Shown here one piece after another: positions 1 to 64,000 of a stretch of DNA of 64,000 bases (its first letter is position 1; every line of letters starts with the position of its first letter). This stretch comes from Klenkia marina (GTDB taxonomy: Bacteria; Actinomycetota; Actinomycetes; Mycobacteriales; Geodermatophilaceae). The stretch covers positions 1 through 64,000 of the forward strand of contig NZ_FMUH01000003.1 in the NCBI RefSeq assembly GCF_900101025.1, written 5' to 3'. The position numbers were made by a program, and so were the translations under genes. Under the pieces are notes generated by a model. The model was not told the DNA's origin. It worked only from the letters and a program-made list of their open reading frames with translations, and searched no databases.

Positions 1-184
1 TGGGGGAGCGCCCCTCGAGGCGGGGCACGGCCTCGTCCGGGCCGAGCGCCTCGATCAGCTTGCGGGCCTTCTCGGCCGACTTCGCGTCGACGTACGTGAG
101 GCTGGACTGCCTGCCACCCTGCCGGAACAGCACCCGGTGCACGGTCCGCCCGTCGGCATACTTCCGCCGCTGCACGCTCGCCAC
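1..184 (-). CDS. Phage-type site-specific integrase, N-terminal part only (cut by window edge)
   Basis: About 61 codons are visible, reading leftwards from a GTG at 184 with no stop before the window edge. The translation (start VASVQRRKYADGRTVHRV) looks like the N-terminal arm-binding domain of actinobacterial phage and ICE tyrosine integrases: a short basic strand, a repeated G-R pattern, then an AKSAEKARKLIEAL helix. The catalytic domain would lie outside the window. Its start is about 90 bases downstream of the tRNA-His 3' end and it reads in the same direction, the usual arrangement for an element integrated into a tRNA gene. The start codon is uncertain because no strong ribosome binding site is visible. 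A short orphan basic protein cannot be fully excluded. Confidence 0.6.
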   Translation of the reverse strand, partial: MASVQRRKYADGRTVHRVLFRQGGRQSSLTYVDAKSAEKARKLIEALGPDEAVPRLEGRSP

Positions 185-270
185 GGCCCCAGTCTGCCCC
201 GTCGGCGTTGACCAGATGTTGACCCGGAACGGCGAAACCCCCGGCCAGCGGGGCTGACCAGGGGTTTCGA

Positions 271-346
271 TGGGGTGAGTGACGGGACTTGAACCCGCGA
301 CATCCAGGATCACAACCTGGCGCTCTACCAGCTGAGCTACACCCAC
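271..346 (-). tRNA. tRNA-His (GTG anticodon)
   Basis: Reading the minus strand gives a full cloverleaf: acceptor GTGGGTG paired with CACTCAC, D-arm GCTC...GAGC, anticodon loop with GTG, and T-loop TTCAAGT. C73 and an encoded CCA follow. A G directly upstream (347) can serve as the G-1 typical of tRNA-His. The 3' end is the probable attachment site of the element whose integrase starts at 184. Confidence 0.95.
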
Positions 347-392
347 CATCGGCCCGCCGCGAGGCGGGCCGTCGAGAAGAGTACCGGAGACC

Positions 393-1037
393 TCAGCCCG
401 GCTGCTGCGGGGTCAGCAGAGCGGCGTACGTGTCGGTGGCCGCGGCCGCCGCGGCCTGTGCCTGGTCGGTGGTCGGGCCGGGCGCGGGCACGAAGACCGC
501 GCCCCGGTAGTAGGCCAGCTCGCGGATGGACTCGAGGATGTCGGCCAGCGCGCGGTGGGCCAGGCCCTTGGGCGGCTGGTTGAAGTACACCCGGGGGAAC
601 CAGCGCCGGGCCAGCTCCTTCACCGAGGAGACGTCGACCATGCGGTAGTGCAGGTGGTCGTCGAGGGTCGGCATGTCGCGGGCGATGAACCCGCGGTCGG
701 TGCCGATCGAGTTGCCGCACAGCGGCGCGGTGCGGCGCTCGGGGGCGAACCGCTTCACGTAGGCGAGCACCTGCTCCTCGGCCTCGGCGACGGTCACGGC
801 CGAGGCGCGCACCGCCTCGGTCAGCCCCGACTTCGCGTGCATGGCGACGACGACGTCGTCCATGCCGGCCAGCGCGTCGTCGTCGGCGTGGATGATCACG
901 TCGAGACCCGGGTCGAGGACGTTGAGCTCGGAGTCGGTGACCACCACCGCGATCTCGACGAGCTTGTCCTTGGTCAAGTCCAGCCCGGTCATCTCGCAGT
1001 CGATCCAGACCAGGTTGTGCGCTCCGTTGCCTGCCAC
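393..1037 (-). CDS. orn: Oligoribonuclease
   Basis: A 3'-5' exoribonuclease of the DEDDh family that finishes mRNA decay by degrading di- to pentaribonucleotides in the cytoplasm. Exo I is seen as [10 protein letters not shown] (acidic D13 and E15), and the later acidic and histidine motifs lie in the [14 protein letters not shown] and [14 protein letters not shown] segments. I place the start at the GTG giving [13 protein letters not shown] (214 residues, family size about 180-215). An upstream in-frame start at 1097 would add 20 unlike residues. The C-terminal tail after about residue 185 is low-complexity and alanine-rich. It is transcribed away from the membrane protein at 1174. Confidence 0.93.
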
Positions 1038-1173
1038 GGCTCGCGACAGTACGCACCACGCCGACGACGACACGCTCCTTACGGGATAAGTGCCCACCGC
1101 GCCACTCGAAGGTGCTGACCCTGACCCTCCGCGCCGATACGCTGCAGTCTCGCCTCACGCCAGGAGCCGTTCC

Positions 1174-2358
1174 ATGACTCTGGACACCCGCACCGCCCCC
1201 GCCCGGCCGGCCCCGACCTCGGTGCGCGCTGCGCTGCGCCACCCGGTGGCCGCCACCCGGTGGCTCTGGTCCTACGCGATGACGCCGGGTGCCCCCGGGC
1301 GCCCGACCACCGAGACCGAGCTGCGCTGGCTCTACGGCGGCTGGCTGCTGGCCTTCGCACTGAAGATGCTCGGCTCGTCCTGGGACGTCTCGTGGCACTT
1401 CAAGTGGTTGCGCGACGACCTGGCCCCGCCGCACCTCATGAACTCCGCCGGCACCGTGCTGGTGGTGGCGCTGGTCGTGGTGCACACCTACAGCGGTCGC
1501 GGGGTCGACCGGCGGGCGCTGCGCTGGATGCAGTGGGGGACGGCGACCTTCCTGGTCGCGGTGCCGGTCGACATCATCAACCACCGCGTCAACGGCCTGG
1601 ACATCACGAGCTGGAGCCCCAGCCACATGCTCCTGTACGTCGGCACCGCGATCATGCTGGCCGGGGCGATCCGTGGCTGGTGGCTGTACGCGGCACCGGG
1701 CCGGGTGCGCACCGGGGTGCTGCTCGGGCTGTGGCTGTTCTTCGTGGAGAACATGCTGTTCCCCAACCAGCACCAGGAGTACGGGGTGCTGTCGCTGGCC
1801 GCCTACCGCGACGGGCACACCACCGCCGAGCCCCAGCTGCTGGACTTCGCCGCGGCCCAGGGGTCCTCGCCGACCAGCTTCATGCTCCCCGTGCCGCCCT
1901 GGGTCCACCCGGCGTGGCTGATCTGCGCCGGCCTGCTCTCCCTCGTCGTGGCCCGCAGGGTGGTCGGCAAGCGGTGGACGGCGACCGTGCTGGTGGGCAC
2001 CTACCTGGCCTACCGGGCCGTCGTCTGGGGGTTCCTCGTGGCCACCGGCTTCCCGCCCTCCGTGCTGCCGGTGATGCTGCTGGTCGGGGCCGTGCTGGTC
2101 GACTGCGCCGTCACCTGGCGGGTGCCGGGCTGGCTGGCCGGCGTCCCCGTGGCGGGCGCGGTCTTCCTCGCCGCCTTCGTGCAGGAGTTCCTGGCCGTCA
2201 TCCCACCGTGGCAGTGGCAGGTCGCCCCGGCCGTGTGCCTGGGCTTCGCCGTGCTGTGGGCGGTCGTCGACCGGGTCGGGTCGTCGGCCCGGTGGGCGCG
2301 GTGGTGCGCCCCGCTGGAGGCCGCTCCGCCGGCGGGTCACGGCGCGTCCGCACGGTGA
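1174..2358 (+). CDS. Uncharacterised multi-pass membrane protein
   Basis: A 394-residue protein of unknown function. The start is the ATG giving MTLDTRT, preceded by AGGAG at a good distance; a longer ORF from 1090 has no such site. About eight to ten hydrophobic segments alternate with short loops. Potentially metal- or cofactor-binding histidines recur in the first half (DVSWHFKW, PPHLMNS, IINHRVNG, SPSHMLLY) next to aspartates and tryptophans, a pattern that suggests a membrane cofactor site, but I cannot assign a family. The C-terminus is basic and alanine-rich. It stands alone between the divergent orn and the next gene, 59 bp downstream. Confidence 0.75.
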   Translation: MTLDTRTAPARPAPTSVRAALRHPVAATRWLWSYAMTPGAPGRPTTETELRWLYGGWLLAFALKMLGSSWDVSWHFKWLRDDLAPPHLMNSAGTVLVVALVVVHTYSGRGVDRRALRWMQWGTATFLVAVPVDIINHRVNGLDITSWSPSHMLLYVGTAIMLAGAIRGWWLYAAPGRVRTGVLLGLWLFFVENMLFPNQHQEYGVLSLAAYRDGHTTAEPQLLDFAAAQGSSPTSFMLPVPPWVHPAWLICAGLLSLVVARRVVGKRWTATVLVGTYLAYRAVVWGFLVATGFPPSVLPVMLLVGAVLVDCAVTWRVPGWLAGVPVAGAVFLAAFVQEFLAVIPPWQWQVAPAVCLGFAVLWAVVDRVGSSARWARWCAPLEAAPPAGHGASAR

Positions 2359-2417
2359 GCCACCGCCGGGTCGCCGTCATGTCGTAACGTCGACGCGATG
2401 ACCCGGGAGGCGACGCG

Positions 2418-4268
2418 GTGCTGATCCTCACGCCCTCGGGGCTGGAGACCGGGGCCGAACGCGCCTTCTTCGCCGAGCTCGGCAGCTGGGACACCGGCGG
2501 CTCCGTGCGCGGCGCCCTGGTCGCCTCGCTCGCGCTGTCCGACGGCCCCATGGACCGCCGGATCAGCGACGCCGTCGTGCTGGTGCCCGAGGGCGTCGCC
2601 GTGGTGCGGGTGGTCGAGGTCGTCCGCCAGTCCGGCGTGGTCACGGTGCTGCCCGAGGGCTCCTGGACGATCGGTCCCGGGGCCGGCCCTGGCGACGTCC
2701 TGCGGCTGGCCGGTGGCGGGTCGACCCCCCTCGACGGCCTCATGCGCGCCGGCATGGAGGTCGCCGTCCGGCTGCGCCGGGCCGGCCTCGAGCCCGGACG
2801 CATCGCCCGGCTCACCGTCCTGCACGGCGACCTGCGCGGCCTCGTGCCGGCCGACGGCGACCTCGGCGAGGGCGACCAGGTGTCCCTGCTGGAGTCCCGG
2901 TCACTGCTGCTGGGCATCGCCCGCGCCAGCCGGTACGCCGGCACCGACAACCCGCGGCTGTGGACGACGGCCGACGTCCGGGCCGCCCTCGAGGCGCTCG
3001 GCGTCGGCGGGCGCAGCCCCGCGGTCGAGGAGCTCAACGGCGAGGGCTTCCCGTACTCGCCCTACGTCCTGCGCCGGCGCGAGCTGCTGGCCCCCGCCAC
3101 GCTGGCCAACCAGCCGGCCGTGCGCTCCGCGGGGCCGACGGCGACCGACCCGGGGCGGCTGGATCCGGTGCCGGGCCACGACCCCGGGTACGGCCACCGC
3201 GGTCAGACCGGTGGCCCCCTGGTCGACCCGGCCGCCGCCGCCGCGCTGGCGGCCGCAGCGGCGGCCGAGCAGCAGGCGCACCCCGAGGTGCCCGCGCAGC
3301 TGCGCACGGCCGGCGGCGACACCGTCGCCCTCCCCGGGCCGGGCGCCCCGCAGACCGCTGCAGCGCCCGACCAGCCGCCCCAGCAGGCCCCGGGGTGGCA
3401 GTCGACCCAGCAGATCCGGCCGGTGTCCCCCGGACCCGCCCCCGCGCCGGAGCCCGCACCCCCCGCCGCCGACGGCCCGGAGGAGACCGGCGGCATCGGC
3501 GGCATCTTCGGCGCCCGCGACGAGCCCCCGGCGCACCGGGCCCCGGCGGCCCCGGCGGCACCGGCCTGGTCGGCGCAGAGCTGGGTGGCCGAGCCGCAGT
3601 CCGAGCCGCCGTCCGAGCCGGAGGTCGCCCCGCCGGGTCGGCGCAGACGCTCGGTGGTGCTGGTCGCCGCGGCGGTGGCCCTGCTGCTGGTCGTCCTCGG
3701 CGGGGTCCTGGTCGCCCAGGGCCTGGGCGGGGACGACGACGGCGGCACCCAGGCCGCACCGACCTCCACCAGTGCCCCCACGACGTCCAGCGGCCCGACC
3801 ACGCCGTCGGCGCTGCCCGTGGGCACCGTGCAGCAGGGCGGCGACACCGACTACACGCTGCAGGTCGTCTCCTACGACAGCAGCTGCCGCGAGCACTCCT
3901 ACGGGGCGGTGACCAGCTTCTTCGCCACCACCGACTGCCTGGGGCTCTCGCGCTCGCTGTGGTCGGCCGAGGTCGGCGGCCAGCCGGCCGTGGTGTCGGT
4001 GTCCCGGGTGACCATGCCCGACCCCGCCCGCGTGCAGGCCCTGCTCTCGCTCACCGACGTGTCGGGCACCGGCAACGTCAGCGACCTGCTGCGCGAGGGC
4101 TCGCGCTACGAGGGCGGCCCCGAGGCGCTGTCGGGCGCGGAGTACGCCAGCGAAGCCGTCGACGACGTCGCCGTCGTCGTGGAGACCTCGTGGGTGGGCG
4201 AGCCCGGCGAGGCCGGCGCCCTGCAGCAGCTGGCCGACGACGCCGTGGAGCTCGACCCCACCCGCTGA
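2418..4268 (+). CDS. Single-pass membrane protein with Pro/Ala-rich linker and extracytoplasmic domain
   Basis: A 616-residue protein of unknown function. The GTG start has GGAGG seven bases upstream. From N to C: a globular, probably cytoplasmic domain of about 220 residues; a long Ala/Pro/Glu-rich linker (about 225-405); a basic stop-transfer patch RRRR; one transmembrane helix at about 411-433; a Thr/Ser-rich stalk; and an outer domain of about 135 residues with one likely disulfide pair (SSCREHS and TTDCLG). The layout resembles actinobacterial envelope proteins, including some type VII secretion-associated ones, but the similarity is architectural only. It converges on the TetR gene with a 4-bp gap. 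Confidence 0.75.
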   Translation: MLILTPSGLETGAERAFFAELGSWDTGGSVRGALVASLALSDGPMDRRISDAVVLVPEGVAVVRVVEVVRQSGVVTVLPEGSWTIGPGAGPGDVLRLAGGGSTPLDGLMRAGMEVAVRLRRAGLEPGRIARLTVLHGDLRGLVPADGDLGEGDQVSLLESRSLLLGIARASRYAGTDNPRLWTTADVRAALEALGVGGRSPAVEELNGEGFPYSPYVLRRRELLAPATLANQPAVRSAGPTATDPGRLDPVPGHDPGYGHRGQTGGPLVDPAAAAALAAAAAAEQQAHPEVPAQLRTAGGDTVALPGPGAPQTAAAPDQPPQQAPGWQSTQQIRPVSPGPAPAPEPAPPAADGPEETGGIGGIFGARDEPPAHRAPAAPAAPAWSAQSWVAEPQSEPPSEPEVAPPGRRRRSVVLVAAAVALLLVVLGGVLVAQGLGGDDDGGTQAAPTSTSAPTTSSGPTTPSALPVGTVQQGGDTDYTLQVVSYDSSCREHSYGAVTSFFATTDCLGLSRSLWSAEVGGQPAVVSVSRVTMPDPARVQALLSLTDVSGTGNVSDLLREGSRYEGGPEALSGAEYASEAVDDVAVVVETSWVGEPGEAGALQQLADDAVELDPTR

Positions 4269-4272
4269 GCGG

Positions 4273-4875
4273 TCAGCCGGTGGCCGCCGAGGTGGCCATG
4301 GTCACCAGCAGCGCCCGCATGGCCGGGCGGGACAACCGGCCCGCGCTGTGCGGGGTGGAGTTGATCAACCCGAAGAGGGCGTGCGCCCGGGCCCGGCACG
4401 CGGCCGTCGTGGCATCGGGGTCCAGTGCGGTCAGGACGGCGACCCACTGCTCGACGTAGCGCCGCTGCAGTCGGCGCACCTGCCGGGCGTCGTCCTCGGA
4501 CAGCGCGCCCAGGTCACGGTCCTGCACGGTGATGAGGGCGGGGTTGTCCAGGGCGAAGTCGACCTGGAAGGCGACCAGGGCGTCGAGCTGGGCGCGGGGG
4601 TCGTCGCCGGCGGCGAGCACCACGCGCTCCGCGCCGGCCTGCAGCCGCTCGCTGATCCGCAGCAGCATCTCGGCGAGCATGGCGTCCTTGCCGGTGAAGT
4701 GCCGGTAGATCGCCGGCCCGGTCACGCCGACCGCTGCGCCGATGTCGTCGACGCCAACGCTGCGTGCGCCGCGCTCGGCGAACAGTCGGGCCGCCGCCTG
4801 CAGGATCTGCTCGCGCCGCGAGGGGCGTGCCGCGTCGGCGTGCAGCGCGCTGTCGGGCTCGGCGGTCACGCCCAC
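4273..4875 (-). CDS. TetR-family transcriptional regulator
   Basis: A 200-residue repressor-type protein. The N-terminal HTH is clear: REQILQAAARLFAERGARSVGVDDIGAAVGVTGP followed by AIYRHFTGKDAML, at about residues 20-65. The rest is the usual helical ligand and dimer domain. It is divergent from the acyl-CoA carboxylase gene at 4955, and the shared 79-bp region carries an inverted repeat at 4931-4946. It therefore probably controls the acyl-CoA carboxylase/dehydrogenase genes in response to an acyl-CoA or related ligand, which is an inference from position. The start is the GTG giving MGVTAEPDSA. Confidence 0.9.
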   Translation of the reverse strand: MGVTAEPDSALHADAARPSRREQILQAAARLFAERGARSVGVDDIGAAVGVTGPAIYRHFTGKDAMLAEMLLRISERLQAGAERVVLAAGDDPRAQLDALVAFQVDFALDNPALITVQDRDLGALSEDDARQVRRLQRRYVEQWVAVLTALDPDATTAACRARAHALFGLINSTPHSAGRLSRPAMRALLVTMATSAATG

Positions 4876-4930
4876 CAGGTTAGGACCGCACCGGAGTACC
4901 TGTGTGCACGCGTCGCAGTGGACCCCCGAC

Positions 4931-4946
4931 GTGAACCGTGGTTAAC
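4931..4946. promoter_or_regulatory. Candidate TetR operator
   Basis: GTGAACCGTGGTTAAC is a 7-2-7 inverted repeat with one mismatch, lying nine bases before the start of the carboxyltransferase gene and between it and the divergent TetR gene. Size and position fit a TetR operator. The regulator-site link is inferred. Confidence 0.5.
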
Positions 4947-4954
4947 ATCCCGGC

Positions 4955-6568
4955 GTGGACGCACCGGTGCTCAGCAGTGCCCCGCCGGCCGACCCCGACG
5001 CCGCGGCCCGGTGGGCCGAGCGGCACCGGGAACTCGCCGCCGACCTCGCCGACCAGCTCCGGCAGGTGGCGCTGGGGGGCGGTGAGCGCGCCCGCACCCG
5101 GCACACCGACCGCGGCAAGCTGCTGCCCCGCGAGCGGGTCGACGCCCTGCTCGACCCCGGCGCCCCGTTCCTGGAGCTCTCGCCGTTGGCCGCGCACGGC
5201 CTGTACGACGGCGACGCCCCGGCCGCCGGGATCATCACCGGCGTCGGGCGGGTGGCCGGCCGCGAGGTGGTCGTCGTCGCCAACGACGCCACCGTCAAGG
5301 GTGGCACCTACTACCCGATGACGGTGAAGAAGCACCTGCGGGCGCAGGAGGTCGCGCTGCAGAACCGGCTGCCGTGCATCTACCTGGTCGACTCCGGCGG
5401 TGCCTTCCTGCCGCTGCAGGACGAGGTGTTCCCCGACCGCGAGCACTTCGGCCGCATCTTCTACAACCAGGCCACGATGTCCCGGCAGGGCATCCCGCAG
5501 ATCGCCGCGGTGATGGGCTCGTGCACCGCCGGCGGCGCCTACGTGCCGGCCATGAGCGACGAGGCCGTCATCGTCCGCGACCAGGGCACGATCTTCCTGG
5601 GCGGCCCGCCGCTGGTGAAGGCGGCCACCGGCGAGGTGGTCACCGCCGAGGAGCTGGGCGGGGGAGACCTGCACAGCCGCACCAGCGGGGTCACCGACCA
5701 CCTGGCCGAGGACGACGCCCACGCGCTGCAGATCGTCCGGCAGATCGTCGGCACGCTGGCCCCGGTCGAGCCCACCCCGTGGGGTGTCGAGCCGACCGAG
5801 GAGCCGGTGCACCCGCCCGAGTCGCTCTACGACGTCGTGCCGCCCGACAGCCGCACCCCCTACGACGTCCGCGAGGTCATCGCCCGGCTGGTCGACGGCA
5901 GCCGCTTCCACGAGTTCAAGGCCCTGTACGGGCAGACCCTGGTCACCGGCTTCGCCCGCATCCACGGCCACCCGGTGGGCATCGTGGCCAACAACGGCAT
6001 CCTGTTCGGGGAGTCGGCCGTCAAGGGCGCGCACTTCGTCGAGCTGTGCGACAAGCGCAAGGTGCCGCTGCTGTTCCTGCAGAACATCAGCGGGTTCATG
6101 GTCGGGCGCGACTACGAGGCCGGCGGCATCGCCAAGCACGGCGCCAAGATGGTCACCGCGGTCGCGTGCGCCCGGGTGCCCAAGTTGACCGTGGTCATCG
6201 GTGGTTCCTTCGGTGCCGGCAACTACTCGATGTGCGGCCGGGCCTACTCGCCCCGCTTCCTGTGGACCTGGCCCAACGCCCGCATCTCGGTCATGGGCGG
6301 CGAGCAGGCCGCCGGCGTGCTGGCCACCGTGCGCCGCGACGGCCTGGAGGCCCGCGGGCAGGAGTGGTCGGCCGAGGACGAGGAGGCCTTCAAGGCCCCC
6401 GTCCGTGAGCAGTACGAGCGGCAGGGCCACCCGTACTACGCGACCGCCCGGCTCTGGGACGACGGGGTCATCGCCCCCGCCGACACCAGGACCGTGCTGG
6501 GCCTCGCGCTGTCCGCCGTCGCGCACGCCCCCCTGGAGGAGGTCGGCTATGGCGTCTTCCGGATGTGA
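4955..6568 (+). CDS. Acyl-CoA (methylcrotonyl-CoA type) carboxylase, carboxyltransferase beta subunit
   Basis: A 537-residue biotin-dependent carboxyltransferase. The segment [31 protein letters not shown] (about residues 140-170) is characteristic of 3-methylcrotonyl-CoA carboxylase beta chains. [16 protein letters not shown] and [16 protein letters not shown] form the two oxyanion regions of the paired crotonase-like halves. With the biotinylated alpha subunit at 7400 it would carboxylate 3-methylcrotonyl-CoA in leucine breakdown, in the cytoplasm. The order matches M. tuberculosis accD1/accA1/fadE19, but here a ferritin and a small protein separate the two subunits. The start is a GTG (MDAPVLSS). 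Substrate specificity is inferred. Confidence 0.9.
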
Positions 6569-6569
6569 C

Positions 6570-7097
6570 TCAGACGCCCGCGACGCGCGGCGCGGTGGGG
6601 TCGACGCCCTCGCCGGCGGCGGCCTCGCGCTGCACGTAGTCCTCGATCTGCTCGACGTCGTGCGCGCTGCGCTTGGCGACGGCCAGCAGGTCGCTCATCT
6701 TGCTGACCTCCTCGACCTGCTCCTTGATGAACCACTGCATGAACTGGTCGGAGGCGAAGTCGTTCTCGCGGCGGGCGATGGCGGTGAGCTCGTTGATCTG
6801 CTCGGTGACGCGCTTCTCCTGCTCCAGGGCCAGCGCGACCGGGGCCACGACGTCGGAGAAGTCGCAGATCGGGGCCGGCAGAGCCGGGATGCGCACCTCG
6901 GCGTCGGCGTCGAGCAGGTAGCGCACCATCATCATCGCGTGGCTGCGCTCCTCGGCGGCCTGGTCGAAGAACAGCTGCGCGGTCTGCTGCATCGTCTGCT
7001 GGTCGTAGTAGACCGCGCAGGCGACGTACTGCTGGTGCGCGGCGAACTCGTTGCCGATCTGCACGTTGAGCTGGGCGATGAAGGCTTCGGCGGCCAC
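6570..7097 (-). CDS. Ferritin, BfrB-like iron-storage protein
   Basis: A 175-residue non-haem ferritin. Ferroxidase-type ligands are visible in NEFAAHQQYVA (Glu), the HAMMM helix preceded by AEERS (Glu, His), and EKRVTEQ and QFMQWFIKEQVEE (Glu/Gln). It closely resembles mycobacterial BfrB, the 24-mer that oxidises and stores iron. The start is the GTG giving VAAEAFIAQL, with AAGGAG seven bases upstream; the longer reading frame from 7268 has no such signal. The gene ends one base after the carboxyltransferase gene on the other strand. An IdeR-type iron box lies 75-89 bases upstream of the start, the kind of position from which IdeR activates bfrB in mycobacteria. Confidence 0.93.
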   Translation of the reverse strand: MAAEAFIAQLNVQIGNEFAAHQQYVACAVYYDQQTMQQTAQLFFDQAAEERSHAMMMVRYLLDADAEVRIPALPAPICDFSDVVAPVALALEQEKRVTEQINELTAIARRENDFASDQFMQWFIKEQVEEVSKMSDLLAVAKRSAHDVEQIEDYVQREAAAGEGVDPTAPRVAGV

Positions 7098-7171
7098 GGT
7101 GTGTCTCCTTCGGGGCTGGACGTCGCAGAGACCGTACCGGCTGTCCCTGGCCACCCCTTCCGCACGGAGAC

Positions 7172-7186
7172 AGGTATGGCTAACCT
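7172..7186. promoter_or_regulatory. IdeR/DtxR-type iron box
   Basis: AGGTATGGCTAACCT matches the core of the IdeR/DtxR consensus (AGGTWAGSCTWACCT) at all but one position. It lies in the divergent region between ferritin and the Cys-rich small protein, six bases before the latter's ATG. Binding there could activate ferritin and block the small gene when iron is plentiful. Confidence 0.65.
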
Positions 7187-7192
7187 CACCGC

Positions 7193-7363
7193 ATGGCCAA
7201 GCAGCGCATGCCGAAGAAGAAGTGCTGCGTCGACAAACCGCGCTGCGGGCGGTGCCCGCTGCGCGCACTCGCCGAGGGCACGCTCCCGCCGGGCTACACG
7301 GTCAAGAAGCGCCGCCTGGTCAAGGTGGGCAAGGCCGACAAGGTCCTGGGGCGCGCAGCCTGA
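7193..7363 (+). CDS. Small basic four-cysteine protein
   Basis: A 56-residue protein, too short for most gene callers. It starts MAKQRMPKKKCCVDKPRCGRC, giving CC-x5-C-x2-C in a strongly lysine/arginine-rich context, followed by LPPGYTVKKRRLVKVGK. The cysteine layout suggests a zinc or iron site, and the basic tail suggests nucleic-acid binding. I recall similar short proteins in other actinobacteria but know no assigned function. It is divergent from ferritin, the iron box overlaps its expected promoter and leader, and it ends 36 bases before the biotin carboxylase gene, so it could share that transcript. Confidence 0.7.
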   Translation: MAKQRMPKKKCCVDKPRCGRCPLRALAEGTLPPGYTVKKRRLVKVGKADKVLGRAA

Positions 7364-7399
7364 GCTGATCGCGCCGGCCCGGTCGGCGGTGGACGCCTG

Positions 7400-9391
7400 A
7401 TGTTCACCACCGTCCTGGTCGCCAACCGCGGCGAGATCGCGGTGCGGGTCATCCGCACCCTGCGCTCGATGGGCATCCGCTCGGTCGCGGTCTTCAGCGA
7501 GGCCGACGCCGGCGCGCTGCACACCCGGGTCGCCGACCTCGCCGTCCCCATCGGGCCGGCGCCGGCCGCGCAGAGCTACCTGTCGATCGAGCGCATCGTC
7601 GCCGCCTGCCGGGCCACCGGAGCGCAGGCGGTGCACCCCGGCTACGGCTTCCTGTCCGAGAACGTCGAGTTCGCCCGGGCGCTGGAGGCCGCCGGCATCA
7701 CCTTCATCGGGCCGCCCGTGGCCGCCATCGAGGCAATGGGCGACAAGATCCGGGCCAAGGCCACCGTGCGGGCCGCGGGCGTGCCCGTCGTCCCGGGCTC
7801 CTCCGAGCCCGGCATGGACGACGCCGCGGTGGCCGCGGCCGCCGTCGAGGCGGGGTTCCCGGTGCTGCTCAAGCCCTCGGCCGGCGGTGGCGGCAAGGGC
7901 ATGCGGGTGGTGCGCGAGGAGTCCGAGCTCGCCGAGCAGATCGCCGGCGCCCGGCGCGAGGCCCGGTCCTCCTTCGGCGACGACACGCTGCTCGTCGAGC
8001 GGTACGTGGGCAACAGCCGGCACATCGAGGTGCAGGTCATGGCCGACACCCACGGCACCGTGCTGCACCTGGGCGAGCGCGAGTGCTCGCTGCAGCGCCG
8101 GCACCAGAAGGTCGTCGAGGAGGCCCCCTCGCCGCTGCTGTCGGCCCGCATGCGCGCCACGATGGGGCAGGCGGCCGTCGACGCCGCGGCCGCGGTCGGC
8201 TACACCGGTGCGGGCACGGTCGAGTTCATCGTCGACGCCGACAACCCGCGCGACTTCTTCTTCCTGGAGATGAACACCCGGCTGCAGGTCGAGCACCCGG
8301 TGACCGAGGCCGTCACCGGCCTGGACCTGGTCGAGCTGCAGGTGCGGGTGGCGGCGGGGGAGCAGCTGCCCCTGGAGCAGGCCGACGTCTCGCTCGACGG
8401 GCACGCGATCGAGGCCCGGGTCTACGCCGAGGACCCCGCCCGCGGGTTCCTGCCCCAGGCCGGCACCGTGGTCTCGCTGACCGAGCCGGTCGGTGAGGGT
8501 GTGCGGGTCGACAGCTCGCTGGTCGAGGGCGGCGTGGTCGGCACCGACTACGACCCCATGCTGGCCAAGGTCATCGCCTGGGGCCCGACCCGCGAGACCG
8601 CCCGGGGCCGGCTGGTCGCCGCGCTCGGTCGCACCGCCGTCCTCGGGGTGTCGACCAACGTGCCGTTCCTGCGGGCGCTGCTCTCCGACCCCGACGTCGT
8701 CGCGGGCGACCTCGACACCGGGTTGATCGAGCGGCGCGGCGAGCAGCTGACCCGGGCCGAGGACCCGCCGCCGTCGGCCTACGCGGCGGTGGCCCTGGCC
8801 CTGCTGCTGGAGGACGAGCCCGCTGGAACCCGGGTCGACCCCTGGTCGGTGCCCGGCGGGTGGCGGGTCGGCGAGCACGCCTGGACCCCGCGCACGCTCG
8901 TGGTGCCCGGCGGCGAGCCCGTCGTCGTGCGCACCCGCGGCCGGGCGTCCGAGGCGCAGGTGCGCGTGGGCGAGGGCGAGCCGCTGCCGGCCCGGGCGTG
9001 GCGGCAGGGCGACCGGCTGGCCGTGACCGTCGGCGACGTGACCACCTGGTACGTGACCGCCCGCGACGGCGGCACGGTCTGGTTGGGCATCGAGGGGTTC
9101 GCGCTGCCCTTCCGGCTGGTCGAGCGGTCGGCCGGCGCAGGTGCCGCGGCTGCGGCCGACGGGGTGGTGACCGCGCCGATGCCGGGCACGGTCACCGTCG
9201 TCCGGGCCGCGGTCGGCGACGAGGTGGTGGCGGGGACCCCGCTGCTGGTCGTCGAGGCGATGAAGATGGAGCACGTGCTGACCGCGCCGGTCGACGGCGT
9301 CGTCACCGAGCTCCCCGTGACCGCCGGCCACCAGGTCCGGCTGGACGAGCAGGTGGCCGTGGTGACCCCACGGGTGCCCGAAGGGGACTGA
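7400..9391 (+). CDS. Acyl-CoA (methylcrotonyl-CoA type) carboxylase, biotin carboxylase/BCCP alpha subunit
   Basis: A 663-residue alpha chain. The N-terminal biotin carboxylase domain (about 1-445) has the ATP-grasp loop KPSAGGGGKGMRVV, the EERECSLQRRHQK-type region and FLEMNTRLQVEHPVTE. A linker domain follows, then a C-terminal biotinyl domain with EAMKMEH, biotinyl lysine about K622. It carboxylates biotin with ATP and bicarbonate and hands the carboxyl group to the beta subunit at 4955. It is separated by three bases from the acyl-CoA dehydrogenase downstream, so the two are co-transcribed and probably coupled. Substrate assignment rests on the methylcrotonyl-type beta subunit. Confidence 0.92.
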   Translation: MFTTVLVANRGEIAVRVIRTLRSMGIRSVAVFSEADAGALHTRVADLAVPIGPAPAAQSYLSIERIVAACRATGAQAVHPGYGFLSENVEFARALEAAGITFIGPPVAAIEAMGDKIRAKATVRAAGVPVVPGSSEPGMDDAAVAAAAVEAGFPVLLKPSAGGGGKGMRVVREESELAEQIAGARREARSSFGDDTLLVERYVGNSRHIEVQVMADTHGTVLHLGERECSLQRRHQKVVEEAPSPLLSARMRATMGQAAVDAAAAVGYTGAGTVEFIVDADNPRDFFFLEMNTRLQVEHPVTEAVTGLDLVELQVRVAAGEQLPLEQADVSLDGHAIEARVYAEDPARGFLPQAGTVVSLTEPVGEGVRVDSSLVEGGVVGTDYDPMLAKVIAWGPTRETARGRLVAALGRTAVLGVSTNVPFLRALLSDPDVVAGDLDTGLIERRGEQLTRAEDPPPSAYAAVALALLLEDEPAGTRVDPWSVPGGWRVGEHAWTPRTLVVPGGEPVVVRTRGRASEAQVRVGEGEPLPARAWRQGDRLAVTVGDVTTWYVTARDGGTVWLGIEGFALPFRLVERSAGAGAAAAADGVVTAPMPGTVTVVRAAVGDEVVAGTPLLVVEAMKMEHVLTAPVDGVVTELPVTAGHQVRLDEQVAVVTPRVPEGD

Positions 9392-9394
9392 GCA

Positions 9395-10555
9395 ATGGTG
9401 CTGGACTACCGGCTGGACACCGAGACCGAAGCGCTGCGGACGATGGTCCGCGAGTTCGCGAACGAGGTGGTGCGCCCGCAGATCGGGGCGTTCTACGAGG
9501 CCGACGAGTTCCCGACGGCCATCGTGCGCCAGATGGGCGAGCTGGGTCTGTTCGGGCTGCCCTTCCCCGAGGAGTACGGCGGCTCGGGCGGTGACTACTT
9601 CACCCTCTGCGTCGCGCTCGAGGAGCTCGCCCGGGTCGACTCGTCGATCGCCATCACCCTCGAGGCCGGCGTCTCGCTGGGGGCGATGCCGATCTTCCGC
9701 TTCGGCACCGAGGAGCAGAAGAAGGAGTGGCTGCCGCGGCTGTGCGCCGGGGAGGCCCTGGGTGCCTTCGGGCTGACCGAGGCCGGCGGCGGCTCCGACG
9801 CCGGTTCGACCCGGACGACGGCGAAGCTCGAGGACGGCCACTGGGTCATCAACGGGTCCAAGGCGTTCATCACCAACTCCGGCACCGATCTCACCGAGCT
9901 GGTCACCGTCACCGCGGTCACCGGCACCAAGCCCGACGGCGGCAAGGAGATCTCGGCGATCATCGTGCCGTCGGGCACGCCGGGCTTCGTCGTCGGCCAG
10001 CGGTACTCCAAGGTCGGCTGGAACGCCTCCGACACCCGCGAGCTGTCGTTCACCGACGTGCGCGTGCCCGAGGAGAACCTGGTGGGGGAGCGGGGCCGGG
10101 GCTACGCCCAGTTCCTGTCGATCCTCGACGAGGGCCGCATCGCGATCGCGGCGCTGGCCGTCGGGCTGTGCCAGGGCTGCGTCGACGAGAGCGTGAAGTA
10201 CGCCGCCGAGCGCGAGGCGTTCGGCCAGGCGATCGGCCGCAACCAGGCCGTGGCCTTCATGATCGCCGACATGGAGGTGCGCGCCTCGACCGCGCGGCTG
10301 GCCTACTACCGGGCGGCGGAGAAGATGCTGCGCGGTGAGCCGTTCAAGCGCGAGGCCGCGATCGCCAAGCTCTACAGCTCGGAGATGGCGATGGAGAACG
10401 CCCGCTACGCCACGCAGGTGCACGGCGGCTACGGCTTCATGAACGAGTTCCCGGTGGGCCGGTTCTACCGCGACGCCAAGATCCTGGAGATCGGCGAGGG
10501 CACCAGCGAGGTGCAGCGCATGCTCATCGCCCGCTCCCTGGGCGTCGGCGCCTGA
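9395..10555 (+). CDS. Acyl-CoA dehydrogenase (short/branched chain, FadE19-like)
   Basis: A 386-residue flavoenzyme that oxidises acyl-CoA to 2-enoyl-CoA, passing electrons to ETF. The acyl-CoA dehydrogenase signature GAFGLTEAGGGSDAGSTRTTA (FAD/substrate site) is at about 125-145, and QVHGGYGFMNEFPVGRFYRDAKILEIGEGTSE carries the C-terminal FAD contacts. In place of a C-terminal catalytic Glu in YG-x-E, the loop should be checked for the isovaleryl- versus short-chain type. Position directly after the carboxylase alpha gene fits isovaleryl-CoA or 2-methylbutyryl-CoA oxidation in branched-chain amino acid breakdown. A strong hairpin follows. Confidence 0.92.
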   Translation: MVLDYRLDTETEALRTMVREFANEVVRPQIGAFYEADEFPTAIVRQMGELGLFGLPFPEEYGGSGGDYFTLCVALEELARVDSSIAITLEAGVSLGAMPIFRFGTEEQKKEWLPRLCAGEALGAFGLTEAGGGSDAGSTRTTAKLEDGHWVINGSKAFITNSGTDLTELVTVTAVTGTKPDGGKEISAIIVPSGTPGFVVGQRYSKVGWNASDTRELSFTDVRVPEENLVGERGRGYAQFLSILDEGRIAIAALAVGLCQGCVDESVKYAAEREAFGQAIGRNQAVAFMIADMEVRASTARLAYYRAAEKMLRGEPFKREAAIAKLYSSEMAMENARYATQVHGGYGFMNEFPVGRFYRDAKILEIGEGTSEVQRMLIARSLGVGA

Positions 10556-10594
10556 GCGTCCCCCGCAGCGTCGACCAGGGGGGTGCACGGAACT

Positions 10595-10630
10595 CCGTCC
10601 TCCTCCACCGGATCCGGTGGAGGACGACGG
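10595..10630. terminator. Bidirectional hairpin terminator
   Basis: Two 16-base arms around a GATC centre (CCTCCACCG-GATC-CGGTGGAGG core, one mismatch further out) lie between the ends of two convergent genes. A smaller CCTCC/GGAGG hairpin follows at once. There is no T-run, as is common in high-GC actinobacteria. Confidence 0.7.
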
Positions 10631-10688
10631 ACCTCCGTGGAGGAGGACGCCGCCCGAGGCGCCCCTGCGGACCCGCCTCGCGCCCGCG

Positions 10689-11699
10689 TCAGGCGGTCAC
10701 GTCGACCAGCACCTTCCCGACGACGGCGTCCTGCACGGCCTGGTGCGCCGCGGCGGTCTCGGCCAGCGGGTACCGGTGCAGCGGAAGCCCGGCGTCCTCG
10801 CCGACCCGGATCGCCCCCGCCGCCAGGGCGGTCGAGATGTCCGCGACGGCCTGGGTCTTGGCCTCGGCCGGCGCGGTGTAGACCAGCACGAACTGGAACC
10901 GGGTGTTCAGCGCCATGAACGCCCGGGTGGGGGCGCTGAACTCGGGCCCGCCGTCGTCGGCGTAGATCGCGAGCGACGCGTGCTGGGCGACCAGCTTCGT
11001 GTCGACCTCGGCATTGGCCCGGATGTTGACCTCGACGACGGCCTGGACGCCGTCGGGCGCGATCTCCCGCACCCGGGCGGCGACGTCCTCGCGCCGGTAG
11101 TCCACGACGTGGTGGGCGCCGGCGGCCCGGGCGAGCTCGGCCTTCTCCGGTGAGCTGACGGTGGTGATGACCGTGGCGCCGGCCCAGCGGGCCAGCTGGA
11201 TCGCGGCGTTGCCCACCGCGCCGGCGCCGCCCTGCACGAGCACGGGGACGCCGTCCAGCGACCCGGGCGCCAGGTGGCGGGGGAGGTGCTCGGCGACGGT
11301 GAGGCAGCGGTGCGCGGTCATGAACGGGATGCCGAGCGCCGCGCCGAGCTCGAAGGGGTGCTCGCCCAGCGGCACGGCCTGCTCGGCGCGGACGACGGTG
11401 TGCTCGGCCGCCGTCCCGGTCGGGCGCTGCCAGGCGGCCTCCCAGACCCACACCCGCTCGCCGACCCGGCCCGGGTCCACGCCTTCGCCGACCGCGTCGA
11501 CGGTGCCGGCGCCGTCCTGGTTCGGGGTCTTGCCGCCGTCGCCGGGGTCGGCGGTGCTGCGGGACTTCCAGTCGGTCGGGTTGACCCCGGAGAGGGCGAG
11601 CCGCACCCGCACCTCGCCGGGCCCCGGCTCGGGGGTCGGGCGGTCGGTGAGCTGCAGGACGTCGGGGCCACCGGTCTCGGTGTAGGTGATCGCACGCAC
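10689..11699 (-). CDS. Zinc-independent quinone oxidoreductase / MDR-family alcohol dehydrogenase
   Basis: A 336-residue NADPH-dependent oxidoreductase of the quinone reductase branch of the MDR superfamily. The N-terminal GroES-like fold has LSGVNPTDWKSRS and QDGAGTVDAVGEGV. The Rossmann half has VLVQGGAGAVGNAAIQLARWAGATVI (GGxGxVG) and VVDYRREDV. The structural and catalytic zinc cysteines of alcohol dehydrogenases are absent, supporting a quinone or enone reductase. It starts with GTG 50 bases beyond the stop of the glycosyltransferase, with a long hairpin between them, so it is probably its own transcript. Confidence 0.9.
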   Translation of the reverse strand: MRAITYTETGGPDVLQLTDRPTPEPGPGEVRVRLALSGVNPTDWKSRSTADPGDGGKTPNQDGAGTVDAVGEGVDPGRVGERVWVWEAAWQRPTGTAAEHTVVRAEQAVPLGEHPFELGAALGIPFMTAHRCLTVAEHLPRHLAPGSLDGVPVLVQGGAGAVGNAAIQLARWAGATVITTVSSPEKAELARAAGAHHVVDYRREDVAARVREIAPDGVQAVVEVNIRANAEVDTKLVAQHASLAIYADDGGPEFSAPTRAFMALNTRFQFVLVYTAPAEAKTQAVADISTALAAGAIRVGEDAGLPLHRYPLAETAAAHQAVQDAVVGKVLVDVTA

Positions 11700-11710
11700 C
11701 CCACCTGCCT

Positions 11711-11746
11711 ACCCGGTCGCGGATGCCGGCGCATCCGCGACCGGGT
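11711..11746. terminator. Perfect 16-bp hairpin terminator
   Basis: ACCCGGTCGCGGATGC and its exact reverse complement flank a 4-base loop, five bases after the glycosyltransferase stop and upstream of the quinone oxidoreductase start. It should end the leftward glycosyltransferase transcript. Confidence 0.8.
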
Positions 11747-11751
11747 GAGGA

Positions 11752-13248
11752 TCAGACCTGGAAGCCCCGCTGCCGGCGGACGAGCTTCTTGATCATGAAC
11801 AGCGTCTGCAGGACGGTCAGCAGGTACAGCACCGGCCAGCCGATGGACAGGATCGCCGACTGCAGCTGCACGCTCTGCTGGCTCCAGGCGAAGATCAGGA
11901 CGGCGAACGTGGCGACCGCGCAGACCAGCGGCATGACGTAGGCCGACCCGCGGCCACGCTCGGCGGCGGCCTGGGCGGCCCAGTTGTCCTTGTCCGAGCG
12001 GGCGAAGAACTGCGTCCACGCGGTCAGGAAGTGCCCCATGCGCAACCACATGTACAGCTCGGCCGGGGCGATGAGCAGCGCGTAGAAGATGTCCGAGGCG
12101 CTCTTGTCGTGCATCGAGGCCGCGATGCGCAGGTTGAGCATCGTCGCGACCGCCGGCGGGATGAGCCAGACCGGGTTGAAGACGAAGGCGTCGATGCTGA
12201 GCGCCGCCGCGAGCAGCAGCAGGAAGGCCATGCGGCTGACGATGTTCAGCACCATCGAGATGTTCTCGTACCAGCGCAGCCGCAGGTTCGGGTGCATGGG
12301 CTGGCCCTTGGTGTCCCCGCGCTGACCGGGCCACAGCAGGTCGATGCCGCCGTAGTTCCACTTCACCTGCTGGCCGTGCAGCGAGCGCAGGGTGGTCATC
12401 GGGCCCACGTTCGCGCGCGAGCGGGCGCTGATCTTGGTGCTGAAGCCGGCGTCCTTGATCTGCAGCGAGAGCTTGGAGTCCTCGACCTCCGAGTCGCGCA
12501 CCCACGGCGCGGCCTGGTGGTTGAGGTACATGACCTGCTCCAGCGCACGGACGCTGAACAGCGAGCACTGGCCGCCCAGCACGGCCATGTTCCGGCCACG
12601 CACCAGGTTGTCCATGTTGAACCCGGCGAACTGCGCGCGCTGCCCGGCGACCAGGAACTTGGCCATCGGGCCCTTCACCGTCGACTTGTCGAAGGAGTAG
12701 ATGGCCGACAGGCCACCGATGCGCTGGTCGGTCACCATCTCCTTCTCCATCCACTCGACGCAGAAGCGGTCGAGGGTGGTGTCGCCGTCCACACCGAGGA
12801 TGTAGTCGTGCCCGCGGCTGACGTAGTAGCCGAAGTTCAGCGCGCCGACCTTCTTGTCCGGGTTGACCCCGATGTCGTGCACGTGCACGACGGTCGAGTA
12901 CTTCTGGCCCTTGACGACCCGCTCGTGCTCGCCGGCGAAGCCCTGGGCGATCTCGCCGGTGTCGTCGTCGGTGTTGTTGATGACGACGTGGATGGTGTCC
13001 GGCGGCCGGGTCTGGGACAGGATCGAGGTGAGGACGGCGGCGATCGTGCCCTCCTCGTTGTAGGCGGGGATGACGCAGGCGATGGTGGCGTGCCGGCGCG
13101 TGGTGGAGGTGTTCCAGTCCGCGAACTGCTCGGGGACCAGCGTGCTCACGTCGGGGATCTCGTCCCCGGAGCGGGCGAGCAGGGTGATCCGGTCGGTGGA
13201 CCGGCGCATGCCGCGCGTGGTGGTCCCGGGGACGGCGATCTCGGTCAT
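11752..13248 (-). CDS. Membrane glycosyltransferase, family 2 (cellulose/hyaluronan synthase-like)
   Basis: A 498-residue processive-type GT2. The catalytic domain (about 55-330) has CVIPAYNEEGTI, DGDTTLD (D-x-D), EVEDSKLSLQI (ED acceptor motif) and GQQVKWNYGG (a Q-x-x-R/K-W variant). Four to five transmembrane helices follow, ending in a basic tail LVRRQRGFQV. It probably polymerises a nucleotide-sugar at the membrane into an exopolysaccharide or transfers a sugar to a lipid. The ATG start (MTEIAVPG) overlaps the stop of the lipoprotein gene by 4 bp (ATGA) behind AGGAG, so the two are coupled. A broken copy of its 3' end lies at 14205. Confidence 0.9.
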   Translation of the reverse strand: MTEIAVPGTTTRGMRRSTDRITLLARSGDEIPDVSTLVPEQFADWNTSTTRRHATIACVIPAYNEEGTIAAVLTSILSQTRPPDTIHVVINNTDDDTGEIAQGFAGEHERVVKGQKYSTVVHVHDIGVNPDKKVGALNFGYYVSRGHDYILGVDGDTTLDRFCVEWMEKEMVTDQRIGGLSAIYSFDKSTVKGPMAKFLVAGQRAQFAGFNMDNLVRGRNMAVLGGQCSLFSVRALEQVMYLNHQAAPWVRDSEVEDSKLSLQIKDAGFSTKISARSRANVGPMTTLRSLHGQQVKWNYGGIDLLWPGQRGDTKGQPMHPNLRLRWYENISMVLNIVSRMAFLLLLAAALSIDAFVFNPVWLIPPAVATMLNLRIAASMHDKSASDIFYALLIAPAELYMWLRMGHFLTAWTQFFARSDKDNWAAQAAAERGRGSAYVMPLVCAVATFAVLIFAWSQQSVQLQSAILSIGWPVLYLLTVLQTLFMIKKLVRRQRGFQV

Positions 13249-13934
13249 TCGGACTCCTGCGCGGCGGTGAAGGGCAGCACGAGGCTGTCCAGGACGGTCT
13301 GTCGGAAGTAGCGCTGCGACCCGGGCTCGGTCTCGACCAGCAGGTCGAACTGCAGCGAGACGGTCGCCGAGGTGGCGCCGGGTGCCGAGGCGGGGAGGGT
13401 CAACGCCGTCCCGTAGGTGTAGGGGGCCTGCAGGGCGAACTCGCCCCGGTCGTCGGACAGCGAGGTGCGGCTGGTGCCGTCGTCGAGCACCGCGCTGAAG
13501 CGGGTGACGAGGACCTCGATGCGCGAATCGTCGCCGCCCTCGAGGTGGGCCGACAACTGGACGGTCTTCTCCTCGGCCGCGGTCCAGGTGGTGGGGGAGC
13601 CGGTGGTCCACCAGTCGACGACCAGCTGGCGGTCCCCGGCGGCGACTGCGTGGGTGACCGAGCCCGGGTCCAGCTCGCCGGCCGGGCGCGGCGCGACGGT
13701 GGGGGTGGTCGCGGTCGGCGTGCTGACGGCCTGCACCGCCTCGACCTCGGCGGTGGGGGACGGGCTCGCGGCCCGGGTGGTCGTCGCGGCGGTGGTGGCG
13801 GTGTCGGCCGCCGACGGGCTCATGCTCACGTCGGGCAGCTGGCAGGCGCTCAGGGCAGCCGTGCCGGTCAGCACCGCCCCGATGAGCAGTGCCCGGGTCC
13901 GTCGGGATCGGGGGGCGGGGGCGGGTGGCCTCAC
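13245..13934 (-). CDS. Secreted lipoprotein coupled to the glycosyltransferase
   Basis: A 229-residue lipoprotein. The GTG start (VRPPAPAPRS) has AGGAG eight bases upstream; the longer frame from 14060 lacks one. A basic N-region and hydrophobic stretch lead to the lipobox LSAC, lipidated Cys about C31. A Ser/Thr/Ala-rich stalk (about 35-85) precedes a beta-rich domain of about 140 residues with no family that I recognise. The 4-bp overlap with the glycosyltransferase implies a joint role, perhaps polymer export or anchoring outside the membrane. Function is inferred from context only. Confidence 0.8.
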   Translation of the reverse strand: MRPPAPAPRSRRTRALLIGAVLTGTAALSACQLPDVSMSPSAADTATTAATTTRAASPSPTAEVEAVQAVSTPTATTPTVAPRPAGELDPGSVTHAVAAGDRQLVVDWWTTGSPTTWTAAEEKTVQLSAHLEGGDDSRIEVLVTRFSAVLDDGTSRTSLSDDRGEFALQAPYTYGTALTLPASAPGATSATVSLQFDLLVETEPGSQRYFRQTVLDSLVLPFTAAQESE

Positions 13935-14151
13935 GTCGGGGTCTCCTGGGTGGCGACACGGGTCGCGCATCGAGATGGGTGCACCGGGTCGCCGTCGTCC
14001 CGGGCTGTCAGTGACGACGATGTGACCGGACGTGAGGGGGGTCAAGGGTTGCCGTGCCACGCCGGACCCGTTGGGGTGGTTTCCGTCGCGGGTCCACCCG
14101 ATCGGGCTAGCGACCGGGCGGTGCCCGCCGCGGAGTGACCTCGTGGGACGA

Positions 14152-14188
14152 CGACGGGGCCCACGGTCGATGACCGTGGGCCCCGTCG
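14152..14188. terminator. Strong hairpin terminator after the glycosyltransferase remnant
   Basis: A perfect 17-base-pair stem with the loop GAT (inner arms ACGGGGCCCACGGTC and GACCGTGGGCCCCGT). It lies 17 bases beyond the stop codon of the truncated glycosyltransferase copy and is presumably a relic of that gene's own terminator. Confidence 0.75.
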
Positions 14189-14204
14189 GGGTGGGTGGGC
14201 TGCG

Positions 14205-14322
14205 TCAGACGGTGAAGCCCCGCTGCCGGCGGACGAGCTCCTTGATCATGAACAGCGTCTGCAGCACGGTGATGAGGTAGAGCACCGGCCACCCGACCGA
14301 CAGGATCGCCGACTGGATGCCG
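14205..14322 (-). pseudogene. C-terminal remnant of a second GT2 glycosyltransferase
   Basis: About 37 codons ending in a stop at 14205 encode QSAILSVGWPVLYLITVLQ, then TLFMIKELVRRQRGFTV. This is nearly the same as the last residues of the intact glycosyltransferase at 11752 (SIGWPVLYLLTVLQ, MIKKLVRRQRGFQV). Upstream of it the similarity ends abruptly near a small CCGCGG-TTT-CCGCGG palindrome (14320-14334) and no start codon or catalytic domain exists. It is the 3' stub of a former paralogue that kept its terminator, most simply left by deletion or recombination between the two copies. Confidence 0.75.
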
Positions 14323-14405
14323 CGGTTTCCGCGGAGTAGTTCAATGCTCACGCACAGTCGATGCAACAACCGGGCGATGACGTTCCGTGGTGGTGCGGCG
14401 ACCGA

Positions 14406-17006
14406 TCAGGCCGGGGTGATCTGCAGGGTGAGGGCGCGGCGGCCGGCGTCGGAGCGGGCCGTGGCCAGGCGCTCGGCCGTCGGCGTCCCGTAGTCGGTGG
14501 TGCGCTGCCGGGCGGGACGACCGATGGCGGCGGCCATGGCCTCGAGCTCGGCGATGGTCTTCAGCGAGCCGTTCTCGCTGCCGGCCATGCGGCTGATGGT
14601 CTCCTCCATGAGCGTGCCGCCCAGGTCGTTCGCACCGCCGGTCAGGACGGTCCGGGTGCCGGCGTCGCCGAGCTTGACCCACGAGGTCTGGACGTTGTCG
14701 ATGCGGCCGTGCAGCAGCAGCCGGGCCACCGCGTGCACCGCGCGGTTCTCCCGGTTGGTCGGCCCGGGGCGGGCCACGCCGGCCAGGTAGATCGGCGAGC
14801 TGTGGTGCACGAAGGGCAGCAGCACGAACTCGCTGAAGCCGCCGGTGCGGTCCTGCTGCGCGGCGATGGTGCGCAGGTGGGCGACCCAGTGGTGCGGGGC
14901 GTCGACGTGGCCGTACATCATCGTCGAGGTCGAGGGCAGCCCGACCTCGTGCGCGGTGCCGACGACCTCCAGCCAGGTGGCGGTGGGCAGCTTCCCCTTC
15001 GTCAGCACCCACCGCACGTCGTCGTCGAGGATCTCCGCGGCCGTGCCGGGGACCGAGTCCAACCCGGCCTCCTTGGCGGCGGTCAGGAACTCGCGGAACG
15101 ACAGGCCGGTGCGGGCGGCGCCGTTCACGACCTCCATCGGCGAGTAGGCGTGCAGGTGGATGCCCGGCTGCCGGCGCTTCACCTCCCGCGCCAGGTCGAG
15201 GTAGGCGGTGCCGGGCAGGTCGGGGTGGATGCCGCCCTGCATGCAGATCTCGGTGGCGCCGCCGGCCCAGGCCTCGTCGACCCGGTCGCCGACCTGCTCG
15301 ATCGACAGGGTGTAGGCGTCGGCGTCGGTGCGCCGCTGGGCGAACGCGCAGAACCGGCAGCCGGTGTAGCAGACGTTGGTGAAGTTGATGTTCCGGTTGA
15401 CGACGTAGGTGACGTCGTCGCCCACGGTGTCCCGGCGGACGGCGTCGGCCAGGCCGGTCAGCGCGTCGAGGTCGGGGCCGTCGGCGCCGAGCAGGGCCAG
15501 GTACTGCGCGTCGGTGAGGCCGGCCGGGTCGGCCTCGGCCCGGGCCAGCGCGGCGTGCACCTCCGGGTCGCCGGTCGCCAGGGCGGTGCTGCCGGCGTCC
15601 CGGGCGGCCGTGGTGCGCTCGCGCAGCTCGGACCAGTCGCCGTAGACGGCGTCGAAGTCGCCGCGCCGGTCCTCGGTGCGGCCCACGGTGTCGATCTCGG
15701 TGTGCAGGTCGACCCGGCCGCTCGCGCCCCAGGTCTCGTCGGGTTCCTGCCACGGCAGACCCACCGGACGACGCCCCGGGACCGCCAGGCCGTCGGGACC
15801 GGCCAGCGCGGTGACGTGCGGGCGCAGCCGGGGATCCAGCCACGGCTCGGGGGACTGCACGTAGCCGGGCTGGGCGGCCAGCCGCTCGCGGAGGGTGAAC
15901 CCGGCCCGTGCGCTCAGCTCGGCGAGCGTGTCGACGTTCGGCCAGGGCCGTTCGGGGTTGACGTGGTCGGGCGTCAGCGGTGAGACCCCGCCCCAGTCGT
16001 CGACCCCGGCGCGCAGCAGCAGCCCGAGCTCGGCCGGGTCGGTCAGGTTCGGCGGGGCCTGCACCCGGTGCTTGGGCCCCAGCAGCAACCGGGTCACCGC
16101 CACCGCGGCCAGGTACTCCTGCAGGGCCAGGTCGTCGGTGGCGGCCATCGCGGTGCGCGGCTTGGCCCGGAAGTTCTGCACGATGGTCTCCTGCACGTGC
16201 CCGTGCCGCTGCGCCGACTCCCGGATCCGCAGCACGGCGTCGACCCGCTCGGCGGGGGTCTCACCGATGCCCAGCAGCACGCCGGTGGTGAAGGGGACGG
16301 CGGAGCGGCCGGCGTCCTCCAGCACCCGCAGCCGCACGGACGGGTCCTTGTCCGGGGAGCCGAAGTGCGGGCCGCCGCGCTCGGTGAACAGCCGGGTCGC
16401 GGTGGTCTCGAGCATCATGCCCATCGACGCCGACACCGGCTTGAGGCGCTGGATCTCCTCCCACGACAGCACCCCGGGGTTGAGGTGGGGCAGCAGCCCG
16501 GTCTCCTCGAGCACCCGGATCGCCACCGCCCGGAGGTAGCCCAGGGTGGAGTCGTAGCCCGCGGCCTCCAGCCACTCCGCGGCGACCGGCCACCTGTCCT
16601 CCGGGCGGTCGCCCAGGGTGAACAGCGCCTCCTTGCAGCCCAGCGCGGCGCCGTCCCGGGCGATCTGGACGACCTCGTCGGGCGAGAGGAACGGCGCCCG
16701 GCCCTCCGCACGCAACTGGCCGGGCGTGGTCACGAACGTGCAGTAGTGGCAGCGGTCCCGGCACAGCCGGGTGAGCGGGATGAACACCTTGCGGCTGTAG
16801 GTGACCACACCCGGCCGCCCTGCCGATGCCAGACCGGCGTCGCGCACCCGGCCGGCGGCGGTCAGCAGCCGGTCCAGCGGCTCGCCGTCGCCCAGGCCGC
16901 GGGCCGACAGCAGGGTCTCGGCCTCGACGGCGTCCAGCGCGACCCCGCGCTCGGCCCGCACCAGCGCTCGACGGACGGCGGACTCGGAGAACGGTGCGTC
17001 GGTCAT
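14406..17006 (-). CDS. fbiC: FO synthase, 7,8-didemethyl-8-hydroxy-5-deazariboflavin synthase (CofG/CofH fusion)
   Basis: An 866-residue two-domain radical SAM enzyme that builds the deazaflavin FO from tyrosine and 5-amino-6-ribitylaminouracil, the committed step to cofactor F420. The CofG half has [10 protein letters not shown] (C-x3-C-x2-C) near residue 75. The CofH half has [10 protein letters not shown] near residue 550. Both cluster cysteine triads are intact and the length matches actinobacterial FbiC. It is preceded by a 142-bp gap containing two GGGGCCACCCG direct repeats. The flavin reductase, disulfide reductase-like and luciferase-like genes nearby may use flavin or F420. Confidence 0.97.
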
Positions 17007-17148
17007 CGAGGAAGAACGCTAGTCCCGGTGCGCCACCCCGGTCGGGCGGAGCCCCGTGGCCGGTCACCGCACGCGGATCGTCGCCCGGGGCAGCGGTGCG
17101 GCCCGGGGCCACCCGGCGCACTCCGGTGCGGGGCCACCCGCGGCGGGG

Positions 17149-17652
17149 TCAGGAGCGGCGGAAGGTGCGGCCGGAGCCGTCGGTCCAGCGGCCGCGCAGG
17201 CGCAGCAGGGGCTCGGCGCGCTCGTCCAGCACCGGGACGGCGAGCACCTCCAGCAGCACGACGGTGTGGTCGCCGGCCTCGACCGTGCTGTGCACCCGGC
17301 AGTCCAGCCCGGCCACCCCGCCGCTGAGCACGATGCCGCCGCTGTGCTCACCCCGCTGCCACGGCACGCCCTCCAGCAGGTGCCGGGCGCTGGGCCGGCC
17401 CGCCGACGCGAACCGGCTGGCCAGGATCTCGTGCTCGGCGGCGAGCAACGTGAGCGCACCCGAGCCGACGGTCTCCAGCACCTCCAGCGGGTAGCCGCCG
17501 GTGGTCAGCGCGAGGCCCACCAGCGGCGGGTCGACCGAGACGCTCATGAGCGAGGTGACCGTCGTCCCGACGTCGTCGATGTCGTCCTGCACAGCCAGCA
17601 GCGCGACCCCCGCGGCGTACTGGCGCAGGGCGGAGGCGAGCTCGACCGGCAT
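17149..17652 (-). CDS. Flavin reductase-domain FMN-binding protein
   Basis: A 167-residue split-barrel flavin reductase-like protein. The family pattern is visible: VALLAVQDDIDDVGTTVTSLMSVSVDPPLVG, LLAAEHEILASRFAS, and GIVLSGGVAGLDCRVHSTVEAGDHTVVLLEV with the conserved GDH. Such proteins reduce FMN or FAD with NAD(P)H and often serve two-component monooxygenases. The ATG start gives MPVELASAL. It diverges from the FAD oxidoreductase at 17687 with only 34 bp between, and lies downstream of nothing obvious it could serve. The physiological partner is unknown; the LLM enzyme at 23849 is one possibility. Confidence 0.88.
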   Translation of the reverse strand: MPVELASALRQYAAGVALLAVQDDIDDVGTTVTSLMSVSVDPPLVGLALTTGGYPLEVLETVGSGALTLLAAEHEILASRFASAGRPSARHLLEGVPWQRGEHSGGIVLSGGVAGLDCRVHSTVEAGDHTVVLLEVLAVPVLDERAEPLLRLRGRWTDGSGRTFRRS

Positions 17653-17686
17653 GCGGTCAGTCGACCACAGCCCGAGACTGGGTGCC

Positions 17687-19105
17687 GTGAGTGCTGAGCA
17701 GACGTTCGACGTCGTCGTGATCGGGGCCGGCTCGACCGGCGAGAACGTGGCCGACACCGTGGTGCGGGGTGGCCTGTCCGCTGCGCTGGTGGAGAGCGAG
17801 CTCGTCGGTGGCGAGTGCTCGTACTGGGCGTGCATGCCCAGCAAGGCGCTGCTGCGCGGCACCGAGGTGCTGGAGGAGGCCCGCGCTGTCTCCGGCGCCG
17901 CCGCCGCGGTCACCGGCGACCAGGACGTGCGGGCCACCCTCGAGCGGCGCAACTCCTTCACCAGCAACTGGGACGACTCCGGCCAGGCGCAGTGGGTCGA
18001 CGGGGCCGGCATCACGCTGGTGCGCGGCGAGGGTCGGCTCGACGGCGAGAAGCGCGTCGTCGTCCGGGCGGCCGACGGCACCGAGACCGTGCTGACGGCC
18101 AACCATGCCGTCGTCCTGTGCACCGGGTCCGCGGCCGCCGTCCCGCCGCTGGACGGCATCGAGGACGTCGACGTCTGGACCGCCCGGGAGGCGACCAGCG
18201 CGCAGGAGGCCCCCGGCCGGCTGGTCATCCTCGGCGGCGGCGTGGTCGGCGTCGAGATGGCCACCGCGTGGTCGGCGCTGGGCTCGCAGGTCACCCTGCT
18301 GCAGCGCGGTGACCGGTTGCTGGCCGGCCAGGAGCCCGAGGCCGGCGAGGCGGTGGCCGAGTCGCTGCGTGGGCGCGGGGTCGACGTCCGGCTGGGCACC
18401 TCGGTCTCGGCGGTGCGCCGGGACGGCGACGACGTCGTGGTGACCACCAGCGCCGGCGAGGTGCGCGCCGACCGGTTCCTCGTCGCCGCCGGACGGAGGG
18501 CGCGCACCGAGGGCATCGGCGTCGAGACCGTTGGGCTGACCGCGGGGGAGTACCTCGACGTCGACGACTCGCTGCGGGTGCGCGGGGTCGACTGGCTCTA
18601 CGGCATCGGCGACGTCAACGGCCGCGCGCTGCTCACCCACATGGGCAAGTACCAGGCCCGGCAGGGCGGCGCGGCGATCGTCGCGCGGGCCACCGGCGAG
18701 CAGGTGTCGATGGCCGACTGGTCGCCGTTCGTGGCCACCGCCGACGCCGCGGCCGTGCCGCAGGTGACCTTCTCGATCCCGCAGGTCGCCTCGGTGGGCA
18801 TCACCGCCGCGCAGGCCGAGGAGAAGGGTCTGCCGCACACCGTCGTCCGGTACGAGCTGGGGAACGTGGCCGGGTCCGCGCTGTTCGCCGACGACTACAG
18901 CGGCAAGGCCGTGGCCGTGGTCGACACCGAGCGGCACGTGCTGCTCGGCGTCACCTTCGTCGGGCCCGGGGTCTCGGAGATGCTGCAGGCGGCCACGATC
19001 GCCGTGGTCGGCGAGGTGCCGATCAGCCGGCTCTGGCACGCCGTCCCGGCCTACCCGACGATGAACGAGGTCTGGCTCCGCCTCCTGGAGACCCTTCGGG
19101 GCTAG
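17687..19105 (+). CDS. FAD-dependent pyridine nucleotide-disulfide oxidoreductase
   Basis: A 472-residue class I disulfide reductase fold. FAD motif VVVIGAGSTGENVA lies at the N-terminus, the redox disulfide is in GGECSYWACMPSKALLR (C-x4-C), the NAD(P) motif is LVILGGGVVGVEMA, and the second FAD motif is YGIGDVNGRALLTHMGKYQAR. The C-terminal interface domain ends without the His-x4-Glu pair of typical lipoamide dehydrogenases, though HAVPAYPTMNEVW retains a His near the expected place. It is likely a dihydrolipoamide dehydrogenase- or mercuric reductase-like enzyme of unknown substrate. The start is the GTG giving VSAEQTFDVVV. Its stop overlaps that of the convergent transglutaminase by 4 bp. 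Confidence 0.88.
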   Translation: MSAEQTFDVVVIGAGSTGENVADTVVRGGLSAALVESELVGGECSYWACMPSKALLRGTEVLEEARAVSGAAAAVTGDQDVRATLERRNSFTSNWDDSGQAQWVDGAGITLVRGEGRLDGEKRVVVRAADGTETVLTANHAVVLCTGSAAAVPPLDGIEDVDVWTAREATSAQEAPGRLVILGGGVVGVEMATAWSALGSQVTLLQRGDRLLAGQEPEAGEAVAESLRGRGVDVRLGTSVSAVRRDGDDVVVTTSAGEVRADRFLVAAGRRARTEGIGVETVGLTAGEYLDVDDSLRVRGVDWLYGIGDVNGRALLTHMGKYQARQGGAAIVARATGEQVSMADWSPFVATADAAAVPQVTFSIPQVASVGITAAQAEEKGLPHTVVRYELGNVAGSALFADDYSGKAVAVVDTERHVLLGVTFVGPGVSEMLQAATIAVVGEVPISRLWHAVPAYPTMNEVWLRLLETLRG

Positions 19106-19887
19106 GGCAGGGGGAAGGGCACGGGGGAGGGGGCGGGGAGGTCGCCGTCCACGGTGGCGGTGACCGACATGCGGCCCAGGGTCGCCCGGCCGCCGAACAG
19201 CGACAGGAACGCGGTGTCGGCGGCGTCGCGGCCGTGGCAGATGCGCACCAGCGACGACGTCGGCGCCAACCGGGTGGGGTCGACGGTCCGCCAGACGCCG
19301 TCGACGTCGGCCTCGACCACGGCGTGGAAGTCCATCGGCGAGAGGCCGGGGGCGTAGACGGCCACCAGGCGGGCCGGCACCTCCAGGGCGCGCAGCAGCA
19401 TCACGGTCAGGTGGGTGTAGTCGCGGCACACCCCCGAGCCGGCCAGCAGCGTGTCGATGGCGGTGTCGACCGGTCGGCTGGCGCCGGCGACGTAGACCAG
19501 CCGGTCGGTGACCCACTGGGCGACCTGCTGCACCAGCGCGCCCCGCTCGACGTCTTGGTCGAACTCCCGCGCGGCGTAGCCCTCGACCTGGTCCGACGGG
19601 CAGTAGCGGGAGGGGCGCACGTACTCGGCGCGGTCGGCCGCGGTCACCGCGCGCGGGTCACCGCCGGACTCCACGGACGCCGAGTAGGCGATGGTGGTCT
19701 CGCCGGCCGCGAGCTGCAGTTCGTGCACCCGGGCGCCGTGCACCTGGGTCTCGACCGCGGTGCGCGGGGTGCCGGCGGAGACGACGGTCAGCTCCTCCGT
19801 GGTGGGCGCGGCGACGGCCACCTGCAGCAGGGCCCGGGTCGAGACCGGGGTGGAGACGGTCAGGGTGCAGGCGACGTCGGTGCGCAT
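19102..19887 (-). CDS. Transglutaminase-like cysteine protease-fold protein
   Basis: A 261-residue cytoplasmic transglutaminase-like protein. The N-terminal beta domain is about 1-130, and the papain-like core shows the triad Cys in GSGVCRDYTHL, His in SPMDFHAVVEA and Asp in TVDPTRLAP. These proteins, common in actinobacteria, are predicted proteases or amidases, and the exact reaction is unknown. The ATG start gives MRTDVACTLT; the much longer frame extending upstream is spurious. Its TAG overlaps the stop of the convergent oxidoreductase through CTAG. The start is divergent from the SGNH hydrolase 80 bp away. Confidence 0.87.
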   Translation of the reverse strand: MRTDVACTLTVSTPVSTRALLQVAVAAPTTEELTVVSAGTPRTAVETQVHGARVHELQLAAGETTIAYSASVESGGDPRAVTAADRAEYVRPSRYCPSDQVEGYAAREFDQDVERGALVQQVAQWVTDRLVYVAGASRPVDTAIDTLLAGSGVCRDYTHLTVMLLRALEVPARLVAVYAPGLSPMDFHAVVEADVDGVWRTVDPTRLAPTSSLVRICHGRDAADTAFLSLFGGRATLGRMSVTATVDGDLPAPSPVPFPLP

Positions 19888-19966
19888 GGGCGGACATGAT
19901 CCGGCAGCGGTGGCCGTGACGTGCACCGCGTCCTGCGTGTCGGAGCAGGGCGGGGAAGATGTCCCG

Positions 19967-20722
19967 GTGGCATGGCAGCGGTACGTGGCGATCGGCGACT
20001 CCTTCACCGAGGGCGTGGGTGACCCTGCCCCCGACGGCTCGCTCGTCGGCTGGGCCGACCGGCTGGCCACCCACCTGTCCGCCGCGCAGGGCGAGGTCGA
20101 GTACGCCAACCTCGCGGTCCGGGGGCGGCTGCTGGGCCAGGTCGTCGACGAGCAGGTGCCGGCCGCCCTCGCGCTGGCGCCGGACCTGGTGAGCATCGTG
20201 GCCGGCGGCAACGACCTGCTGCGCCCCGGTGCTGACCCCGACGCGCTGGCCGCGGTGATGGAGGACGCGGTGCTGCGGCTGCGGGCGGCCGGGGCCGACG
20301 TCCTGCTGGCCACCGGGGTGGACCCGCGGGCGACGCCGATCATCGGCCGCACCCGTGGCCGGTCGGCCACCTACAACGCCCACCTGTGGTCGATCGCGGC
20401 CCGGCACGGCGCCTACGTGCTCGACCAGTGGGGCGCCGCGTGGGTGCAGGACGCCCGCATGTGGGACGTCGACCGCCTGCACCTGGCACCCGAGGGGCAC
20501 CGGCGCACCGCGCTCGCCGCGGCCGCCGTCCTCGGGCTGGACGTCGAGCCGGGCTGGTCGACCCCGCTGGACCCCGCGCCCGAGCTGCCCCGTCGCGAGC
20601 GGCTCGCCGGCGAGCTGGCCTGGGTGCGCTCGTTCGTGGTGCCGTGGGTCGGCCGCCGGGTGCGCGGCCGCTCCTCCGGGGACGGCCGGACGGCGAAGCG
20701 TCCGGTGCCGACCCCGGCCTGA
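19967..20722 (+). CDS. SGNH/GDSL-family hydrolase
   Basis: A 251-residue esterase/lipase-like enzyme. Block I is YVAIGDSFTEG (nucleophile Ser), block II has the Gly around LAVRGRL, block III is VAGGNDLL (Asn), and block V is WDVDRLHLAPEGH (Asp-x-x-His). No signal peptide is present, so it should act inside the cell on an ester or thioester of unknown identity. The start is the GTG giving VAWQRYVAIG; an upstream frame lacks a plausible site. The C-terminal 60 residues are basic. It converges with the GGDEF/EAL gene, with two bases between stops. Confidence 0.9.
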   Translation: MAWQRYVAIGDSFTEGVGDPAPDGSLVGWADRLATHLSAAQGEVEYANLAVRGRLLGQVVDEQVPAALALAPDLVSIVAGGNDLLRPGADPDALAAVMEDAVLRLRAAGADVLLATGVDPRATPIIGRTRGRSATYNAHLWSIAARHGAYVLDQWGAAWVQDARMWDVDRLHLAPEGHRRTALAAAAVLGLDVEPGWSTPLDPAPELPRRERLAGELAWVRSFVVPWVGRRVRGRSSGDGRTAKRPVPTPA

Positions 20723-20724
20723 CG

Positions 20725-22551
20725 TCAGGCGGGGGCCGCCACCGCGGGCTCGGCCGGGAGCGGGGCGGGCCGGCCGAAGGCGTAGCCCTGGGCCATCGTG
20801 CAGCCGTGCTCGCGCAGCCAGGTGGCCTGCTCGGCGTCCTCGATGCCCTCGGCGATGACCTCCAGGCCCATGCCCTGGCCCAGCTGCAGCAGCCCCTGCA
20901 CGAGGGCGGCGGTGGAGGGCTCGGTGACGACGTCGGCCACGAAGCTGCGGTCGATCTTCACCGTGTGGATGGGCAGGCGGTGCAGCGCGGTGATGGCCGA
21001 GTAGCCGGTGCCGAAGTCGTCCAGCGCCAGGGTGACGCCGGTGGCCGTGACCTCCGAGACCGAGCGCAGCGTGGCCTCGGCGGCGAACAGCGCGGTCGAC
21101 TCGGTGATCTCCAGCTCCAGGCGGCCGGACTCCAGCCCCGACTCCTCGAGCGCGGCCGCGACCAGCTCGGAGAAGCCGGGCTCGGCCAGGTGGCGCGCGG
21201 AGATGTTCACGTGCACGCGCAGCCCCGGGTCCCAGCCGGCCGCGTCGGAGCAGGCCTGGCGCAGCACCCACGCACCCAGCTTGGAGGTCAGCCGGTTGTT
21301 CTCGGCCGCCTCCAGGAAGGCGCCGGGTGGTAGCAGCCCGCGGGTGGGGTGCTGCCAGCGGATGAGCGCCTCGTAGCCCAGCAGCGTCTCGTCCGACAGC
21401 GCCACGATCGGTTGGTAGAACAGCCGCAGCTCACCGGCGTCCACCGCGTGCCGCAGGTCGCTCTCCAGCTGCAGCTGGTCGACGTCCCCGTCGCTGAGCG
21501 CCTCGTCGTGCACCTCGATGCGGCCGCGTCCGCCGCCTGCCTTGGCGCGGATGAGGGCGCCGTGGGCCTGCTTGAGCAGCGCGTCGGGGGCGGCGTCCAG
21601 GCCCAGGGTCAGGCCCATGCTGGCCGAGAGCACGATCTCGCGGTCGTTGACGTGGAACGGGTCGTCGAGCACCCGCATGAGGCGGTCGGCCAGCGTGCGC
21701 AGGCCGTCGATGTCGACGACCTCCTCGGCCAGCACGAGGAACTCGTCGGCGCCCAGCCGCACGGCGGTGTCCTCGACCCGGGTCGACCAGCGCAGCCGGT
21801 CGGCGACCTGGCACAGCAACTGGTCGCCGGCCTCGTGGCCGAGTGAGTCGTTGACCGCCTTGAACCGGTCGAGGTCCAGGTAGACCAGGCCGACGGGGCT
21901 GTCGCGGCGGCGCGAGACGTTGAGCGCGTGCTGCAGCCGGTCGGTGAGCGAGCGGCGGTTGGGCAGCCCGGTCAGCGGGTCGGTCAGCGCCCGGCGCACG
22001 AGGTCCTCCTCGGCGCGCCGGCGGTCGGTCACGTCGACCAGGCTGAGGACGACGAAGTGCGGGTCGCCGTTGGTGCGGTGCACCAGCTCACGGGCCTGCT
22101 GCACCCACAGCGTGGTGCCGTCGGCGCGCTGCAGCCGGCGCTCGCCCAGCACCTCCAGGTGCGGGTCCAGCGGGGTGGCGCCGGGGACCGCGGTGCCGAG
22201 CTGGTCCTCGACGGGGGTGTCGTCGGGGTGGGCGAGCAGGTCGACGTGCCGGCCGATCAGCTCCTCGGCGGTGCGGCCGGTGAGTGTGCACAGGGCCGGG
22301 TTGACGACCAGCAGGCGACCGTCGGTGCCCACGACGGCCTTGCCGATCGGGGCCGACAGGAACAGCGCACGGAACAGCTGGCCGCGGTCGGCCAGCAGCG
22401 TGTCCACCGCCCGGGGCCCGCTGGGTTCACCGGGGACGCCCGGCGGGGTCGGCGGGACGGAGACGCTCACTCGCACACTGTCGCCCATGAGAGGCGCCGC
22501 ATCGCGCAATTCCGGTGGGTGCGTCGCGCCCGCGTCGGCAGGTTCCGTCAC
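20725..22551 (-). CDS. PAS-GGDEF-EAL cyclic-di-GMP protein
   Basis: A 608-residue signalling protein with no membrane segments. A PAS domain is at about 55-175, GGDEF at about 185-345, and EAL at about 355-600. The GGDEF active loop reads GADEF (267-271), so the second glycine is replaced by alanine and diguanylate cyclase activity may be weak or lost. The EAL domain keeps YEALIRW (394-396), the DDFGTGYS loop and KIDRSFV, so c-di-GMP phosphodiesterase activity is likely. I give the GTG at 22551; the ATG at 22488 (MGDSVRVSVS) is a reasonable alternative. It is a lone gene convergent with the SGNH hydrolase. Confidence 0.93.
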   Translation of the reverse strand: MTEPADAGATHPPELRDAAPLMGDSVRVSVSVPPTPPGVPGEPSGPRAVDTLLADRGQLFRALFLSAPIGKAVVGTDGRLLVVNPALCTLTGRTAEELIGRHVDLLAHPDDTPVEDQLGTAVPGATPLDPHLEVLGERRLQRADGTTLWVQQARELVHRTNGDPHFVVLSLVDVTDRRRAEEDLVRRALTDPLTGLPNRRSLTDRLQHALNVSRRRDSPVGLVYLDLDRFKAVNDSLGHEAGDQLLCQVADRLRWSTRVEDTAVRLGADEFLVLAEEVVDIDGLRTLADRLMRVLDDPFHVNDREIVLSASMGLTLGLDAAPDALLKQAHGALIRAKAGGGRGRIEVHDEALSDGDVDQLQLESDLRHAVDAGELRLFYQPIVALSDETLLGYEALIRWQHPTRGLLPPGAFLEAAENNRLTSKLGAWVLRQACSDAAGWDPGLRVHVNISARHLAEPGFSELVAAALEESGLESGRLELEITESTALFAAEATLRSVSEVTATGVTLALDDFGTGYSAITALHRLPIHTVKIDRSFVADVVTEPSTAALVQGLLQLGQGMGLEVIAEGIEDAEQATWLREHGCTMAQGYAFGRPAPLPAEPAVAAPA

Positions 22552-22662
22552 ATCGTGGGGATCCTGTTGTCAGGTGCGCCCATCGAGGTTCGTGGGACGG
22601 GTGTGGTCGGAGTCGCACTGCGCCGGCGGAATCGACCGCGGCCCCCGACCGCTGCGCCCTGC

Positions 22663-23739
22663 ATGGATCTGTTCTCGCCCGTGCAGCTCGGTGACCTCGA
22701 GCTCGCCAACCGTGTCGTCATGGCCCCGCTGACCCGTACCCGCTCCGGTGACTCCGGTGTCCCCGGGGACCTCGTCGTCGAGCACTACGCGCAGCGTGCC
22801 GGACTCGGCCTGATCGTCACCGAGGGCACCTACCCCAGCCACGAGTCCCGCTCCTACCCCGGCCAGCCCGGCATCGTCACCGACGAGCAGGCGTCCGGTT
22901 GGGCGCGCGTCGCCGAGGCCGTGCACGCCCGCGGCGGCCGGATCGTCATGCAGGTGATGAACGGCGGCCGGGTCTCCCACCCCGCGATCACCGGCACCGA
23001 CCGCATCGTGGCGCCGTCGGCGATCGCCGTCCCCGGCGAGGTGCGCACGCCGCAGGGCAAGCTGCCCTACCCGGTGCCGCACGCGCTGACCACCGAGGAG
23101 GCCGTCGCGGTCAAGGCCGAGTTCGTGGCCGCCGCCCGCCGCGCGGTCGACGCCGGCCTCGACGGCGTCGAGGTGCACGGGGCCAACGGCTACCTGCTGC
23201 ACGAGTTCCTCGGCGCGGACTCCAACACCCGCACCGACGTCTACGGCGGCAGCCCCGAGTCCCGCGCCCGGTTCGTGGCCGAGGTCGTCACCGAGGTCGC
23301 CGCGGAGATCGGCGCCGGCCGGGTGGGCCTGCGCATCTCGCCGCAGCACGGTGTGCAGGGCGTGGTCGAGCCCGATGCCGACGACGTCGCCGCCACCTAC
23401 GCCTCGCTCGTCGACGCCATCGCCCCGCTGGGCCTGGCCTACCTGTCGGTGCTGCACAAGGAGCCCGCCGGCGAGCTGGTGCAGGACCTCCGCCGCCGCT
23501 TCGGCGGCAAGTTCATGATCAACACAGGGTTCGCGGAGCCCACCGAGCGCGACGAGGCGATCAGCTACGTCGCCGACGAGCTGGCCGACGTCGTGGCCGT
23601 GGGCCGTGCGGTCATCGCCAACCCCGACCTCGTCGAGCGATGGGTCGGTGGCCACCCGGAGAACGCGCCGGACCCCTCGACCTTCTACGGCGACGGAGCG
23701 AAGGGCTACACCGACTACCCGACGCTCGCCCAGGTCTGA
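22663..23739 (+). CDS. Old Yellow Enzyme-family alkene reductase
   Basis: A 358-residue FMN TIM-barrel oxidoreductase. Recognisable parts are RVVMAPLTRTRS, the substrate-binding pair in GVEVHGANGYLLHEFL (His-x-x-Asn), SNTRTDVYGGSPESRARF and the C-terminal FMN phosphate site VAVGRAVIANPDLVERW. These enzymes reduce activated C=C bonds of enones and nitro compounds with NAD(P)H, as NemA and OYE homologues do. The start is the ATG giving MDLFSPVQL; the far longer frame upstream is antisense to the GGDEF/EAL gene. A hairpin terminator follows twelve bases after the stop. Confidence 0.93.
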   Translation: MDLFSPVQLGDLELANRVVMAPLTRTRSGDSGVPGDLVVEHYAQRAGLGLIVTEGTYPSHESRSYPGQPGIVTDEQASGWARVAEAVHARGGRIVMQVMNGGRVSHPAITGTDRIVAPSAIAVPGEVRTPQGKLPYPVPHALTTEEAVAVKAEFVAAARRAVDAGLDGVEVHGANGYLLHEFLGADSNTRTDVYGGSPESRARFVAEVVTEVAAEIGAGRVGLRISPQHGVQGVVEPDADDVAATYASLVDAIAPLGLAYLSVLHKEPAGELVQDLRRRFGGKFMINTGFAEPTERDEAISYVADELADVVAVGRAVIANPDLVERWVGGHPENAPDPSTFYGDGAKGYTDYPTLAQV

Positions 23740-23750
23740 CCTGCCGCCCC

Positions 23751-23785
23751 CGGGGCCCGATCGCACACGGTGCGGTCGGGCCCCG
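23751..23785 (+). terminator. Hairpin terminator after the Old Yellow Enzyme gene
   Basis: GGGGCCCGATCGCA and TGCGGTCGGGCCCC pair with one G-T wobble around a 5-base loop, directly after the stop. Confidence 0.75.
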
Positions 23786-23812
23786 GTGCTGTACGGGAAC
23801 ACGTGCAGATGG

Positions 23813-23824
23813 TTGAGTGTTCAA
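23813..23824. promoter_or_regulatory. Possible operator upstream of the LLM oxidoreductase
   Basis: TTGAGTGTTCAA has TTGA/TCAA arms around GTGT and lies 24 bases before the ATG at 23849. The 11-mer GTTGAGTGTTC recurs at 35416-35426, just upstream of the ABC ATPase gene. A regulator is not identified. Confidence 0.3.
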
Positions 23825-23848
23825 TTGGTCGATCGAGGAGGTCACACC

Positions 23849-24868
23849 ATGGACAAGAAGATCGGTTTCCTGAGCTTCGGGAACTGGAACCCCGGCCGGG
23901 GCTCGCAGGTGCGCACGGGTCGTGACGCGCTGGTGCAGAGCGTCGAGCTGGCCGTTGCCGCCGAGGAGCTGGGCCTGGACGGCGCGTACTTCCGGGTGCA
24001 CCACTTCGCGCCCCAGCTGGCCGCCCCCTTCCCGCTGCTCGCCGCCGTCGCCGCCCGCACCTCGCGGATCGAGATCGGCACCGGGGTCATCGACATGCGG
24101 TACGAGAACCCGCTGTACATGGCCGAGGAGGCCGCGATCACCGACCTGCTCGCCGATGCCCGGCTGCAGCTCGGGATCAGCCGGGGATCACCGGAGACCG
24201 CGCTGCGCGGCGCGACCGCCTTCGGGTACGAGTTCGACGACGACGGCGGCGACCTGGCCCGGGCGCACACCGAGCTGTTCCGGGCCGCGATCGCCGGCGC
24301 CGGGGTGGCCGAGGCGGACCCGCGGATGACCGGCGGGGTCCGGGGCGCCCTCGGCATCCAGCCGCAGTCGCCGGGCCTGGCCGACCGCATCTGGTGGGGT
24401 TCGGGCACCCGCGGCACCGCCGAGTGGACCGGCCGGCAGGGCATGAACCTCATGAGCTCGACCCTGCTCACCGAGGACACCGGCATCCCGTTCGACGAGC
24501 TGCAGGCCGAGCAGATCGAGCGCTACCGCGCCGCGTTCGCCGACGCCGGCCACGGGCGCGAGCCGCGGGTGTCGGTCAGCCGCAGCGTCATGCCGGTGAC
24601 CACCGACGAGGACCGCATGTACTTCGGCGACCGGTCGGGGGAGGACCAGGTCGGCATCCTCGACGGCATGCGGTCGCGGTTCGGCAAGACCTATGCCGGC
24701 CCGCCGGACCAGCTGGCCGAGGAGCTGGCCAAGGACGCCGCCGTGCGCGAGGCCGACACCCTGCTGCTGACGGTGCCGAACATGCTGGGCGTCGCCTACA
24801 ACACCCGGCTGCTGGAGACCGTCGTCCGCGAGGTCGCCCCGGCGATCGGCTGGACCCCGAAGAACTGA
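23849..24868 (+). CDS. Luciferase-like (LLM) flavin-dependent oxidoreductase
   Basis: A 339-residue TIM-barrel monooxygenase of the bacterial luciferase superfamily. Typical landmarks are GLDGAYFRVHHF, RIEIGTGVIDMRYENPLYMAEEAA, LQLGISRGSP and IWWGSGTRGTAEW. Members use FMNH2 supplied by a reductase, or F420. FbiC and a flavin reductase lie within 10 kb, but neither is in the same transcript. The start is well marked by GAGGAGG six bases before the ATG. A TTGA/TCAA inverted repeat lies just upstream and a 17-bp hairpin follows, so this is a single-gene transcript. Confidence 0.9.
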   Translation: MDKKIGFLSFGNWNPGRGSQVRTGRDALVQSVELAVAAEELGLDGAYFRVHHFAPQLAAPFPLLAAVAARTSRIEIGTGVIDMRYENPLYMAEEAAITDLLADARLQLGISRGSPETALRGATAFGYEFDDDGGDLARAHTELFRAAIAGAGVAEADPRMTGGVRGALGIQPQSPGLADRIWWGSGTRGTAEWTGRQGMNLMSSTLLTEDTGIPFDELQAEQIERYRAAFADAGHGREPRVSVSRSVMPVTTDEDRMYFGDRSGEDQVGILDGMRSRFGKTYAGPPDQLAEELAKDAAVREADTLLLTVPNMLGVAYNTRLLETVVREVAPAIGWTPKN

Positions 24869-24877
24869 GCCCGACGC

Positions 24878-24915
24878 CGACGGCCCCGCACCCCACCGGG
24901 GGTGCGGGGCCGTCG
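24878..24915. terminator. 17-bp hairpin terminator between convergent genes
   Basis: A perfect stem whose inner arm is CGGCCCCGCACCCC around loop ACCG lies between the stops of the LLM gene and the HesB-like gene. It can serve both. Confidence 0.8.
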
Positions 24916-24920
24916 TGCGT

Positions 24921-25217
24921 TCAGGACTGCTCGCGGATGCCGAACTGCAGGCGGCCCTCGTCGTCGGCGGCGGCGTCGAGGGTCTTGTCGGCGAGCACGG
25001 CGGCGGCCTGGTCGTCGAGGAACACCCGGGCGCCGTGGCCCTCGGTGCCGGTCGCCTCGACGACCTGGTCGGTGGCCTCGGGGCCGCCGGTGATGGCCAG
25101 CTCCAGCGCGGGGCCGGTGGGGTCGTCGCTGATGCGCAGACCGGCGTCGGCAGGCGCCTGGGCGCCCTCGACCAGGGTGCGGATGGCGGTGGCGGCGTTC
25201 TCGGTCAGGGTGAGCAC
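24921..25217 (-). CDS. HesB/IscA-fold protein lacking cluster cysteines
   Basis: A 98-residue protein with the A-type iron-sulfur carrier fold: MLTLTENAATAIRTLVEG, GLRISDDP, ELAITGGPEA, ARVFLDDQAAAVLADKTLD. Genuine IscA/ErpA proteins carry one central Cys and a C-terminal C-x-C; this protein has no cysteine at all and ends GRLQFGIREQS. It therefore probably does not carry an Fe-S cluster in the usual way. Cysteine-free HesB-like proteins are widespread in actinobacteria with unknown role. The start is the GTG giving VLTLTENA. Confidence 0.85.
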   Translation of the reverse strand: MLTLTENAATAIRTLVEGAQAPADAGLRISDDPTGPALELAITGGPEATDQVVEATGTEGHGARVFLDDQAAAVLADKTLDAAADDEGRLQFGIREQS

Positions 25218-25309
25218 GGAGAAGTCCTCTCGTCGTCCGGTGGTCGTGCGGGAAGCCGTCGACCATGCCAGACGCCGCCCGCGCGGGGGGCCGGCGGGGG
25301 AGGGGTGAG

Positions 25310-25382
25310 CGCGCCCGGCAGGAATCGAACCTGCGACCAAGGGATTAGAAGGCCCCTGCTCTATCCGCTGAGCTACGGGCGC
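25310..25382 (-). tRNA. tRNA-Arg (TCT anticodon)
   Basis: The minus strand folds as a 73-nt tRNA: acceptor GCGCCCG/CGGGCGC, D-arm GCTC/GAGC, anticodon loop CTTCTAA, T-loop TTCGATT, and G73. The CCA is not encoded. There is no sign of integration at this tRNA. Confidence 0.95.
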
Positions 25383-25558
25383 CCGGCGGCGCCGATCATC
25401 CCATCCGCCCTACACGCTGCGGGCGTGCCGTGCTGGCCGTCGTCCACATCCGGGGTGCCCGTCCACAGATCGCGGCCGACGCCGCCACCGGGGCCTGCGG
25501 GCGACGACGGTGACCGGTGTCCGGCGACGACCGCCGGCCCATCCCCTGGAGGAGCATC

Positions 25559-26023
25559 GTGAGCAGCAACCAGATCACCGTCGTCGGCAACGTCGTCGAC
25601 TCGCCCGTCCGTCGCCGCGCCGGCAGCGGCGAGGTGACCAAGTTCCGCATGGCGTCCACCGACCGCTGGTTCGACAGCGGGTCGGGGCAGTGGGTCGACG
25701 GCGACACGTTCTACGTCGACGTCGACTGCTGGAACACCCTGGGCGCCCACGTCTCCGGCTGCGTGGTCAAGGGCGACCCCGTGGTCGTCGTCGGCCGCAT
25801 CGCCACCTCGGAGTACGAGGTCGACGGCGCCAAGCGCAGCAGGCCGGTCATCCGGGCCGCGCAGGTCGGCCACGACCTCAGCCGGGGCTCGGCGGTCTTC
25901 AAGCGCACGCCCCGGGCCGTCGTGGCCGGCGCCGAGGGAGCGCCCGCGGAGTCCGCGGACCCCGCCGACGTCCCCGCCGACGCGACCGAGGAGCAGCTGG
26001 CGTCCGCGGGCGCCCCGTTCTGA
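25559..26023 (+). CDS. Accessory single-stranded DNA-binding protein
   Basis: A 154-residue SSB with one OB-fold (about 1-115): QITVVGNVVDSPVRRR, TKFRMASTDRWFD, FYVDVDCWNTLGAHV and KGDPVVVVGRI. The start is the GTG giving VSSNQITV, with GGAGGA upstream. The tail is short, acidic and alanine-rich and ends SAGAPF, keeping only the final Pro-Phe of the usual DDDIPF tip that recruits repair and replication enzymes. It is not in the rpsF-ssb-rpsR setting of the main SSB, so it is likely the second SSB known in actinobacteria (SsbB type), with roles in competence or special DNA metabolism. That role is inferred. Confidence 0.9.
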   Translation: MSSNQITVVGNVVDSPVRRRAGSGEVTKFRMASTDRWFDSGSGQWVDGDTFYVDVDCWNTLGAHVSGCVVKGDPVVVVGRIATSEYEVDGAKRSRPVIRAAQVGHDLSRGSAVFKRTPRAVVAGAEGAPAESADPADVPADATEEQLASAGAPF

Positions 26024-26175
26024 TCGACCGCCGGGGCCGGGGGCGTCGTCCCCGGTCCCGGCACCGACGGGGTTGCCGGGGGCTGGGAGACTGGACGACG
26101 GCGTGCCGCGTCGACCCCGCCGGGTCGCCCGCGCCGACTCCGACCAGCACGAACCCATCACGACGGAAGGCTCCC

Positions 26176-27846
<1,671 letters not shown>

Positions 27847-27854
27847 ACCGCGCC

Positions 27855-27909
27855 GGGTGACACCTGGCTGAGGTTCCCGAGCCCCGAGGACCACAGCCAG
27901 GTGTCACCC
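27855..27909. terminator. 16-bp perfect inverted repeat between convergent genes
   Basis: GGGTGACACCTGGCTG and its exact reverse complement are separated by 23 bases. The right arm contains the stop codon of the convergent phosphatase-like gene. The position suits a bidirectional terminator, though the loop is unusually long for one. Confidence 0.55.
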
Positions 27910-28332
27910 CGCGGGGAACCGCCGCACGAAGCGCTGCTGCGACCAGGTCTCGACGGCGCGCGGGCGGTAGCGGGCACGCACCCACGCGACGGCCTTGTCG
28001 GACGGCACGCCGTCCAGCACCGCCAGGCAGGCCAGTGCCGTCCCCGTGCGGCCGGTGCCGCCCCAGCAGGCGAGCTCGACCCGCTCGTCGGCGCACCGCT
28101 CCAGCACCTCGCCCAGCTCCCGGCGCAGCTGCGCCGGGTCGCCCGGCAGCCGGAAGTCCGACCAGCGCACCCAGTGCTCCGCCCACCCGACGGGCTCGGG
28201 GCGGCGGCCCAGCAGGTACACCCCGAGCTGGGGGAGCGGCCCGGGCGGCAGCGGCGCACGGCGTCCCCGACCGCGCACCAGCCGGCCCGAGGGCAGCGTC
28301 ACGATCCCGAGGTCGCCCGTGCTCCAGGTCAC
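27904..28332 (-). CDS. Protein-tyrosine phosphatase-like protein
   Basis: A 142-residue protein with the phosphatase P-loop CWGGTGRTG (C89-x5-R95), in a context of LGEVLERCADERVELACWGG followed by TALACLAVLDGVPSDKAVAWVR, typical of dual-specificity/PTP-like folds. Substrate is unknown. I chose the GTG at 28332 (VTWSTGDLGI); the longer frame to 28416 would run over the start of the divergent thioesterase. Its last codons lie in the inverted repeat shared with ettA. Confidence 0.8.
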   Translation of the reverse strand: MTWSTGDLGIVTLPSGRLVRGRGRRAPLPPGPLPQLGVYLLGRRPEPVGWAEHWVRWSDFRLPGDPAQLRRELGEVLERCADERVELACWGGTGRTGTALACLAVLDGVPSDKAVAWVRARYRPRAVETWSQQRFVRRFPAG

Positions 28333-28375
28333 CGGACCACCGTAGGGCCGACCCGGTACGGCAAGGTGTGCTCCC

Positions 28376-28792
28376 GTGAGGTTCTCGGTGCAGGTGCCCA
28401 TGCGCTGGGCGGACATGGACGCCTACCAGCACATCAACAACGTGGCGTTCCTCGGCTACTTCGAGTCCGCCCGCGTCGCGCTGTTCTTCGACCAGCCCAC
28501 CCACGACGCGGAGACCGGCATGCGCCGCGGGCTGGTCGTGCACTCCCACGAGATCCAGTACCGGCGGCCGGTGGTCTACGACGCCGAGCCGCTCACCGTG
28601 CAGATCTGGGTGTCCACCGTCCGCGCCGCTGCGCTCACCTGCCACTACGAGCTCTTCGACCACGGCGTGCTGGCGGTCACCGGCAGCACCGTGCTCGTGC
28701 CCTTCGACTTCGCGCTGCAGCGCCCCCGACGCATCACCCCGGAGGAGAAGACCTGGCTGCAGCAGTGGCTGGACGAACCGGCGCAGGGGTGA
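28376..28792 (+). CDS. Hotdog-fold acyl-CoA thioesterase (YbgC/4HBT-like)
   Basis: A 138-residue single hotdog domain. RWADMDAYQHINNVAFLGYFESARVA has the catalytic Asp and His-x-Asn-Asn pattern of the 4-hydroxybenzoyl-CoA thioesterase branch, followed by VVHSHEIQYRRPVVYDAEPLTVQIWV. It hydrolyses an acyl-CoA. Its TGA overlaps the GTG of the acyl ligase by 4 bp (GTGA), and a thiolase follows. The three genes look like one acyl-CoA-handling transcript aimed at the convergent BioY-EcfA-EcfT genes. Confidence 0.9.
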   Translation: MRFSVQVPMRWADMDAYQHINNVAFLGYFESARVALFFDQPTHDAETGMRRGLVVHSHEIQYRRPVVYDAEPLTVQIWVSTVRAAALTCHYELFDHGVLAVTGSTVLVPFDFALQRPRRITPEEKTWLQQWLDEPAQG

Positions 28793-29841
28793 CCCCACCC
28801 GTCGACGTGCTGGCCGCCGGCGACCCGGTGGCGGCCGTGCTCGCCGCGCACCGGGACGGCCGCCGCATCGCCGTCCGGACGTCGGGCACCACCTCGCGGC
28901 CCCGGGCGGTCGTGCGCAGCACCGCGTCGTGGTGGGACTCCTTCCCGGCGGTCACCGAGCTCAGCGGCGTCGACGCCGGCGCGCGGCTCTGGCTGCCCGG
29001 CCCGCTGCACTCCTCCATGAACCTGTTCGCGGCGGTGCACGCCCACGTCGTCGGTGCCCATCTCGTCGCCGACCCCGCCGCGGCCACCCACGGCTGCCTC
29101 ACCCCGGCCGCGCTGGCCGCCGTCCTCGCCGACGGCACCCCGGTGCGCGGCCTGCGGCTGGTCGTCGCCGGCGACCGGCTGCCCCGCGCGCTCGCCGACC
29201 GGGCGGTCGCCGCCGGGGCGCGGGTCGAGCACTACTACGGCGCCGCCGAGCTCTCCTTCCTCGCCTGGGGCAGTGCGGACGACGACCTGCGCCCGTTCCC
29301 CGACGTCCGGCTGCAGGTGCGCGACGGCGTCGTGTGGGCGCGGTCGCCGTACTTGTCCGAGGGCTACGTCGAGGACCCCGGCCACCCCGACGACGGGGCC
29401 GCCGTCCCCGGGGGAGCCGGCGCACCGTTCGCCGTCGACCGCGGGGGGTGGGCCACGGTGGGCGACCGGGGTGTGCTGACCGATGAGGGGCACCTGGCCG
29501 TCGTCGGCCGGGGGGACCTCGCCGTGCTGACCGGCGGCGCCACGGTGCTCGTGGCCGACGTCGAGGCGGTGCTGCGGGCCGCGGGTGCCGGCGACTCCGT
29601 GGTGGTCGGCCTGCCGCACCCGCGGCTGGGTCAGCTCGTCGCCGCGGTCGGCACCGACGCGGCAGCCCTCGCCGCTGCCCGCGCCACCGGACTGCCCGAG
29701 CTCTCGACCGCCCAGCGCCCGCGGCGGTGGTTCCACCTCGACCGCTGGCCGGTCACCGCCACGGGCAAGGTCGACCGCTCCGCCGTGGCGACCAGTGCCG
29801 CCGAGGGCCGCCTCACCCGCCTGACCGGAGCCGTTCGGTGA
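28789..29841 (+). CDS. Short AMP-forming acyl-CoA ligase-like protein
   Basis: A 350-residue member of the ANL adenylating family. Motif A3 is RTSGTTSRPRAVV (Arg for the usual Lys), A5 is HYYGAAELSF, the hinge region reads VVGRGDLAVLTGG (usually GRxxDxIxxGG), and the C-terminal catalytic Lys lies in TATGKVDRSAV. It lacks the roughly 130 N-terminal residues of full-length fatty-acyl ligases, a size similar to actinobacterial MenE. It should activate a carboxylic acid to an acyl-CoA. Partners are the overlapping thioesterase and the downstream thiolase. The arrangement beside BioY recalls Bacillus yhfT-yhfS-yhfU (from memory), so a biotin-precursor-like acid is a possible substrate. Confidence 0.85.
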   Translation: MTPPVDVLAAGDPVAAVLAAHRDGRRIAVRTSGTTSRPRAVVRSTASWWDSFPAVTELSGVDAGARLWLPGPLHSSMNLFAAVHAHVVGAHLVADPAAATHGCLTPAALAAVLADGTPVRGLRLVVAGDRLPRALADRAVAAGARVEHYYGAAELSFLAWGSADDDLRPFPDVRLQVRDGVVWARSPYLSEGYVEDPGHPDDGAAVPGGAGAPFAVDRGGWATVGDRGVLTDEGHLAVVGRGDLAVLTGGATVLVADVEAVLRAAGAGDSVVVGLPHPRLGQLVAAVGTDAAALAAARATGLPELSTAQRPRRWFHLDRWPVTATGKVDRSAVATSAAEGRLTRLTGAVR

Positions 29842-30013
29842 CGCTCACGGCCCAGGTCGGCGCTGGAGTGGTCGGGGGCCGTCGCACGACGCAGAGGGCC
29901 CGGTCCGACGCCGGAGCGGGCGCCAGCCGTCACCGGACGCCCATGGCCCGGTCCCGGGCTGCGGTGGGCACGAGCCGTCACCCGGTGCCCGTGGGCGGGA
30001 CGGAGTGGCGGCC

Positions 30014-31096
30014 GTGAGCGACGCGCCGGTCGTCGTCGCGGCGCTGCGCTCGGCCATCGGGACGGCGGGGCACGCGCTCGCCGCCGTCCCCGCCGCCGAG
30101 CTGGCCGCACCCGTGCTCGCCGCGGTGGCGGCCGCCGTCCCCGTGGTCCCGGCCGAGGTGCTGCTGGGCAACTGCACCGGGCCCGGCGGCGACCTCGCGC
30201 GGGTCGCTGCGCTGACCGCCGGCCTGCCGGTGGAGGTACCGGCCCTGACGGTCGACCGGCAGTGCGCCAGCGGGCTCGCGGCCGTGGCGCTGGCCGCCCG
30301 GGCAGTGCGCACCGAGCCCGGTCTCGTGCTGGCCGGTGGGGTGGAGTCGGCGTCCACGTCGACCCGGCCCGGTCGCGCCCCGTTCGCCCCGGCTGCGCTG
30401 GGGGACCCCGACATGGGCCCCGCCGCCGACGCCCTGGCGGCCCGGTTCGGCGTCACGCGGGCCCAGCAGGACGCCTACGCCGCCCGCTCGCACGCCCGGG
30501 CCGCCGCTGCCCAGCAGGCCGGCCGGTTCGACGCCGAGGTCGTCCCGGTCGCCGGGGTGGCACGCGACGAGCGGCCCCGGCCCGGCCTCACCGAACAGCG
30601 GCTGGCCCGGCTGCGCCCGGCATGGGGCGGCACCGGCACGGCCGGGAACGCGTGCGGCGTCAACGACGGCGCGGCAGTCGTGGCCGTCGTCGACGCGGCC
30701 ACCCACGCCACCCTCGGCGTCCCCGGGCTGCGGGTGCTCGCCACGGCCACCACCGGCTCCGACCCCGCCCTGCCCGGGCTCTCGCTGGTGCCGGCCGCCC
30801 GGCTCGCCCTGCAGCGCGCCGGTCTGGGGCTGGCCGACCTCGACGTCGTCGAGCTGAACGAGGCCTTCGCCGGGCAGGTGCTGGCCTGCTGCCGGGCGCT
30901 GGAGCTGGACCCCGAGCGGGTGTGCCCGGAGGGCGGGGCGCTGGCGCTGGGCCACCCGTGGGGTGCGTCGGGTGCGGTGCTCGTCGTCCGCCTGTTCAGC
31001 CAGCTCGTGCGCGCCGGCCGTGGCCGCTACGGGCTGGCGGCGATCGCCGCGGGCGGCGGCCAGGGCGTGGCCGTCGTGGTGGAGGCCGTGCGCTGA
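30014..31096 (+). CDS. Thiolase-family protein lacking the second active-site cysteine
   Basis: A 360-residue thiolase. The acyl-carrying Cys is present in RQCASGLAAVALA (C84), and the NEAFAGQ and GGALALGHPWGASGA (catalytic His) motifs are intact. In the last motif the usual LATLCIGGGQG reads LAAIAAGGGQG, so the proton-shuttling Cys is Ala. It is also shorter than the usual 390 residues. The enzyme may be slow, degradative only, or catalyse a different acyl transfer. The start is the GTG giving VSDAPVVV, with GGAG eight bases upstream; an in-frame GTG at 30005 is possible. It lies 172 bp after the ligase across a spacer with two imperfect direct repeats, and converges on EcfT. Confidence 0.9.
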   Translation: MSDAPVVVAALRSAIGTAGHALAAVPAAELAAPVLAAVAAAVPVVPAEVLLGNCTGPGGDLARVAALTAGLPVEVPALTVDRQCASGLAAVALAARAVRTEPGLVLAGGVESASTSTRPGRAPFAPAALGDPDMGPAADALAARFGVTRAQQDAYAARSHARAAAAQQAGRFDAEVVPVAGVARDERPRPGLTEQRLARLRPAWGGTGTAGNACGVNDGAAVVAVVDAATHATLGVPGLRVLATATTGSDPALPGLSLVPAARLALQRAGLGLADLDVVELNEAFAGQVLACCRALELDPERVCPEGGALALGHPWGASGAVLVVRLFSQLVRAGRGRYGLAAIAAGGGQGVAVVVEAVR

Positions 31097-31109
31097 GGCG
31101 CGGGGTGGC

Positions 31110-31727
31110 TCAGGCCGTGTCGGCGCCGCGGGCGTCCAGCGCCTCGCCGACCGTGTGCGCCAGCTGCAGCACCGAGACCAGCAGCGGGACCACGAGCAGC
31201 ACCAGCGCCCGCGGACCGCGCACCCGGCCGCCCCGCGCGGCCTGCGCCTCGCGGATGCGGTCGGCCCGCTCGGCCACCAGCGGGATGAACCGCAGCGCCA
31301 TGGCCACCGCCAGACCGATGCGGGCCGGCCGCACCCCGACCAGCCGCAGCGGCGCGCAGACCTTCTCCACCACGGCCACCAGTGCCGTCACCCGGGTGGT
31401 CGCGGTGACCACTGCGGCGGCGAGCACGAGCGCCAGCAGCCGGACGCCGGTCGTGACCCCGGTCAGCACGTCGGTGGCCACGGCGTGGAAGGCCACGATG
31501 GCCACCACCCACACCGCCACGGCCCGCGCCTGCCGCACCAGCACCGCCGCCGGCAACCGCCCGGCCAGCAGCCCCAGGAGCACGACCCCGGCCAGCGCCC
31601 CGGCGGCCACCGGCAAGGTCGGGACGGTGAACACCACGGCGCCCAGGACGACGAGGACCAGCAGCTTCACCCCCGCCGGCGTCCGGTGCAGGAGGCTGGC
31701 CCGCGGGACGTACAGCGCGAGCATCAC
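31110..31727 (-). CDS. bioN: EcfT-type transmembrane component of biotin ECF transporter
   Basis: A 205-residue integral membrane protein of the CbiQ/EcfT family with five to six hydrophobic segments. The two coupling-helix Ala-Arg-Gly motifs that dock on the ATPases are visible in IREAQAARGGRV and GEALDARGADTA. It links the BioY substrate binder to the EcfA motor. The GTG/ATG start overlaps the end of ecfA, and with bioY upstream the order is bioY-ecfA-ecfT in one coupled operon. Confidence 0.92.
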   Translation of the reverse strand: MMLALYVPRASLLHRTPAGVKLLVLVVLGAVVFTVPTLPVAAGALAGVVLLGLLAGRLPAAVLVRQARAVAVWVVAIVAFHAVATDVLTGVTTGVRLLALVLAAAVVTATTRVTALVAVVEKVCAPLRLVGVRPARIGLAVAMALRFIPLVAERADRIREAQAARGGRVRGPRALVLLVVPLLVSVLQLAHTVGEALDARGADTA

Positions 31728-32455
31728 CGGTCGGCCATCAGTGCCCGGTAGGCGGCCACGGCGGGCGCCGGGCGGTCGTCGGCCACCACCCGGCCGCCGT
31801 CCACCACGAGCACGCGGTCGAAGCCGGCCAGCAGGTCCAGGTGGTGGGTGACCACCACGACCGACTGGTCGAGCCCGGCGACCAGCTCGGCGATGCGCCG
31901 GGTGTTGACCAGGTCGAGCAGCGTGGTGGGTTCGTCGAGCACGATGCGCGCCGGGCGCATCACCAGCACCCCGGCGACGGCCAGCAACTGCTTCTGCCCG
32001 CCCGAGAGCAGGTGGGCCGGGTGGTCGGCGTGCTCGGCCAGCCCGTAGCGGGCCAGCACCTCGGCCACGCGCTCGGCACGCTCGTCGGCCGGCACGCCCT
32101 GGTTCTCCAGCCCGTAGCCGACGTCCTCGGCGACCGTGGGGTGGACGATCTGCGCGTCGGGGTCCTGGAAGACGAAGCCGACCCGGCGGCGCACCTCGCG
32201 GGCGTGCGTGGCGGTGTCCAGGCCGTCGACCAGCACCCGCCCCGAGGTGGGCACGACGAGGCCGTTCAGCAGCCGCGCGAAGGTCGACTTGCCCGAGCCG
32301 TTGGCCCCGACCACGCCGACGCGGTGCTCGGTCAGCTGCAGGTCGACGTCGCGCAGCACGGTGCGCTCGCCGTAGACGTGGCCGACGCCGCGCAGCTCGA
32401 TGCCCTGCGTCGGGTCGGGCTCGGGGGCCGGCGCCGACGCGCGCCGGCGCCTCAC
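31724..32455 (-). CDS. bioM: EcfA-type ATPase of biotin ECF transporter
   Basis: A 243-residue ABC ATPase. Walker A GANGSGKST, Q-loop FVFQDPDAQIV, signature LLSGGQKQLLAVAGVL, Walker B ARIVLDEPTTLLD, and the switch His in VVTHHLDLL are all intact. It powers biotin import by BioY together with EcfT. The GTG start (VRRRRASAPA) overlaps the bioY stop by 4 bp, and its own stop overlaps the start of ecfT. A single dedicated ATPase gene matches the classical BioMNY arrangement. The much longer frame running upstream is spurious. Confidence 0.93.
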   Translation of the reverse strand: MRRRRASAPAPEPDPTQGIELRGVGHVYGERTVLRDVDLQLTEHRVGVVGANGSGKSTFARLLNGLVVPTSGRVLVDGLDTATHAREVRRRVGFVFQDPDAQIVHPTVAEDVGYGLENQGVPADERAERVAEVLARYGLAEHADHPAHLLSGGQKQLLAVAGVLVMRPARIVLDEPTTLLDLVNTRRIAELVAGLDQSVVVVTHHLDLLAGFDRVLVVDGGRVVADDRPAPAVAAYRALMADR

Positions 32456-33018
32456 GGTCGGGTGGCCTCCTGCCGGGGCCGTTCGATGACCGGGTAGGCC
32501 CTGCGCACCGCGACGGCCAGCACCGCCGCGATGACCGCCTTGACCAGGTCCCCGGGCACGAACACCAGCGACCCGGTGGCCGCGGCGGACAGCGGGGCGT
32601 CGGAGTACAGGCTGATAAACGGGATGCCGACCGCGTAGACCACGCCGATGCCGCCGACCACCGTGGCGACCAGCGCGGTCACCAGGTTCAGCCGCCGCCA
32701 GAGGAGCTCGACCAGCAGACCGGTGACCAGGGCGCCGAGCGGCCAGGAGTACAGGAACCCGGCACTGGGGCCGACGAAGACCGACAGGCCGCCGCGGCCC
32801 CCGGCCAGCACCGGCAGACCCACCGCGACCAGCACCAGGAACAGCAGCAGGGCGAGGAAGCCGCGCTTGGCGCCGAGCACGGCGCCGGCCAGCATGACGC
32901 CCAGCGTCTGCGCCGTGATCGGCACGGGCAGCGCCGAGACCGGGATGGCGGGCAGCAGCCCCAGCACCGCGGTCAGGGCGGCGAACAGCGCCACGTAGGC
33001 GAGGTCGCGGGTCTTCAT
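32452..33018 (-). CDS. bioY: Biotin transporter substrate-binding subunit BioY
   Basis: A 188-residue S-component with six hydrophobic segments. VPITAQTLGVMLAGAVLGAKRG is the BioY hallmark (substrate loop plus helix), followed by GGRGGLSVFVGPSAGFLYSWPLGA, also typical. ATG start with GGAGG six bases upstream. It is the first gene of bioY-ecfA-ecfT. I see no clear BirA or BioQ operator upstream. The imported biotin would serve enzymes such as the acyl-CoA carboxylase encoded at 4955-9391. Confidence 0.96.
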   Translation of the reverse strand: MKTRDLAYVALFAALTAVLGLLPAIPVSALPVPITAQTLGVMLAGAVLGAKRGFLALLLFLVLVAVGLPVLAGGRGGLSVFVGPSAGFLYSWPLGALVTGLLVELLWRRLNLVTALVATVVGGIGVVYAVGIPFISLYSDAPLSAAATGSLVFVPGDLVKAVIAAVLAVAVRRAYPVIERPRQEATRP

Positions 33019-33373
33019 GGGTCCTCCGGTCAGCGCGGGGGTGTCGACCGCGGAAGGTAGCCGGTGGTCGGTGGTGCGCGATCCACCGGGCTGACCTGGG
33101 GGTTACCGAGCCCGATTGCACGGGTGCGCAGCGTGAGGTTGTCTGGGGTCCACGGGGTCCGCGACGAACGGCGAAGAGGGAATGGCGTCCGCATGGTGGT
33201 CCTCGTGGTGGCAGCGCGTGGTGTCGGCACCGACCGTCGGCGAACGCCCGGCCCGGGCCCACCCGCCCGCTCCTGAGCCCGCGGTCGCCCCGCCCGCAGA
33301 GCGACCCGCTGCGCGACCCCCGGACGTCGCCGTCCCGCGACGTCCTCACCCCGAGACGACAGGAGCCCCACCC
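33019..33373. other. Intergenic region between bioY and the roadblock gene
   Basis: This 355-bp stretch must hold the divergent promoters of bioY and the roadblock gene. A Trp- and Pro-rich open frame from 33182 runs into the roadblock gene, but its composition is unlike its neighbours and a good ribosome binding site precedes 33374 instead. No hairpin or known operator stands out. Confidence 0.5.
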
Positions 33374-33742
33374 ATGGCACAGCTCGACACCGTCATCGCC
33401 TCCCTCCTCGAGATCGAGGGCGCCAACGGCGCCGCGATCGTCGACGCCGACAGCGGCATGGCCCTCGCCGCCGGCGGGAGCCCCGGCTTCGACCTCAACG
33501 TGGCCGCGGCCGGCAACTCCAACGTGGTGCGCGCCAAGCTGCGCACCATCGCCGACCTCGAGCTCGACGACCAGATCGAGGACATCCTCATCACGCTGAA
33601 GGGCCAGTACCACCTGATCAACGTGCTCCAGGGCGCCGGCAACGCCGGCCTGTTCATCTACCTGGTGCTCAACCGCTCCACCGCCAACCTGGCCCTGGCC
33701 CGGCACAAGCTGCGCAGCGTCGCCGGCACCGTCAGCGTCTGA
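33374..33742 (+). CDS. Roadblock/LC7-domain protein
   Basis: A 122-residue protein made of one roadblock/LC7 domain: LDTVIASLLEIEGANGAAIVDADSGMALAAGG, a long amphipathic stretch, then VLQGAGNAGLFIYLVLNRSTANLALARHKL. In actinobacteria such proteins act as regulators of small Ras-like GTPases (MglB-like), often beside a GTPase and histidine kinase genes; none of these is present here. ATG start with AGGAG upstream. It is flanked by the divergent bioY and the convergent ABC ATPase, so it is a solitary copy of unknown partner. Confidence 0.88.
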   Translation: MAQLDTVIASLLEIEGANGAAIVDADSGMALAAGGSPGFDLNVAAAGNSNVVRAKLRTIADLELDDQIEDILITLKGQYHLINVLQGAGNAGLFIYLVLNRSTANLALARHKLRSVAGTVSV

Positions 33743-33773
33743 CGGCCCACCCCCGCCTGGGCGCCCGGGGCGC

Positions 33774-35357
33774 TCAGGCGGGGGTGGCGACGGCGCCGAG
33801 GATGCGCGCCCGGACGTCGGGCAGCGTCATCTCGTGGGTGTCCAGCCACTCCTCGACCCGGCCGTCGGCCACCACCCCGATGCGGTCGCACACGTCGGTC
33901 AGCTCGTCGGGGTCGACCGAGACCACCACGACCGAGCGGCCGTGCGCGGTGACGTCGTCCAGCAGCCGGCGCACCTCGCGCCGCGAGCGCAGGTCCAGGC
34001 CGCGGGTGGGCTCGTGCACCACCACCACGTCGCCCTCGGTCGCGGCCATCCAGCGGGCCAGGGCGAGCTTGTGCTGGTCGCCGCCGGACAGCGCGCCGAA
34101 CACCGTGCGGATGCTGGTGGTGCGCACGTTCATGCGGTGCACCGTGTCGATGACCCCGCGCAGGGTGGCGATCTCGCTGCGCAGGTCCTCCGGGCGGCCC
34201 CACTCCTGGCTGGTGAGGGTGCGGGCGATGGTCTCGCCGGGGTCCATGCCGTAGGCGTCGTCGTCGGGCCGGTAGGCGGCCAGCCGCAGCGGCGCCGAGC
34301 CCGGCTGCGCGGGGACCGGCCGCTCCTGGCCCCGCACGGCGACGCCGTCGCACTGGGCCGGCAGCTCGCCGGTGAGCGCGCCGGCGATCTCCTGCAGCCC
34401 CGAGCGGCGTCGTCCGGTCAGCCCGAGCACCTCGCCGCGGCGCAACCGCAGGTCGATCCCGGCGCTGCTGCCCGGCACGCGCAGGTTGCGGACCTCCAGG
34501 GCGACGTCCGAGGACGGTTCGGGCCGGGTCGTGGTTGCCGGGACGACGACGGCGGGGGAGTCCTCGGGCGCGGGGCGCGCCTGCGGGATGACGACCGGCG
34601 CCGCGCTGCTGGTGCCCCAGGGGAGGGACTGCGGGCGGGCGGCCGGCACCGCGCCGTCGAGGGTGGCCACGGCCAGGCCGGCGGGTTCCAGCGAGGCCGC
34701 CGGGGCGTCGAGGGCGATGCGGCCCTCGCGCAGCACCAGGACCCGGTCGACCACCGCGAGCATCTCGGGCAGCCGGTGGCTGATGTAGAGCACCCCGCGG
34801 CCCTGCGACCGCAGCCGGCGGGCGATGGCGTGCAGGCCCTCCACCTCGCTGGGGGTCAGCGCCGCCGAGACCTCGTCCATGACGACCAGGCGGGTGTCCT
34901 CGGCCAGCACCCTCGCGGCCTCGACGAGGCCGTGCACGAACCGGGGGACGTCGGCCACCAGCTGGTCGGGGTCCAGGTCCAGCCCGACGTCGGCGAGCAC
35001 CGCCCGGGCCCGGGCCCGCACCCGGGAGTCCGGCGCGCCGGCCAGCTCGGTGTCGCGGCAGACGGCGCGGGCGACGGTGAGCTCGGGGTCCAGCCGCACG
35101 AGCTGCTCGACCGCGCCCACGCCCAGGTGCCGGGCGTCGGCGGCCGAGAGCGGCGCGTAGGGGTGCCCGAGCACGGTCATGCGGCCGGCGTCGGGGGCGT
35201 ACCGACCGGCCACCACGTCGCCCAGCGTCGACTTGCCGGCCCCGTTGGCGCCGACGAGCCCGACGACCTCGCCGGCGGCCACCGAGAAGCTGACGTCCTG
35301 CAGCACGCGCCGGGAGCCGTAGGCCTTGGCGAGACCGTCCACCTGCAGCAGGTCCAT
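33774..35357 (-). CDS. Degenerate tandem ABC ATPase (sugar-importer RbsA/MglA type)
   Basis: A 527-residue protein with two ABC domains as in ribose/galactose importers, but with eroded motifs. Domain 1 has a good Walker A (GANGAGKST) and Walker B (VVMDEVSAAL), but the LSGGQ loop reads VPRFVHGLVEA. Domain 2 has GRRRSGLQE in place of Walker A, an intact LSGGDQHKLALARW, and HEPTRGLD where DEPTRG is expected. A Pro/Ala-rich insert of about 60 residues separates the domains. No permease or binding-protein gene is adjacent. It may be a regulator or a remnant of a transporter. GTTGAGTGTTC lies 59 bases upstream of the start. Confidence 0.85.
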   Translation of the reverse strand: MDLLQVDGLAKAYGSRRVLQDVSFSVAAGEVVGLVGANGAGKSTLGDVVAGRYAPDAGRMTVLGHPYAPLSAADARHLGVGAVEQLVRLDPELTVARAVCRDTELAGAPDSRVRARARAVLADVGLDLDPDQLVADVPRFVHGLVEAARVLAEDTRLVVMDEVSAALTPSEVEGLHAIARRLRSQGRGVLYISHRLPEMLAVVDRVLVLREGRIALDAPAASLEPAGLAVATLDGAVPAARPQSLPWGTSSAAPVVIPQARPAPEDSPAVVVPATTTRPEPSSDVALEVRNLRVPGSSAGIDLRLRRGEVLGLTGRRRSGLQEIAGALTGELPAQCDGVAVRGQERPVPAQPGSAPLRLAAYRPDDDAYGMDPGETIARTLTSQEWGRPEDLRSEIATLRGVIDTVHRMNVRTTSIRTVFGALSGGDQHKLALARWMAATEGDVVVVHEPTRGLDLRSRREVRRLLDDVTAHGRSVVVVSVDPDELTDVCDRIGVVADGRVEEWLDTHEMTLPDVRARILGAVATPA

Positions 35358-35448
35358 CGGTGCACAGCCTCCTGGCAGGACCCGGCGAGCCGGCTCCGAC
35401 GTCGTCCCCCGTGACGTTGAGTGTTCGTCCGGATGCTACCCGCGGCGG

Positions 35449-35479
35449 GCGGGGGCGACCCGGTCAGAGCCGCCCCCGC
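35449..35479 (-). terminator. Hairpin terminator after the alpha-glucosidase gene
   Basis: GCGGGGGCG and CGCCCCCGC pair across 13 bases, four bases beyond the stop of the leftward glucosidase gene. Confidence 0.55.
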
Positions 35480-35482
35480 AGG

Positions 35483-37051
35483 TCAGGCCTGCACCCAGAC
35501 CGCGGCGTCGTGGGGGAGGTGCCCGTCGGCCACCCCGGCGCTGGCCAGCAGCACCCGGCCCCCGGGCAGCGGCACCGGTGCCCCGGACAGGTTGAGCAGC
35601 ACCGAGAGCCCGCTGCCGCGGCCGAACGCCAGGCAGCCCTCGGGGGCGGGCAGCCAGGTCAGGTCACCCGAGGCACCGCGGCGCAGCCGCAGTGCCGTCC
35701 GGTACAGCGACAGCATCGAGTCGGGGTCCGCGGCCTGGGCCTGTGCGGTCAGCCCCGCCCAGCCGGTGGGCATGGGCAGCCAGGTCGAGTCGCCGGTGGT
35801 GAACCCGTACGGCGGCTCGGTGCCGCTCCACGGCACCGGGATCCGGCACGCGTCGCGCCCGCGCTCGGTGCCGCCCGACCGCGTCCAGACCGGGTCGGTG
35901 AGGGCCTCGTCGGGCAGGTCGACGTCGGGCATCCCCAGTTCATCGCCGTTGTAGACGAAGGCCATGCCCGGCAGGGCGAGCTGCAGCAGGGCCGCGGCCC
36001 GGGCGCGACGGGTGCCCAGCTCGCCGTCGCCGTAGCGCGTGACGTGCCGCGGGCGGTCGTGGTTGGACAGCACCCAGCAGGCGGGCGCGGGGGTGGCGGC
36101 CACGGCGTCGAGGGAGTCGACGACGGCGGCCCGCAGCGACTCGAGCTCCCAGTCGGCGGTGAGCAGCCGGAAGTTGAAGGCCGAGTGCAGCTCGTCGGGG
36201 CGCAGGTAGCGGGCCAGCCGCTCCTCGCTGGAGACCCAGACCTCGCCGACGGTCATGGTCGCGGGGTAGGCGTCCATGACCCGCCGCACCAGGCGGTGGA
36301 TGTCGTGCACGCCGTCCTGGTCCAGCCTCGGGTCGTCGGGGCCGTGGTCGTCGAACAGGCCCGTCTCCTCGTCGAAGTCGACGTCGGGGAGCCCGGGTGC
36401 CTTCGCCATGCCGTGCGCGACGTCGATGCGGAACCCGTCGACACCGCGGTCCAGCCAGAAGCGCAGGGTCTCCTCGAGGTCGGCCAGCACCTCGGGGTGG
36501 GTGAAGTCCAGGTCGGGCTGCTCGGGGGCGAACAGGTGCAGGTACCACTGGCCGTCGGGCACCCGGGTCCACGCCGGCCCGCCGAAGATCGAGGGCCAGT
36601 TGTTCGGCGGCTCGGCGCCGTCGGGCCCCTTCCCGTCGCGGAAGACGTAGCGGGCCCGCTCGGGCGACCCGGGGCCGGCGGCCAGGGCGGCGACGAACCA
36701 GTCGCGCTGGTCGGACGTGTGGTTGGGCACCAGGTCGATCGTCACCTTGATCCCCAGCGCGTGCGCCTCGGCCAGCACGGCGTCGAACGCGGCGAGGTCG
36801 CCGAAGACCGGCTCGACGTCGCGGGGGTCGGCGACGTCGTAGCCGTGGTCGGCCATCGGGGAGGGGAAGAACGGGTTGATCCAGAGCGCGTCGACGCCGA
36901 GCTCGGCCAGCTCCGGCAGCCGTGCCCGCAGGCCGGCCAGGTCGCCCACGCCGTCGTCGCCGCCGTCGGCGAACGAGCGGATGTAGACCTGGTAGAACAC
37001 CGCGTCCCGCCACCAGTCGGTGGGCGCGGGCGCGGTCGGGGTGCTGGTCAC
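35483..37051 (-). CDS. Alpha-glucosidase / oligo-1,6-glucosidase, GH13
   Basis: A 522-residue cytoplasmic GH13 enzyme. Region I is DLVPNHTSD, region II GFRIDVAHG (nucleophile Asp), region III TVGEVWVS (acid Glu), region IV LSNHDRPR (Asp). The N-terminal WWRDAVFYQVYIRSFADG is the family signature, and a short beta domain ends the protein. It releases glucose from the non-reducing end of alpha-glucosides such as maltose, isomaltose or sucrose. I prefer the GTG at 37051 (VTSTPTAPAP, GGAG upstream) to the ATG-type start at 37081. A single gene with no transporter beside it apart from the degenerate ABC ATPase. Confidence 0.93.
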   Translation of the reverse strand: MTSTPTAPAPTDWWRDAVFYQVYIRSFADGGDDGVGDLAGLRARLPELAELGVDALWINPFFPSPMADHGYDVADPRDVEPVFGDLAAFDAVLAEAHALGIKVTIDLVPNHTSDQRDWFVAALAAGPGSPERARYVFRDGKGPDGAEPPNNWPSIFGGPAWTRVPDGQWYLHLFAPEQPDLDFTHPEVLADLEETLRFWLDRGVDGFRIDVAHGMAKAPGLPDVDFDEETGLFDDHGPDDPRLDQDGVHDIHRLVRRVMDAYPATMTVGEVWVSSEERLARYLRPDELHSAFNFRLLTADWELESLRAAVVDSLDAVAATPAPACWVLSNHDRPRHVTRYGDGELGTRRARAAALLQLALPGMAFVYNGDELGMPDVDLPDEALTDPVWTRSGGTERGRDACRIPVPWSGTEPPYGFTTGDSTWLPMPTGWAGLTAQAQAADPDSMLSLYRTALRLRRGASGDLTWLPAPEGCLAFGRGSGLSVLLNLSGAPVPLPGGRVLLASAGVADGHLPHDAAVWVQA

Positions 37052-37105
37052 GGGGTGCTCCAGGGGATCGGGGAGGGGCACGCCGACGACGCTGTCAGCG
37101 AGGGG

Positions 37106-37522
37106 TCAGGGGGTGGGGCCGTCGGGCCGGTTCTGCATGCTGTGGGCGGCCATGGTCAGGTAGCCCCAGAGGGTGGCGTCCTGCTCGGGGGTCAGGCCCA
37201 GCGAGTCGACGGCGGCGCGCATGTGGTGCAGCCAGGCGTCGCGCTCGGCCGCGCCGATGGCGAAGGGCGCGTGCCGCATGCGCAGGCGGGGGTGGCCGCG
37301 GTTCTCCGAGTACGTGGTGGGCCCGCCCCAGTACTGCTCGAGGAACCCGCGCAGCCGCTCCTCGGCGCCGTCCCAGTCGTCCTGCGGGTACAGCGGGGCC
37401 AGCACGGGGTCGGTGCGCACCCCGGCGTAGAAGTGCGCGACCAGGGCGTGGAAGGTGGGGGCGCCCCCGACCTCGGCGTAGAACGTGCGTGCCGAGGGCA
37501 GGGGGCGGCTCGACTCGCTCAT
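37106..37522 (-). CDS. Group II truncated haemoglobin (GlbO-like)
   Basis: A 138-residue 2-on-2 globin. Tyr B10 is in HFYAGVR (Y32), the proximal His F8 in RMRHAPF (H84), and Trp G8 in [24 protein letters not shown] is the group II signature. It binds oxygen with high affinity, probably for redox or peroxide chemistry. Its ATG overlaps the stop of the MFS gene (ATGA), so it is translated after it from the same message. Confidence 0.94.
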
Positions 37523-38751
37523 GTCCCCGATGGTCCCGCAAGCGCCGGGACGGCGGGCGGTCGGGTGCGCAGCAGTGCCATGAGCGGGACGACGACCAGC
37601 GGCAGCCCGACCAGTCCGGTGAGCGCGACGACGTCGGTCGGCGTCAGCAGCACGGCACCCGCACCGGCGGCGAGGGCCCCCAGGCCCTGGACGGCGGACA
37701 GCCCGGCGATCGCCACGCCGAAGGCCCGGCCGCGCACCGCGGGCGGCACCGCCTGCACGAAGGCCACGTTGAGCGGGATCATCCAGGCGCTGCCGACCCC
37801 GCAGACGGCCAGCAGCACCACGAACACGGGCGCGGCGGCCGGCTCGGGCAGCAGCCGCACGGCCAGCCCGGCCAGGGCCAGTGCGCCGACCGACAGCACC
37901 ACGAGCGGACCGACGAGGCGTTCGCGCAGCCGCGGCGGGCAGAACCGCCCGACCACCACACCGCCCAGCACCGCCCCGGCCGGCTGAGCGGCCAGCACCA
38001 CCCCGACCAGGGTCTGGTCACCGGCGAGCTGGTCGGACAGCGCGGGCGCGATGCCCTCGTGCGCGTTGACCACCAGCATCCCCACCCACAGCAGGCCCAC
38101 GATGGCCAGCAGGCGGGGGCGGGTCAGCACCAGCCGCACCCCGGCGAGGACGTCGGCCCACGCCGAGCCGGCTCCCTCGTCGTCCCGGTCGGGCACCGGT
38201 TCGGGGTCGAGCCCGAGCACCAGCCACAGCCCCGCGAGGGCGAAGGTGGTCGCGTTCAGCAGCAGCCCCAGCGACGGCGAGAGCGCGGTGACCAGCACCC
38301 CGCCCAGCAGGAAGCCGACCACCTGGGCCAGCTGCTGGACGATCCCGGCCAGGGAGGTGGCCACGGCGTAGCGGTCGCCGTCGAGCACGTCGGCGGTCAA
38401 CGCCGAGCGGGCGGCCTCGTACGGCGGCCCGGCGACCGACACCAGCAGGAGCAGCACCAGCAGCGCGGGCAGCGGCATGCCGGGCACCGCCATCGTGGCG
38501 ACCAGCGCCGCCCGGGCCAGGTCGCCGACGACCATCACGCGTTGGCGGGGGAAGCGGTCGGCCAGCGTGGCCAGCAGCGGGCCGCCGACCACCCAGGGCA
38601 GGTAGCTGACGGCGAAGGTGAGCGCGCTCAGCAGCGGCGACCCGGTGCGCTCGTAGACGAGCACGGTGAGGGCGAGCTTGGCCAGCATGTCGCCGACCGA
38701 GGTCAGCACGTAGGAGCCGAACAGCGGCCGGAAGCCCGCCACCGCGAACAC
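37519..38751 (-). CDS. MFS transporter (enterobactin exporter/EntS-like group)
   Basis: About 410 residues with twelve predicted membrane helices. The loop after helix 2 reads [22 protein letters not shown], the usual MFS motif A, and [23 protein letters not shown] is typical of the DHA-like drug or siderophore exporters. Substrate is unknown. The exact start is uncertain: the frame has no ATG near the expected N-terminus, so I give the GTG of [11 protein letters not shown], and a few more residues upstream may belong. It follows mscS by about 50 bp and overlaps glbO by 4 bp. Confidence 0.85.
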
Positions 38752-38804
38752 CGAGCGGTAGGTCGCCGGGCGGTCGGCGCGGACCTCCTCCGGCGCGCGG
38801 TGGC

Positions 38805-39812
38805 TCAGGTCGGACCCGCCGTGGTGGGGGCCAGGGTCACCGGGATCCGGATGCCCTCGGCGGCGAATCGCTCCTGCAGGCGCAGCCGCAGCTCGCGGCC
38901 CACCCGCCACTGGTCGGCGTTGGTGGTGCGCACCTGCAGGCGCATGACGATGGCCTGCGGGGTGATCGACTCCACGCCCAGCGACTCGGGCTCGCCCAGG
39001 ATGACCTCGGCCCACTCCTGCTCGGCGTAGACGGCGTCCCCGACCTCCTGCATGACCTCGCGGCAGCGCTCGAGATCGGTGTCGTGGGTGACCGGCATGT
39101 CGATGACCACCTGGGCGTAGCCCTGGCTCTTGTTGCCCACGCGCAGCACCTCGCCGTTGCGGGCGTACCAGACCACGCCGTTGACGTCGCGCAGCCGTGT
39201 GATGCGCAGCCCGACGGCCTCCACGGTGCCGCTGGCCTCGCCCAGGTCGACGACGTCGCCGACCCCGTACTGGTCCTCGAGGATGATGCCGATCCCGGCG
39301 ATGAAGTCCTTGATCAGGTTCTGCGCGCCGAAGCCCAGCGCCACGCCGACCACCCCGGCCGAGGCGACGATCGGGGCCAGGTTGATGCCCAGCTCGCCGA
39401 GCACCATCACCACGGCGATGAAGAAGACGACGATCGAGGCGAAGCTGCGCAGCACCGACCCGATGGCCTCGGCCCGCTGGGTGCGCCGGGCGGCCACCTG
39501 CTCGACCACCTGCTGGTGGTCCACGCCCTTGGCCCGGCGCGGCTTGAGGATGGTGGGCACCTGGCCGGTGGCCGTGCGCTCGGTCAACCGGCGGATGCCC
39601 CGGTTGATCACCGCCCGGGCAAGGACGGCGATGACCACGATCAGCAGGATCCGCAGCGGGGTCGCGATCAGCGCCTGGGCGTTGGCGGCCAGCCAGTCCA
39701 GGCCGAACCAGCGGTAGACCTGTGCGCACAGGGACGACGGGTCGTCGGTCACGCAGTCGGGCACCACGGCGTCGGACGCCGCGGCGGTGACGGACAGTGC
39801 AGTGCTCATCAC
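38805..39812 (-). CDS. Small-conductance mechanosensitive channel, MscS family
   Basis: A 335-residue channel. Three to four membrane helices end in the pore helix ASAGVVGVALGFGAQNLIKDFIAGIGIILEDQ, with the alternating Gly/Ala packing of MscS TM3a. The beta domain follows (YGVGDVVDLGEASGTVEAVGLRITRLRDVNG) and a C-terminal alpha/beta domain ends the protein. It releases solutes on hypo-osmotic shock. The start is GTG or the adjacent ATG (MSTALSVTA). First gene of the leftward mscS-MFS-glbO run. Confidence 0.93.
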   Translation of the reverse strand: MMSTALSVTAAASDAVVPDCVTDDPSSLCAQVYRWFGLDWLAANAQALIATPLRILLIVVIAVLARAVINRGIRRLTERTATGQVPTILKPRRAKGVDHQQVVEQVAARRTQRAEAIGSVLRSFASIVVFFIAVVMVLGELGINLAPIVASAGVVGVALGFGAQNLIKDFIAGIGIILEDQYGVGDVVDLGEASGTVEAVGLRITRLRDVNGVVWYARNGEVLRVGNKSQGYAQVVIDMPVTHDTDLERCREVMQEVGDAVYAEQEWAEVILGEPESLGVESITPQAIVMRLQVRTTNADQWRVGRELRLRLQERFAAEGIRIPVTLAPTTAGPT

Positions 39813-39869
39813 GGTGGGAGTCTCCCAGGTGGCTCGAGAGCGGGGGGCAGGGCCGCCGACGGGCGCCGC

Positions 39870-42038
39870 TCAGCCGGCGGGTGTCTCGACGGACAACCCG
39901 GTGGCGGCGGCCAGGAAGGCCAGCTGGTCGGCGGCCAGCTCCACCGTACGGCTCACCGCCCGGGCGCCGTGGCCCACCGCCACCTCCCGCCGCAGCACCA
40001 CCGGGGCGCCCGAGGACGTCGCGTGCTGCAGGGCCGCGGCCAGCTTGCGGGCGTGCAGCGGGTCGACCCGGGTGTCGGACTCGAAGGTCGTGAACAGCAC
40101 CGCCGGGTAGGCCGTGCCCTCGACCACGTGGTGGTAGGGCGAGTAGCCCAGCAGCCAGCCCAGCTCCTCGGGGTCGGCGGCCGTGCCGTACTCGTCGTTC
40201 CACGTGCGGCCCAGGCCGAACAGCTCGTACCGGACCATGTCCAGCAGCGGCGCGCTGCAGACCACCGCGGCGGCGAGGTCGGGGCGCTGGGTGGTCGTCG
40301 TCCCCACCAGCAGGCCGCCGTTGGATCCCCCGAACACCCCGAGCTGGTCGTGCGTCGTCCAGCCCTGGGCCACGAGGTGCTCACCGGCTGCGGCGAAGTC
40401 GTCGAACACGTTCTGCTTGCGCTCGCGCATGCCGGCGCGGTGCCACTCCTCGCCGTGCTCGGAACCACCGCGCAGGTTCGCCACGGCCCACACGCCGCCC
40501 GCGGCCACCCAGGCCAGCGTCTGCGCGCTGTAGGCGGGCGTCAGGGAGACGTTGAACCCGCCGTAGCCGTAGAGCACGGCCGGCCGCGGCCGGTCGGGCG
40601 CACCGGCCTGCGCGACGACGAACAGGTGCACGGGGGTGCCGTCGGCGGAGGTCGCGTGCGTCTCGGTGACCACGACGTCGGGGACGTCGCCGGCCACCGG
40701 GGCCCGCTCGGCGTCGACCAGGACGGCGGGGTCGGTGGCGTCCCAGCGCAGCACCGAGGGCGGGGTCGCGTGGTCGGTGAACCCGACCCAGGCGGTCGTG
40801 CCGCCCTCGGGCGGGGCGCTGACCCCGGCGATCGACCCCGGTGGGACGGCGACGTCGGTGCGCCGGCCCGTGCCGTCGGCGGCCCACAGCGACAGCCGGT
40901 CGGTGGCGTCCACGGCGTGCACGGCGAGCACCTGCAGGGTCCCGTCGGCACCGTCGACCAGCGCGACGTCGGAGAGCACCGCGGCCCCGGCTTCGGGCAC
41001 CACCTCGGTCCAGGCGGCCGGCTCCCAGGTCGTCGGGTCGGTCGGGTCGGCGACGGCCAGGCGCCCGCGCGGGGCGTCCCGGTCGGTGAACAGCCACAGG
41101 CGGCCGTCGCGGGCCACCCACGCCGAGGTCTGCGCGTCGACGCCGGTCTGCAGCGGGCGCAGCACGCCGTCGCCGTGCAGGTCGGCCAGCCACACGTCGT
41201 CCCGGGGGGCGGTGCCGGCCGAGGCCGACACGACCAGCCAGCGACCGTCCGACGACGTCCGGACGCCGTAGTAGTTGGTGGGGTCCAGCCCCTCGCCGTG
41301 CACCAGGACGTCGGACGACGGGTCGGCGCCCACCCGGTGGCGGTAGACCCGGCGGTGGAACTGCTCCTCGCCGGCCGGCACCTGGTCCGGGGCCAACCGG
41401 CGCACGTAGAACAGCTCCTCGCCACCGGGCAGCCAGGCGACGGGGGAGTAGCGGCAACGGTCGACCGGGCCGTCGAGCAGCTCACCGGTGGCGACGTCGA
41501 GCACGTGCAGCAGCGACTCCTCGTCACCGCCGACGGACACCTGGTAGGCCAGCCGGGTGCCCTCCCAGGACGGGGACCACGCGTCGAGGGTCGTGGTGCC
41601 GGCCGCGTCCAGGGCCATCGGGTCGACCAGCACGCGCTGGGTGCCCACCGCCTCGCGCACCCGCAGCACCGCGTGCTCCTGGCCGGGGTCGCGCCGGGTG
41701 GAGAACGCCCGGCCGGCCCGCCACACCGGGATGCCCACCGCGCCCGAGCGGACCAGCCCGCGCAGCCGCGCCGCGAACGCCTCCCGGGCCGGGAGCCCGG
41801 ACAGCACCTGGGTCGCGTGGGCGTCCTGCGTCGCCACCCACGCCTGCGTGCGCGGGTCGGCGACGTCCTCCAGCCAGCGGTAGGGGTCCGCGACGCGGTG
41901 GCCGTGCAGGTCCTCGACGAGGTCGAGGCGCGGGGCGAGGGCGGGATCGGGGCGCAGGGCCGTGTCGCCGGCGGGATCGGGGCGCAGGGCCGTGTGGCCG
42001 GCGGGATCGGGGGCGCTGCTGGGGGCGGTGCTCACCAC
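39870..42038 (-). CDS. Prolyl oligopeptidase family serine peptidase (S9A)
   Basis: A 722-residue enzyme with an N-terminal seven-bladed propeller (about 90-430) and a C-terminal alpha/beta hydrolase. The triad is Ser in GVFGGSNGGLLVG, Asp in TFESDTRVDP and His in AVGHGARAV; the propeller leader DPYRWLEDVADPRTQAWV is diagnostic. It cleaves short peptides after proline or related residues. No signal peptide is seen. The start is GTG (VVSTAPSSAPD); no Shine-Dalgarno is visible. The first 25 residues contain a duplicated 10-residue unit encoded by a 30-bp tandem repeat. Confidence 0.92.
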   Translation of the reverse strand: MVSTAPSSAPDPAGHTALRPDPAGDTALRPDPALAPRLDLVEDLHGHRVADPYRWLEDVADPRTQAWVATQDAHATQVLSGLPAREAFAARLRGLVRSGAVGIPVWRAGRAFSTRRDPGQEHAVLRVREAVGTQRVLVDPMALDAAGTTTLDAWSPSWEGTRLAYQVSVGGDEESLLHVLDVATGELLDGPVDRCRYSPVAWLPGGEELFYVRRLAPDQVPAGEEQFHRRVYRHRVGADPSSDVLVHGEGLDPTNYYGVRTSSDGRWLVVSASAGTAPRDDVWLADLHGDGVLRPLQTGVDAQTSAWVARDGRLWLFTDRDAPRGRLAVADPTDPTTWEPAAWTEVVPEAGAAVLSDVALVDGADGTLQVLAVHAVDATDRLSLWAADGTGRRTDVAVPPGSIAGVSAPPEGGTTAWVGFTDHATPPSVLRWDATDPAVLVDAERAPVAGDVPDVVVTETHATSADGTPVHLFVVAQAGAPDRPRPAVLYGYGGFNVSLTPAYSAQTLAWVAAGGVWAVANLRGGSEHGEEWHRAGMRERKQNVFDDFAAAGEHLVAQGWTTHDQLGVFGGSNGGLLVGTTTTQRPDLAAAVVCSAPLLDMVRYELFGLGRTWNDEYGTAADPEELGWLLGYSPYHHVVEGTAYPAVLFTTFESDTRVDPLHARKLAAALQHATSSGAPVVLRREVAVGHGARAVSRTVELAADQLAFLAAATGLSVETPAG
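41941..42011. repeat. 30-bp tandem repeat, 2.3 copies, in the prolyl oligopeptidase 5' end
   Basis: The unit begins GCGGGATCGGGGCGCAGGGC and recurs at 41941, 41971 and (partial) 42001, with one base change between the first two. It is in frame, so copy-number changes alter the peptidase N-terminus without breaking the frame. Confidence 0.9.
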
Positions 42039-42241
42039 CGGACCGTAACGGGGAGGAAGGAAAGCGTTTGCCCACAGCCCGCCGATCGGGGGCAGTATGG
42101 GGGTGCCCGTGGGTCGCAGCACCCCGGCGGTCCGGGGCGCTACGGAGGTGCCCCGTGCCGCTCACCGCACTCGGGTCGACCGCCGCGGGCCCGCCGGGCC
42201 GGCCGCGCGACCCCCGCCCCGATCCGCGCCGTGCCCCGGCG

Positions 42242-42760
42242 ATGCCCGCCGCCACCATCGCGGCCACCCTGCTGCTCAATGCGACGTACGAGCCGCTGGG
42301 CGTGGTGTCCAGCCGGCGGGCCATCGTGCTGGTGCTCGCCGGCAAGGCCGAACCGGTCGACGTGTCCGACGCGCTGTGCCGGGCCGAGCTGGTGGCGCTG
42401 CCGGTCCCGGTGGTCGTGCGGCTGACCCGCTACGTCCGGGTGCCCTACCCGGCGCAGGTCCCGCTCTCGCGGCGGGCGGTGTTCACCCGCGACGGCTCCA
42501 CGTGCGTGTACTGCGGGGCGCCGGCCACGAGCATCGACCACGTGTGGCCGCGCAGCCGGGGCGGCACCCACACCTGGGACAACGTGGTGGCCGCCTGCCG
42601 GCGGTGCAACCACACCAAGGCCGACCGTTCGCTCGCCGAGCTGGGCTGGACGCTTCCCCAGCCGCCGCGGGCGCCGTCCGGGTCGGCCTGGCGGATGCTC
42701 GGTCACCGCGCCGTCGACCCCCGCTGGCGCACCTGGCTCGGCCTCCCCGACGCCGCCTGA
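42242..42760 (+). CDS. HNH endonuclease-domain protein
   Basis: A 172-residue protein. An N-terminal domain (about 1-75, TLLLNATYEPLGVVSSRRAIVLVLAGKAE) precedes a zinc-bound HNH module: TCVYCGAPATSIDHVWPRSRGGTHTWDNVVAACRRCNHTKADR, with two C-x2-C pairs and the catalytic His in IDHV. This protein type is near-universal in actinobacteria and chromosomal, not a mobile homing enzyme. Its function is unknown, and nucleic-acid cleavage or repair is expected. I chose the ATG giving MPAATIAATL. The 200 bp upstream hold no other gene. Confidence 0.9.
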   Translation: MPAATIAATLLLNATYEPLGVVSSRRAIVLVLAGKAEPVDVSDALCRAELVALPVPVVVRLTRYVRVPYPAQVPLSRRAVFTRDGSTCVYCGAPATSIDHVWPRSRGGTHTWDNVVAACRRCNHTKADRSLAELGWTLPQPPRAPSGSAWRMLGHRAVDPRWRTWLGLPDAA

Positions 42761-42850
42761 CGTCCGGGAGCGTCCGCGGCCTCACCCGCGCCGGCGCGCA
42801 CCCAGGTGCCGGTGCGCCGTCGTGCGTCGCGGGACCCTCCGACGGGGCCG

Positions 42851-44116
42851 TCAGGTCACGCGCGAGCGCGTGGCGGAGTAGGGGAGGTGGGCGTCGCTGG
42901 CGAGGACGTCGGCCAGGCGGTCGACGGCGTCCCACACGTCGACGAACCGGGTGTACAGCGGTGCCGGGCCGAAGCGGATCCGGTCCGGGGTGCGGAAGTC
43001 GGGCACCACACCGCGGTCGACCAGCGCCTGGGTGAGCTGCCACGCCTGCGGGTGCTCGACGCTGACGTGCGCCCCACGCCGGTCGGACTCCCGCGGCGAG
43101 GCCAGCCGCAGCTGGGGCAACCGCTCGTCGACCAGCGTCACCAGCAGATCGGTGAGCGCCCGGCCCTTGGCCGCGATCGCCGGCATCCCGGCCTCGGCGG
43201 AGATGCGCGCACCGACCTCGACCGCCGCGGTGGCGAGGACCGGCGGCGTGCCCACGGCGAAGCGCTCCACGCCGTCGGTCGGCTCGTAGGCCGGCCCCAT
43301 CGCGAACTGGTCGCGCTGGCCGAACCAGCCCTGGATCGGTTGGCGCAGCGAGCCCTGCAGCTCGCGCCGCACGTACAGGAAGGCGGGTGCCCCGGGACCG
43401 CCGTTGAGGTGCTTGTAGGTGCAGCCCACCGCGAGGTCGGCCGCGGACAGGTCGACCTCGACCGACCCCACCGCGTGGCTGAGGTCCCACAGCACGAGCG
43501 CGCCCGACGCGCGCGCCAGCTCGGTCACCGCGGCCAGGTCGACCATCGCGCCCGAGCGGTAGGCCACCAGCGACAGCACCACGACGGCCACCCGGTCGTC
43601 GAGGACCGCCGTGATGTCGTCGAGGGTCAGCCCGGTGTCGACGTCGGCGGCGACCTCGCGCACCGTCATCCCGTGCTGCTCAGCCACGCCCGCCACGACG
43701 TACCGGTCGGTGGGGAAGTCGTCGGCGCAGCACACCAGCACGTCGCGCCCCGGCCGGGCACCCACCCCGGCCTGCAGCAGCTTGTAGAGGTTCACCGACG
43801 TCGAGTCGGCGACCAGCACCTCACCGGGCCGGGCGCCGAGCACCCCGGCGGCCAGCACGTCGCCCACCCGCGTCGCCTGGCCGACCCAGTGCGCCCAGGA
43901 CCCGACCAGCCCGCGGCCCCACTCCTCCTCGACCACCCGGGCCACCGCCGCCGGGGTGGCCCGGGGCAGCCGGCCCAGCGAGTTGCCGTCCAGGTAGATG
44001 CGGCGGCCGGGACCGTCGTCCCACGCGCCACCGGGCCCGTCGCCGGTGAACCGTTCGCGGAACCCGGCGAGGGGGTCGGCGTCGTCGAGTCCTCGTGCGT
44101 CCTCCCGCGTGGTCAC
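42851..44116 (-). CDS. kynU: Kynureninase
   Basis: A 421-residue PLP enzyme that cleaves kynurenine to anthranilate and alanine in tryptophan breakdown. YLDGNSLGRLPRATPAAV is the N-terminal signature, LWDLSHAVGSVEVDL holds the PLP-pairing Asp, GCTYKHLNGGPGAPAFLYV carries the Schiff-base Lys, and PIQGWFGQ follows. The GTG start gives VTTREDARG. No other kynurenine-pathway genes (tryptophan dioxygenase, formamidase) are present in the window. It diverges from the ctaJ-like gene 63 bp away. Confidence 0.95.
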   Translation of the reverse strand: MTTREDARGLDDADPLAGFRERFTGDGPGGAWDDGPGRRIYLDGNSLGRLPRATPAAVARVVEEEWGRGLVGSWAHWVGQATRVGDVLAAGVLGARPGEVLVADSTSVNLYKLLQAGVGARPGRDVLVCCADDFPTDRYVVAGVAEQHGMTVREVAADVDTGLTLDDITAVLDDRVAVVVLSLVAYRSGAMVDLAAVTELARASGALVLWDLSHAVGSVEVDLSAADLAVGCTYKHLNGGPGAPAFLYVRRELQGSLRQPIQGWFGQRDQFAMGPAYEPTDGVERFAVGTPPVLATAAVEVGARISAEAGMPAIAAKGRALTDLLVTLVDERLPQLRLASPRESDRRGAHVSVEHPQAWQLTQALVDRGVVPDFRTPDRIRFGPAPLYTRFVDVWDAVDRLADVLASDAHLPYSATRSRVT

Positions 44117-44179
44117 GCCGCCATCGTGCCCCGCCGGGCTGCCGAGCCGGGCACGGGGACCCCCGGTAGATTCGCAGGT

Positions 44180-44476
44180 GTGACCGTCGTCGAGACCTTG
44201 CTCGTGTTCGTGGTGGCCCCCCTCGCGGTGGTGCTGCTCGCCTACGGGCTGGTGCTGCTGCCCGGCCTGAAGAACCGTGACCGGTACAAGCCCGGCACCC
44301 CCTGGGGCCACGACGCGGTCTGGTACGAGCCGCACCCGGTCGGCGGCGCGCACGCCGGGGGCCACGACGCCCACGACGAGCACGGCACCGGCGACCAGGT
44401 CGCCGCGCTGACCATCGGCGAGACCGCCGGTGCCCCGCGCCGCACCGCCGCCGGCGGCGCCCGCGGCACCTGGTGA
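44180..44476 (+). CDS. Small membrane protein, CtaJ-like cytochrome aa3 oxidase subunit
   Basis: A 98-residue protein with one N-terminal transmembrane helix (VVETLLVFVVAPLAVVLLAYGLVLLPG) followed by RDRYKPGTPWGHDAVWYEPHPVG and a His/Gly/Ala-rich tail. From memory it matches the family called CtaJ, a small accessory subunit seen in the mycobacterial bcc-aa3 respiratory supercomplex. It lies next to a DUF5130 gene, as in mycobacteria. Other oxidase genes are not in the window, so the assignment rests on sequence style and this pairing. Confidence 0.65.
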   Translation: MTVVETLLVFVVAPLAVVLLAYGLVLLPGLKNRDRYKPGTPWGHDAVWYEPHPVGGAHAGGHDAHDEHGTGDQVAALTIGETAGAPRRTAAGGARGTW

Positions 44477-44540
44477 CCGCGACCCGGCGACGGCGATCCG
44501 GTGACCGCGACCCGATGACGGCGACCTGGTGACCGCGCAC
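44472..44540. repeat. 28-bp imperfect tandem repeat, about 2.4 copies
   Basis: The unit starts GGTGACCGCGACCCG and recurs at 44472, 44500 and (partial) 44528, spanning the ctaJ-like stop codon and the spacer before the DUF5130 gene. Confidence 0.8.
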
Positions 44541-44605
44541 TCCGCACTCCCCGTCGCGCACCCCGCGACGACCCTCGTGATGCAGCGACAGAGAGGCACC
44601 CACTG

Positions 44606-45046
44606 ATGGCCACCGAGCTCGAGGACACCCGCGAGCCGATCGTCGACGACCAGGAGGGCCCGAAGGCCTCGCCGTTCAGCCCCGCCGAGCTGCTCCGGCT
44701 CGACGAGGCGCTGACGATGTCGTCGCGGGAGACCGGTCTGCGGTTCACCCTCTACATCGGTGAGCTGCCCGCCGACACCCGGGCCGGCGCCGAGGAGCTG
44801 CACGCCCGCTCCGTCGGCGACACCAGCCAGTCGGTGCTCATCGCCGTGGCCCCCGACCAGCGGGTGCTGGAGATCGTCACCGGTTCCGCGGCGGCCCGCC
44901 GCCTGCCCGACCGGGCCTGCGCCCTGGCGGTGCTCACCATGACCGGCCGGTTCGGCGCCGGCGACCTGGTCGGCGGCATCGTCAACGGGCTGCGCCAGCT
45001 GTCCGACCAGGCCGGCCACCCCGCCGCCCACCGCCCCCGCTACTGA
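44606..45046 (+). CDS. DUF5130 (TPM-fold-like) protein
   Basis: A 146-residue cytosolic protein without membrane segments. LRLDEALTMSSRETGLRFTLYIGELP and SVLIAVAPDQRVLEIVTGSAAARRLPDRACALAVLTM are typical of DUF5130, related to TPM-domain (TPM phosphatase/photosystem-repair) folds. The family is found beside ctaJ in mycobacteria, but its function is unknown and a role in respiratory complex maintenance is a guess. ATG start, with AGAGAGG upstream. A 19-20 bp hairpin follows. Confidence 0.75.
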   Translation: MATELEDTREPIVDDQEGPKASPFSPAELLRLDEALTMSSRETGLRFTLYIGELPADTRAGAEELHARSVGDTSQSVLIAVAPDQRVLEIVTGSAAARRLPDRACALAVLTMTGRFGAGDLVGGIVNGLRQLSDQAGHPAAHRPRY

Positions 45047-45093
45047 GGTCGAACCCCTCGTCCCCGGCGAGGGACGCCTCCTACCGCGCGGAC

Positions 45094-45134
45094 GCAGAAG
45101 GGGCCCCCACCGACTCGGTGGGGGCCCCTTCTGC
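45094..45134. terminator. 20-bp hairpin terminator between convergent genes
   Basis: GCAGAAGGGGCCCCCACCGA pairs perfectly with its partner around a minimal loop and ends in a short pyrimidine run. It lies between the DUF5130 and pepN stops. Confidence 0.85.
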
Positions 45135-45139
45135 TCGTC

Positions 45140-47695
<2,556 letters not shown>

Positions 47696-47829
47696 GCCGG
47701 GCAGCTTCCCACGAGCCACCGACACGGGCACCCGGCCGGGGCGTGTGCGTGGACACCGGGCGGACGGGGAACAACGGGGCCGCCGACCCTCTTGCAGGGC
47801 GGCGAGCACCCGCGAACTGAGGAGATGGC

Positions 47830-48495
47830 ATGACCGAGGCCGTGCAGACCGCCCCCACCGCCGCCCGCGTCGACGTGTGGGTCGACCCGCTGTGCCCGTG
47901 GGCCTGGCTGACCAGCCGGTGGGTGATCGAGGCGGCGAAGGTGCGCGACCTCGACGTCCACTGGCACGTGATGAGCCTGGCCGTGCTCAACGAGGGCCGG
48001 GACCTCCCGGAGCAGTACGTCGAGATGATGAAGCAGGCCTGGGGCCCGGTGCGGGTGCTCGTCGCCGCCCAGCAGCAGCACGGCGACGAGGTCGTGGGTG
48101 ACCTCTACACCGCGATGGGCACCCTGCGGCACCAGGAGGGCCAGGAGCTCTCCGACGTCATCGCCCCTGCGCTGGAGAAGGTCGGCCTGCCCGCCTCCCT
48201 CGCCGACGCCGCGACCTCCACGGAGTACGACGAGGCGCTGAAGAAGAGCCACCACGAGGGCATGGACCCAGTCGGGGAGGACGTCGGCACCCCCGTGCTG
48301 CACGTCGACGGCGTCGCCTTCTTCGGCCCCGTGATCAGCCGGGTGCCCACCGGCGAGGAGGCCGGCAAGGCCTTCGACGGCGCCGTTCTCCTGGCCAACC
48401 TGCCCGGCTTCTGGGAGCTCAAGCGCACCCGCACGGAGGAGCCGGACTTCTCCACCGTCCCGGCCTCCGCGCTCGAGATCGGCAAGCGGAGCTGA
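47830..48495 (+). CDS. DsbA-family thioredoxin-fold protein, Rv2466c-like
   Basis: A 221-residue protein of the mycothiol-dependent nitroreductase Rv2466c/FrnE group: [41 protein letters not shown], with [26 protein letters not shown] near the C-terminus. The usual CPWC centre reads CPWA (C22, A25), so the resolving Cys is missing. It could still use one Cys with mycothiol. ATG start with GAGGAG six bases upstream. It reads into an SDR gene 14 bp further on. Confidence 0.9.
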
Positions 48496-48509
48496 CGGCC
48501 GGGTGCGGC

Positions 48510-49283
48510 ATGCTCGCGGGCATGCCGCACACCCGCCGCCAGCGCATCGTCATCACCGGGGCCAGCTCCGGCCTCGGCGAGGGCATGGCCCGCCGCTGGG
48601 CCGCCGCCGGCCACGACCTCGCCCTGCTGGCCCGCCGCACCGACCGGCTCGAGCGGCTGCGCGACGAGCTGGCCGTCCATGGCCGCACCGTCGTCGTCGC
48701 CCCGCTGGACGTCGACGACCCCGACGCGGTCGCCGAGACCGTGCCGCGCGTGGTCGGCGAGCTCGGCGGGGTGGACCGCTTCGTGGCCAACGCCGGGCTG
48801 GGCAAGGGCGTGCCGGTGGGCACCGGGGGAGCACGGCCGAACCGGGCGGTGCTGACCACCAACGTGCTGGGCACGCACGCCACCTGCGAGGCCGCCGTCG
48901 CGCTGTTCCGGGCGCAGGGCCACGGCCACCTGGTCGTCATCAGCTCGGTGGCCGGGGTGCGCGGCATGGGCGGCACCCGCACGGCCTACGCCACCTCCAA
49001 GGCCGCCGACGCGGTCCTGGCCGAGGGCATCCGGGCCGACCTGCTGTCCTCGCGCGACACCCGCCGCATCAAGATCAGCACCATCCACCCCGGCTTCATC
49101 GAGACCGACATCAACACCGGCCGTCGGGGCCCCTTCACCGTCGACCTGGACACCGGCGTCGACGCCCTGGTCGCCGCGGTCGACCGCGAGCCGGTGCGCG
49201 CCTACGTGCCCGAGTGGCCGTGGCGCGCCGTCGCGGGCCTGCTGCGCGTGCTGCCCCTGCCGGTGGCCGCCCGGCTGTCCTGA
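48510..49283 (+). CDS. Short-chain dehydrogenase/reductase
   Basis: A 257-residue SDR. The cofactor motif is VITGASSGLGEG (TGxxxGxG), followed by LLARRTDR suggesting NADP. NAG is in FVANAGLG, the catalytic Ser in VVISSVAGVRG, and Tyr/Lys in TAYATSKAAD. Substrate unknown. The start is the ATG at 48510 or the one at 48522 (MPHTRRQR); neither has a strong ribosome binding site. It is followed by rpiB 12 bp later, probably in the same transcript. Confidence 0.9.
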   Translation: MLAGMPHTRRQRIVITGASSGLGEGMARRWAAAGHDLALLARRTDRLERLRDELAVHGRTVVVAPLDVDDPDAVAETVPRVVGELGGVDRFVANAGLGKGVPVGTGGARPNRAVLTTNVLGTHATCEAAVALFRAQGHGHLVVISSVAGVRGMGGTRTAYATSKAADAVLAEGIRADLLSSRDTRRIKISTIHPGFIETDINTGRRGPFTVDLDTGVDALVAAVDREPVRAYVPEWPWRAVAGLLRVLPLPVAARLS

Positions 49284-49295
49284 GAGACTGCGGGC

Positions 49296-49784
49296 ATGCG
49301 CGTCTTCCTGGGTACCGACCACGCCGGGCTCGAGCTCAAGGCCCACCTGATGGGGGCCGTCGCCGAGGCCGGGTACGAGCCGGTCGACTGCGGTGCCTTC
49401 GACTTCGACCCCCTCGACGACTACCCGCCCTTCTGCATCGAGGTCGGCGAGCGCGTCGTCGTCGAGCCGGGCTCGCTCGGTGTCGTGATCGGCGGGTCGG
49501 GCAACGGAGAGCAGATCGCGGCCAACAAGGTCCCCGGCGTCCGGGCCGCGCTGGTCTGGAACACCTCCACCGCCGAGCTCGCCCGCCAGCACAACGACGC
49601 CAACGTCGTCGCGGTCGGCGGTCGCCAGCACACCGTGGAGGAGGCCACCGAGCTGGTGCTCACCTTCCTGCGCACCCCGTTCAGCGGCGACGAGCGGCAC
49701 GCCCGCCGCATCGGGCTGATCGCCGAGTACGAGCAGGAGCGCCACCACCCCGCCGGAGGCGGGCCGGCCGACCGCGACCGGTGA
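49296..49784 (+). CDS. rpiB: Ribose 5-phosphate isomerase B
   Basis: A 162-residue isomerase interconverting ribulose 5-phosphate and ribose 5-phosphate in the pentose phosphate pathway. GTDHAGLELKAHL is at the N-terminus, and GGSGNGEQIAANKVPGVRAALVW carries the active-site Glu found in mycobacterial RpiB in place of the Cys of the E. coli enzyme. His in NDANVVAVGGRQHTVEEA and the phosphate-binding Arg are present. Its TGA overlaps the GTG of the next gene by 4 bp (GTGA). Confidence 0.95.
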   Translation: MRVFLGTDHAGLELKAHLMGAVAEAGYEPVDCGAFDFDPLDDYPPFCIEVGERVVVEPGSLGVVIGGSGNGEQIAANKVPGVRAALVWNTSTAELARQHNDANVVAVGGRQHTVEEATELVLTFLRTPFSGDERHARRIGLIAEYEQERHHPAGGGPADRDR

Positions 49785-50395
49785 GCCGGGTGGCCGACGG
49801 CGCCGCGGCAGTGGCCCCGGTGCCGGTGGCTGACGTGACCGGGGACGACGTCCGCGCTGCGGTCGACGAGGCCGTGGCGCTGCTGGCGCGCGTCCCCGAC
49901 CCGACGGCGGCCGTGCCGGTCATGGGCACCGACGTCGCCGGGGTCGTCTGGCACACCGGGGAGTGCCTGCACTGGTACGGCCACGACCTGCTGATGGGCC
50001 GGGTCGACCTCACCGCCGGGCGGTACGAGCGCGACCCCGCGGCCGGCTACGGGCGGTTGGTGACCGGGCTGTCCACCTGGGGCGAGGTGCTGGCCCGCGT
50101 GCTCGACGCCGCCGACCCGGGTGAGCGCGGCTTCCACCCCTGGGGTGCGCCCGACCCGGCCGGGTTCGCCGCCATGGCCTGCGCCGAGGTGCTGGTGCAC
50201 ACCGGGGACGTCGCCGAGGTGGTGGGCGCCCGGTGGGCCCCGCCGTCCGACGTCGTCGAGGCCGTCCTGGCCCGGCTGTTCCCGCAGGCGCCGACCGACG
50301 CCGACCCGGCCACCACCCTGCGCTGGGCGACGGGCCGGGCCGACCTGCCCGGCCGGCCGCGGCCGACGTCGTGGAGCTACGCCGCGGCCGCCTGA
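49781..50395 (+). CDS. DinB/maleylpyruvate isomerase-like (mycothiol-dependent) fold protein
   Basis: A 204-residue protein with the helical pattern of the actinobacterial TIGR03083/MDMPI-N group: DDVRAAVDEAVALLARV, WHTGECLHWYGHDLLMG, AGFAAMACAEVLVHTGDVAEVVG. Possible metal-binding His residues are in WHTGECLHWYGHD and EVLVHTGD, consistent with the DinB-like three-His zinc site. Such proteins are often thiol-dependent isomerases or transferases; the substrate is unknown. The GTG start overlaps rpiB by 4 bp. It ends one base before the convergent Eis-like gene. Confidence 0.75.
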   Translation: MSRVADGAAAVAPVPVADVTGDDVRAAVDEAVALLARVPDPTAAVPVMGTDVAGVVWHTGECLHWYGHDLLMGRVDLTAGRYERDPAAGYGRLVTGLSTWGEVLARVLDAADPGERGFHPWGAPDPAGFAAMACAEVLVHTGDVAEVVGARWAPPSDVVEAVLARLFPQAPTDADPATTLRWATGRADLPGRPRPTSWSYAAAA

Positions 50396-50396
50396 G

Positions 50397-51668
50397 TCAG
50401 AACGCGTCCGGGCTCTGCGGGGCGACCGGCCAGGAGAACGACGTCGAGGCCAGGGCCACCGCGCCGGGGCTCACCTCGGTGACGCGGCCGGCCCGGTGCA
50501 GGGTGCCCAGCGACACCCCGCCCAGGTAGACCGCGGCCAGCTCCTCGACGCCGAGCACGAGGTCGGGGTCGCGGTCGGTGCGCGCGCAGTGCCCGCCGGC
50601 CGGGTGACCGGTCAGCCGCCAGCGGCCGTCGTTCCAGGGGCAGAAGGGGTCGCGCACCTCCAGGACCAGGTCGATCGGCGCGGGGTAGCGCCGGGCGGCG
50701 AGGGCGCGGTCGACGTCCACCAGCCGCACCCACATCGCGTCCGAGGGCGACAGGGGCACCGAGCGCGGGTCAGCCACCATCGACCGGATCGGGTCCTCGG
50801 CGCCCAGCGCCCACGAGGAGACCTCCCGCACCAGGTCGTGGCCCAGCACGAAGCGCCACAGGGCGACCCGCACCGCCGGGGTGGCCGCGACCAGGTCGAC
50901 CAGCTGCAGCTTGCCCTGCGGCTCGTCGCGGGGCGACCACTGCTCCTTCTGCCGGTAGCTCACGTACCCGGTGACGGCGCCGTCGGACTCGGTGTGCAGC
51001 GCGTACCGGCGTGAGGTCCAGCCGTCGCGGTCGTCCTTGTCGTCGCGCAGCCGGCGGTCCCACCACCGCTCGTCCCGGGCCAGGTGCCCGGGCACGTCAC
51101 GGCGCAGTCGCTCGTACAGCGGGACGGCGGCCGCACGGTAGGCGTCGAGCTCCACCATCGAGATGCGGCCGTCGGTGGTCGGCAGGTCGGCGCGCAGCCG
51201 GGTGCGGGCGGGGTCGAGCGTGATCCCGCCCCGCCACACCGCGGGGGCGTAGCCGAACCGGCCGTAGATGCTGCCCTCGGCCGCCCACAGCGCGGCCAGC
51301 GGCTCGCGCCCGGCGGCGTGCACGTCGTCGAGCTGGCGCCGCATGATCGCCGTCAGCACCCCACGACGCCGGTGGGTGGGGGAGACGGTCACCCAGGTGA
51401 CCCCGGCGGCCGGGACGACGCCGCCGGGCACGGTGAGGTCGTGGCTGTAGATGCCGGCCGTCGCCGCGACGAAGCCGTCGTCGAGCAGGGCGAGCGACCG
51501 GTCGAGCTCGGCGGTCGGGCGGGGTTCGTCGAGGTACGGGCCGGTCGCGTCCTCACCGAACACCCGGGTCATGGCGGTGGTGAAGGCGGGCCACTCCTCG
51601 ACCGTGATCGGACGGAGCTGGTCGACGAGGGCGGGGTCGGCGGCGGGGACGGCGTCGGGTGTCACCAT
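50397..51668 (-). CDS. Eis-family GNAT N-acetyltransferase
   Basis: A 423-residue Eis-type acetyltransferase. The N-terminal GNAT domain (about 15-165) has the acetyl-CoA loop VTVSPTHRRRGVLTAIM and AAEGSIYGRFGYAPA. A second GNAT-like domain and a C-terminal sterol-carrier-like domain follow, ending in a free carboxyl-terminal Phe (SPDAF), the terminal residue that acts as base in Eis. Eis proteins acetylate amines of many substrates, including aminoglycosides and lysines; the natural target here is unknown. The ATG start gives MVTPDAVPA. Confidence 0.92.
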   Translation of the reverse strand: MVTPDAVPAADPALVDQLRPITVEEWPAFTTAMTRVFGEDATGPYLDEPRPTAELDRSLALLDDGFVAATAGIYSHDLTVPGGVVPAAGVTWVTVSPTHRRRGVLTAIMRRQLDDVHAAGREPLAALWAAEGSIYGRFGYAPAVWRGGITLDPARTRLRADLPTTDGRISMVELDAYRAAAVPLYERLRRDVPGHLARDERWWDRRLRDDKDDRDGWTSRRYALHTESDGAVTGYVSYRQKEQWSPRDEPQGKLQLVDLVAATPAVRVALWRFVLGHDLVREVSSWALGAEDPIRSMVADPRSVPLSPSDAMWVRLVDVDRALAARRYPAPIDLVLEVRDPFCPWNDGRWRLTGHPAGGHCARTDRDPDLVLGVEELAAVYLGGVSLGTLHRAGRVTEVSPGAVALASTSFSWPVAPQSPDAF

Positions 51669-51788
51669 CCCTGCCTACCGGGTGCCGGGCCGGAGTGCGA
51701 CCGGATTCCCTGCCGGTGTGCTTGGCGAGGGTTAGGGTCGAACGCGGTCGTCGCCCCGCCCGCAGGCGGCCCCGACGAGAGAAGGCCC

Positions 51789-53276
51789 ATGCGTCCTGCC
51801 CCCGTGACCGCCGTCCTCCTGGCCGCGCTGCTCGCGCTGTCGGCCTGCTCGGGGTCCGACGGAGCCGACGCCTCCGGGGGCGGCGCGGATCCCGGCCAGC
51901 CGGTCACCACGGTGCCCGCGGCCACCACGCTGGTGGCCGACACCGACGCGGTGGCCGCGGCGCTGTCCACCAGCCGGGCCCTCTTCACGTCGTCCCCGGT
52001 CGCGGTCGTGGCCGCCGCCGACCAGCCGCCGTCCGGGGACGCCGTCGACGCGGCCGAGCAGCTCGGCGTCCCGCTGCTGCTGGTGGGGGAGGACCCGGCC
52101 CCCGTCGTCGACGAGCTGGACCGGTTGGGCGTGGAGCAGGTCCTCCTGGCCGACGAGGCCGAGACCGCCGAGGCCGACCTCGGCGACCGCGTCGTCACCG
52201 GCACCGGCGACGACCTGCCCGCGGTCGAGCCGGCCGAGCCGCTGTCCGACGTCGTCGTCCTGGACAGCGGGGCACCGGCCACCGCGGCGGGCGCGGTCAC
52301 CGCACGGGCGGCGGGCGCCGTCGTCGTCGACACGGCCGGGCAGACCGACCCGCGGGCCTCGGCCGAGGTCGTCGACGCCCTCGCCGGCACCCAGCCGGCG
52401 GCCGTCGTGGCGCTGGGCGCCGACTTCACCGGGGTGCAGGGCCTGGACTGGAAGACCGCGACCGCCGCCTCGGGCACCCAGCTGCCCGGTGGTGGCCAGC
52501 TGCTGTTCCCCGAGCACTTCCTCGTCGCCATGTACGGGTCGCCGGAGGGTCCGGCGCTGGGCGTGCTGGGGGAGCAAGGGCTCGACGAGTCGATCGGCCG
52601 GGCCGACGAGTTCGCTGCGCCGTACGCCGCGCTGCTGCCCGACCGCACCGTCGTCCCGACGTTCGAGGTCATCGTGACGGTGGCCTCGGCGTCGGCCGGA
52701 CCCGACGGCAACTACTCCTCCGAGGCCGACCCGGCCGCCCTGCGGCCCTACGTGGAGGCCGCGGGGGCCGCGGGCCTGTACGTCGTGCTGGACCTGCAGC
52801 CCGGCCGCACCGACTTCCTCACCCAGGCGCAGCAGTACCAGTCGCTGCTGGAGCTGCCCTACGTCGGGTTGGCGCTGGACCCGGAGTGGCGGCTGCAGCC
52901 CGACGAGGTGCACCTGCAGCAGATCGGGTCGGTGGGCGTCGACGAGGTGAACCAGGTGGTCACCTGGCTGGCCGACCTCACCCGGGCCAACGCGCTGCCC
53001 CAGAAGCTGCTGGTGCTGCACCAGTTCCGGTCGAGCATGATCACCGATCGGGAACGGCTGGACACCTCCCGCGACGAGTTGGCCGTGATGGTGCACGTCG
53101 ACGGTCAGGGCAGCCAGCCGGCCAAGCAGGGCACGTGGAACGCCCTTCACCAAGGGGCACCTTCTCCGCTGTACTGGGGGTGGAAGAACTTCATCGACGA
53201 GGACGAGCCGATGCTCACCCCGGCCGAGACCGTGGCCCAGGCGCAGCCGCTGCCCGAGCTCGTCACCTACCAGTGA
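51789..53276 (+). CDS. Large secreted lipoprotein with CWB2-like N-terminal domain
   Basis: A 495-residue lipoprotein. Signal peptide and lipobox LALSAC give lipid-modified C20, followed by a Gly/Ser linker. The N-terminal domain (about 45-240) alternates short strands and helices (AVVAAADQPPSGDAVDAAEQLGVPLLLVGE, VEQVLLADEAETAEADL), resembling cell-wall-binding repeat 2 modules. The C-terminal half (about 270-490) looks like a glycosidase-type TIM barrel (GLYVVLDLQPGRTDFLTQ, YVGLALDPEWR, MITDRERLDT), with no catalytic pair that I can name. A TAGGGT -10-like box lies at 51733. It is followed by the sigma factor 8 bp downstream. Confidence 0.8.
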   Translation: MRPAPVTAVLLAALLALSACSGSDGADASGGGADPGQPVTTVPAATTLVADTDAVAAALSTSRALFTSSPVAVVAAADQPPSGDAVDAAEQLGVPLLLVGEDPAPVVDELDRLGVEQVLLADEAETAEADLGDRVVTGTGDDLPAVEPAEPLSDVVVLDSGAPATAAGAVTARAAGAVVVDTAGQTDPRASAEVVDALAGTQPAAVVALGADFTGVQGLDWKTATAASGTQLPGGGQLLFPEHFLVAMYGSPEGPALGVLGEQGLDESIGRADEFAAPYAALLPDRTVVPTFEVIVTVASASAGPDGNYSSEADPAALRPYVEAAGAAGLYVVLDLQPGRTDFLTQAQQYQSLLELPYVGLALDPEWRLQPDEVHLQQIGSVGVDEVNQVVTWLADLTRANALPQKLLVLHQFRSSMITDRERLDTSRDELAVMVHVDGQGSQPAKQGTWNALHQGAPSPLYWGWKNFIDEDEPMLTPAETVAQAQPLPELVTYQ

Positions 53277-53283
53277 GGACGCC

Positions 53284-54270
53284 ATGACCGAGGTGCTGGA
53301 GACCCGCGGGGACCTCGAGGCGCGCATCGCCACGCACCGCCGCGAGCTGACCGGTTACTGCTACCGCATGCTCGGGTCCTCCTTCGACGCCGAGGACGCG
53401 GTGCAGGAGACGATGGTCCGGGCCTGGCGGTCGCTGGACAAGCTGCAGGGCCCGGGGGCACTGCGCTCGTGGCTGTACCGCATCGCCACCAACGTCTGCC
53501 TGGACTCCCTGGACGGGCGCAAGCGCCGAGCGCTTCCGGTGGACATGTCCGACGAGCCCTACGCCCCGGTCGAGGCGTCCCTGGCGCAGACGCTGCCCGA
53601 CGGCGCATGGGTGGAGCCGGCGCTCACCTCGTCGGTGCTCGGTGGCGACCCGGCCGACCTGGTGGCCCAGCGCGACTCGGTGCGGCTGGCCTTCGTGGCG
53701 GCGCTCCAGGTGCTGCCGCCCCGCCAGCGCGCGGTGCTCGTGCTGCGCGAGGTGCTGCGCTGGCGGGCAGAGGAGGTCGCCGGGCTGCTGGACACCACGG
53801 TCGCGGCGGTCAACAGCGCCCTGCAGCGGGCCCGCGCCACGCTGGCCGGGTACGACGGCAAGGCCCGGCCGGGGGAGGTGGACGCCGACCAGGCGCAGCT
53901 GCTGGCCGCCTACGTCGACGCCTTCCAGCGCTACGACATGGCCGCGTTCGTGAAGCTGCTGCACGACGACGCCGTGCAGGACATGCCGCCGTTCGCCATG
54001 TGGCTGCGCTCGGCCCCCGACGTCGTCGCCTGGATGGAGGGGCCGGGGTCGGGGTGCCGCGGCTCGGCGCTGCTGCCGGTCGACCTCAACGGTTCGACGG
54101 CGTTCGCGCAGTGGAAGCCCGACGGGGCCGGCGGGTGGACGCGCTTCGCCTTCCAGGCCCTCGAGGTGCACGACGGGCGGATCAGCCGGATCACGTCGTT
54201 CCTGGACACCCGGTTGTTCGACCTGTTCGGTCTGCCGGCCAGCCCGCCGCCGGAGGCCCTGCCCCGGTGA
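53284..54270 (+). CDS. ECF sigma factor with SnoaL-like C-terminal domain (SigJ/SigG type)
   Basis: A 328-residue sigma factor. Region 2 (RRELTGYCYRMLGSSFDAEDAVQETMVRAWRSLDKL, then LRSWLYRIATNVCLDSL) and region 4 (LQVLPPRQRAVLVLREVLRWRAEEVAGLLDTTVAAVNSALQRAR) are clear. The last 120 residues form an NTF2/SnoaL-like domain (AAYVDAFQRYDMAAFVKLLHDDAV, VHDGRISRITSFL) that senses or represses in place of an anti-sigma factor. It lies 8 bp after the lipoprotein gene, so the lipoprotein may be part of the same regulon. The tRNA-Gly fragment and element boundary follow its end by 26 bp. Confidence 0.92.
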   Translation: MTEVLETRGDLEARIATHRRELTGYCYRMLGSSFDAEDAVQETMVRAWRSLDKLQGPGALRSWLYRIATNVCLDSLDGRKRRALPVDMSDEPYAPVEASLAQTLPDGAWVEPALTSSVLGGDPADLVAQRDSVRLAFVAALQVLPPRQRAVLVLREVLRWRAEEVAGLLDTTVAAVNSALQRARATLAGYDGKARPGEVDADQAQLLAAYVDAFQRYDMAAFVKLLHDDAVQDMPPFAMWLRSAPDVVAWMEGPGSGCRGSALLPVDLNGSTAFAQWKPDGAGGWTRFAFQALEVHDGRISRITSFLDTRLFDLFGLPASPPPEALPR

Positions 54271-54296
54271 GGGCCGGTGTGGCGACCGGTGCGTTG

Positions 54297-54340
54297 AGCG
54301 GGTGACCGGGATCGAACCGGCATGGCCAGCTTGGAAGGCT
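54297..54340 (-). other. Attachment site: 3' fragment of tRNA-Gly(TCC)
   Basis: Forty-four bases match the 3' part of a tRNA-Gly with anticodon TCC: anticodon loop CTTCCAA, 3' half of the anticodon stem, T-loop TTCGATC and acceptor CACCCGC-T. The D-arm and 5' acceptor are missing, and the similarity ends inside the anticodon stem. CAA replaces CCA after the discriminator. This is the displaced att half left by integration into a tRNA-Gly; the rebuilt intact tRNA should lie at the other end of the element, right of the window. Confidence 0.8.
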
Positions 54341-54437
54341 CACCCCGGATCGTGACGTTCCGGACGTTGGTGCAGGTCAGAGGGGCGTGGCTGCCGTCTC
54401 GGACGTGTCGGCGGCCGTACGTGTCACTCGCGTGTCA

Positions 54438-55661
54438 CTAGCTGGCGATGATCTTGGACGGTCGGAGCTGCTGCACGGGGGCGAGACGAGCTCGTTCGGA
54501 CACCAGCTCGGCCAGCTCTGCCTGTCGGGCGGGGCTGCTCTGCGTGTACCTGATGGCCATCGCGTCCGACCTGTGCCCGAGCAAGCGCTTGATGTCAGCC
54601 ACCGAGCCACCCACCACGGCCATCGTGGTCGCTGCGTGGTGCCGGAAGTCGTGACCGTGGAGCCCGGTGTCGCCGAGGCCGGCGGTCACCAGGGCTGCTC
54701 GCCACGGCCCGTCGGCGGCCGTGAAGTTGTTCGACCGCAGGGGCCCACCTCGGGGGCCGACGAACATCAAGCCCTCGGGGTCGGAGGCGGCGTAGGTCGC
54801 GAGGTGGTGCGCCAGGTCGTCGGCGATGTGCGACGGGACGGCGACGACGCGATGGGTGCCGTTCTTCGTCGTCTCCCGGATGACCCGGCCCTGGCCCTTG
54901 ACCTTGCCGGCCGTGCGGCGGACGTGGATGACGCCGCGCATCAGGTCGACGTCCCGGCGGCGTAGGGCGGCCAGCTCGCCGAACCGGAGCCCGCAGAACC
55001 CCGCGACCAAGACCATGGCCCTCCACCGTTCGGCGATGGCGTCGGCGATGGCCTGGACGTGCTCCAGCTCGACGTCCGGGCGGGGGTTGACCGGCTCGGA
55101 TCCGGCGCCCTTGATCGTGCAGGGGTTGGCCCGGATCTCGCCGTCCTCGACGGCCGTCGTGAGGATGGACTTGAGCAGCTTGTAGCACTTGGGGGCCCCG
55201 GTCGGTCCCGCGCCGGTGACCAGGTCGGTCAGCATGCCGTGCCATGCCCGCACCCGGGCAGGGGTGATCTTGCCCAGCTCGACGCGGCCGAAGGTGGGCA
55301 GAATCCACCGGTCGAGCTGTCCTCGGTACAGGTCACGCGTGGTCGGTGCCAACGGCCTGCCCTGCACCTTCCGGGCGGCCAGCCACGCGTCCGCGTAGTC
55401 GACGAACCGGGTGAGCCCGGCACCGGGAGTCGGGTGGTTGCTGTCCTCGATCGCCACCTGCGCGCGGCGCATGTGTGCCTCGGCCGTCTTGCGGGCTCGG
55501 GCGGTCCGTTGGGCGTCGGTGCCGGCACCCTCGCGCGGGAACGTCATGGTCACCGTCTTGCCGTCGACCCGGTAGCGCAGTCGCACACTGCCGCTGGGCA
55601 GCTCGGTGACAGAGCCGGAGCCCTGGCGGCGCCGGGTCTCGGTGGGGGCCTTGCTGGTCAT
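54438..55661 (-). CDS. int: Tyrosine site-specific integrase
   Basis: A 407-residue phage/ICE integrase. The N-terminal arm-binding domain (about 10-60, SGSVRLRYRVDGKTVTMTFP) and core-binding domain (about 85-190) precede the catalytic domain: Arg in GFCGLRFGELAALRRRD, His-x-x-Arg in LHGHDFRHHAATTM, His in LLGHRSD, and nucleophile Tyr in AIRYTQSS. All catalytic residues are present. It lies 97 bp from the tRNA-Gly att fragment and should integrate the element there. ATG start (MTSKAPTETRR). Confidence 0.96.
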   Translation of the reverse strand: MTSKAPTETRRRQGSGSVTELPSGSVRLRYRVDGKTVTMTFPREGAGTDAQRTARARKTAEAHMRRAQVAIEDSNHPTPGAGLTRFVDYADAWLAARKVQGRPLAPTTRDLYRGQLDRWILPTFGRVELGKITPARVRAWHGMLTDLVTGAGPTGAPKCYKLLKSILTTAVEDGEIRANPCTIKGAGSEPVNPRPDVELEHVQAIADAIAERWRAMVLVAGFCGLRFGELAALRRRDVDLMRGVIHVRRTAGKVKGQGRVIRETTKNGTHRVVAVPSHIADDLAHHLATYAASDPEGLMFVGPRGGPLRSNNFTAADGPWRAALVTAGLGDTGLHGHDFRHHAATTMAVVGGSVADIKRLLGHRSDAMAIRYTQSSPARQAELAELVSERARLAPVQQLRPSKIIAS

Positions 55662-55805
55662 GGGACGTCCTCACGGGATCGGCGGAAGCTGGCCATCCCC
55701 TCTACCGACTCGGGTAGGTCAGAGACAACCTGCGTGTGGCCGGGGGACTGTCCAACTGCGTGCTGACCAGCGCAAGGGCTTGACCGGCCGTGTCAACCAG
55801 TCGGG

Positions 55806-55880
55806 CTTACGTGGCGATGAGGGCCCGAGATGACGTGGTTGGGCCGGGTCGACGTGACACGAGCGCTACGTGGCGGCTCA
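55806..55880 (+). repeat. Pair of TACGTGGC repeats upstream of the integrase
   Basis: TACGTGGC occurs at 55808 and 55867, 59 bases apart. The same word occurs in the same orientation at 63673 and 63732, also 59 apart, near the other end of the visible element. GCTACGTGGCGGCT is shared in full by the 55867 and 63732 copies. They could be integrase or excisionase arm sites. Confidence 0.4.
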
Positions 55881-56723
55881 GACTCTGCCTGGGGTGTCCT
55901 TGGCCGATCCCGTTTCGTGGCTGCTGCCGAGGCAGGCGTCGATCGTCCGACCCACAGCGTTGTAGATGTCGCCCAGCTGGAAGTACGGAACGGTGCGGCC
56001 GGCGTGGTCGGTGAAGTGCACGACCAGGGGCCAGTTGATGTACACGACCCACTCGCTGGGCATCGCGCTCACGAACCGGTAGCGGGTCTGCTCGGCCCCG
56101 AACACGAGCGGCTCGAACGGCGGGCGGGTCCAGATGATCTCGACCTCGGCCGTCGGCGGCTCGACCCGGAGTACCTCCTGGTCGACCGGCGCCGAGGTCA
56201 CGGCGGCGGTGTGCAACATCGCGTGCTTGTCGGCGTTGTTGACCCGACTTAAGACGGCCAGCAGGTTGTCGGCGGGGACCCCGCCGGGGACGTCCTGGAA
56301 GGGCTGGAGCGACTCGATCGTGTCGTAGGCGGCCTGGCTCACGTGAGCCAGCGGACCGCGTTCCTTCGGGTAGCGCTTGCCGACGCTGTCGGCCCACTTG
56401 TCGGGGTCGTCGTAAATGGGAAAGGCGTTGTCTCGGATCGGCTGGCGGCCGTTCTGGAGGACCAGGACCGTGATCAGGTTGTCTAGCGCCGACCGAGCGC
56501 AGTGCGCGAAGTCCCCAAGCATGAGGCCCATCTCGGGATAGGGCTCCTCGGCCGGTTGATACAGCGCGGAGAAAGTGCCGTCGCAGTTGTTTCGCGGCGG
56601 GGACATGCTGCCGGCCTCCAGCACCCTGCTGATCTCCGCGAGCAGGACATCGAGGACATCCCGGGCGTGAGACAGCTTCAACCAGACGCCGGCGAGAACA
56701 CTGTCCGGGGTGATGGGGTCCAC
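55878..56723 (-). CDS. Hypothetical element-borne protein
   Basis: A 281-residue protein of unknown function. No membrane segments or known catalytic motif. The central part reads MLGDFAHCARSALDNLITVL and, later, LSRVNNADKHAMLHTAAV, phrases that I have seen in uncharacterised proteins of mobile elements. The C-terminal 90 residues are beta-rich. Codon use is less strictly GC3-biased than in the chromosomal genes (for example several ATT/TTT/AAA codons nearby). It diverges from the TcmP gene across a 158-bp spacer, so the two may share control. Confidence 0.7.
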   Translation of the reverse strand: MDPITPDSVLAGVWLKLSHARDVLDVLLAEISRVLEAGSMSPPRNNCDGTFSALYQPAEEPYPEMGLMLGDFAHCARSALDNLITVLVLQNGRQPIRDNAFPIYDDPDKWADSVGKRYPKERGPLAHVSQAAYDTIESLQPFQDVPGGVPADNLLAVLSRVNNADKHAMLHTAAVTSAPVDQEVLRVEPPTAEVEIIWTRPPFEPLVFGAEQTRYRFVSAMPSEWVVYINWPLVVHFTDHAGRTVPYFQLGDIYNAVGRTIDACLGSSHETGSAKDTPGRV

Positions 56724-56881
56724 CGGTCCATCGTGGCCCGGGGCACCGACAGTGCGAGTGGCGGTAGCCCCGGCGCGCCGCCGGGCTTCTGTTCGGGTGC
56801 TCAGGCCCCAGATGCTGTCCGGGCCGACCTCGATCGAGTTGTCGCCCAGGTCACAGGTGAGAGCGGACGCATCGTTCTCGC

Positions 56882-58030
56882 ATGAGACGATGCTTCATCA
56901 TCGACGAGCGGAGCACGGGGGTCTTCGTGGCGAAGGACAAGTTGCCGCCCATCTGGGAGCAGGAGCCGCACACGGCGGCCAAGCACGCCATCCTCAGGGG
57001 GTACCTGGGTGCGTGGTTCGCCATCATGGGCCGGTACAACGGCCGGGTGCTGATGCTGGACGGGTTCGCCGGTCCGAACATCTACGAAGGCGGCCAGCTG
57101 GGGTCCCCGAGCTTGACCCTGGAGACGCTCACCCAGCACAAGTACGACGTGGCGAAGTACGGCTGCGAGTTCCTTCTGTTCTTCAACGAGGCCGATCCGG
57201 AGCGATACCCGCACCTGGAGCGGTCGATCGCTGAGATCGAGGCCGCCGGCCTGCCCGAGCACGTCAAGATTGCGCTGTTCAACCAGAACTTCCAGCACCT
57301 GGCTACTGACCTCCTGGAGACGCTGGAGGCATCCGACCGCCGCCTTGCGCCCACGTTCGCCTTCCTCGACCCCTTCGGGTACCAGGACGTCCCGATGAAC
57401 CTCATTCGGCGACTGCTGGCGTTCGACAAGTGCGAGTTGTTGATCTACTTCGACGCGAACAGTTCCATCAGATTCGCGAACAAGCCGGGCAAGGTCGAGC
57501 CCCACTTCGATGCCTGGTTCGGAACCGACGAGTACCTACAGGCACCGCCGGCAGGCACCCCGGGGCGCAAGGAGTGGCTGAGGGATCTGTACGCCCGGCA
57601 GCTCCGTGAGGTGTGCGGTTTCGACTACGTCCGATGGTTCGAGATGCGCGACAAGAAGAACAAGACCATCAACTACCTGTTCTTCTGCACTCGCCACGTG
57701 ACGGGCCTGTCCCGCATGAAGGACGTGATGTGGAAAGTCGCACCCAACGGGGACTTCGTCTTCTCGGACTACCTGAACGACAAGTTGGTCTTGTTCACCC
57801 CCGACCCGGACATCGCCCCGCTCCGACAGGCGATTCTCGATCACTTCGGGGGGCTTAGAGGGGTCACCATCGAGCAGGTCATGGAGTTCGTGGTGGTTGA
57901 GACGCCGTTCATCGAGGCGCACGTCAAGAAGCCCACGTTGAAGCCAATGCAGCTGGACGGGCTGTTCACGTCCCCAAACCAGGGAAGGTTCGGCACCTAC
58001 CCAAGCGGCACCATCCTGGACTTCAGCTAG
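56882..58030 (+). CDS. tcmP: Three-Cys-motif partner protein TcmP
   Basis: A 382-residue protein of the TcmP family, named for its genomic pairing with the three-Cys-motif (DUF5131) protein. VLMLDGFAGP (60-65) followed by NIYEGGQLGSP resembles an S-adenosylmethionine-binding motif I, and FLDPFGY (161-167) resembles the D-P-x-[FY] catalytic motif of amino-methyltransferases; methyltransferase activity is an inference. The C-terminal part has a winged-helix look (GVTIEQVMEFVVVETPFIEAHVKKPTLKPM). The start could instead be the GTG at 56927 (VAKDKLPPIW). It overlaps the convergent DUF5131 gene by 8 bp. Biological role unknown. Confidence 0.85.
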   Translation: MRRCFIIDERSTGVFVAKDKLPPIWEQEPHTAAKHAILRGYLGAWFAIMGRYNGRVLMLDGFAGPNIYEGGQLGSPSLTLETLTQHKYDVAKYGCEFLLFFNEADPERYPHLERSIAEIEAAGLPEHVKIALFNQNFQHLATDLLETLEASDRRLAPTFAFLDPFGYQDVPMNLIRRLLAFDKCELLIYFDANSSIRFANKPGKVEPHFDAWFGTDEYLQAPPAGTPGRKEWLRDLYARQLREVCGFDYVRWFEMRDKKNKTINYLFFCTRHVTGLSRMKDVMWKVAPNGDFVFSDYLNDKLVLFTPDPDIAPLRQAILDHFGGLRGVTIEQVMEFVVVETPFIEAHVKKPTLKPMQLDGLFTSPNQGRFGTYPSGTILDFS

Positions 58031-58769
58031 CCGCGAGGGCTGGCATCTCATCCCAGAGGCGGCCGTCCAGCTCGCGGCCGTTTGCCTTCGGGGTGCGGCC
58101 ACCCCACTGCTTGAAGAAGAAGGGGACGTTGGCGTCGACGCATTGGTCGCGGATCTCCGTCACCCAGTTGGCCTGGACGGGCCGCGCGCCGTGGCCGGAC
58201 TCGCCACCGACGATGACCCAGCCGATGCCATCCAGCTCCAGGTGTCCGAGCGGTCCGATCAACGGTTCGCAGGACAAAAACCGTACGGCCGCCGGCACCT
58301 TGCGCAGCGCGGCGATCCGGTCGCGCACCTTGGCCTCCTCGACCGAGACCCCCAGCCACAGGTTCGCAGGCCAATCGAGCTGGTCGGCCAGCTTGAGCAC
58401 CCGGCTAGGACGCTTGGTCAGTACCTGGTAAGTGTGCTGTGGGGTGTCTGCGATGACCTTGAAGACGTCGGCGATGAAGTCGATCGGCACGCGGGCATGG
58501 AACAGATCGCTCATCGAGTTAACGAAAACAGTGCGGGGCGCTCGCCACGTGTAGGGCTGGCGCAGCGCGCGTGGGTGAGTCGTTACACCGAAGCCCGGCC
58601 CGGATGTGACCGGGTTGCCGTCGTTCTGGTACTTTGCTGCACCCATTGCCTTGAGCCGCTTGCTCAGCGTGAGCGCGTAGCAGTTGTCGCAACCCGCCGA
58701 AATGCGGTCGCAGCCCGTCACCGGGTTCCAAGTGACCTCGGTCCACTCGATCTTGCTGCCACTGGCCAC
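58023..58769 (-). CDS. Three-Cys-motif protein, DUF5131 (phage Gp37/Gp68 family)
   Basis: A 248-residue protein. SKIEWTEVTWNPVTGCDRISAGCDNCYA has C20-x6-C27-x2-C30, the three cysteines likely ligating an Fe-S cluster as in radical SAM-related enzymes. Family motifs SMSDLFHARVP, YQVLTKRP, LWLGVSVE and FLSCEPLIGPL and GGESGHGARP follow. The family occurs in phages and mobile elements and its reaction is unknown; resemblance to spore photoproduct lyase-type repair enzymes is a hypothesis. The start is the GTG at 58769, with GGAGG eight bases upstream. A perfect LexA box lies 50-65 bases before the start, so it is probably SOS-induced. Confidence 0.9.
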   Translation of the reverse strand: MASGSKIEWTEVTWNPVTGCDRISAGCDNCYALTLSKRLKAMGAAKYQNDGNPVTSGPGFGVTTHPRALRQPYTWRAPRTVFVNSMSDLFHARVPIDFIADVFKVIADTPQHTYQVLTKRPSRVLKLADQLDWPANLWLGVSVEEAKVRDRIAALRKVPAAVRFLSCEPLIGPLGHLELDGIGWVIVGGESGHGARPVQANWVTEIRDQCVDANVPFFFKQWGGRTPKANGRELDGRLWDEMPALAAS

Positions 58770-58818
58770 CGTGGTTCGCCTCCCAGAAATGGGGTCGGCT
58801 GTCATCCTCATGAACTAT

Positions 58819-58834
58819 TCGAACACGCGTTCGA
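58819..58834. promoter_or_regulatory. LexA (SOS) box
   Basis: TCGAACACGCGTTCGA matches the actinobacterial LexA consensus TCGAAC-N4-GTTCGA exactly. It lies 50-65 bases upstream of the DUF5131 GTG, where it would cover the promoter. It overlaps a 12-bp tandem direct repeat (TTCGAACACGCG at 58818 and 58830). No other full match was noticed in the window. Confidence 0.85.
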
Positions 58835-58939
58835 ACACGCGTCAAGCCGCCCGCTCTCACCCTAGGCCGACGTGCGTCGGTGAGACCTTGCTCGGACGTG
58901 TCACTCTTGCCGACGGGCCTGGTGGGGCTGGTGGTGCGC

Positions 58940-59650
58940 TCAGGCCCTGCGTGCTGCGGCGTAGGCGTCCAGCTCGGCCGTGGTGAGCACCTGCTTGACC
59001 GTGGAGGCGTGCCAGACCGGCCGGCCGGTGCTGGTGAGGATGCCGTCGGCCATCAGACCCTCCCCGATGGCGACCAGACCCCGTCCGGCGGCGCGCTCGG
59101 CGACGATCCGGTCCACGACCACGGCAGGCACCTTGCTCTTGCGCCCGTACCGGGTACCGGTCTGGATCTTGGCTTGCATCGCGTCTGCGGTGCGCTCGGC
59201 GATGACCTCGGCCTCCCACTCGGCCACGTTCGCCATGATGCCGGCGACGAGACGGCCGTTGCTCGTGCTCAAGTCGAGACCGATCTCAGAGACGGCGAGC
59301 GTCCAGCCCTCGCGCTTGGCGTCAGCGGCCAGGCGGGAGAAGTCGGCCACCGACCGGGCGAGCCTGTCGATCTTGGTGACAACGATGCCGTCTGCCTGCC
59401 CGCTGTGGACCAGCTCCAGGGCCCGGGCGAGCGCATCGCGCCCGTCAGTGCTGGTGCCAGAGACTCCACCGTCCACCTCGATGCCGACCAGCTCGACGCC
59501 CCGGGCAGTAGCGAAGGAACGGATCTTGGCCTCCTGGTCGTCCAGCCCCCCACCGCTGGCCACCTGTCGACCGGTAGAGACCCGGCAGTAGCCGACCCAC
59601 CGCTGAGGGCCGGCGGGCTGGGTGCGCCTGGAGCGACGGAGCGTGGTCAC
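58940..59650 (-). CDS. Small serine recombinase (resolvase/invertase family)
   Basis: A 236-residue recombinase. The catalytic Ser is in WVGYCRVSTGRQ, with the supporting Arg/Asp region IVVTKIDRLARSVADF and the E-helix EWEAEVIAERTADAM. A short C-terminal HTH region (ERAAGRGLVAIGEGLMADG) resembles a truncated recombinase/resolvase DNA-binding part, so it is a small resolvase-type enzyme, not a large integrase. GTG start (MTTLRRSRR). An 8-bp inverted repeat with AT-rich centre lies 8 bases upstream of the start and may be its site or operator. Confidence 0.92.
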   Translation of the reverse strand: MTTLRRSRRTQPAGPQRWVGYCRVSTGRQVASGGGLDDQEAKIRSFATARGVELVGIEVDGGVSGTSTDGRDALARALELVHSGQADGIVVTKIDRLARSVADFSRLAADAKREGWTLAVSEIGLDLSTSNGRLVAGIMANVAEWEAEVIAERTADAMQAKIQTGTRYGRKSKVPAVVVDRIVAERAAGRGLVAIGEGLMADGILTSTGRPVWHASTVKQVLTTAELDAYAAARRA

Positions 59651-59657
59651 GGACGCA

Positions 59658-59687
59658 GATTACAGGAAATGTGGAGATTCTGTAATC
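59658..59687. repeat. AT-rich inverted repeat at the serine recombinase start
   Basis: GATTACAG and CTGTAATC flank a 14-base centre. It is one of the few AT-rich patches in the window, lying 8-37 bases upstream of the recombinase start and reaching the stop codon of the 54-residue gene. Candidate crossover site or autoregulatory operator. Confidence 0.55.
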
Positions 59688-59850
59688 AGGTGTTGCCGGC
59701 GAGCCCTTCCAGGGCGACGGCAGCACCTTCCAGCCTGTCGCGCTCGGTCTGGGTCGACGTGATCTCGCCCCGGTCGACAGCGTCGAGCACCCGGCGCAAG
59801 ATCGCAGCGGCCTCAGTCGGTTCGGCGGCGTCGTCCTCGTGGTCGGCCAT
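59686..59850 (-). CDS. Small acidic protein (54 residues)
   Basis: MADHEDDAAEPTEAAAILRR, then a predicted helix VLDAVDRGEITSTQTERDRLEGAAVALEGL. Acidic, no known family. Start chosen at the ATG preceded by GAGGGAAG; a longer frame to 59934 is basic and unlike it. It is the last small gene of the leftward series before the recombinase. Confidence 0.55.
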   Translation of the reverse strand: MADHEDDAAEPTEAAAILRRVLDAVDRGEITSTQTERDRLEGAAVALEGLAGNT

Positions 59851-59902
59851 GCTGACGATCTTCCCTCGGTCGGCTTCGTGGGTCCTGGGGGAGTTGGGTG
59901 CC

Positions 59903-60241
59903 CTACGCGCGCGACGACGGGCCATTGGGCCCACCGAGTGCGGGTCGCAGGGGCAGGGCCTCGGCGGCGCTGACGATCCCCATGCGTGCTCCCGGTCGGC
60001 GGGCGAGCCCTGGGCCGTCGCTGGTCTGCTCCAGGATCAGCCTGCCGAAGTCGCGCCGTTGGGCGGCGGCGCTGAGGGCGACGGCGGCGACTGCGACGTG
60101 GGGGCCATCGACCAGGCTGACAACGTCGCCGGTGCGAACGTAGGTCTCGCCGACGGTGGCGGGCTCGTGGACCAGGTAGTCGCAGGCGACGGCGGGCAAC
60201 GTGCTCGTGGTCGCGTGTGGCTTGCTGGGGAACGCGGTCAC
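59903..60241 (-). CDS. Hypothetical element protein (112 residues)
   Basis: A small protein of unknown function with a beta-rich start (VACDYLVHEPATVGETYVRTGDVVSLVDGPHVAVAAVAL) and an Arg-rich end. The GTG start overlaps the TGA of the upstream gene by 4 bp (GTGA), which supports both genes and implies translational coupling. Confidence 0.65.
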   Translation of the reverse strand: MTAFPSKPHATTSTLPAVACDYLVHEPATVGETYVRTGDVVSLVDGPHVAVAAVALSAAAQRRDFGRLILEQTSDGPGLARRPGARMGIVSAAEALPLRPALGGPNGPSSRA

Positions 60242-60651
60242 GGCGCGATGCCCTCGATGGGCTCGACGTCGATCTGCACGTAGCCGTGGGTGGCGCGCTG
60301 TTCCTCGGGGCGGAGCCAGTGCAACCGCGCGGCCAGCTCTGCGGGCATGGTCAGCGTCTGACCGGCGGGCAGGTAGCCAGAGCCCTGGAAGGGGGCATCC
60401 GTGCGTGCCACCATGCGCACCAACGTGGCCCCCGGGCGGGCTCGCTCGATCTCCACCACCCAGAGCATCCGGCGGCCCCAGCGGGCGCACTGAGCGTCGT
60501 CGGAGAGGTCGGATACCCATGACCGGCCGAAGTCGTCGCGCTGTGTGGCGGCAACCTCGGGCGTGATCTTGTAGAGCCGGTCTTCGCGCAGCACCAGCCC
60601 GACTGCGCTCAGCGCCGTCCCCGGCAGCGGCACCACGTGGATCGTGCTCAT
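60238..60651 (-). CDS. Hypothetical element protein (137 residues)
   Basis: Unknown function. MSTIHVVPLPGTALSAVGLV opens a probably beta-rich domain, with DDFGRSWVSDLSDDAQCARWGRRMLWVVEIERA in the middle and VQIDVEPIEGIAP at the end. The ATG overlaps the stop of the preceding 42-residue gene (ATGA) and its stop overlaps the next start. Confidence 0.65.
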   Translation of the reverse strand: MSTIHVVPLPGTALSAVGLVLREDRLYKITPEVAATQRDDFGRSWVSDLSDDAQCARWGRRMLWVVEIERARPGATLVRMVARTDAPFQGSGYLPAGQTLTMPAELAARLHWLRPEEQRATHGYVQIDVEPIEGIAP

Positions 60652-60776
60652 CGACCGGTGCCCTGCGTGGTGATCTCCCGGAGCCTGGACGTCCGGCTGA
60701 TCGTCAGGTGGGAGTAGTGCCCGGCCCGCATCTGGTCGACCATCCGGGTCAGCGCCTCGGGGTCGTACTCGGTCAT
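60648..60776 (-). CDS. Small hypothetical protein (42 residues)
   Basis: MTEYDPEALTRMVDQMRAGH, then YSHLTISRTSRLREITTQGTGR. Its stop overlaps the next gene's ATG by 4 bp. The last six residues (TQGTGR) are identical to the end of the gene upstream of it, showing that the gene junctions were duplicated. The sequence pattern (MVDQMRAG, S.LTISRTSRLREI) parallels MAHQLRSG and ELISVSRLEEIRDR in that neighbour, so the two are short paralogues. Confidence 0.6.
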   Translation of the reverse strand: MTEYDPEALTRMVDQMRAGHYSHLTISRTSRLREITTQGTGR

Positions 60777-60811
60777 CGTGGGCCCTTTCGGTGCCTGGTC
60801 GGGGTCGGGGC

Positions 60812-61084
60812 TCACCGGCCGGTGCCCTGCGTATCGCCGGTGGTGGTGAACCACTCCGCGTTGTCGGCGACGACGCGGTCGATCTCGGCCTGCTCGGCCC
60901 GGCTGGGGGTTGCGGGCTGACGGCGGGCGGTGTCGCTGCCCAGCGCAGCGGCGAGCCGGACGTTGCGGTCGCGGATCTCCTCCAACCGGGAGACCGAGAT
61001 CAACTCGGGGTCGTAGCGGCGGCTGCCGGACCTGAGCTGGTGGGCCATCGCGGCGAGCGCTGCGGCGCGGTTGGTGTCGGACAT
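60812..61084 (-). CDS. Small hypothetical helical protein (90 residues)
   Basis: MSDTNRAAALAAMAHQLRSG begins a mostly helical protein (ELISVSRLEEIRDRNVRLAAALG, AEQAEIDRVVADNAEWF) that ends TQGTGR, like the smaller paralogue downstream. No family recognised. It lies downstream of a 369-bp spacer with two hairpins and may start its own transcript. Confidence 0.65.
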   Translation of the reverse strand: MSDTNRAAALAAMAHQLRSGSRRYDPELISVSRLEEIRDRNVRLAAALGSDTARRQPATPSRAEQAEIDRVVADNAEWFTTTGDTQGTGR

Positions 61085-61252
61085 CGTGTCGTCCTCGGGG
61101 TCGTGGGGGGTCTTCGGTGGCGTCCGGCGCTCAGCGCGGTGACGGCGGGGCCGAGGGTGCCCACCTCGGAGACCGGCCGTCGTCTGGGCTGGAGAACGGC
61201 TGGCCTGTGGTCCTCGTCGTCACCGCGCTCAACGTCGGTGTCGTGCTGGGGG

Positions 61253-61311
61253 AGGGCTCGTGCTGGACGCCCAACGGGGCGGAGAGGACCCACTCGTCCA
61301 GCACGAGCCCT
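61253..61311. repeat. 17-bp perfect inverted repeat with 25-base loop
   Basis: AGGGCTCGTGCTGGACG and its exact reverse complement flank 25 bases. Arms are much longer than a typical operator half-site. It may be a terminator, an operator, or a replication or transfer site of the element. Confidence 0.7.
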
Positions 61312-61406
61312 GTGCACCGCTCACCCGTCGCCGAACCAATGAGCGGGCCTGTACGGCGACGTCGGGGTGAAGAGGCCACGCCCTGGAGCCGCCGTGCAGG
61401 TAGTGC

Positions 61407-61451
61407 CCTCGCGGCGCCCGGTCGTGTGACGGAGCGCGTGGCGCCGCGAGG
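61407..61451 (-). terminator. Hairpin after the 59-residue gene
   Basis: CCTCGCGGCGCC and its exact reverse complement flank 21 bases, starting two bases beyond the stop at 61454. Probable terminator of the long leftward operon that begins at 63998. Confidence 0.6.
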
Positions 61452-61453
61452 AG

Positions 61454-61633
61454 TCAGCGGTACTCGCGCAGCGTGGTCGAGTGCATCTGGAGCGGTTCGC
61501 GAGCCGTCTTGCCGGTGGCCATGTAGATCGCGTGGGCGACGTAGCGCTCGACTTCGGCGGCAGCCCGGCGGGGGTTGCCGGAGCCGAGCGCCTCTGCGAG
61601 CCGCTGTGCGGGGCTGGTGTTCGGTGCGGTCAT
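61454..61633 (-). CDS. Small hypothetical protein (59 residues)
   Basis: A short gene with a strong AGGAGG seven bases before its ATG, which also overlaps the stop of the upstream gene (ATGA). MTAPNTSPAQRLAEALGSGN then PRRAAAEVERYVAHAIYMATGKTARE form helices. No family recognised; last gene before the hairpin. Confidence 0.7.
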   Translation of the reverse strand: MTAPNTSPAQRLAEALGSGNPRRAAAEVERYVAHAIYMATGKTAREPLQMHSTTLREYR

Positions 61634-62223
61634 CGTGGTGCCTCCTGGTTGGGGTCGGGGACGAGCTGGAGGGCCGGGCGTTGGGCGCGCTCGGTCAAGG
61701 CGTCAGCCAAGTCGGTGAGGTCGTGGCCGGTGGTCTGCGCGCGCAGGACGCCGGCCACGACGAGCGCGGCATGGGGGTCGGTGTCGGCGACCGTCACGAG
61801 CGCGCTGACGAGTGCGTCAAGCTCGCGCACCGTCGTGCGGGTGCCGTCGTCGGCGACACCGAGACGGTCGGCGAGGTAGGCCAGCGCTTCGCGTTCTTCG
61901 CGGGAGGCCATGAGAGCTAGGCGCCCGTCGCCGGCCGTCATCGCGTGGTCTCGGACGTCGGCGGCGTCGCTGACCTGCGTGAGCACCCGGTCAACCAGGT
62001 CGGCGAGCCGCACGTCCTCGCGCCGACGGGCGATCCCGACGGTGACCTCGGCCAGCGCGGCGGCCAGGTGCTCATCACGGTGTCGGGCCAGGCTGCGGGG
62101 GCTCAGGCCGTAGCGCCGGGCCAACGTCTCCAGCGGTACCCGGCGAGATCCACCGGCGCCGATGATGGCGGCGTCGATGTCCTCGTGGTCGTCATGGGCG
62201 CAGATCGTGCAGGGGCGAGCCAT
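61630..62223 (-). CDS. HTH-type DNA-binding element protein (197 residues)
   Basis: The N-terminus has a C-x2-C-x-H arrangement (MARPCTICAHDDHEDIDAAI) followed by a helix-turn-helix: SRRVPLETLARRYGLSPRSLARHRDEHL. The rest is helical (RREDVRLADLVDRVLTQ, ALAYLADRLGV). Such short Cys-plus-HTH proteins are common in actinobacterial phages and integrative elements, with unclear function (regulator or small terminase-like). Starts with the TGATG overlap to the upstream gene and ends with ATGA to the next. Confidence 0.75.
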   Translation of the reverse strand: MARPCTICAHDDHEDIDAAIIGAGGSRRVPLETLARRYGLSPRSLARHRDEHLAAALAEVTVGIARRREDVRLADLVDRVLTQVSDAADVRDHAMTAGDGRLALMASREEREALAYLADRLGVADDGTRTTVRELDALVSALVTVADTDPHAALVVAGVLRAQTTGHDLTDLADALTERAQRPALQLVPDPNQEAPR

Positions 62224-62600
62224 CAGCGCATCGCCCCCGGCAGCCCGTCGCGTAGCAGCGCGGCGAACGTCGACAGGGACATGACCACGTAGTGCTGAGC
62301 GTCGTCGGCCATGCGGCGCTTCTGCACCACGACGGGGTACACGCGGCCCAGGCGCTCGGCGACGGCTCCTGCGTCGTCGGCAGCGTCGGCCAGGTCCAGA
62401 CGACGGACAGAGCGCGGTCGGATGGCCCACGACGTCGTCATCGTGGCGTTGGCGGGATCGGGCTCGATCGTGCCGGTGGTGGCGTCGAAGGTGGCCCGGG
62501 GAAGGCCGGCGTCACGCAGCGCGAGTGCCACGGCGTGGGCGTGCGCCCGGTGCGCGGCGATGGTGGCCAGCTCGCCGGTGGGCGCCGTGGTCGTCGTCAT
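62223..62600 (-). CDS. Hypothetical element protein (125 residues)
   Basis: Unknown function. MTTTTAPTGELATIAAHRAH is followed by a mixed alpha/beta stretch with WAIRPRSVRRLDLADAADDAGAVAERLGRVYPVVVQKRRMADDAQHYVVMSLSTFAALL. The start overlaps the HNH gene's stop by 4 bp and its own stop shares one base with the next start (TGATG). Confidence 0.65.
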   Translation of the reverse strand: MTTTTAPTGELATIAAHRAHAHAVALALRDAGLPRATFDATTGTIEPDPANATMTTSWAIRPRSVRRLDLADAADDAGAVAERLGRVYPVVVQKRRMADDAQHYVVMSLSTFAALLRDGLPGAMR

Positions 62601-63547
62601 CGCGAGGTCTCCCCGCCGCTGTCGTTGGTCACGACATCTCCTTCGGCTTCCAGTGGCGCTGACCCCGGTACGACGACCAGGTCGGCGAAGCTCTTGCCGG
62701 TGGTGAGTCGTCCTGGCGGCGGTGCCGGCGTCGTGGTGGGGGCTCGGTAGTCGGCCAGCTCTGCGAGCGTGAGCCGCTGCGTCGTCGGTGCTTCTTCGTG
62801 GTCGGGGGATGAGGTCTGAGCGTCGGAAGCTGCGCTAGGAACAGCACCCGACCCGAGCCCGACCCGACCCGGCGTCACCCCTGGTGACCCTTGATCTGTA
62901 CTTAGTTCAGATCCAGGTACGTACCTGGGTTCTGCGCGACTCGGGTTCTGAGCTGCGCTTTGCCTCCTGCGCGGCTGTCCACGGCGGGGCTCTGGCAAGA
63001 GGGTCATGCCAGCCTGATCGGGGGTGCGCCTGGCCTTCTTGCTGTTGCACGACCTGCACGAGGTCACGCAGTTGTCGACGCTGCTGGGGCCGGTGGGGTC
63101 GACGTGGTCGTAGGTCAGCCCGGTCGGGCCTCGGCGATCCGTGTGGTTGCCCTTGATCCCGCAGTACCTGCACCGGTCGCCATCGCGCTTCTTGATCGCG
63201 GCCACCAGGCCCGGGATGCGCTTCATCTGCTGGCGCTTGTTGTTGGCCTCACGGTCGGCGAGGACGTCCGCTCTCAGGGGCTGGTCGGGTGCCCACGGGG
63301 TGAACTGCCAGCCGGTCTCGTCGTTCTCGGCGTCGGTCGTCTCGATCCAGAGGCCGGCGGTCACCAGTCTGGCCGCCATCTCCGCTGTCGCGCCGAGCGA
63401 CGCGGGCACCCACTCGGGAACGAAGCCGTCGGTGAGCTGGTCGGATGCCCAAGCGCCGGCCAGGGCCCACAGGCCCATCGCGGCGACACCGGCGCGACGG
63501 GCGCGCCGGTCGCCGTGGAGCTTGTCGTCCACCTTGAACCAGACCAT
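62597..63547 (-). CDS. HNH endonuclease-containing element protein
   Basis: A 316-residue protein. The N-terminal domain (MVWFKVDDKLHGDRRARRAG, ALAGAWASDQLTDGFVPEWV) resembles phage replication-initiation or replisome-organiser proteins. A central HNH module follows (RCRYCGIKGN, TGLTYDHVDPTG, NCVTSCRSCNSKKARR) with two C-x2-C zinc pairs. The C-terminal 140 residues are polar and Pro/Ser-rich. It may nick or open the element's origin; this is inference. I chose the ATG at 63547 (GGGAG at a proper distance) over the GTG at 63550. Start and stop both overlap neighbours. Confidence 0.8.
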   Translation of the reverse strand: MVWFKVDDKLHGDRRARRAGVAAMGLWALAGAWASDQLTDGFVPEWVPASLGATAEMAARLVTAGLWIETTDAENDETGWQFTPWAPDQPLRADVLADREANNKRQQMKRIPGLVAAIKKRDGDRCRYCGIKGNHTDRRGPTGLTYDHVDPTGPSSVDNCVTSCRSCNSKKARRTPDQAGMTLLPEPRRGQPRRRQSAAQNPSRAEPRYVPGSELSTDQGSPGVTPGRVGLGSGAVPSAASDAQTSSPDHEEAPTTQRLTLAELADYRAPTTTPAPPPGRLTTGKSFADLVVVPGSAPLEAEGDVVTNDSGGETSR

Positions 63548-63783
63548 CACGTGCTCCCGAGGTGCTGGACGGGCCGACGCGCTCCCGGCTGCCGGACGTC
63601 GGCTGCCTCTTCCTCTTCGGCCTCCAGCGCTGCTGACCCCGGAACGAGACGGGATGACACCCTCTGCGGGCCTACGTGGCCGGCGACGTGCGCCCCGGGG
63701 CGATTGGTCTCGCAGGTGGCCGTCAGTCGGCTACGTGGCGGCTGGTGAGCTGCGTGGGGCTGGCGGTGGGGTAGTCCGTTCAC
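63547..63783 (-). CDS. Small hypothetical protein (78 residues)
   Basis: Its GTG overlaps the TGA of the HTH gene (GTGA) and its TGA shares a base with the HNH gene's ATG, so coupling supports it as a gene despite a low-complexity His/Arg/Pro-rich start. VPGSAALEAEEEE near its end echoes VPGSAPLEAEGD near the end of the HNH protein, another duplicated gene end in this operon. Two TACGTGGC words lie inside it. Confidence 0.5.
   Translation of the reverse strand: MNGLPHRQPHAAHQPPRSRLTATCETNRPGAHVAGHVGPQRVSSRLVPGSAALEAEEEEAADVRQPGARRPVQHLGST
63670..63745 (+). repeat. Second pair of TACGTGGC repeats
   Basis: Copies at 63673 and 63732 are 59 bases apart, the same spacing and orientation as the pair at 55808 and 55867 upstream of the integrase. 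Confidence 0.4.
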
Positions 63784-63998
63784 TGGTCCGTCGAACGCTC
63801 GGCCTCGTGGCGCTCGACGTCAGCCAGACGCACGCGGATGGCCCGACGACGGGGGTCGGGGTGCGGGCCGACGCGCACCACAGGGATCTCACCGGTGGCG
63901 AGTGTGGCTCGGACCGTGTTCTCGGCGAGCATCCAGCGCTCGGCGAGGTCGGCGACGGTCAGGAACGTGGTCGGGGCAGACTTCTTCGCTCGTGGCAT
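63780..63998 (-). CDS. Excisionase/MerR-like HTH DNA-binding protein
   Basis: A 72-residue single-domain protein: FLTVADLAERWMLAENTVRATLATGEIPVVRVGPHPDPRRRAIRVRLADVERHEAERSTDQ. The winged-helix pattern (TVADLAERW..NTVR..L..GEIP..RVG....IR..DVE) is that of the excisionase/helix-turn-helix 17 family, which directs integrase towards excision or regulates element genes. It is the first visible gene of the leftward operon, and its start lies three bases from the window edge. Confidence 0.85.
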   Translation of the reverse strand: MPRAKKSAPTTFLTVADLAERWMLAENTVRATLATGEIPVVRVGPHPDPRRRAIRVRLADVERHEAERSTDQ

Positions 63999-64000
63999 GA

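Follow-up and report, generated by a model that had tools for sequence, protein, structure and literature searches.

A TcmP-DUF5131 gene pair on a tRNA-integrated element of Klenkia marina: a candidate exclusion module with a predicted LexA-type switch and an exchangeable partner

The TcmP and DUF5131 genes described here may together form a two-enzyme exclusion (anti-phage) module of temperate phages, plasmids and integrative elements, in which a conserved radical-SAM enzyme is combined with an exchangeable partner and which is SOS-gated in a subset of cases; we consider the arguments for and against this reading to be evenly balanced. TcmP would be the variable component, a winged-helix-tailed, RlmJ-like SAM-dependent enzyme that picks a nucleic-acid target and probably methylates it. 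The part that stays the same would be DUF5131; as a small enzyme of the radical-SAM type it would cleave SAM, and its action on the target or product of TcmP would stop either the invader or the cell under infection. On the present element, and in a subset of actinobacterial relatives, LexA would repress DUF5131, and an SOS response to infection or DNA damage would lead to its expression. We infer the catalysis, the target and the exclusion from computed features of the proteins and of their genomic surroundings.

The window, a stretch of 64,000 nucleotides at the start of contig NZ_FMUH01000003.1, contains the TcmP open reading frame at 56882-58030 on the forward strand (TIGR04474, PDC-M30A) and that of DUF5131, a three-Cys-motif protein of the Gp37/Gp68 family, at 58023-58811 on the reverse strand (PF07505, PDC-M30B/M41B). 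The two genes converge and their ends overlap by 8 bp (58023-58030), in agreement with the tail-to-tail arrangement of the original prediction. Both probably start at internal GTG codons. For DUF5131 this is the GTG at 58769, with GGGAGG upstream of it; for TcmP, the GTG at 56927 is favoured because residues 1-9 and 13-17 of the reading frame are modelled below pLDDT 50. Divergent from TcmP lies a gene (55878-56723, reverse strand) for a 281-aa protein without a match in Pfam, NCBIfam, PADLOC or PHROGs, and with no relative other than itself among the reading frames of 101 loci; it is probably separate cargo, apart from the pair.

The pair is carried on a tRNA-integrated element, as evidenced by att repeats, an integrase and empty integration sites in four relatives. 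The attL site (54296-54340) is a perfect 45-bp repeat of the 3' half of tRNA-Gly(TCC), and its 45-bp partner attR lies outside the window (contig C5:64240-64284). A tRNA-Gly element had been proposed around the pair, and the element stands; the tRNA-Gly gene itself (C5:64238-64311), however, lies 238 bp past the right end of the window, within which ARAGORN finds tRNA-His and tRNA-Arg only. The name is nevertheless right, because 45 bp of the tRNA 3' half are repeated at attL. The element encodes a tyrosine integrase (54438-55661, reverse strand; PF00589, 76.1 bits; phrog_1), a second recombinase of the serine type with a resolvase domain (58940-59650, reverse strand; PF00239, 118.9 bits) and a replication-initiation-like protein with an HNH domain (62597-63550, reverse strand; phrog_2447, phrog_15463; PF01844). 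An Rfam scan of 53500-64000 gave no match.

TcmP scores 173.5 bits against TIGR04474 (cut-off 53) and matches PDC-M30A of PADLOC at 4.6e-54. Its structure model (pLDDT 88.9) combines an RlmJ-like SAM-methyltransferase fold with a C-terminal winged-helix-like part, and RlmJ is both its best Foldseek match (E 7.4e-6) and the only family with a profile E-value below 0.001 (4.6e-6); the score against PF22560 (20.3 bits) is under the cut-off of 27. The protein carries SAM motif I. Motif IV reads DPFG in the window protein, not the catalytic DPPY of RlmJ, and across the family consists of D followed by P, S, Q, G, T or A; since this motif varies, some TcmPs may not methylate. We predict that TcmP is an RlmJ-like methyltransferase, a fold and profile match that bears out the methyltransferase-like motifs noted originally.

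DUF5131 scores 342.5 bits against PF07505 (cut-off 28.9) and matches the PADLOC models PDC-M41B (4e-112) and PDC-M30B (5.8e-109). The structure model (pLDDT 90.2) is a partial TIM-barrel with a three-cysteine cluster loop, and the top six Foldseek matches are all spore photoproduct lyase (E 1.8e-4 to 2.7e-3, probability 1.00; TMq 0.49-0.51, rmsd up to 8.5), with mostly ordinary barrels below rank 8. The cysteine motif is CX6CX2C rather than the canonical CX3CX2C, and its three cysteines are invariant in 71 of 71 sequences. By sequence, no PDB chain is matched at E 1 (a single unrelated one appears at E 1.5), the spore photoproduct lyase model PF20903 is absent among the Pfam matches, and hhalign against two spore photoproduct lyases aligned the Cys loop alone at 1.1% probability, an uninformative result. 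Bacteroides plasmid proteins named radical SAM mobile pair protein A are 30% identical to DUF5131, and tblastn matches extend to 159 phage and 405 plasmid records. DUF5131 is thus predicted, largely on its modelled fold, to be a radical-SAM-type enzyme nearest to spore photoproduct lyase, as its Fe-S-type cysteine triad had led one to expect.

Just upstream of DUF5131 lies the perfect palindrome TCGAACACGCGTTCGA (58819-58834), a predicted LexA-type operator whose presence had been claimed and is confirmed here; it is the sole perfect TCGAAC-N4-GTTCGA in the window. With the internal GTG at 58769 as the start, the box would therefore sit approximately 50-65 bp upstream of the coding sequence. 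It was also said to cover the expected promoter: read by eye, it is flanked by a -35-like TTGACG and a -10-like TCGAAT, 17 bp apart, whereas a promoter scan gave no site reaching its thresholds, so that the promoter is a putative one. We then compared the 200 bp upstream of DUF5131 at 52 actinobacterial loci with the 300 bp upstream of TcmP at 49. Allowing one mismatch, the box occurs upstream of DUF5131 at 8 of the 52 loci, where 0.08 would be expected from its frequency in control windows (4 of 2596); allowing two, it occurs at 17 (1.08 expected). The corresponding counts upstream of TcmP are 0 and 1 of 49. In a second set of loci, at two mismatches, 8 of the 38 with both genes had the box, compared with 14 of 768 windows; of the 15 without TcmP in view, none did. 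The proposed enrichment at DUF5131 homologues is thus present, but partial: 35 of the 52 loci have no box within two mismatches in the 200 bp upstream, and no box within two mismatches accompanies any of the 7 phage copies tested, so SOS gating is not general. Furthermore, within 300 bp upstream of DUF5131 in nine plasmid and phage regions there was no match to the actinobacterial pattern (up to two mismatches), CTGT-N8-ACAG, GTTC-N7-GTTC or GAAC-N7-GAAC. Hence, we do not extend SOS control beyond Actinobacteria, one Comamonas plasmid excepted, in which a LexA-like S24 gene overlaps DUF5131.

It is very unlikely that the palindrome is a chance occurrence or the target of a repressor encoded on the element instead of the host LexA. 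Such a reading could draw on its position within a 12-bp tandem duplication and on a different palindrome, TCGCACATATGTGCGA, carried by other paired loci; the latter we rejected as a LexA box, as it occurs once in each of two f92 genomes, only at DUF5131. Against it, the host genome carries the same form of the box at lexA, the DNA polymerase IV gene and imuA', the box recurs at the same place in other loci, and its form fits the Streptomyces LexA ChIP-seq motif (PMC9380542). We rejected a chance palindrome on this recurrence in relatives together with the eight perfect sites genome-wide, compared with one for a reversed control pattern. DUF5131 therefore appears, from sequence comparison, to be under LexA-type control, from which we infer binding by LexA itself.

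The computed pairing of the two genes is close. TcmP is present in 19 of 394 genomes of the class and DUF5131 in 30; all 19 genomes with TcmP have DUF5131, and in 17 of them the matches are no more than 0.5 kb apart. The convergent layout sought in other actinobacteria proved common (9 of 19, counted from positions) but not universal, with both genes on the same strand and DUF5131 first in 8 of 19, or TcmP first in 2. Where the strand is shared, one promoter may drive both. The partners differ in their conservation: among Gordonia phages, DUF5131 is 92-97% identical while TcmP identity can be 23-28%. Between phages Easley and Bosnia the flanks on either side are 88.7% and 87.0% identical and the TcmP gene between them has no blastn match, which points to replacement of TcmP between conserved flanks, a two-flank exchange seen in this one phage comparison. 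Across 13 actinobacterial pairs with DUF5131 at least 80% identical, TcmP identity ranges from 17 to 91% (median 54%); reaching 91%, TcmP is not always the divergent partner. A scan of neighbouring genes (131 reading frames, hand-trimmed from 188) gave, among the 25 families listed, scattered matches to restriction, PD-T4-6, MkoA, mad2/mad6 and integrase families, for which we claim no enrichment since the scan had no control set.

In temperate Gordonia phages, the pair lies between the immunity repressor and a metalloprotease, on the integrase side, in 8 of 13 regions read. In 7 of these 8 phages TcmP lies directly against the repressor gene or overlaps it (gene 42 of BaxterFox being a putative TcmP), with DUF5131 on the opposite strand. 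The corresponding slot holds RexA/RexB in Sidious and genes 43/44 in CarolAnn, the latter shown to be defence genes (PMC6426606). As described, gp43/44 of CarolAnn are two other proteins and not a TcmP-DUF5131 pair, with which they share the slot. The slot and the exchange of TcmP suggest conflict, without proving defence.

A function in repair or in defence had been envisaged for the pair. Defence gains positional support from the Gordonia slot, whereas repair has only the spore photoproduct lyase resemblance and the SOS box. It is distinctly unlikely that the pair is fitness cargo for repair or tolerance, in which a base lesion would be undone directly by DUF5131 and TcmP would shield or mark nucleic acid. 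The LexA box is shared with repair genes, the nearest fold is that of a DNA repair enzyme, and LexA of S. venezuelae controls a radical SAM gene, vnz_31145 (PMC9380542); neither the highly divergent TcmP alleles beside near-identical DUF5131 nor a prophage exclusion slot would be expected of such cargo. Also unlikely, on our assessment, is that a constitutive TcmP writes an inhibitory mark, itself the exclusion, which an SOS-induced, lyase-like DUF5131 erases so that the DNA of the element can replicate or leave. In its favour, TcmP should be expressed in Gordonia lysogens because, in 7 of the 8 phages, its gene adjoins that of the immunity repressor or overlaps with it, with DUF5131 on the other strand; no TcmP genome (0 of 19) lacks DUF5131; LexA boxes occur at DUF5131 and not at TcmP; and the nearest fold belongs to spore photoproduct lyase, a repair enzyme that reverses a lesion (PMC3742179). 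Same-strand pairs, which could be co-made, and the boxless phage copies argue otherwise.

Returning to the two-enzyme exclusion module, it is tempting to speculate further, albeit tentatively and by analogy with restriction specificity subunits, that prophages and mobile elements possess a radical-chemistry immunity in which a conserved spore-photoproduct-lyase-like enzyme is joined to an interchangeable, specificity-setting nucleic-acid methyltransferase, and that control of the radical enzyme by host LexA lets the module fire, or be reversed, upon DNA damage. The pair is now testable, with TcmP as the variable part, DUF5131 as the constant part, isolated Gordonia phages as a source of natural alleles and LexA as the predicted switch. 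If the model is true, radical-SAM chemistry would join the phage exclusion repertoire, and one could ask whether SOS arms or releases the exclusion system of a mobile element.

The pair is already known to PADLOC-DB, which lists both proteins as PDC-M30/M41, PDC standing for phage defence candidate. This is the same two-gene pair, as both models are matched by adjacent genes here, and the entries have no description attached. DUF5131 hardly figures in the open literature that we searched, with four papers, and we found no experiment on the pair in print there; nor did the literature and database entries consulted mention the LexA operator, the TcmP exchange or the prophage slot. What is new is the pair in the Gordonia defence slot, with a conserved DUF5131 and an exchangeable TcmP. 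Radical SAM mobile pair protein A (TIGR04471) has another protein, not TcmP, as its partner, and DUF5131 scores 84.6 bits against it, far under the cut-off of 355. Lambda-type Rex exclusion and CarolAnn gp43/gp44 resemble the pair in slot and in having two genes, one of them beside the repressor; they differ in that DUF5131 lies on the opposite strand and in that one CarolAnn protein is predicted to be a membrane protein with four TM segments and the other matches DUF4747 weakly (PMC6426606), whereas TcmP and DUF5131 resemble SAM enzymes. Spore photoproduct lyase has the C-x(n)-C-x2-C-Y loop in common with DUF5131, but with CX3CX2C in 338-340 aa compared with CX6CX2C in 248 aa. Finally, RlmJ, a 23S rRNA methyltransferase, shares its fold, profile and the DxxAGxGxY and GSPL motifs with TcmP, which departs from it in motif IV, in its extra C-terminal part and in its patchy distribution on mobile elements.

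The TcmP gene (56882-58030, forward strand; TIGR04474, 173.5 bits) and the DUF5131 gene (58023-58811, reverse strand; PF07505, 342.5 bits) lie tail-to-tail and share 8 bp at their ends, the arrangement given in the original prediction. Their placement on a tRNA-Gly element was also borne out, with the tRNA itself outside the window: ARAGORN called no tRNA-Gly in the 64 kb, and tRNA-Gly(TCC) occupies C5:64238-64311 on the same contig, 238 bp past the right end. A 45-bp stretch from the 3' half of this tRNA recurs perfectly at 54296-54340, which gives an element of approximately 9.9 kb. A tyrosine integrase lies at one end and an excisionase-like gene (weak, 4e-4) at the other, and the element also encodes a serine recombinase and a replication-initiation-like protein with an HNH domain (62597-63550; phrog_2447 and phrog_15463). 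Close to both ends lies an 18-bp direct repeat, CACTCGCGTGTCACTAGC (window 54425 and C5:64116), whose copies are probably integrase arm sites. A tRNA-Gly/tRNA-Pro query found some match in all eight other genomes of the genus, and seven loci were compared, one per genome, the eighth genome giving a short match only. In four of these (L218-L221) the left flank (52800-54340) is continuous with the tRNA at 84-87% identity, which marks these as empty sites; in the remaining three (L216, L217 and L222) the match is limited to 45-49 bp. A search for DUF5131 in the eight other same-genus genomes, one of them only 73% complete, found none.

Of 394 genomes of the class, 19 carry TcmP and 30 carry DUF5131. 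Every TcmP genome also possesses DUF5131, within 0.5 kb in 17 of the 19 (in G487 the genes lie approximately 2.9 kb apart, and in G179 TcmP is split). Counted from positions, the convergent layout expected in other actinobacteria recurs in nine of these 19 genomes, but the other ten are same-strand, with DUF5131 first in eight and TcmP first in two. A collection of 101 loci, comprising two fetched locus sets, L077 and the window, with some duplicates included, divides into 40 convergent, 27 DUF5131-first and 22 TcmP-first arrangements and 12 loci with no TcmP. At single loci, a McrC and an AAA ATPase gene adjoin the pair on Nocardioides pNOCA01 (L202, 5001-10744), two frames on opposite strands match the TcmP profile on Sinorhizobium meliloti pSymA (L197), and ARAGORN called a tRNA-Pyl on an actinobacterial contig (L190, 9345-9440) that is probably a false positive.

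Beside a constant DUF5131, TcmP appears from sequence comparison to be exchangeable. The phages PantheRoc, Easley, Angelique and Bosnia have DUF5131 proteins of 92-97% identity, while TcmP identity is 23-28% in five of six comparisons; Angelique and Bosnia have TcmP proteins of 88% identity, and since their repressors are only 39% identical despite this common TcmP, a given TcmP is not bound to a given repressor. Easley and Bosnia provide the sole comparison with conserved DNA on either side of TcmP: identity is 88.7% through the repressor, blastn finds nothing across TcmP at E 1e-5, and from approximately 20 bp inside the DUF5131 stop the match resumes at 87.0%. Of six bacterial pairs compared, four lose their DNA match no more than 28 bp from the DUF5131 stop; in the fifth (L129/L146) it breaks off 10 bp short of one stop and 73 bp short of the other, and in the sixth (L108/L114) it runs through TcmP. 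In the first five the match also starts near the DUF5131 start, no more than 107 bp upstream; hence, only DUF5131 is common to them and no replacement between flanks is visible. Loci L117 and L120, for instance, share 93% identity in DUF5131 and 24% in TcmP. Across 780 actinobacterial pairs in multiple alignments, DUF5131 has a median identity of 70% and TcmP one of 21%. Where DUF5131 identity is at least 80% (13 pairs), that of TcmP ranges from 17 to 91%, with a median of 54%, so that TcmP is retained in some close pairs and not in others.

The predicted folds point to two enzymes. TcmP had been proposed to be methyltransferase-like, and its model (65 sequences, pLDDT 88.9) agrees: the best fold match is RlmJ (E 7.4e-6), followed by histamine methyltransferase, KsgA and YhhF, and RlmJ is the sole family under E 0.001 in profile comparison (4.6e-6), matched by the TcmP family motifs DGFAGpGRY and GSPL. 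GMT-wHTH (PF22560) was found in 20 of the 65 members at E <=0.1. Because motif IV varies (D, then P/S/Q/G/T/A, a variable residue and mostly G), catalysis may be altered or lost in some TcmPs; that of PantheRoc reads DQQG and is without the usual motif I. The radical-SAM reading of DUF5131 fared less evenly. Its CX6CX2C cysteines are invariant in all 71 aligned proteins, and the model built from that alignment (pLDDT 90.2) has spore photoproduct lyase as all of its top six PDB matches (E 1.8e-4 to 2.7e-3, probability 1.00, TM 0.49-0.51, rmsd 4.8-8.5). Lower-ranked matches mix radical-SAM proteins with ordinary barrels, and viral-model matches, mostly weak, include GP88 and radical-SAM proteins. 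The sole sequence-level support is the NCBIfam radical SAM mobile pair protein A at 84.6 bits, below its cut-off, and an hhalign comparison against two spore photoproduct lyases matched the cysteine loop alone, at 1.1% probability. GP88 (PF17338) is also matched by 68 of the 71 DUF5131 proteins (E up to 1, best 1.5e-8), which suggests that GP88 is a phage family related to DUF5131.

A perfect LexA-type palindrome, TCGAACACGCGTTCGA (58819-58834), precedes DUF5131. Read by eye, GTG 58769, preceded by GGGAGG, is the more likely start; the palindrome then lies approximately 50-65 bp upstream, flanked by TTGACG and TCGAAT spaced 17 bp apart. The box had been said to cover the expected promoter. The box itself stands, but a promoter scan at DUF5131 gave none above its thresholds, and so a promoter around TCGAACACGCGTTCGA is what we infer. 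Elsewhere in the genome, perfect boxes (eight sites in seven places in all, against one for a reversed control pattern) lie at genes for DNA polymerase IV (384.5 bits), LexA (255.9 bits) and ImuA' (158.7 bits), all recognised by curated models, and at an HEPN_SAV_6107 protein gene, a weak HipA_2 match and a 413-aa ORF without family assignment. Before this ORF, two perfect boxes overlap in tandem (C7:424291-424318, on a further contig; L007/L008). For the polymerase, ImuA' and HEPN genes, the longest ORF begins within or just ahead of the box, so the true start must lie further in; at lexA the box is 225 bp ahead of the first start. The ChIP-seq motif of S. venezuelae LexA is tCGAAC-N4-GNNCGa in the available part of its report (PMC9380542).

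Boxes had been expected to recur upstream of DUF5131 in relatives. Among 52 loci taken as actinobacterial, on the basis of their record titles, from 80 DUF5131 loci, 2 had a perfect box in the 200 bp preceding the DUF5131 match, against 0 of 2596 other windows of the same loci (0.00 expected). With at most one mismatch the counts were 8/52 versus 4/2596 (0.08 expected), and with at most two, 17/52 versus 54/2596 (1.08 expected). The exact core CGAAC-N4-GTTCG occurred in 6/52 versus 2/2596; these loci contain eight exact cores altogether, six of them 26-134 bp upstream of DUF5131. In the 300 bp upstream of TcmP, 0 of 49 loci had a box with at most one mismatch and 1 of 49 with at most two. A second set of 55 loci shares some genomes with the first, and two rows whose DUF5131 duplicated one already in the first set were removed ahead of the count. 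It gave 8/38 paired loci versus 14/768 windows at up to two mismatches, three of the eight boxes (L021, L076 and L077) being doubtful as LexA boxes, and 2/38 versus 1/768 at up to one; none of the 15 loci without TcmP in the fetched flank had a box, L066 among them having TcmP further off. The expected enrichment is thus present, but because 35 of the 52 loci lack a box within two mismatches, SOS control of DUF5131 would be a recurrent option and not a family trait. Five Streptomyces loci among the 17 carry one common form, which may be a single inheritance. An alternative form of SOS-type switch is suggested on a Comamonas plasmid (L198, 3366-4786), where the gene of a LexA-like S24 repressor (TIGR00498, 73.6 bits, under the cut-off of 110.95) overlaps the DUF5131 start by 4 bp and TcmP follows. 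Another perfect palindrome, TCGCACATATGTGCGA, lies upstream of DUF5131 in G464 (L077/L191) and G516 (L093/L193), once per genome and only there; it would be the operator of another regulator, or possibly a drifted LexA box.

A total of 159 phage records carry DUF5131, 15 with a protein 60-80% identical to that of the window. Thirteen Gordonia phage regions, selected because they resembled the pair or its flank, were examined, and in eight (PantheRoc, Easley, Angelique, Bosnia, ThankyouJordi, Pytheas, Fairfaxidum and BaxterFox) the pair occupies the slot between immunity repressor and metalloprotease on the integrase side. An HMM recognised TcmP in PantheRoc and Easley, and tblastn located it in Easley, ThankyouJordi, Pytheas, Angelique and Bosnia; in Fairfaxidum it is annotated 'methyltransferase', and in BaxterFox DUF5131 was found by tblastn and gene 42 is the putative TcmP. 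The TcmP gene abuts or overlaps the immunity repressor gene in seven of the eight, with one gene between in Pytheas. In the other five regions, the slot holds genes 44/43 (CarolAnn, whose protease flank is 85.3% identical to that of Easley), RexA/RexB-family genes (Sidious), a peptidase (Vasanti) or hypothetical genes (DumpsterDude and Ruthy). The metalloprotease gene follows DUF5131 in all eight pair-bearing phages (L199, L203-L205, L211-L214), is called IrrE-like in Pytheas, and is itself followed by a small gene that in many cases carries an HTH annotation; these phages might use antirepressor control of the ImmA/IrrE type.

Taken together, a conserved enzyme, a far more variable and sometimes replaced partner and an exclusion-gene slot would fit best with a division of labour in which TcmP determines the target and DUF5131 contributes a common chemistry; target, product and exclusion by the pair are what we infer. 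DUF5131 might complete an attack on invader or cell, or it might remove TcmP's mark upon induction of the element. LexA boxes that accompany DUF5131 but not TcmP, together with a TcmP gene adjoining the phage repressor, fit attack and mark removal alike.

The pair is already included in PADLOC-DB as PDC-M30/M41. In the portions of the reports available, PDC-M30 is listed for 32 Pseudomonas aeruginosa strains, of which 68.8% were phage-resistant (PMC10855318), and the TcmP gene SMa2243 is tabled with expression changes beside the Hna defence gene SMa2245 (PMC12445080). Within the literature retrieved under the family names, in part as abstracts or excerpts, no work on TcmP/DUF5131 mechanism was found, and nearly all matches listed from the wider literature were other uses of the letters TCMP. 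As far as this literature extends, there is no earlier report of the LexA operator, of the partner exchange or of the slot. The slot itself links the pair to a known system: CarolAnn 43/44 are RexAB-like defence genes, experimentally shown as such (PMC6426606, from the part available), and judged by their description there they are not homologues of TcmP/DUF5131 but have the slot in common with them.
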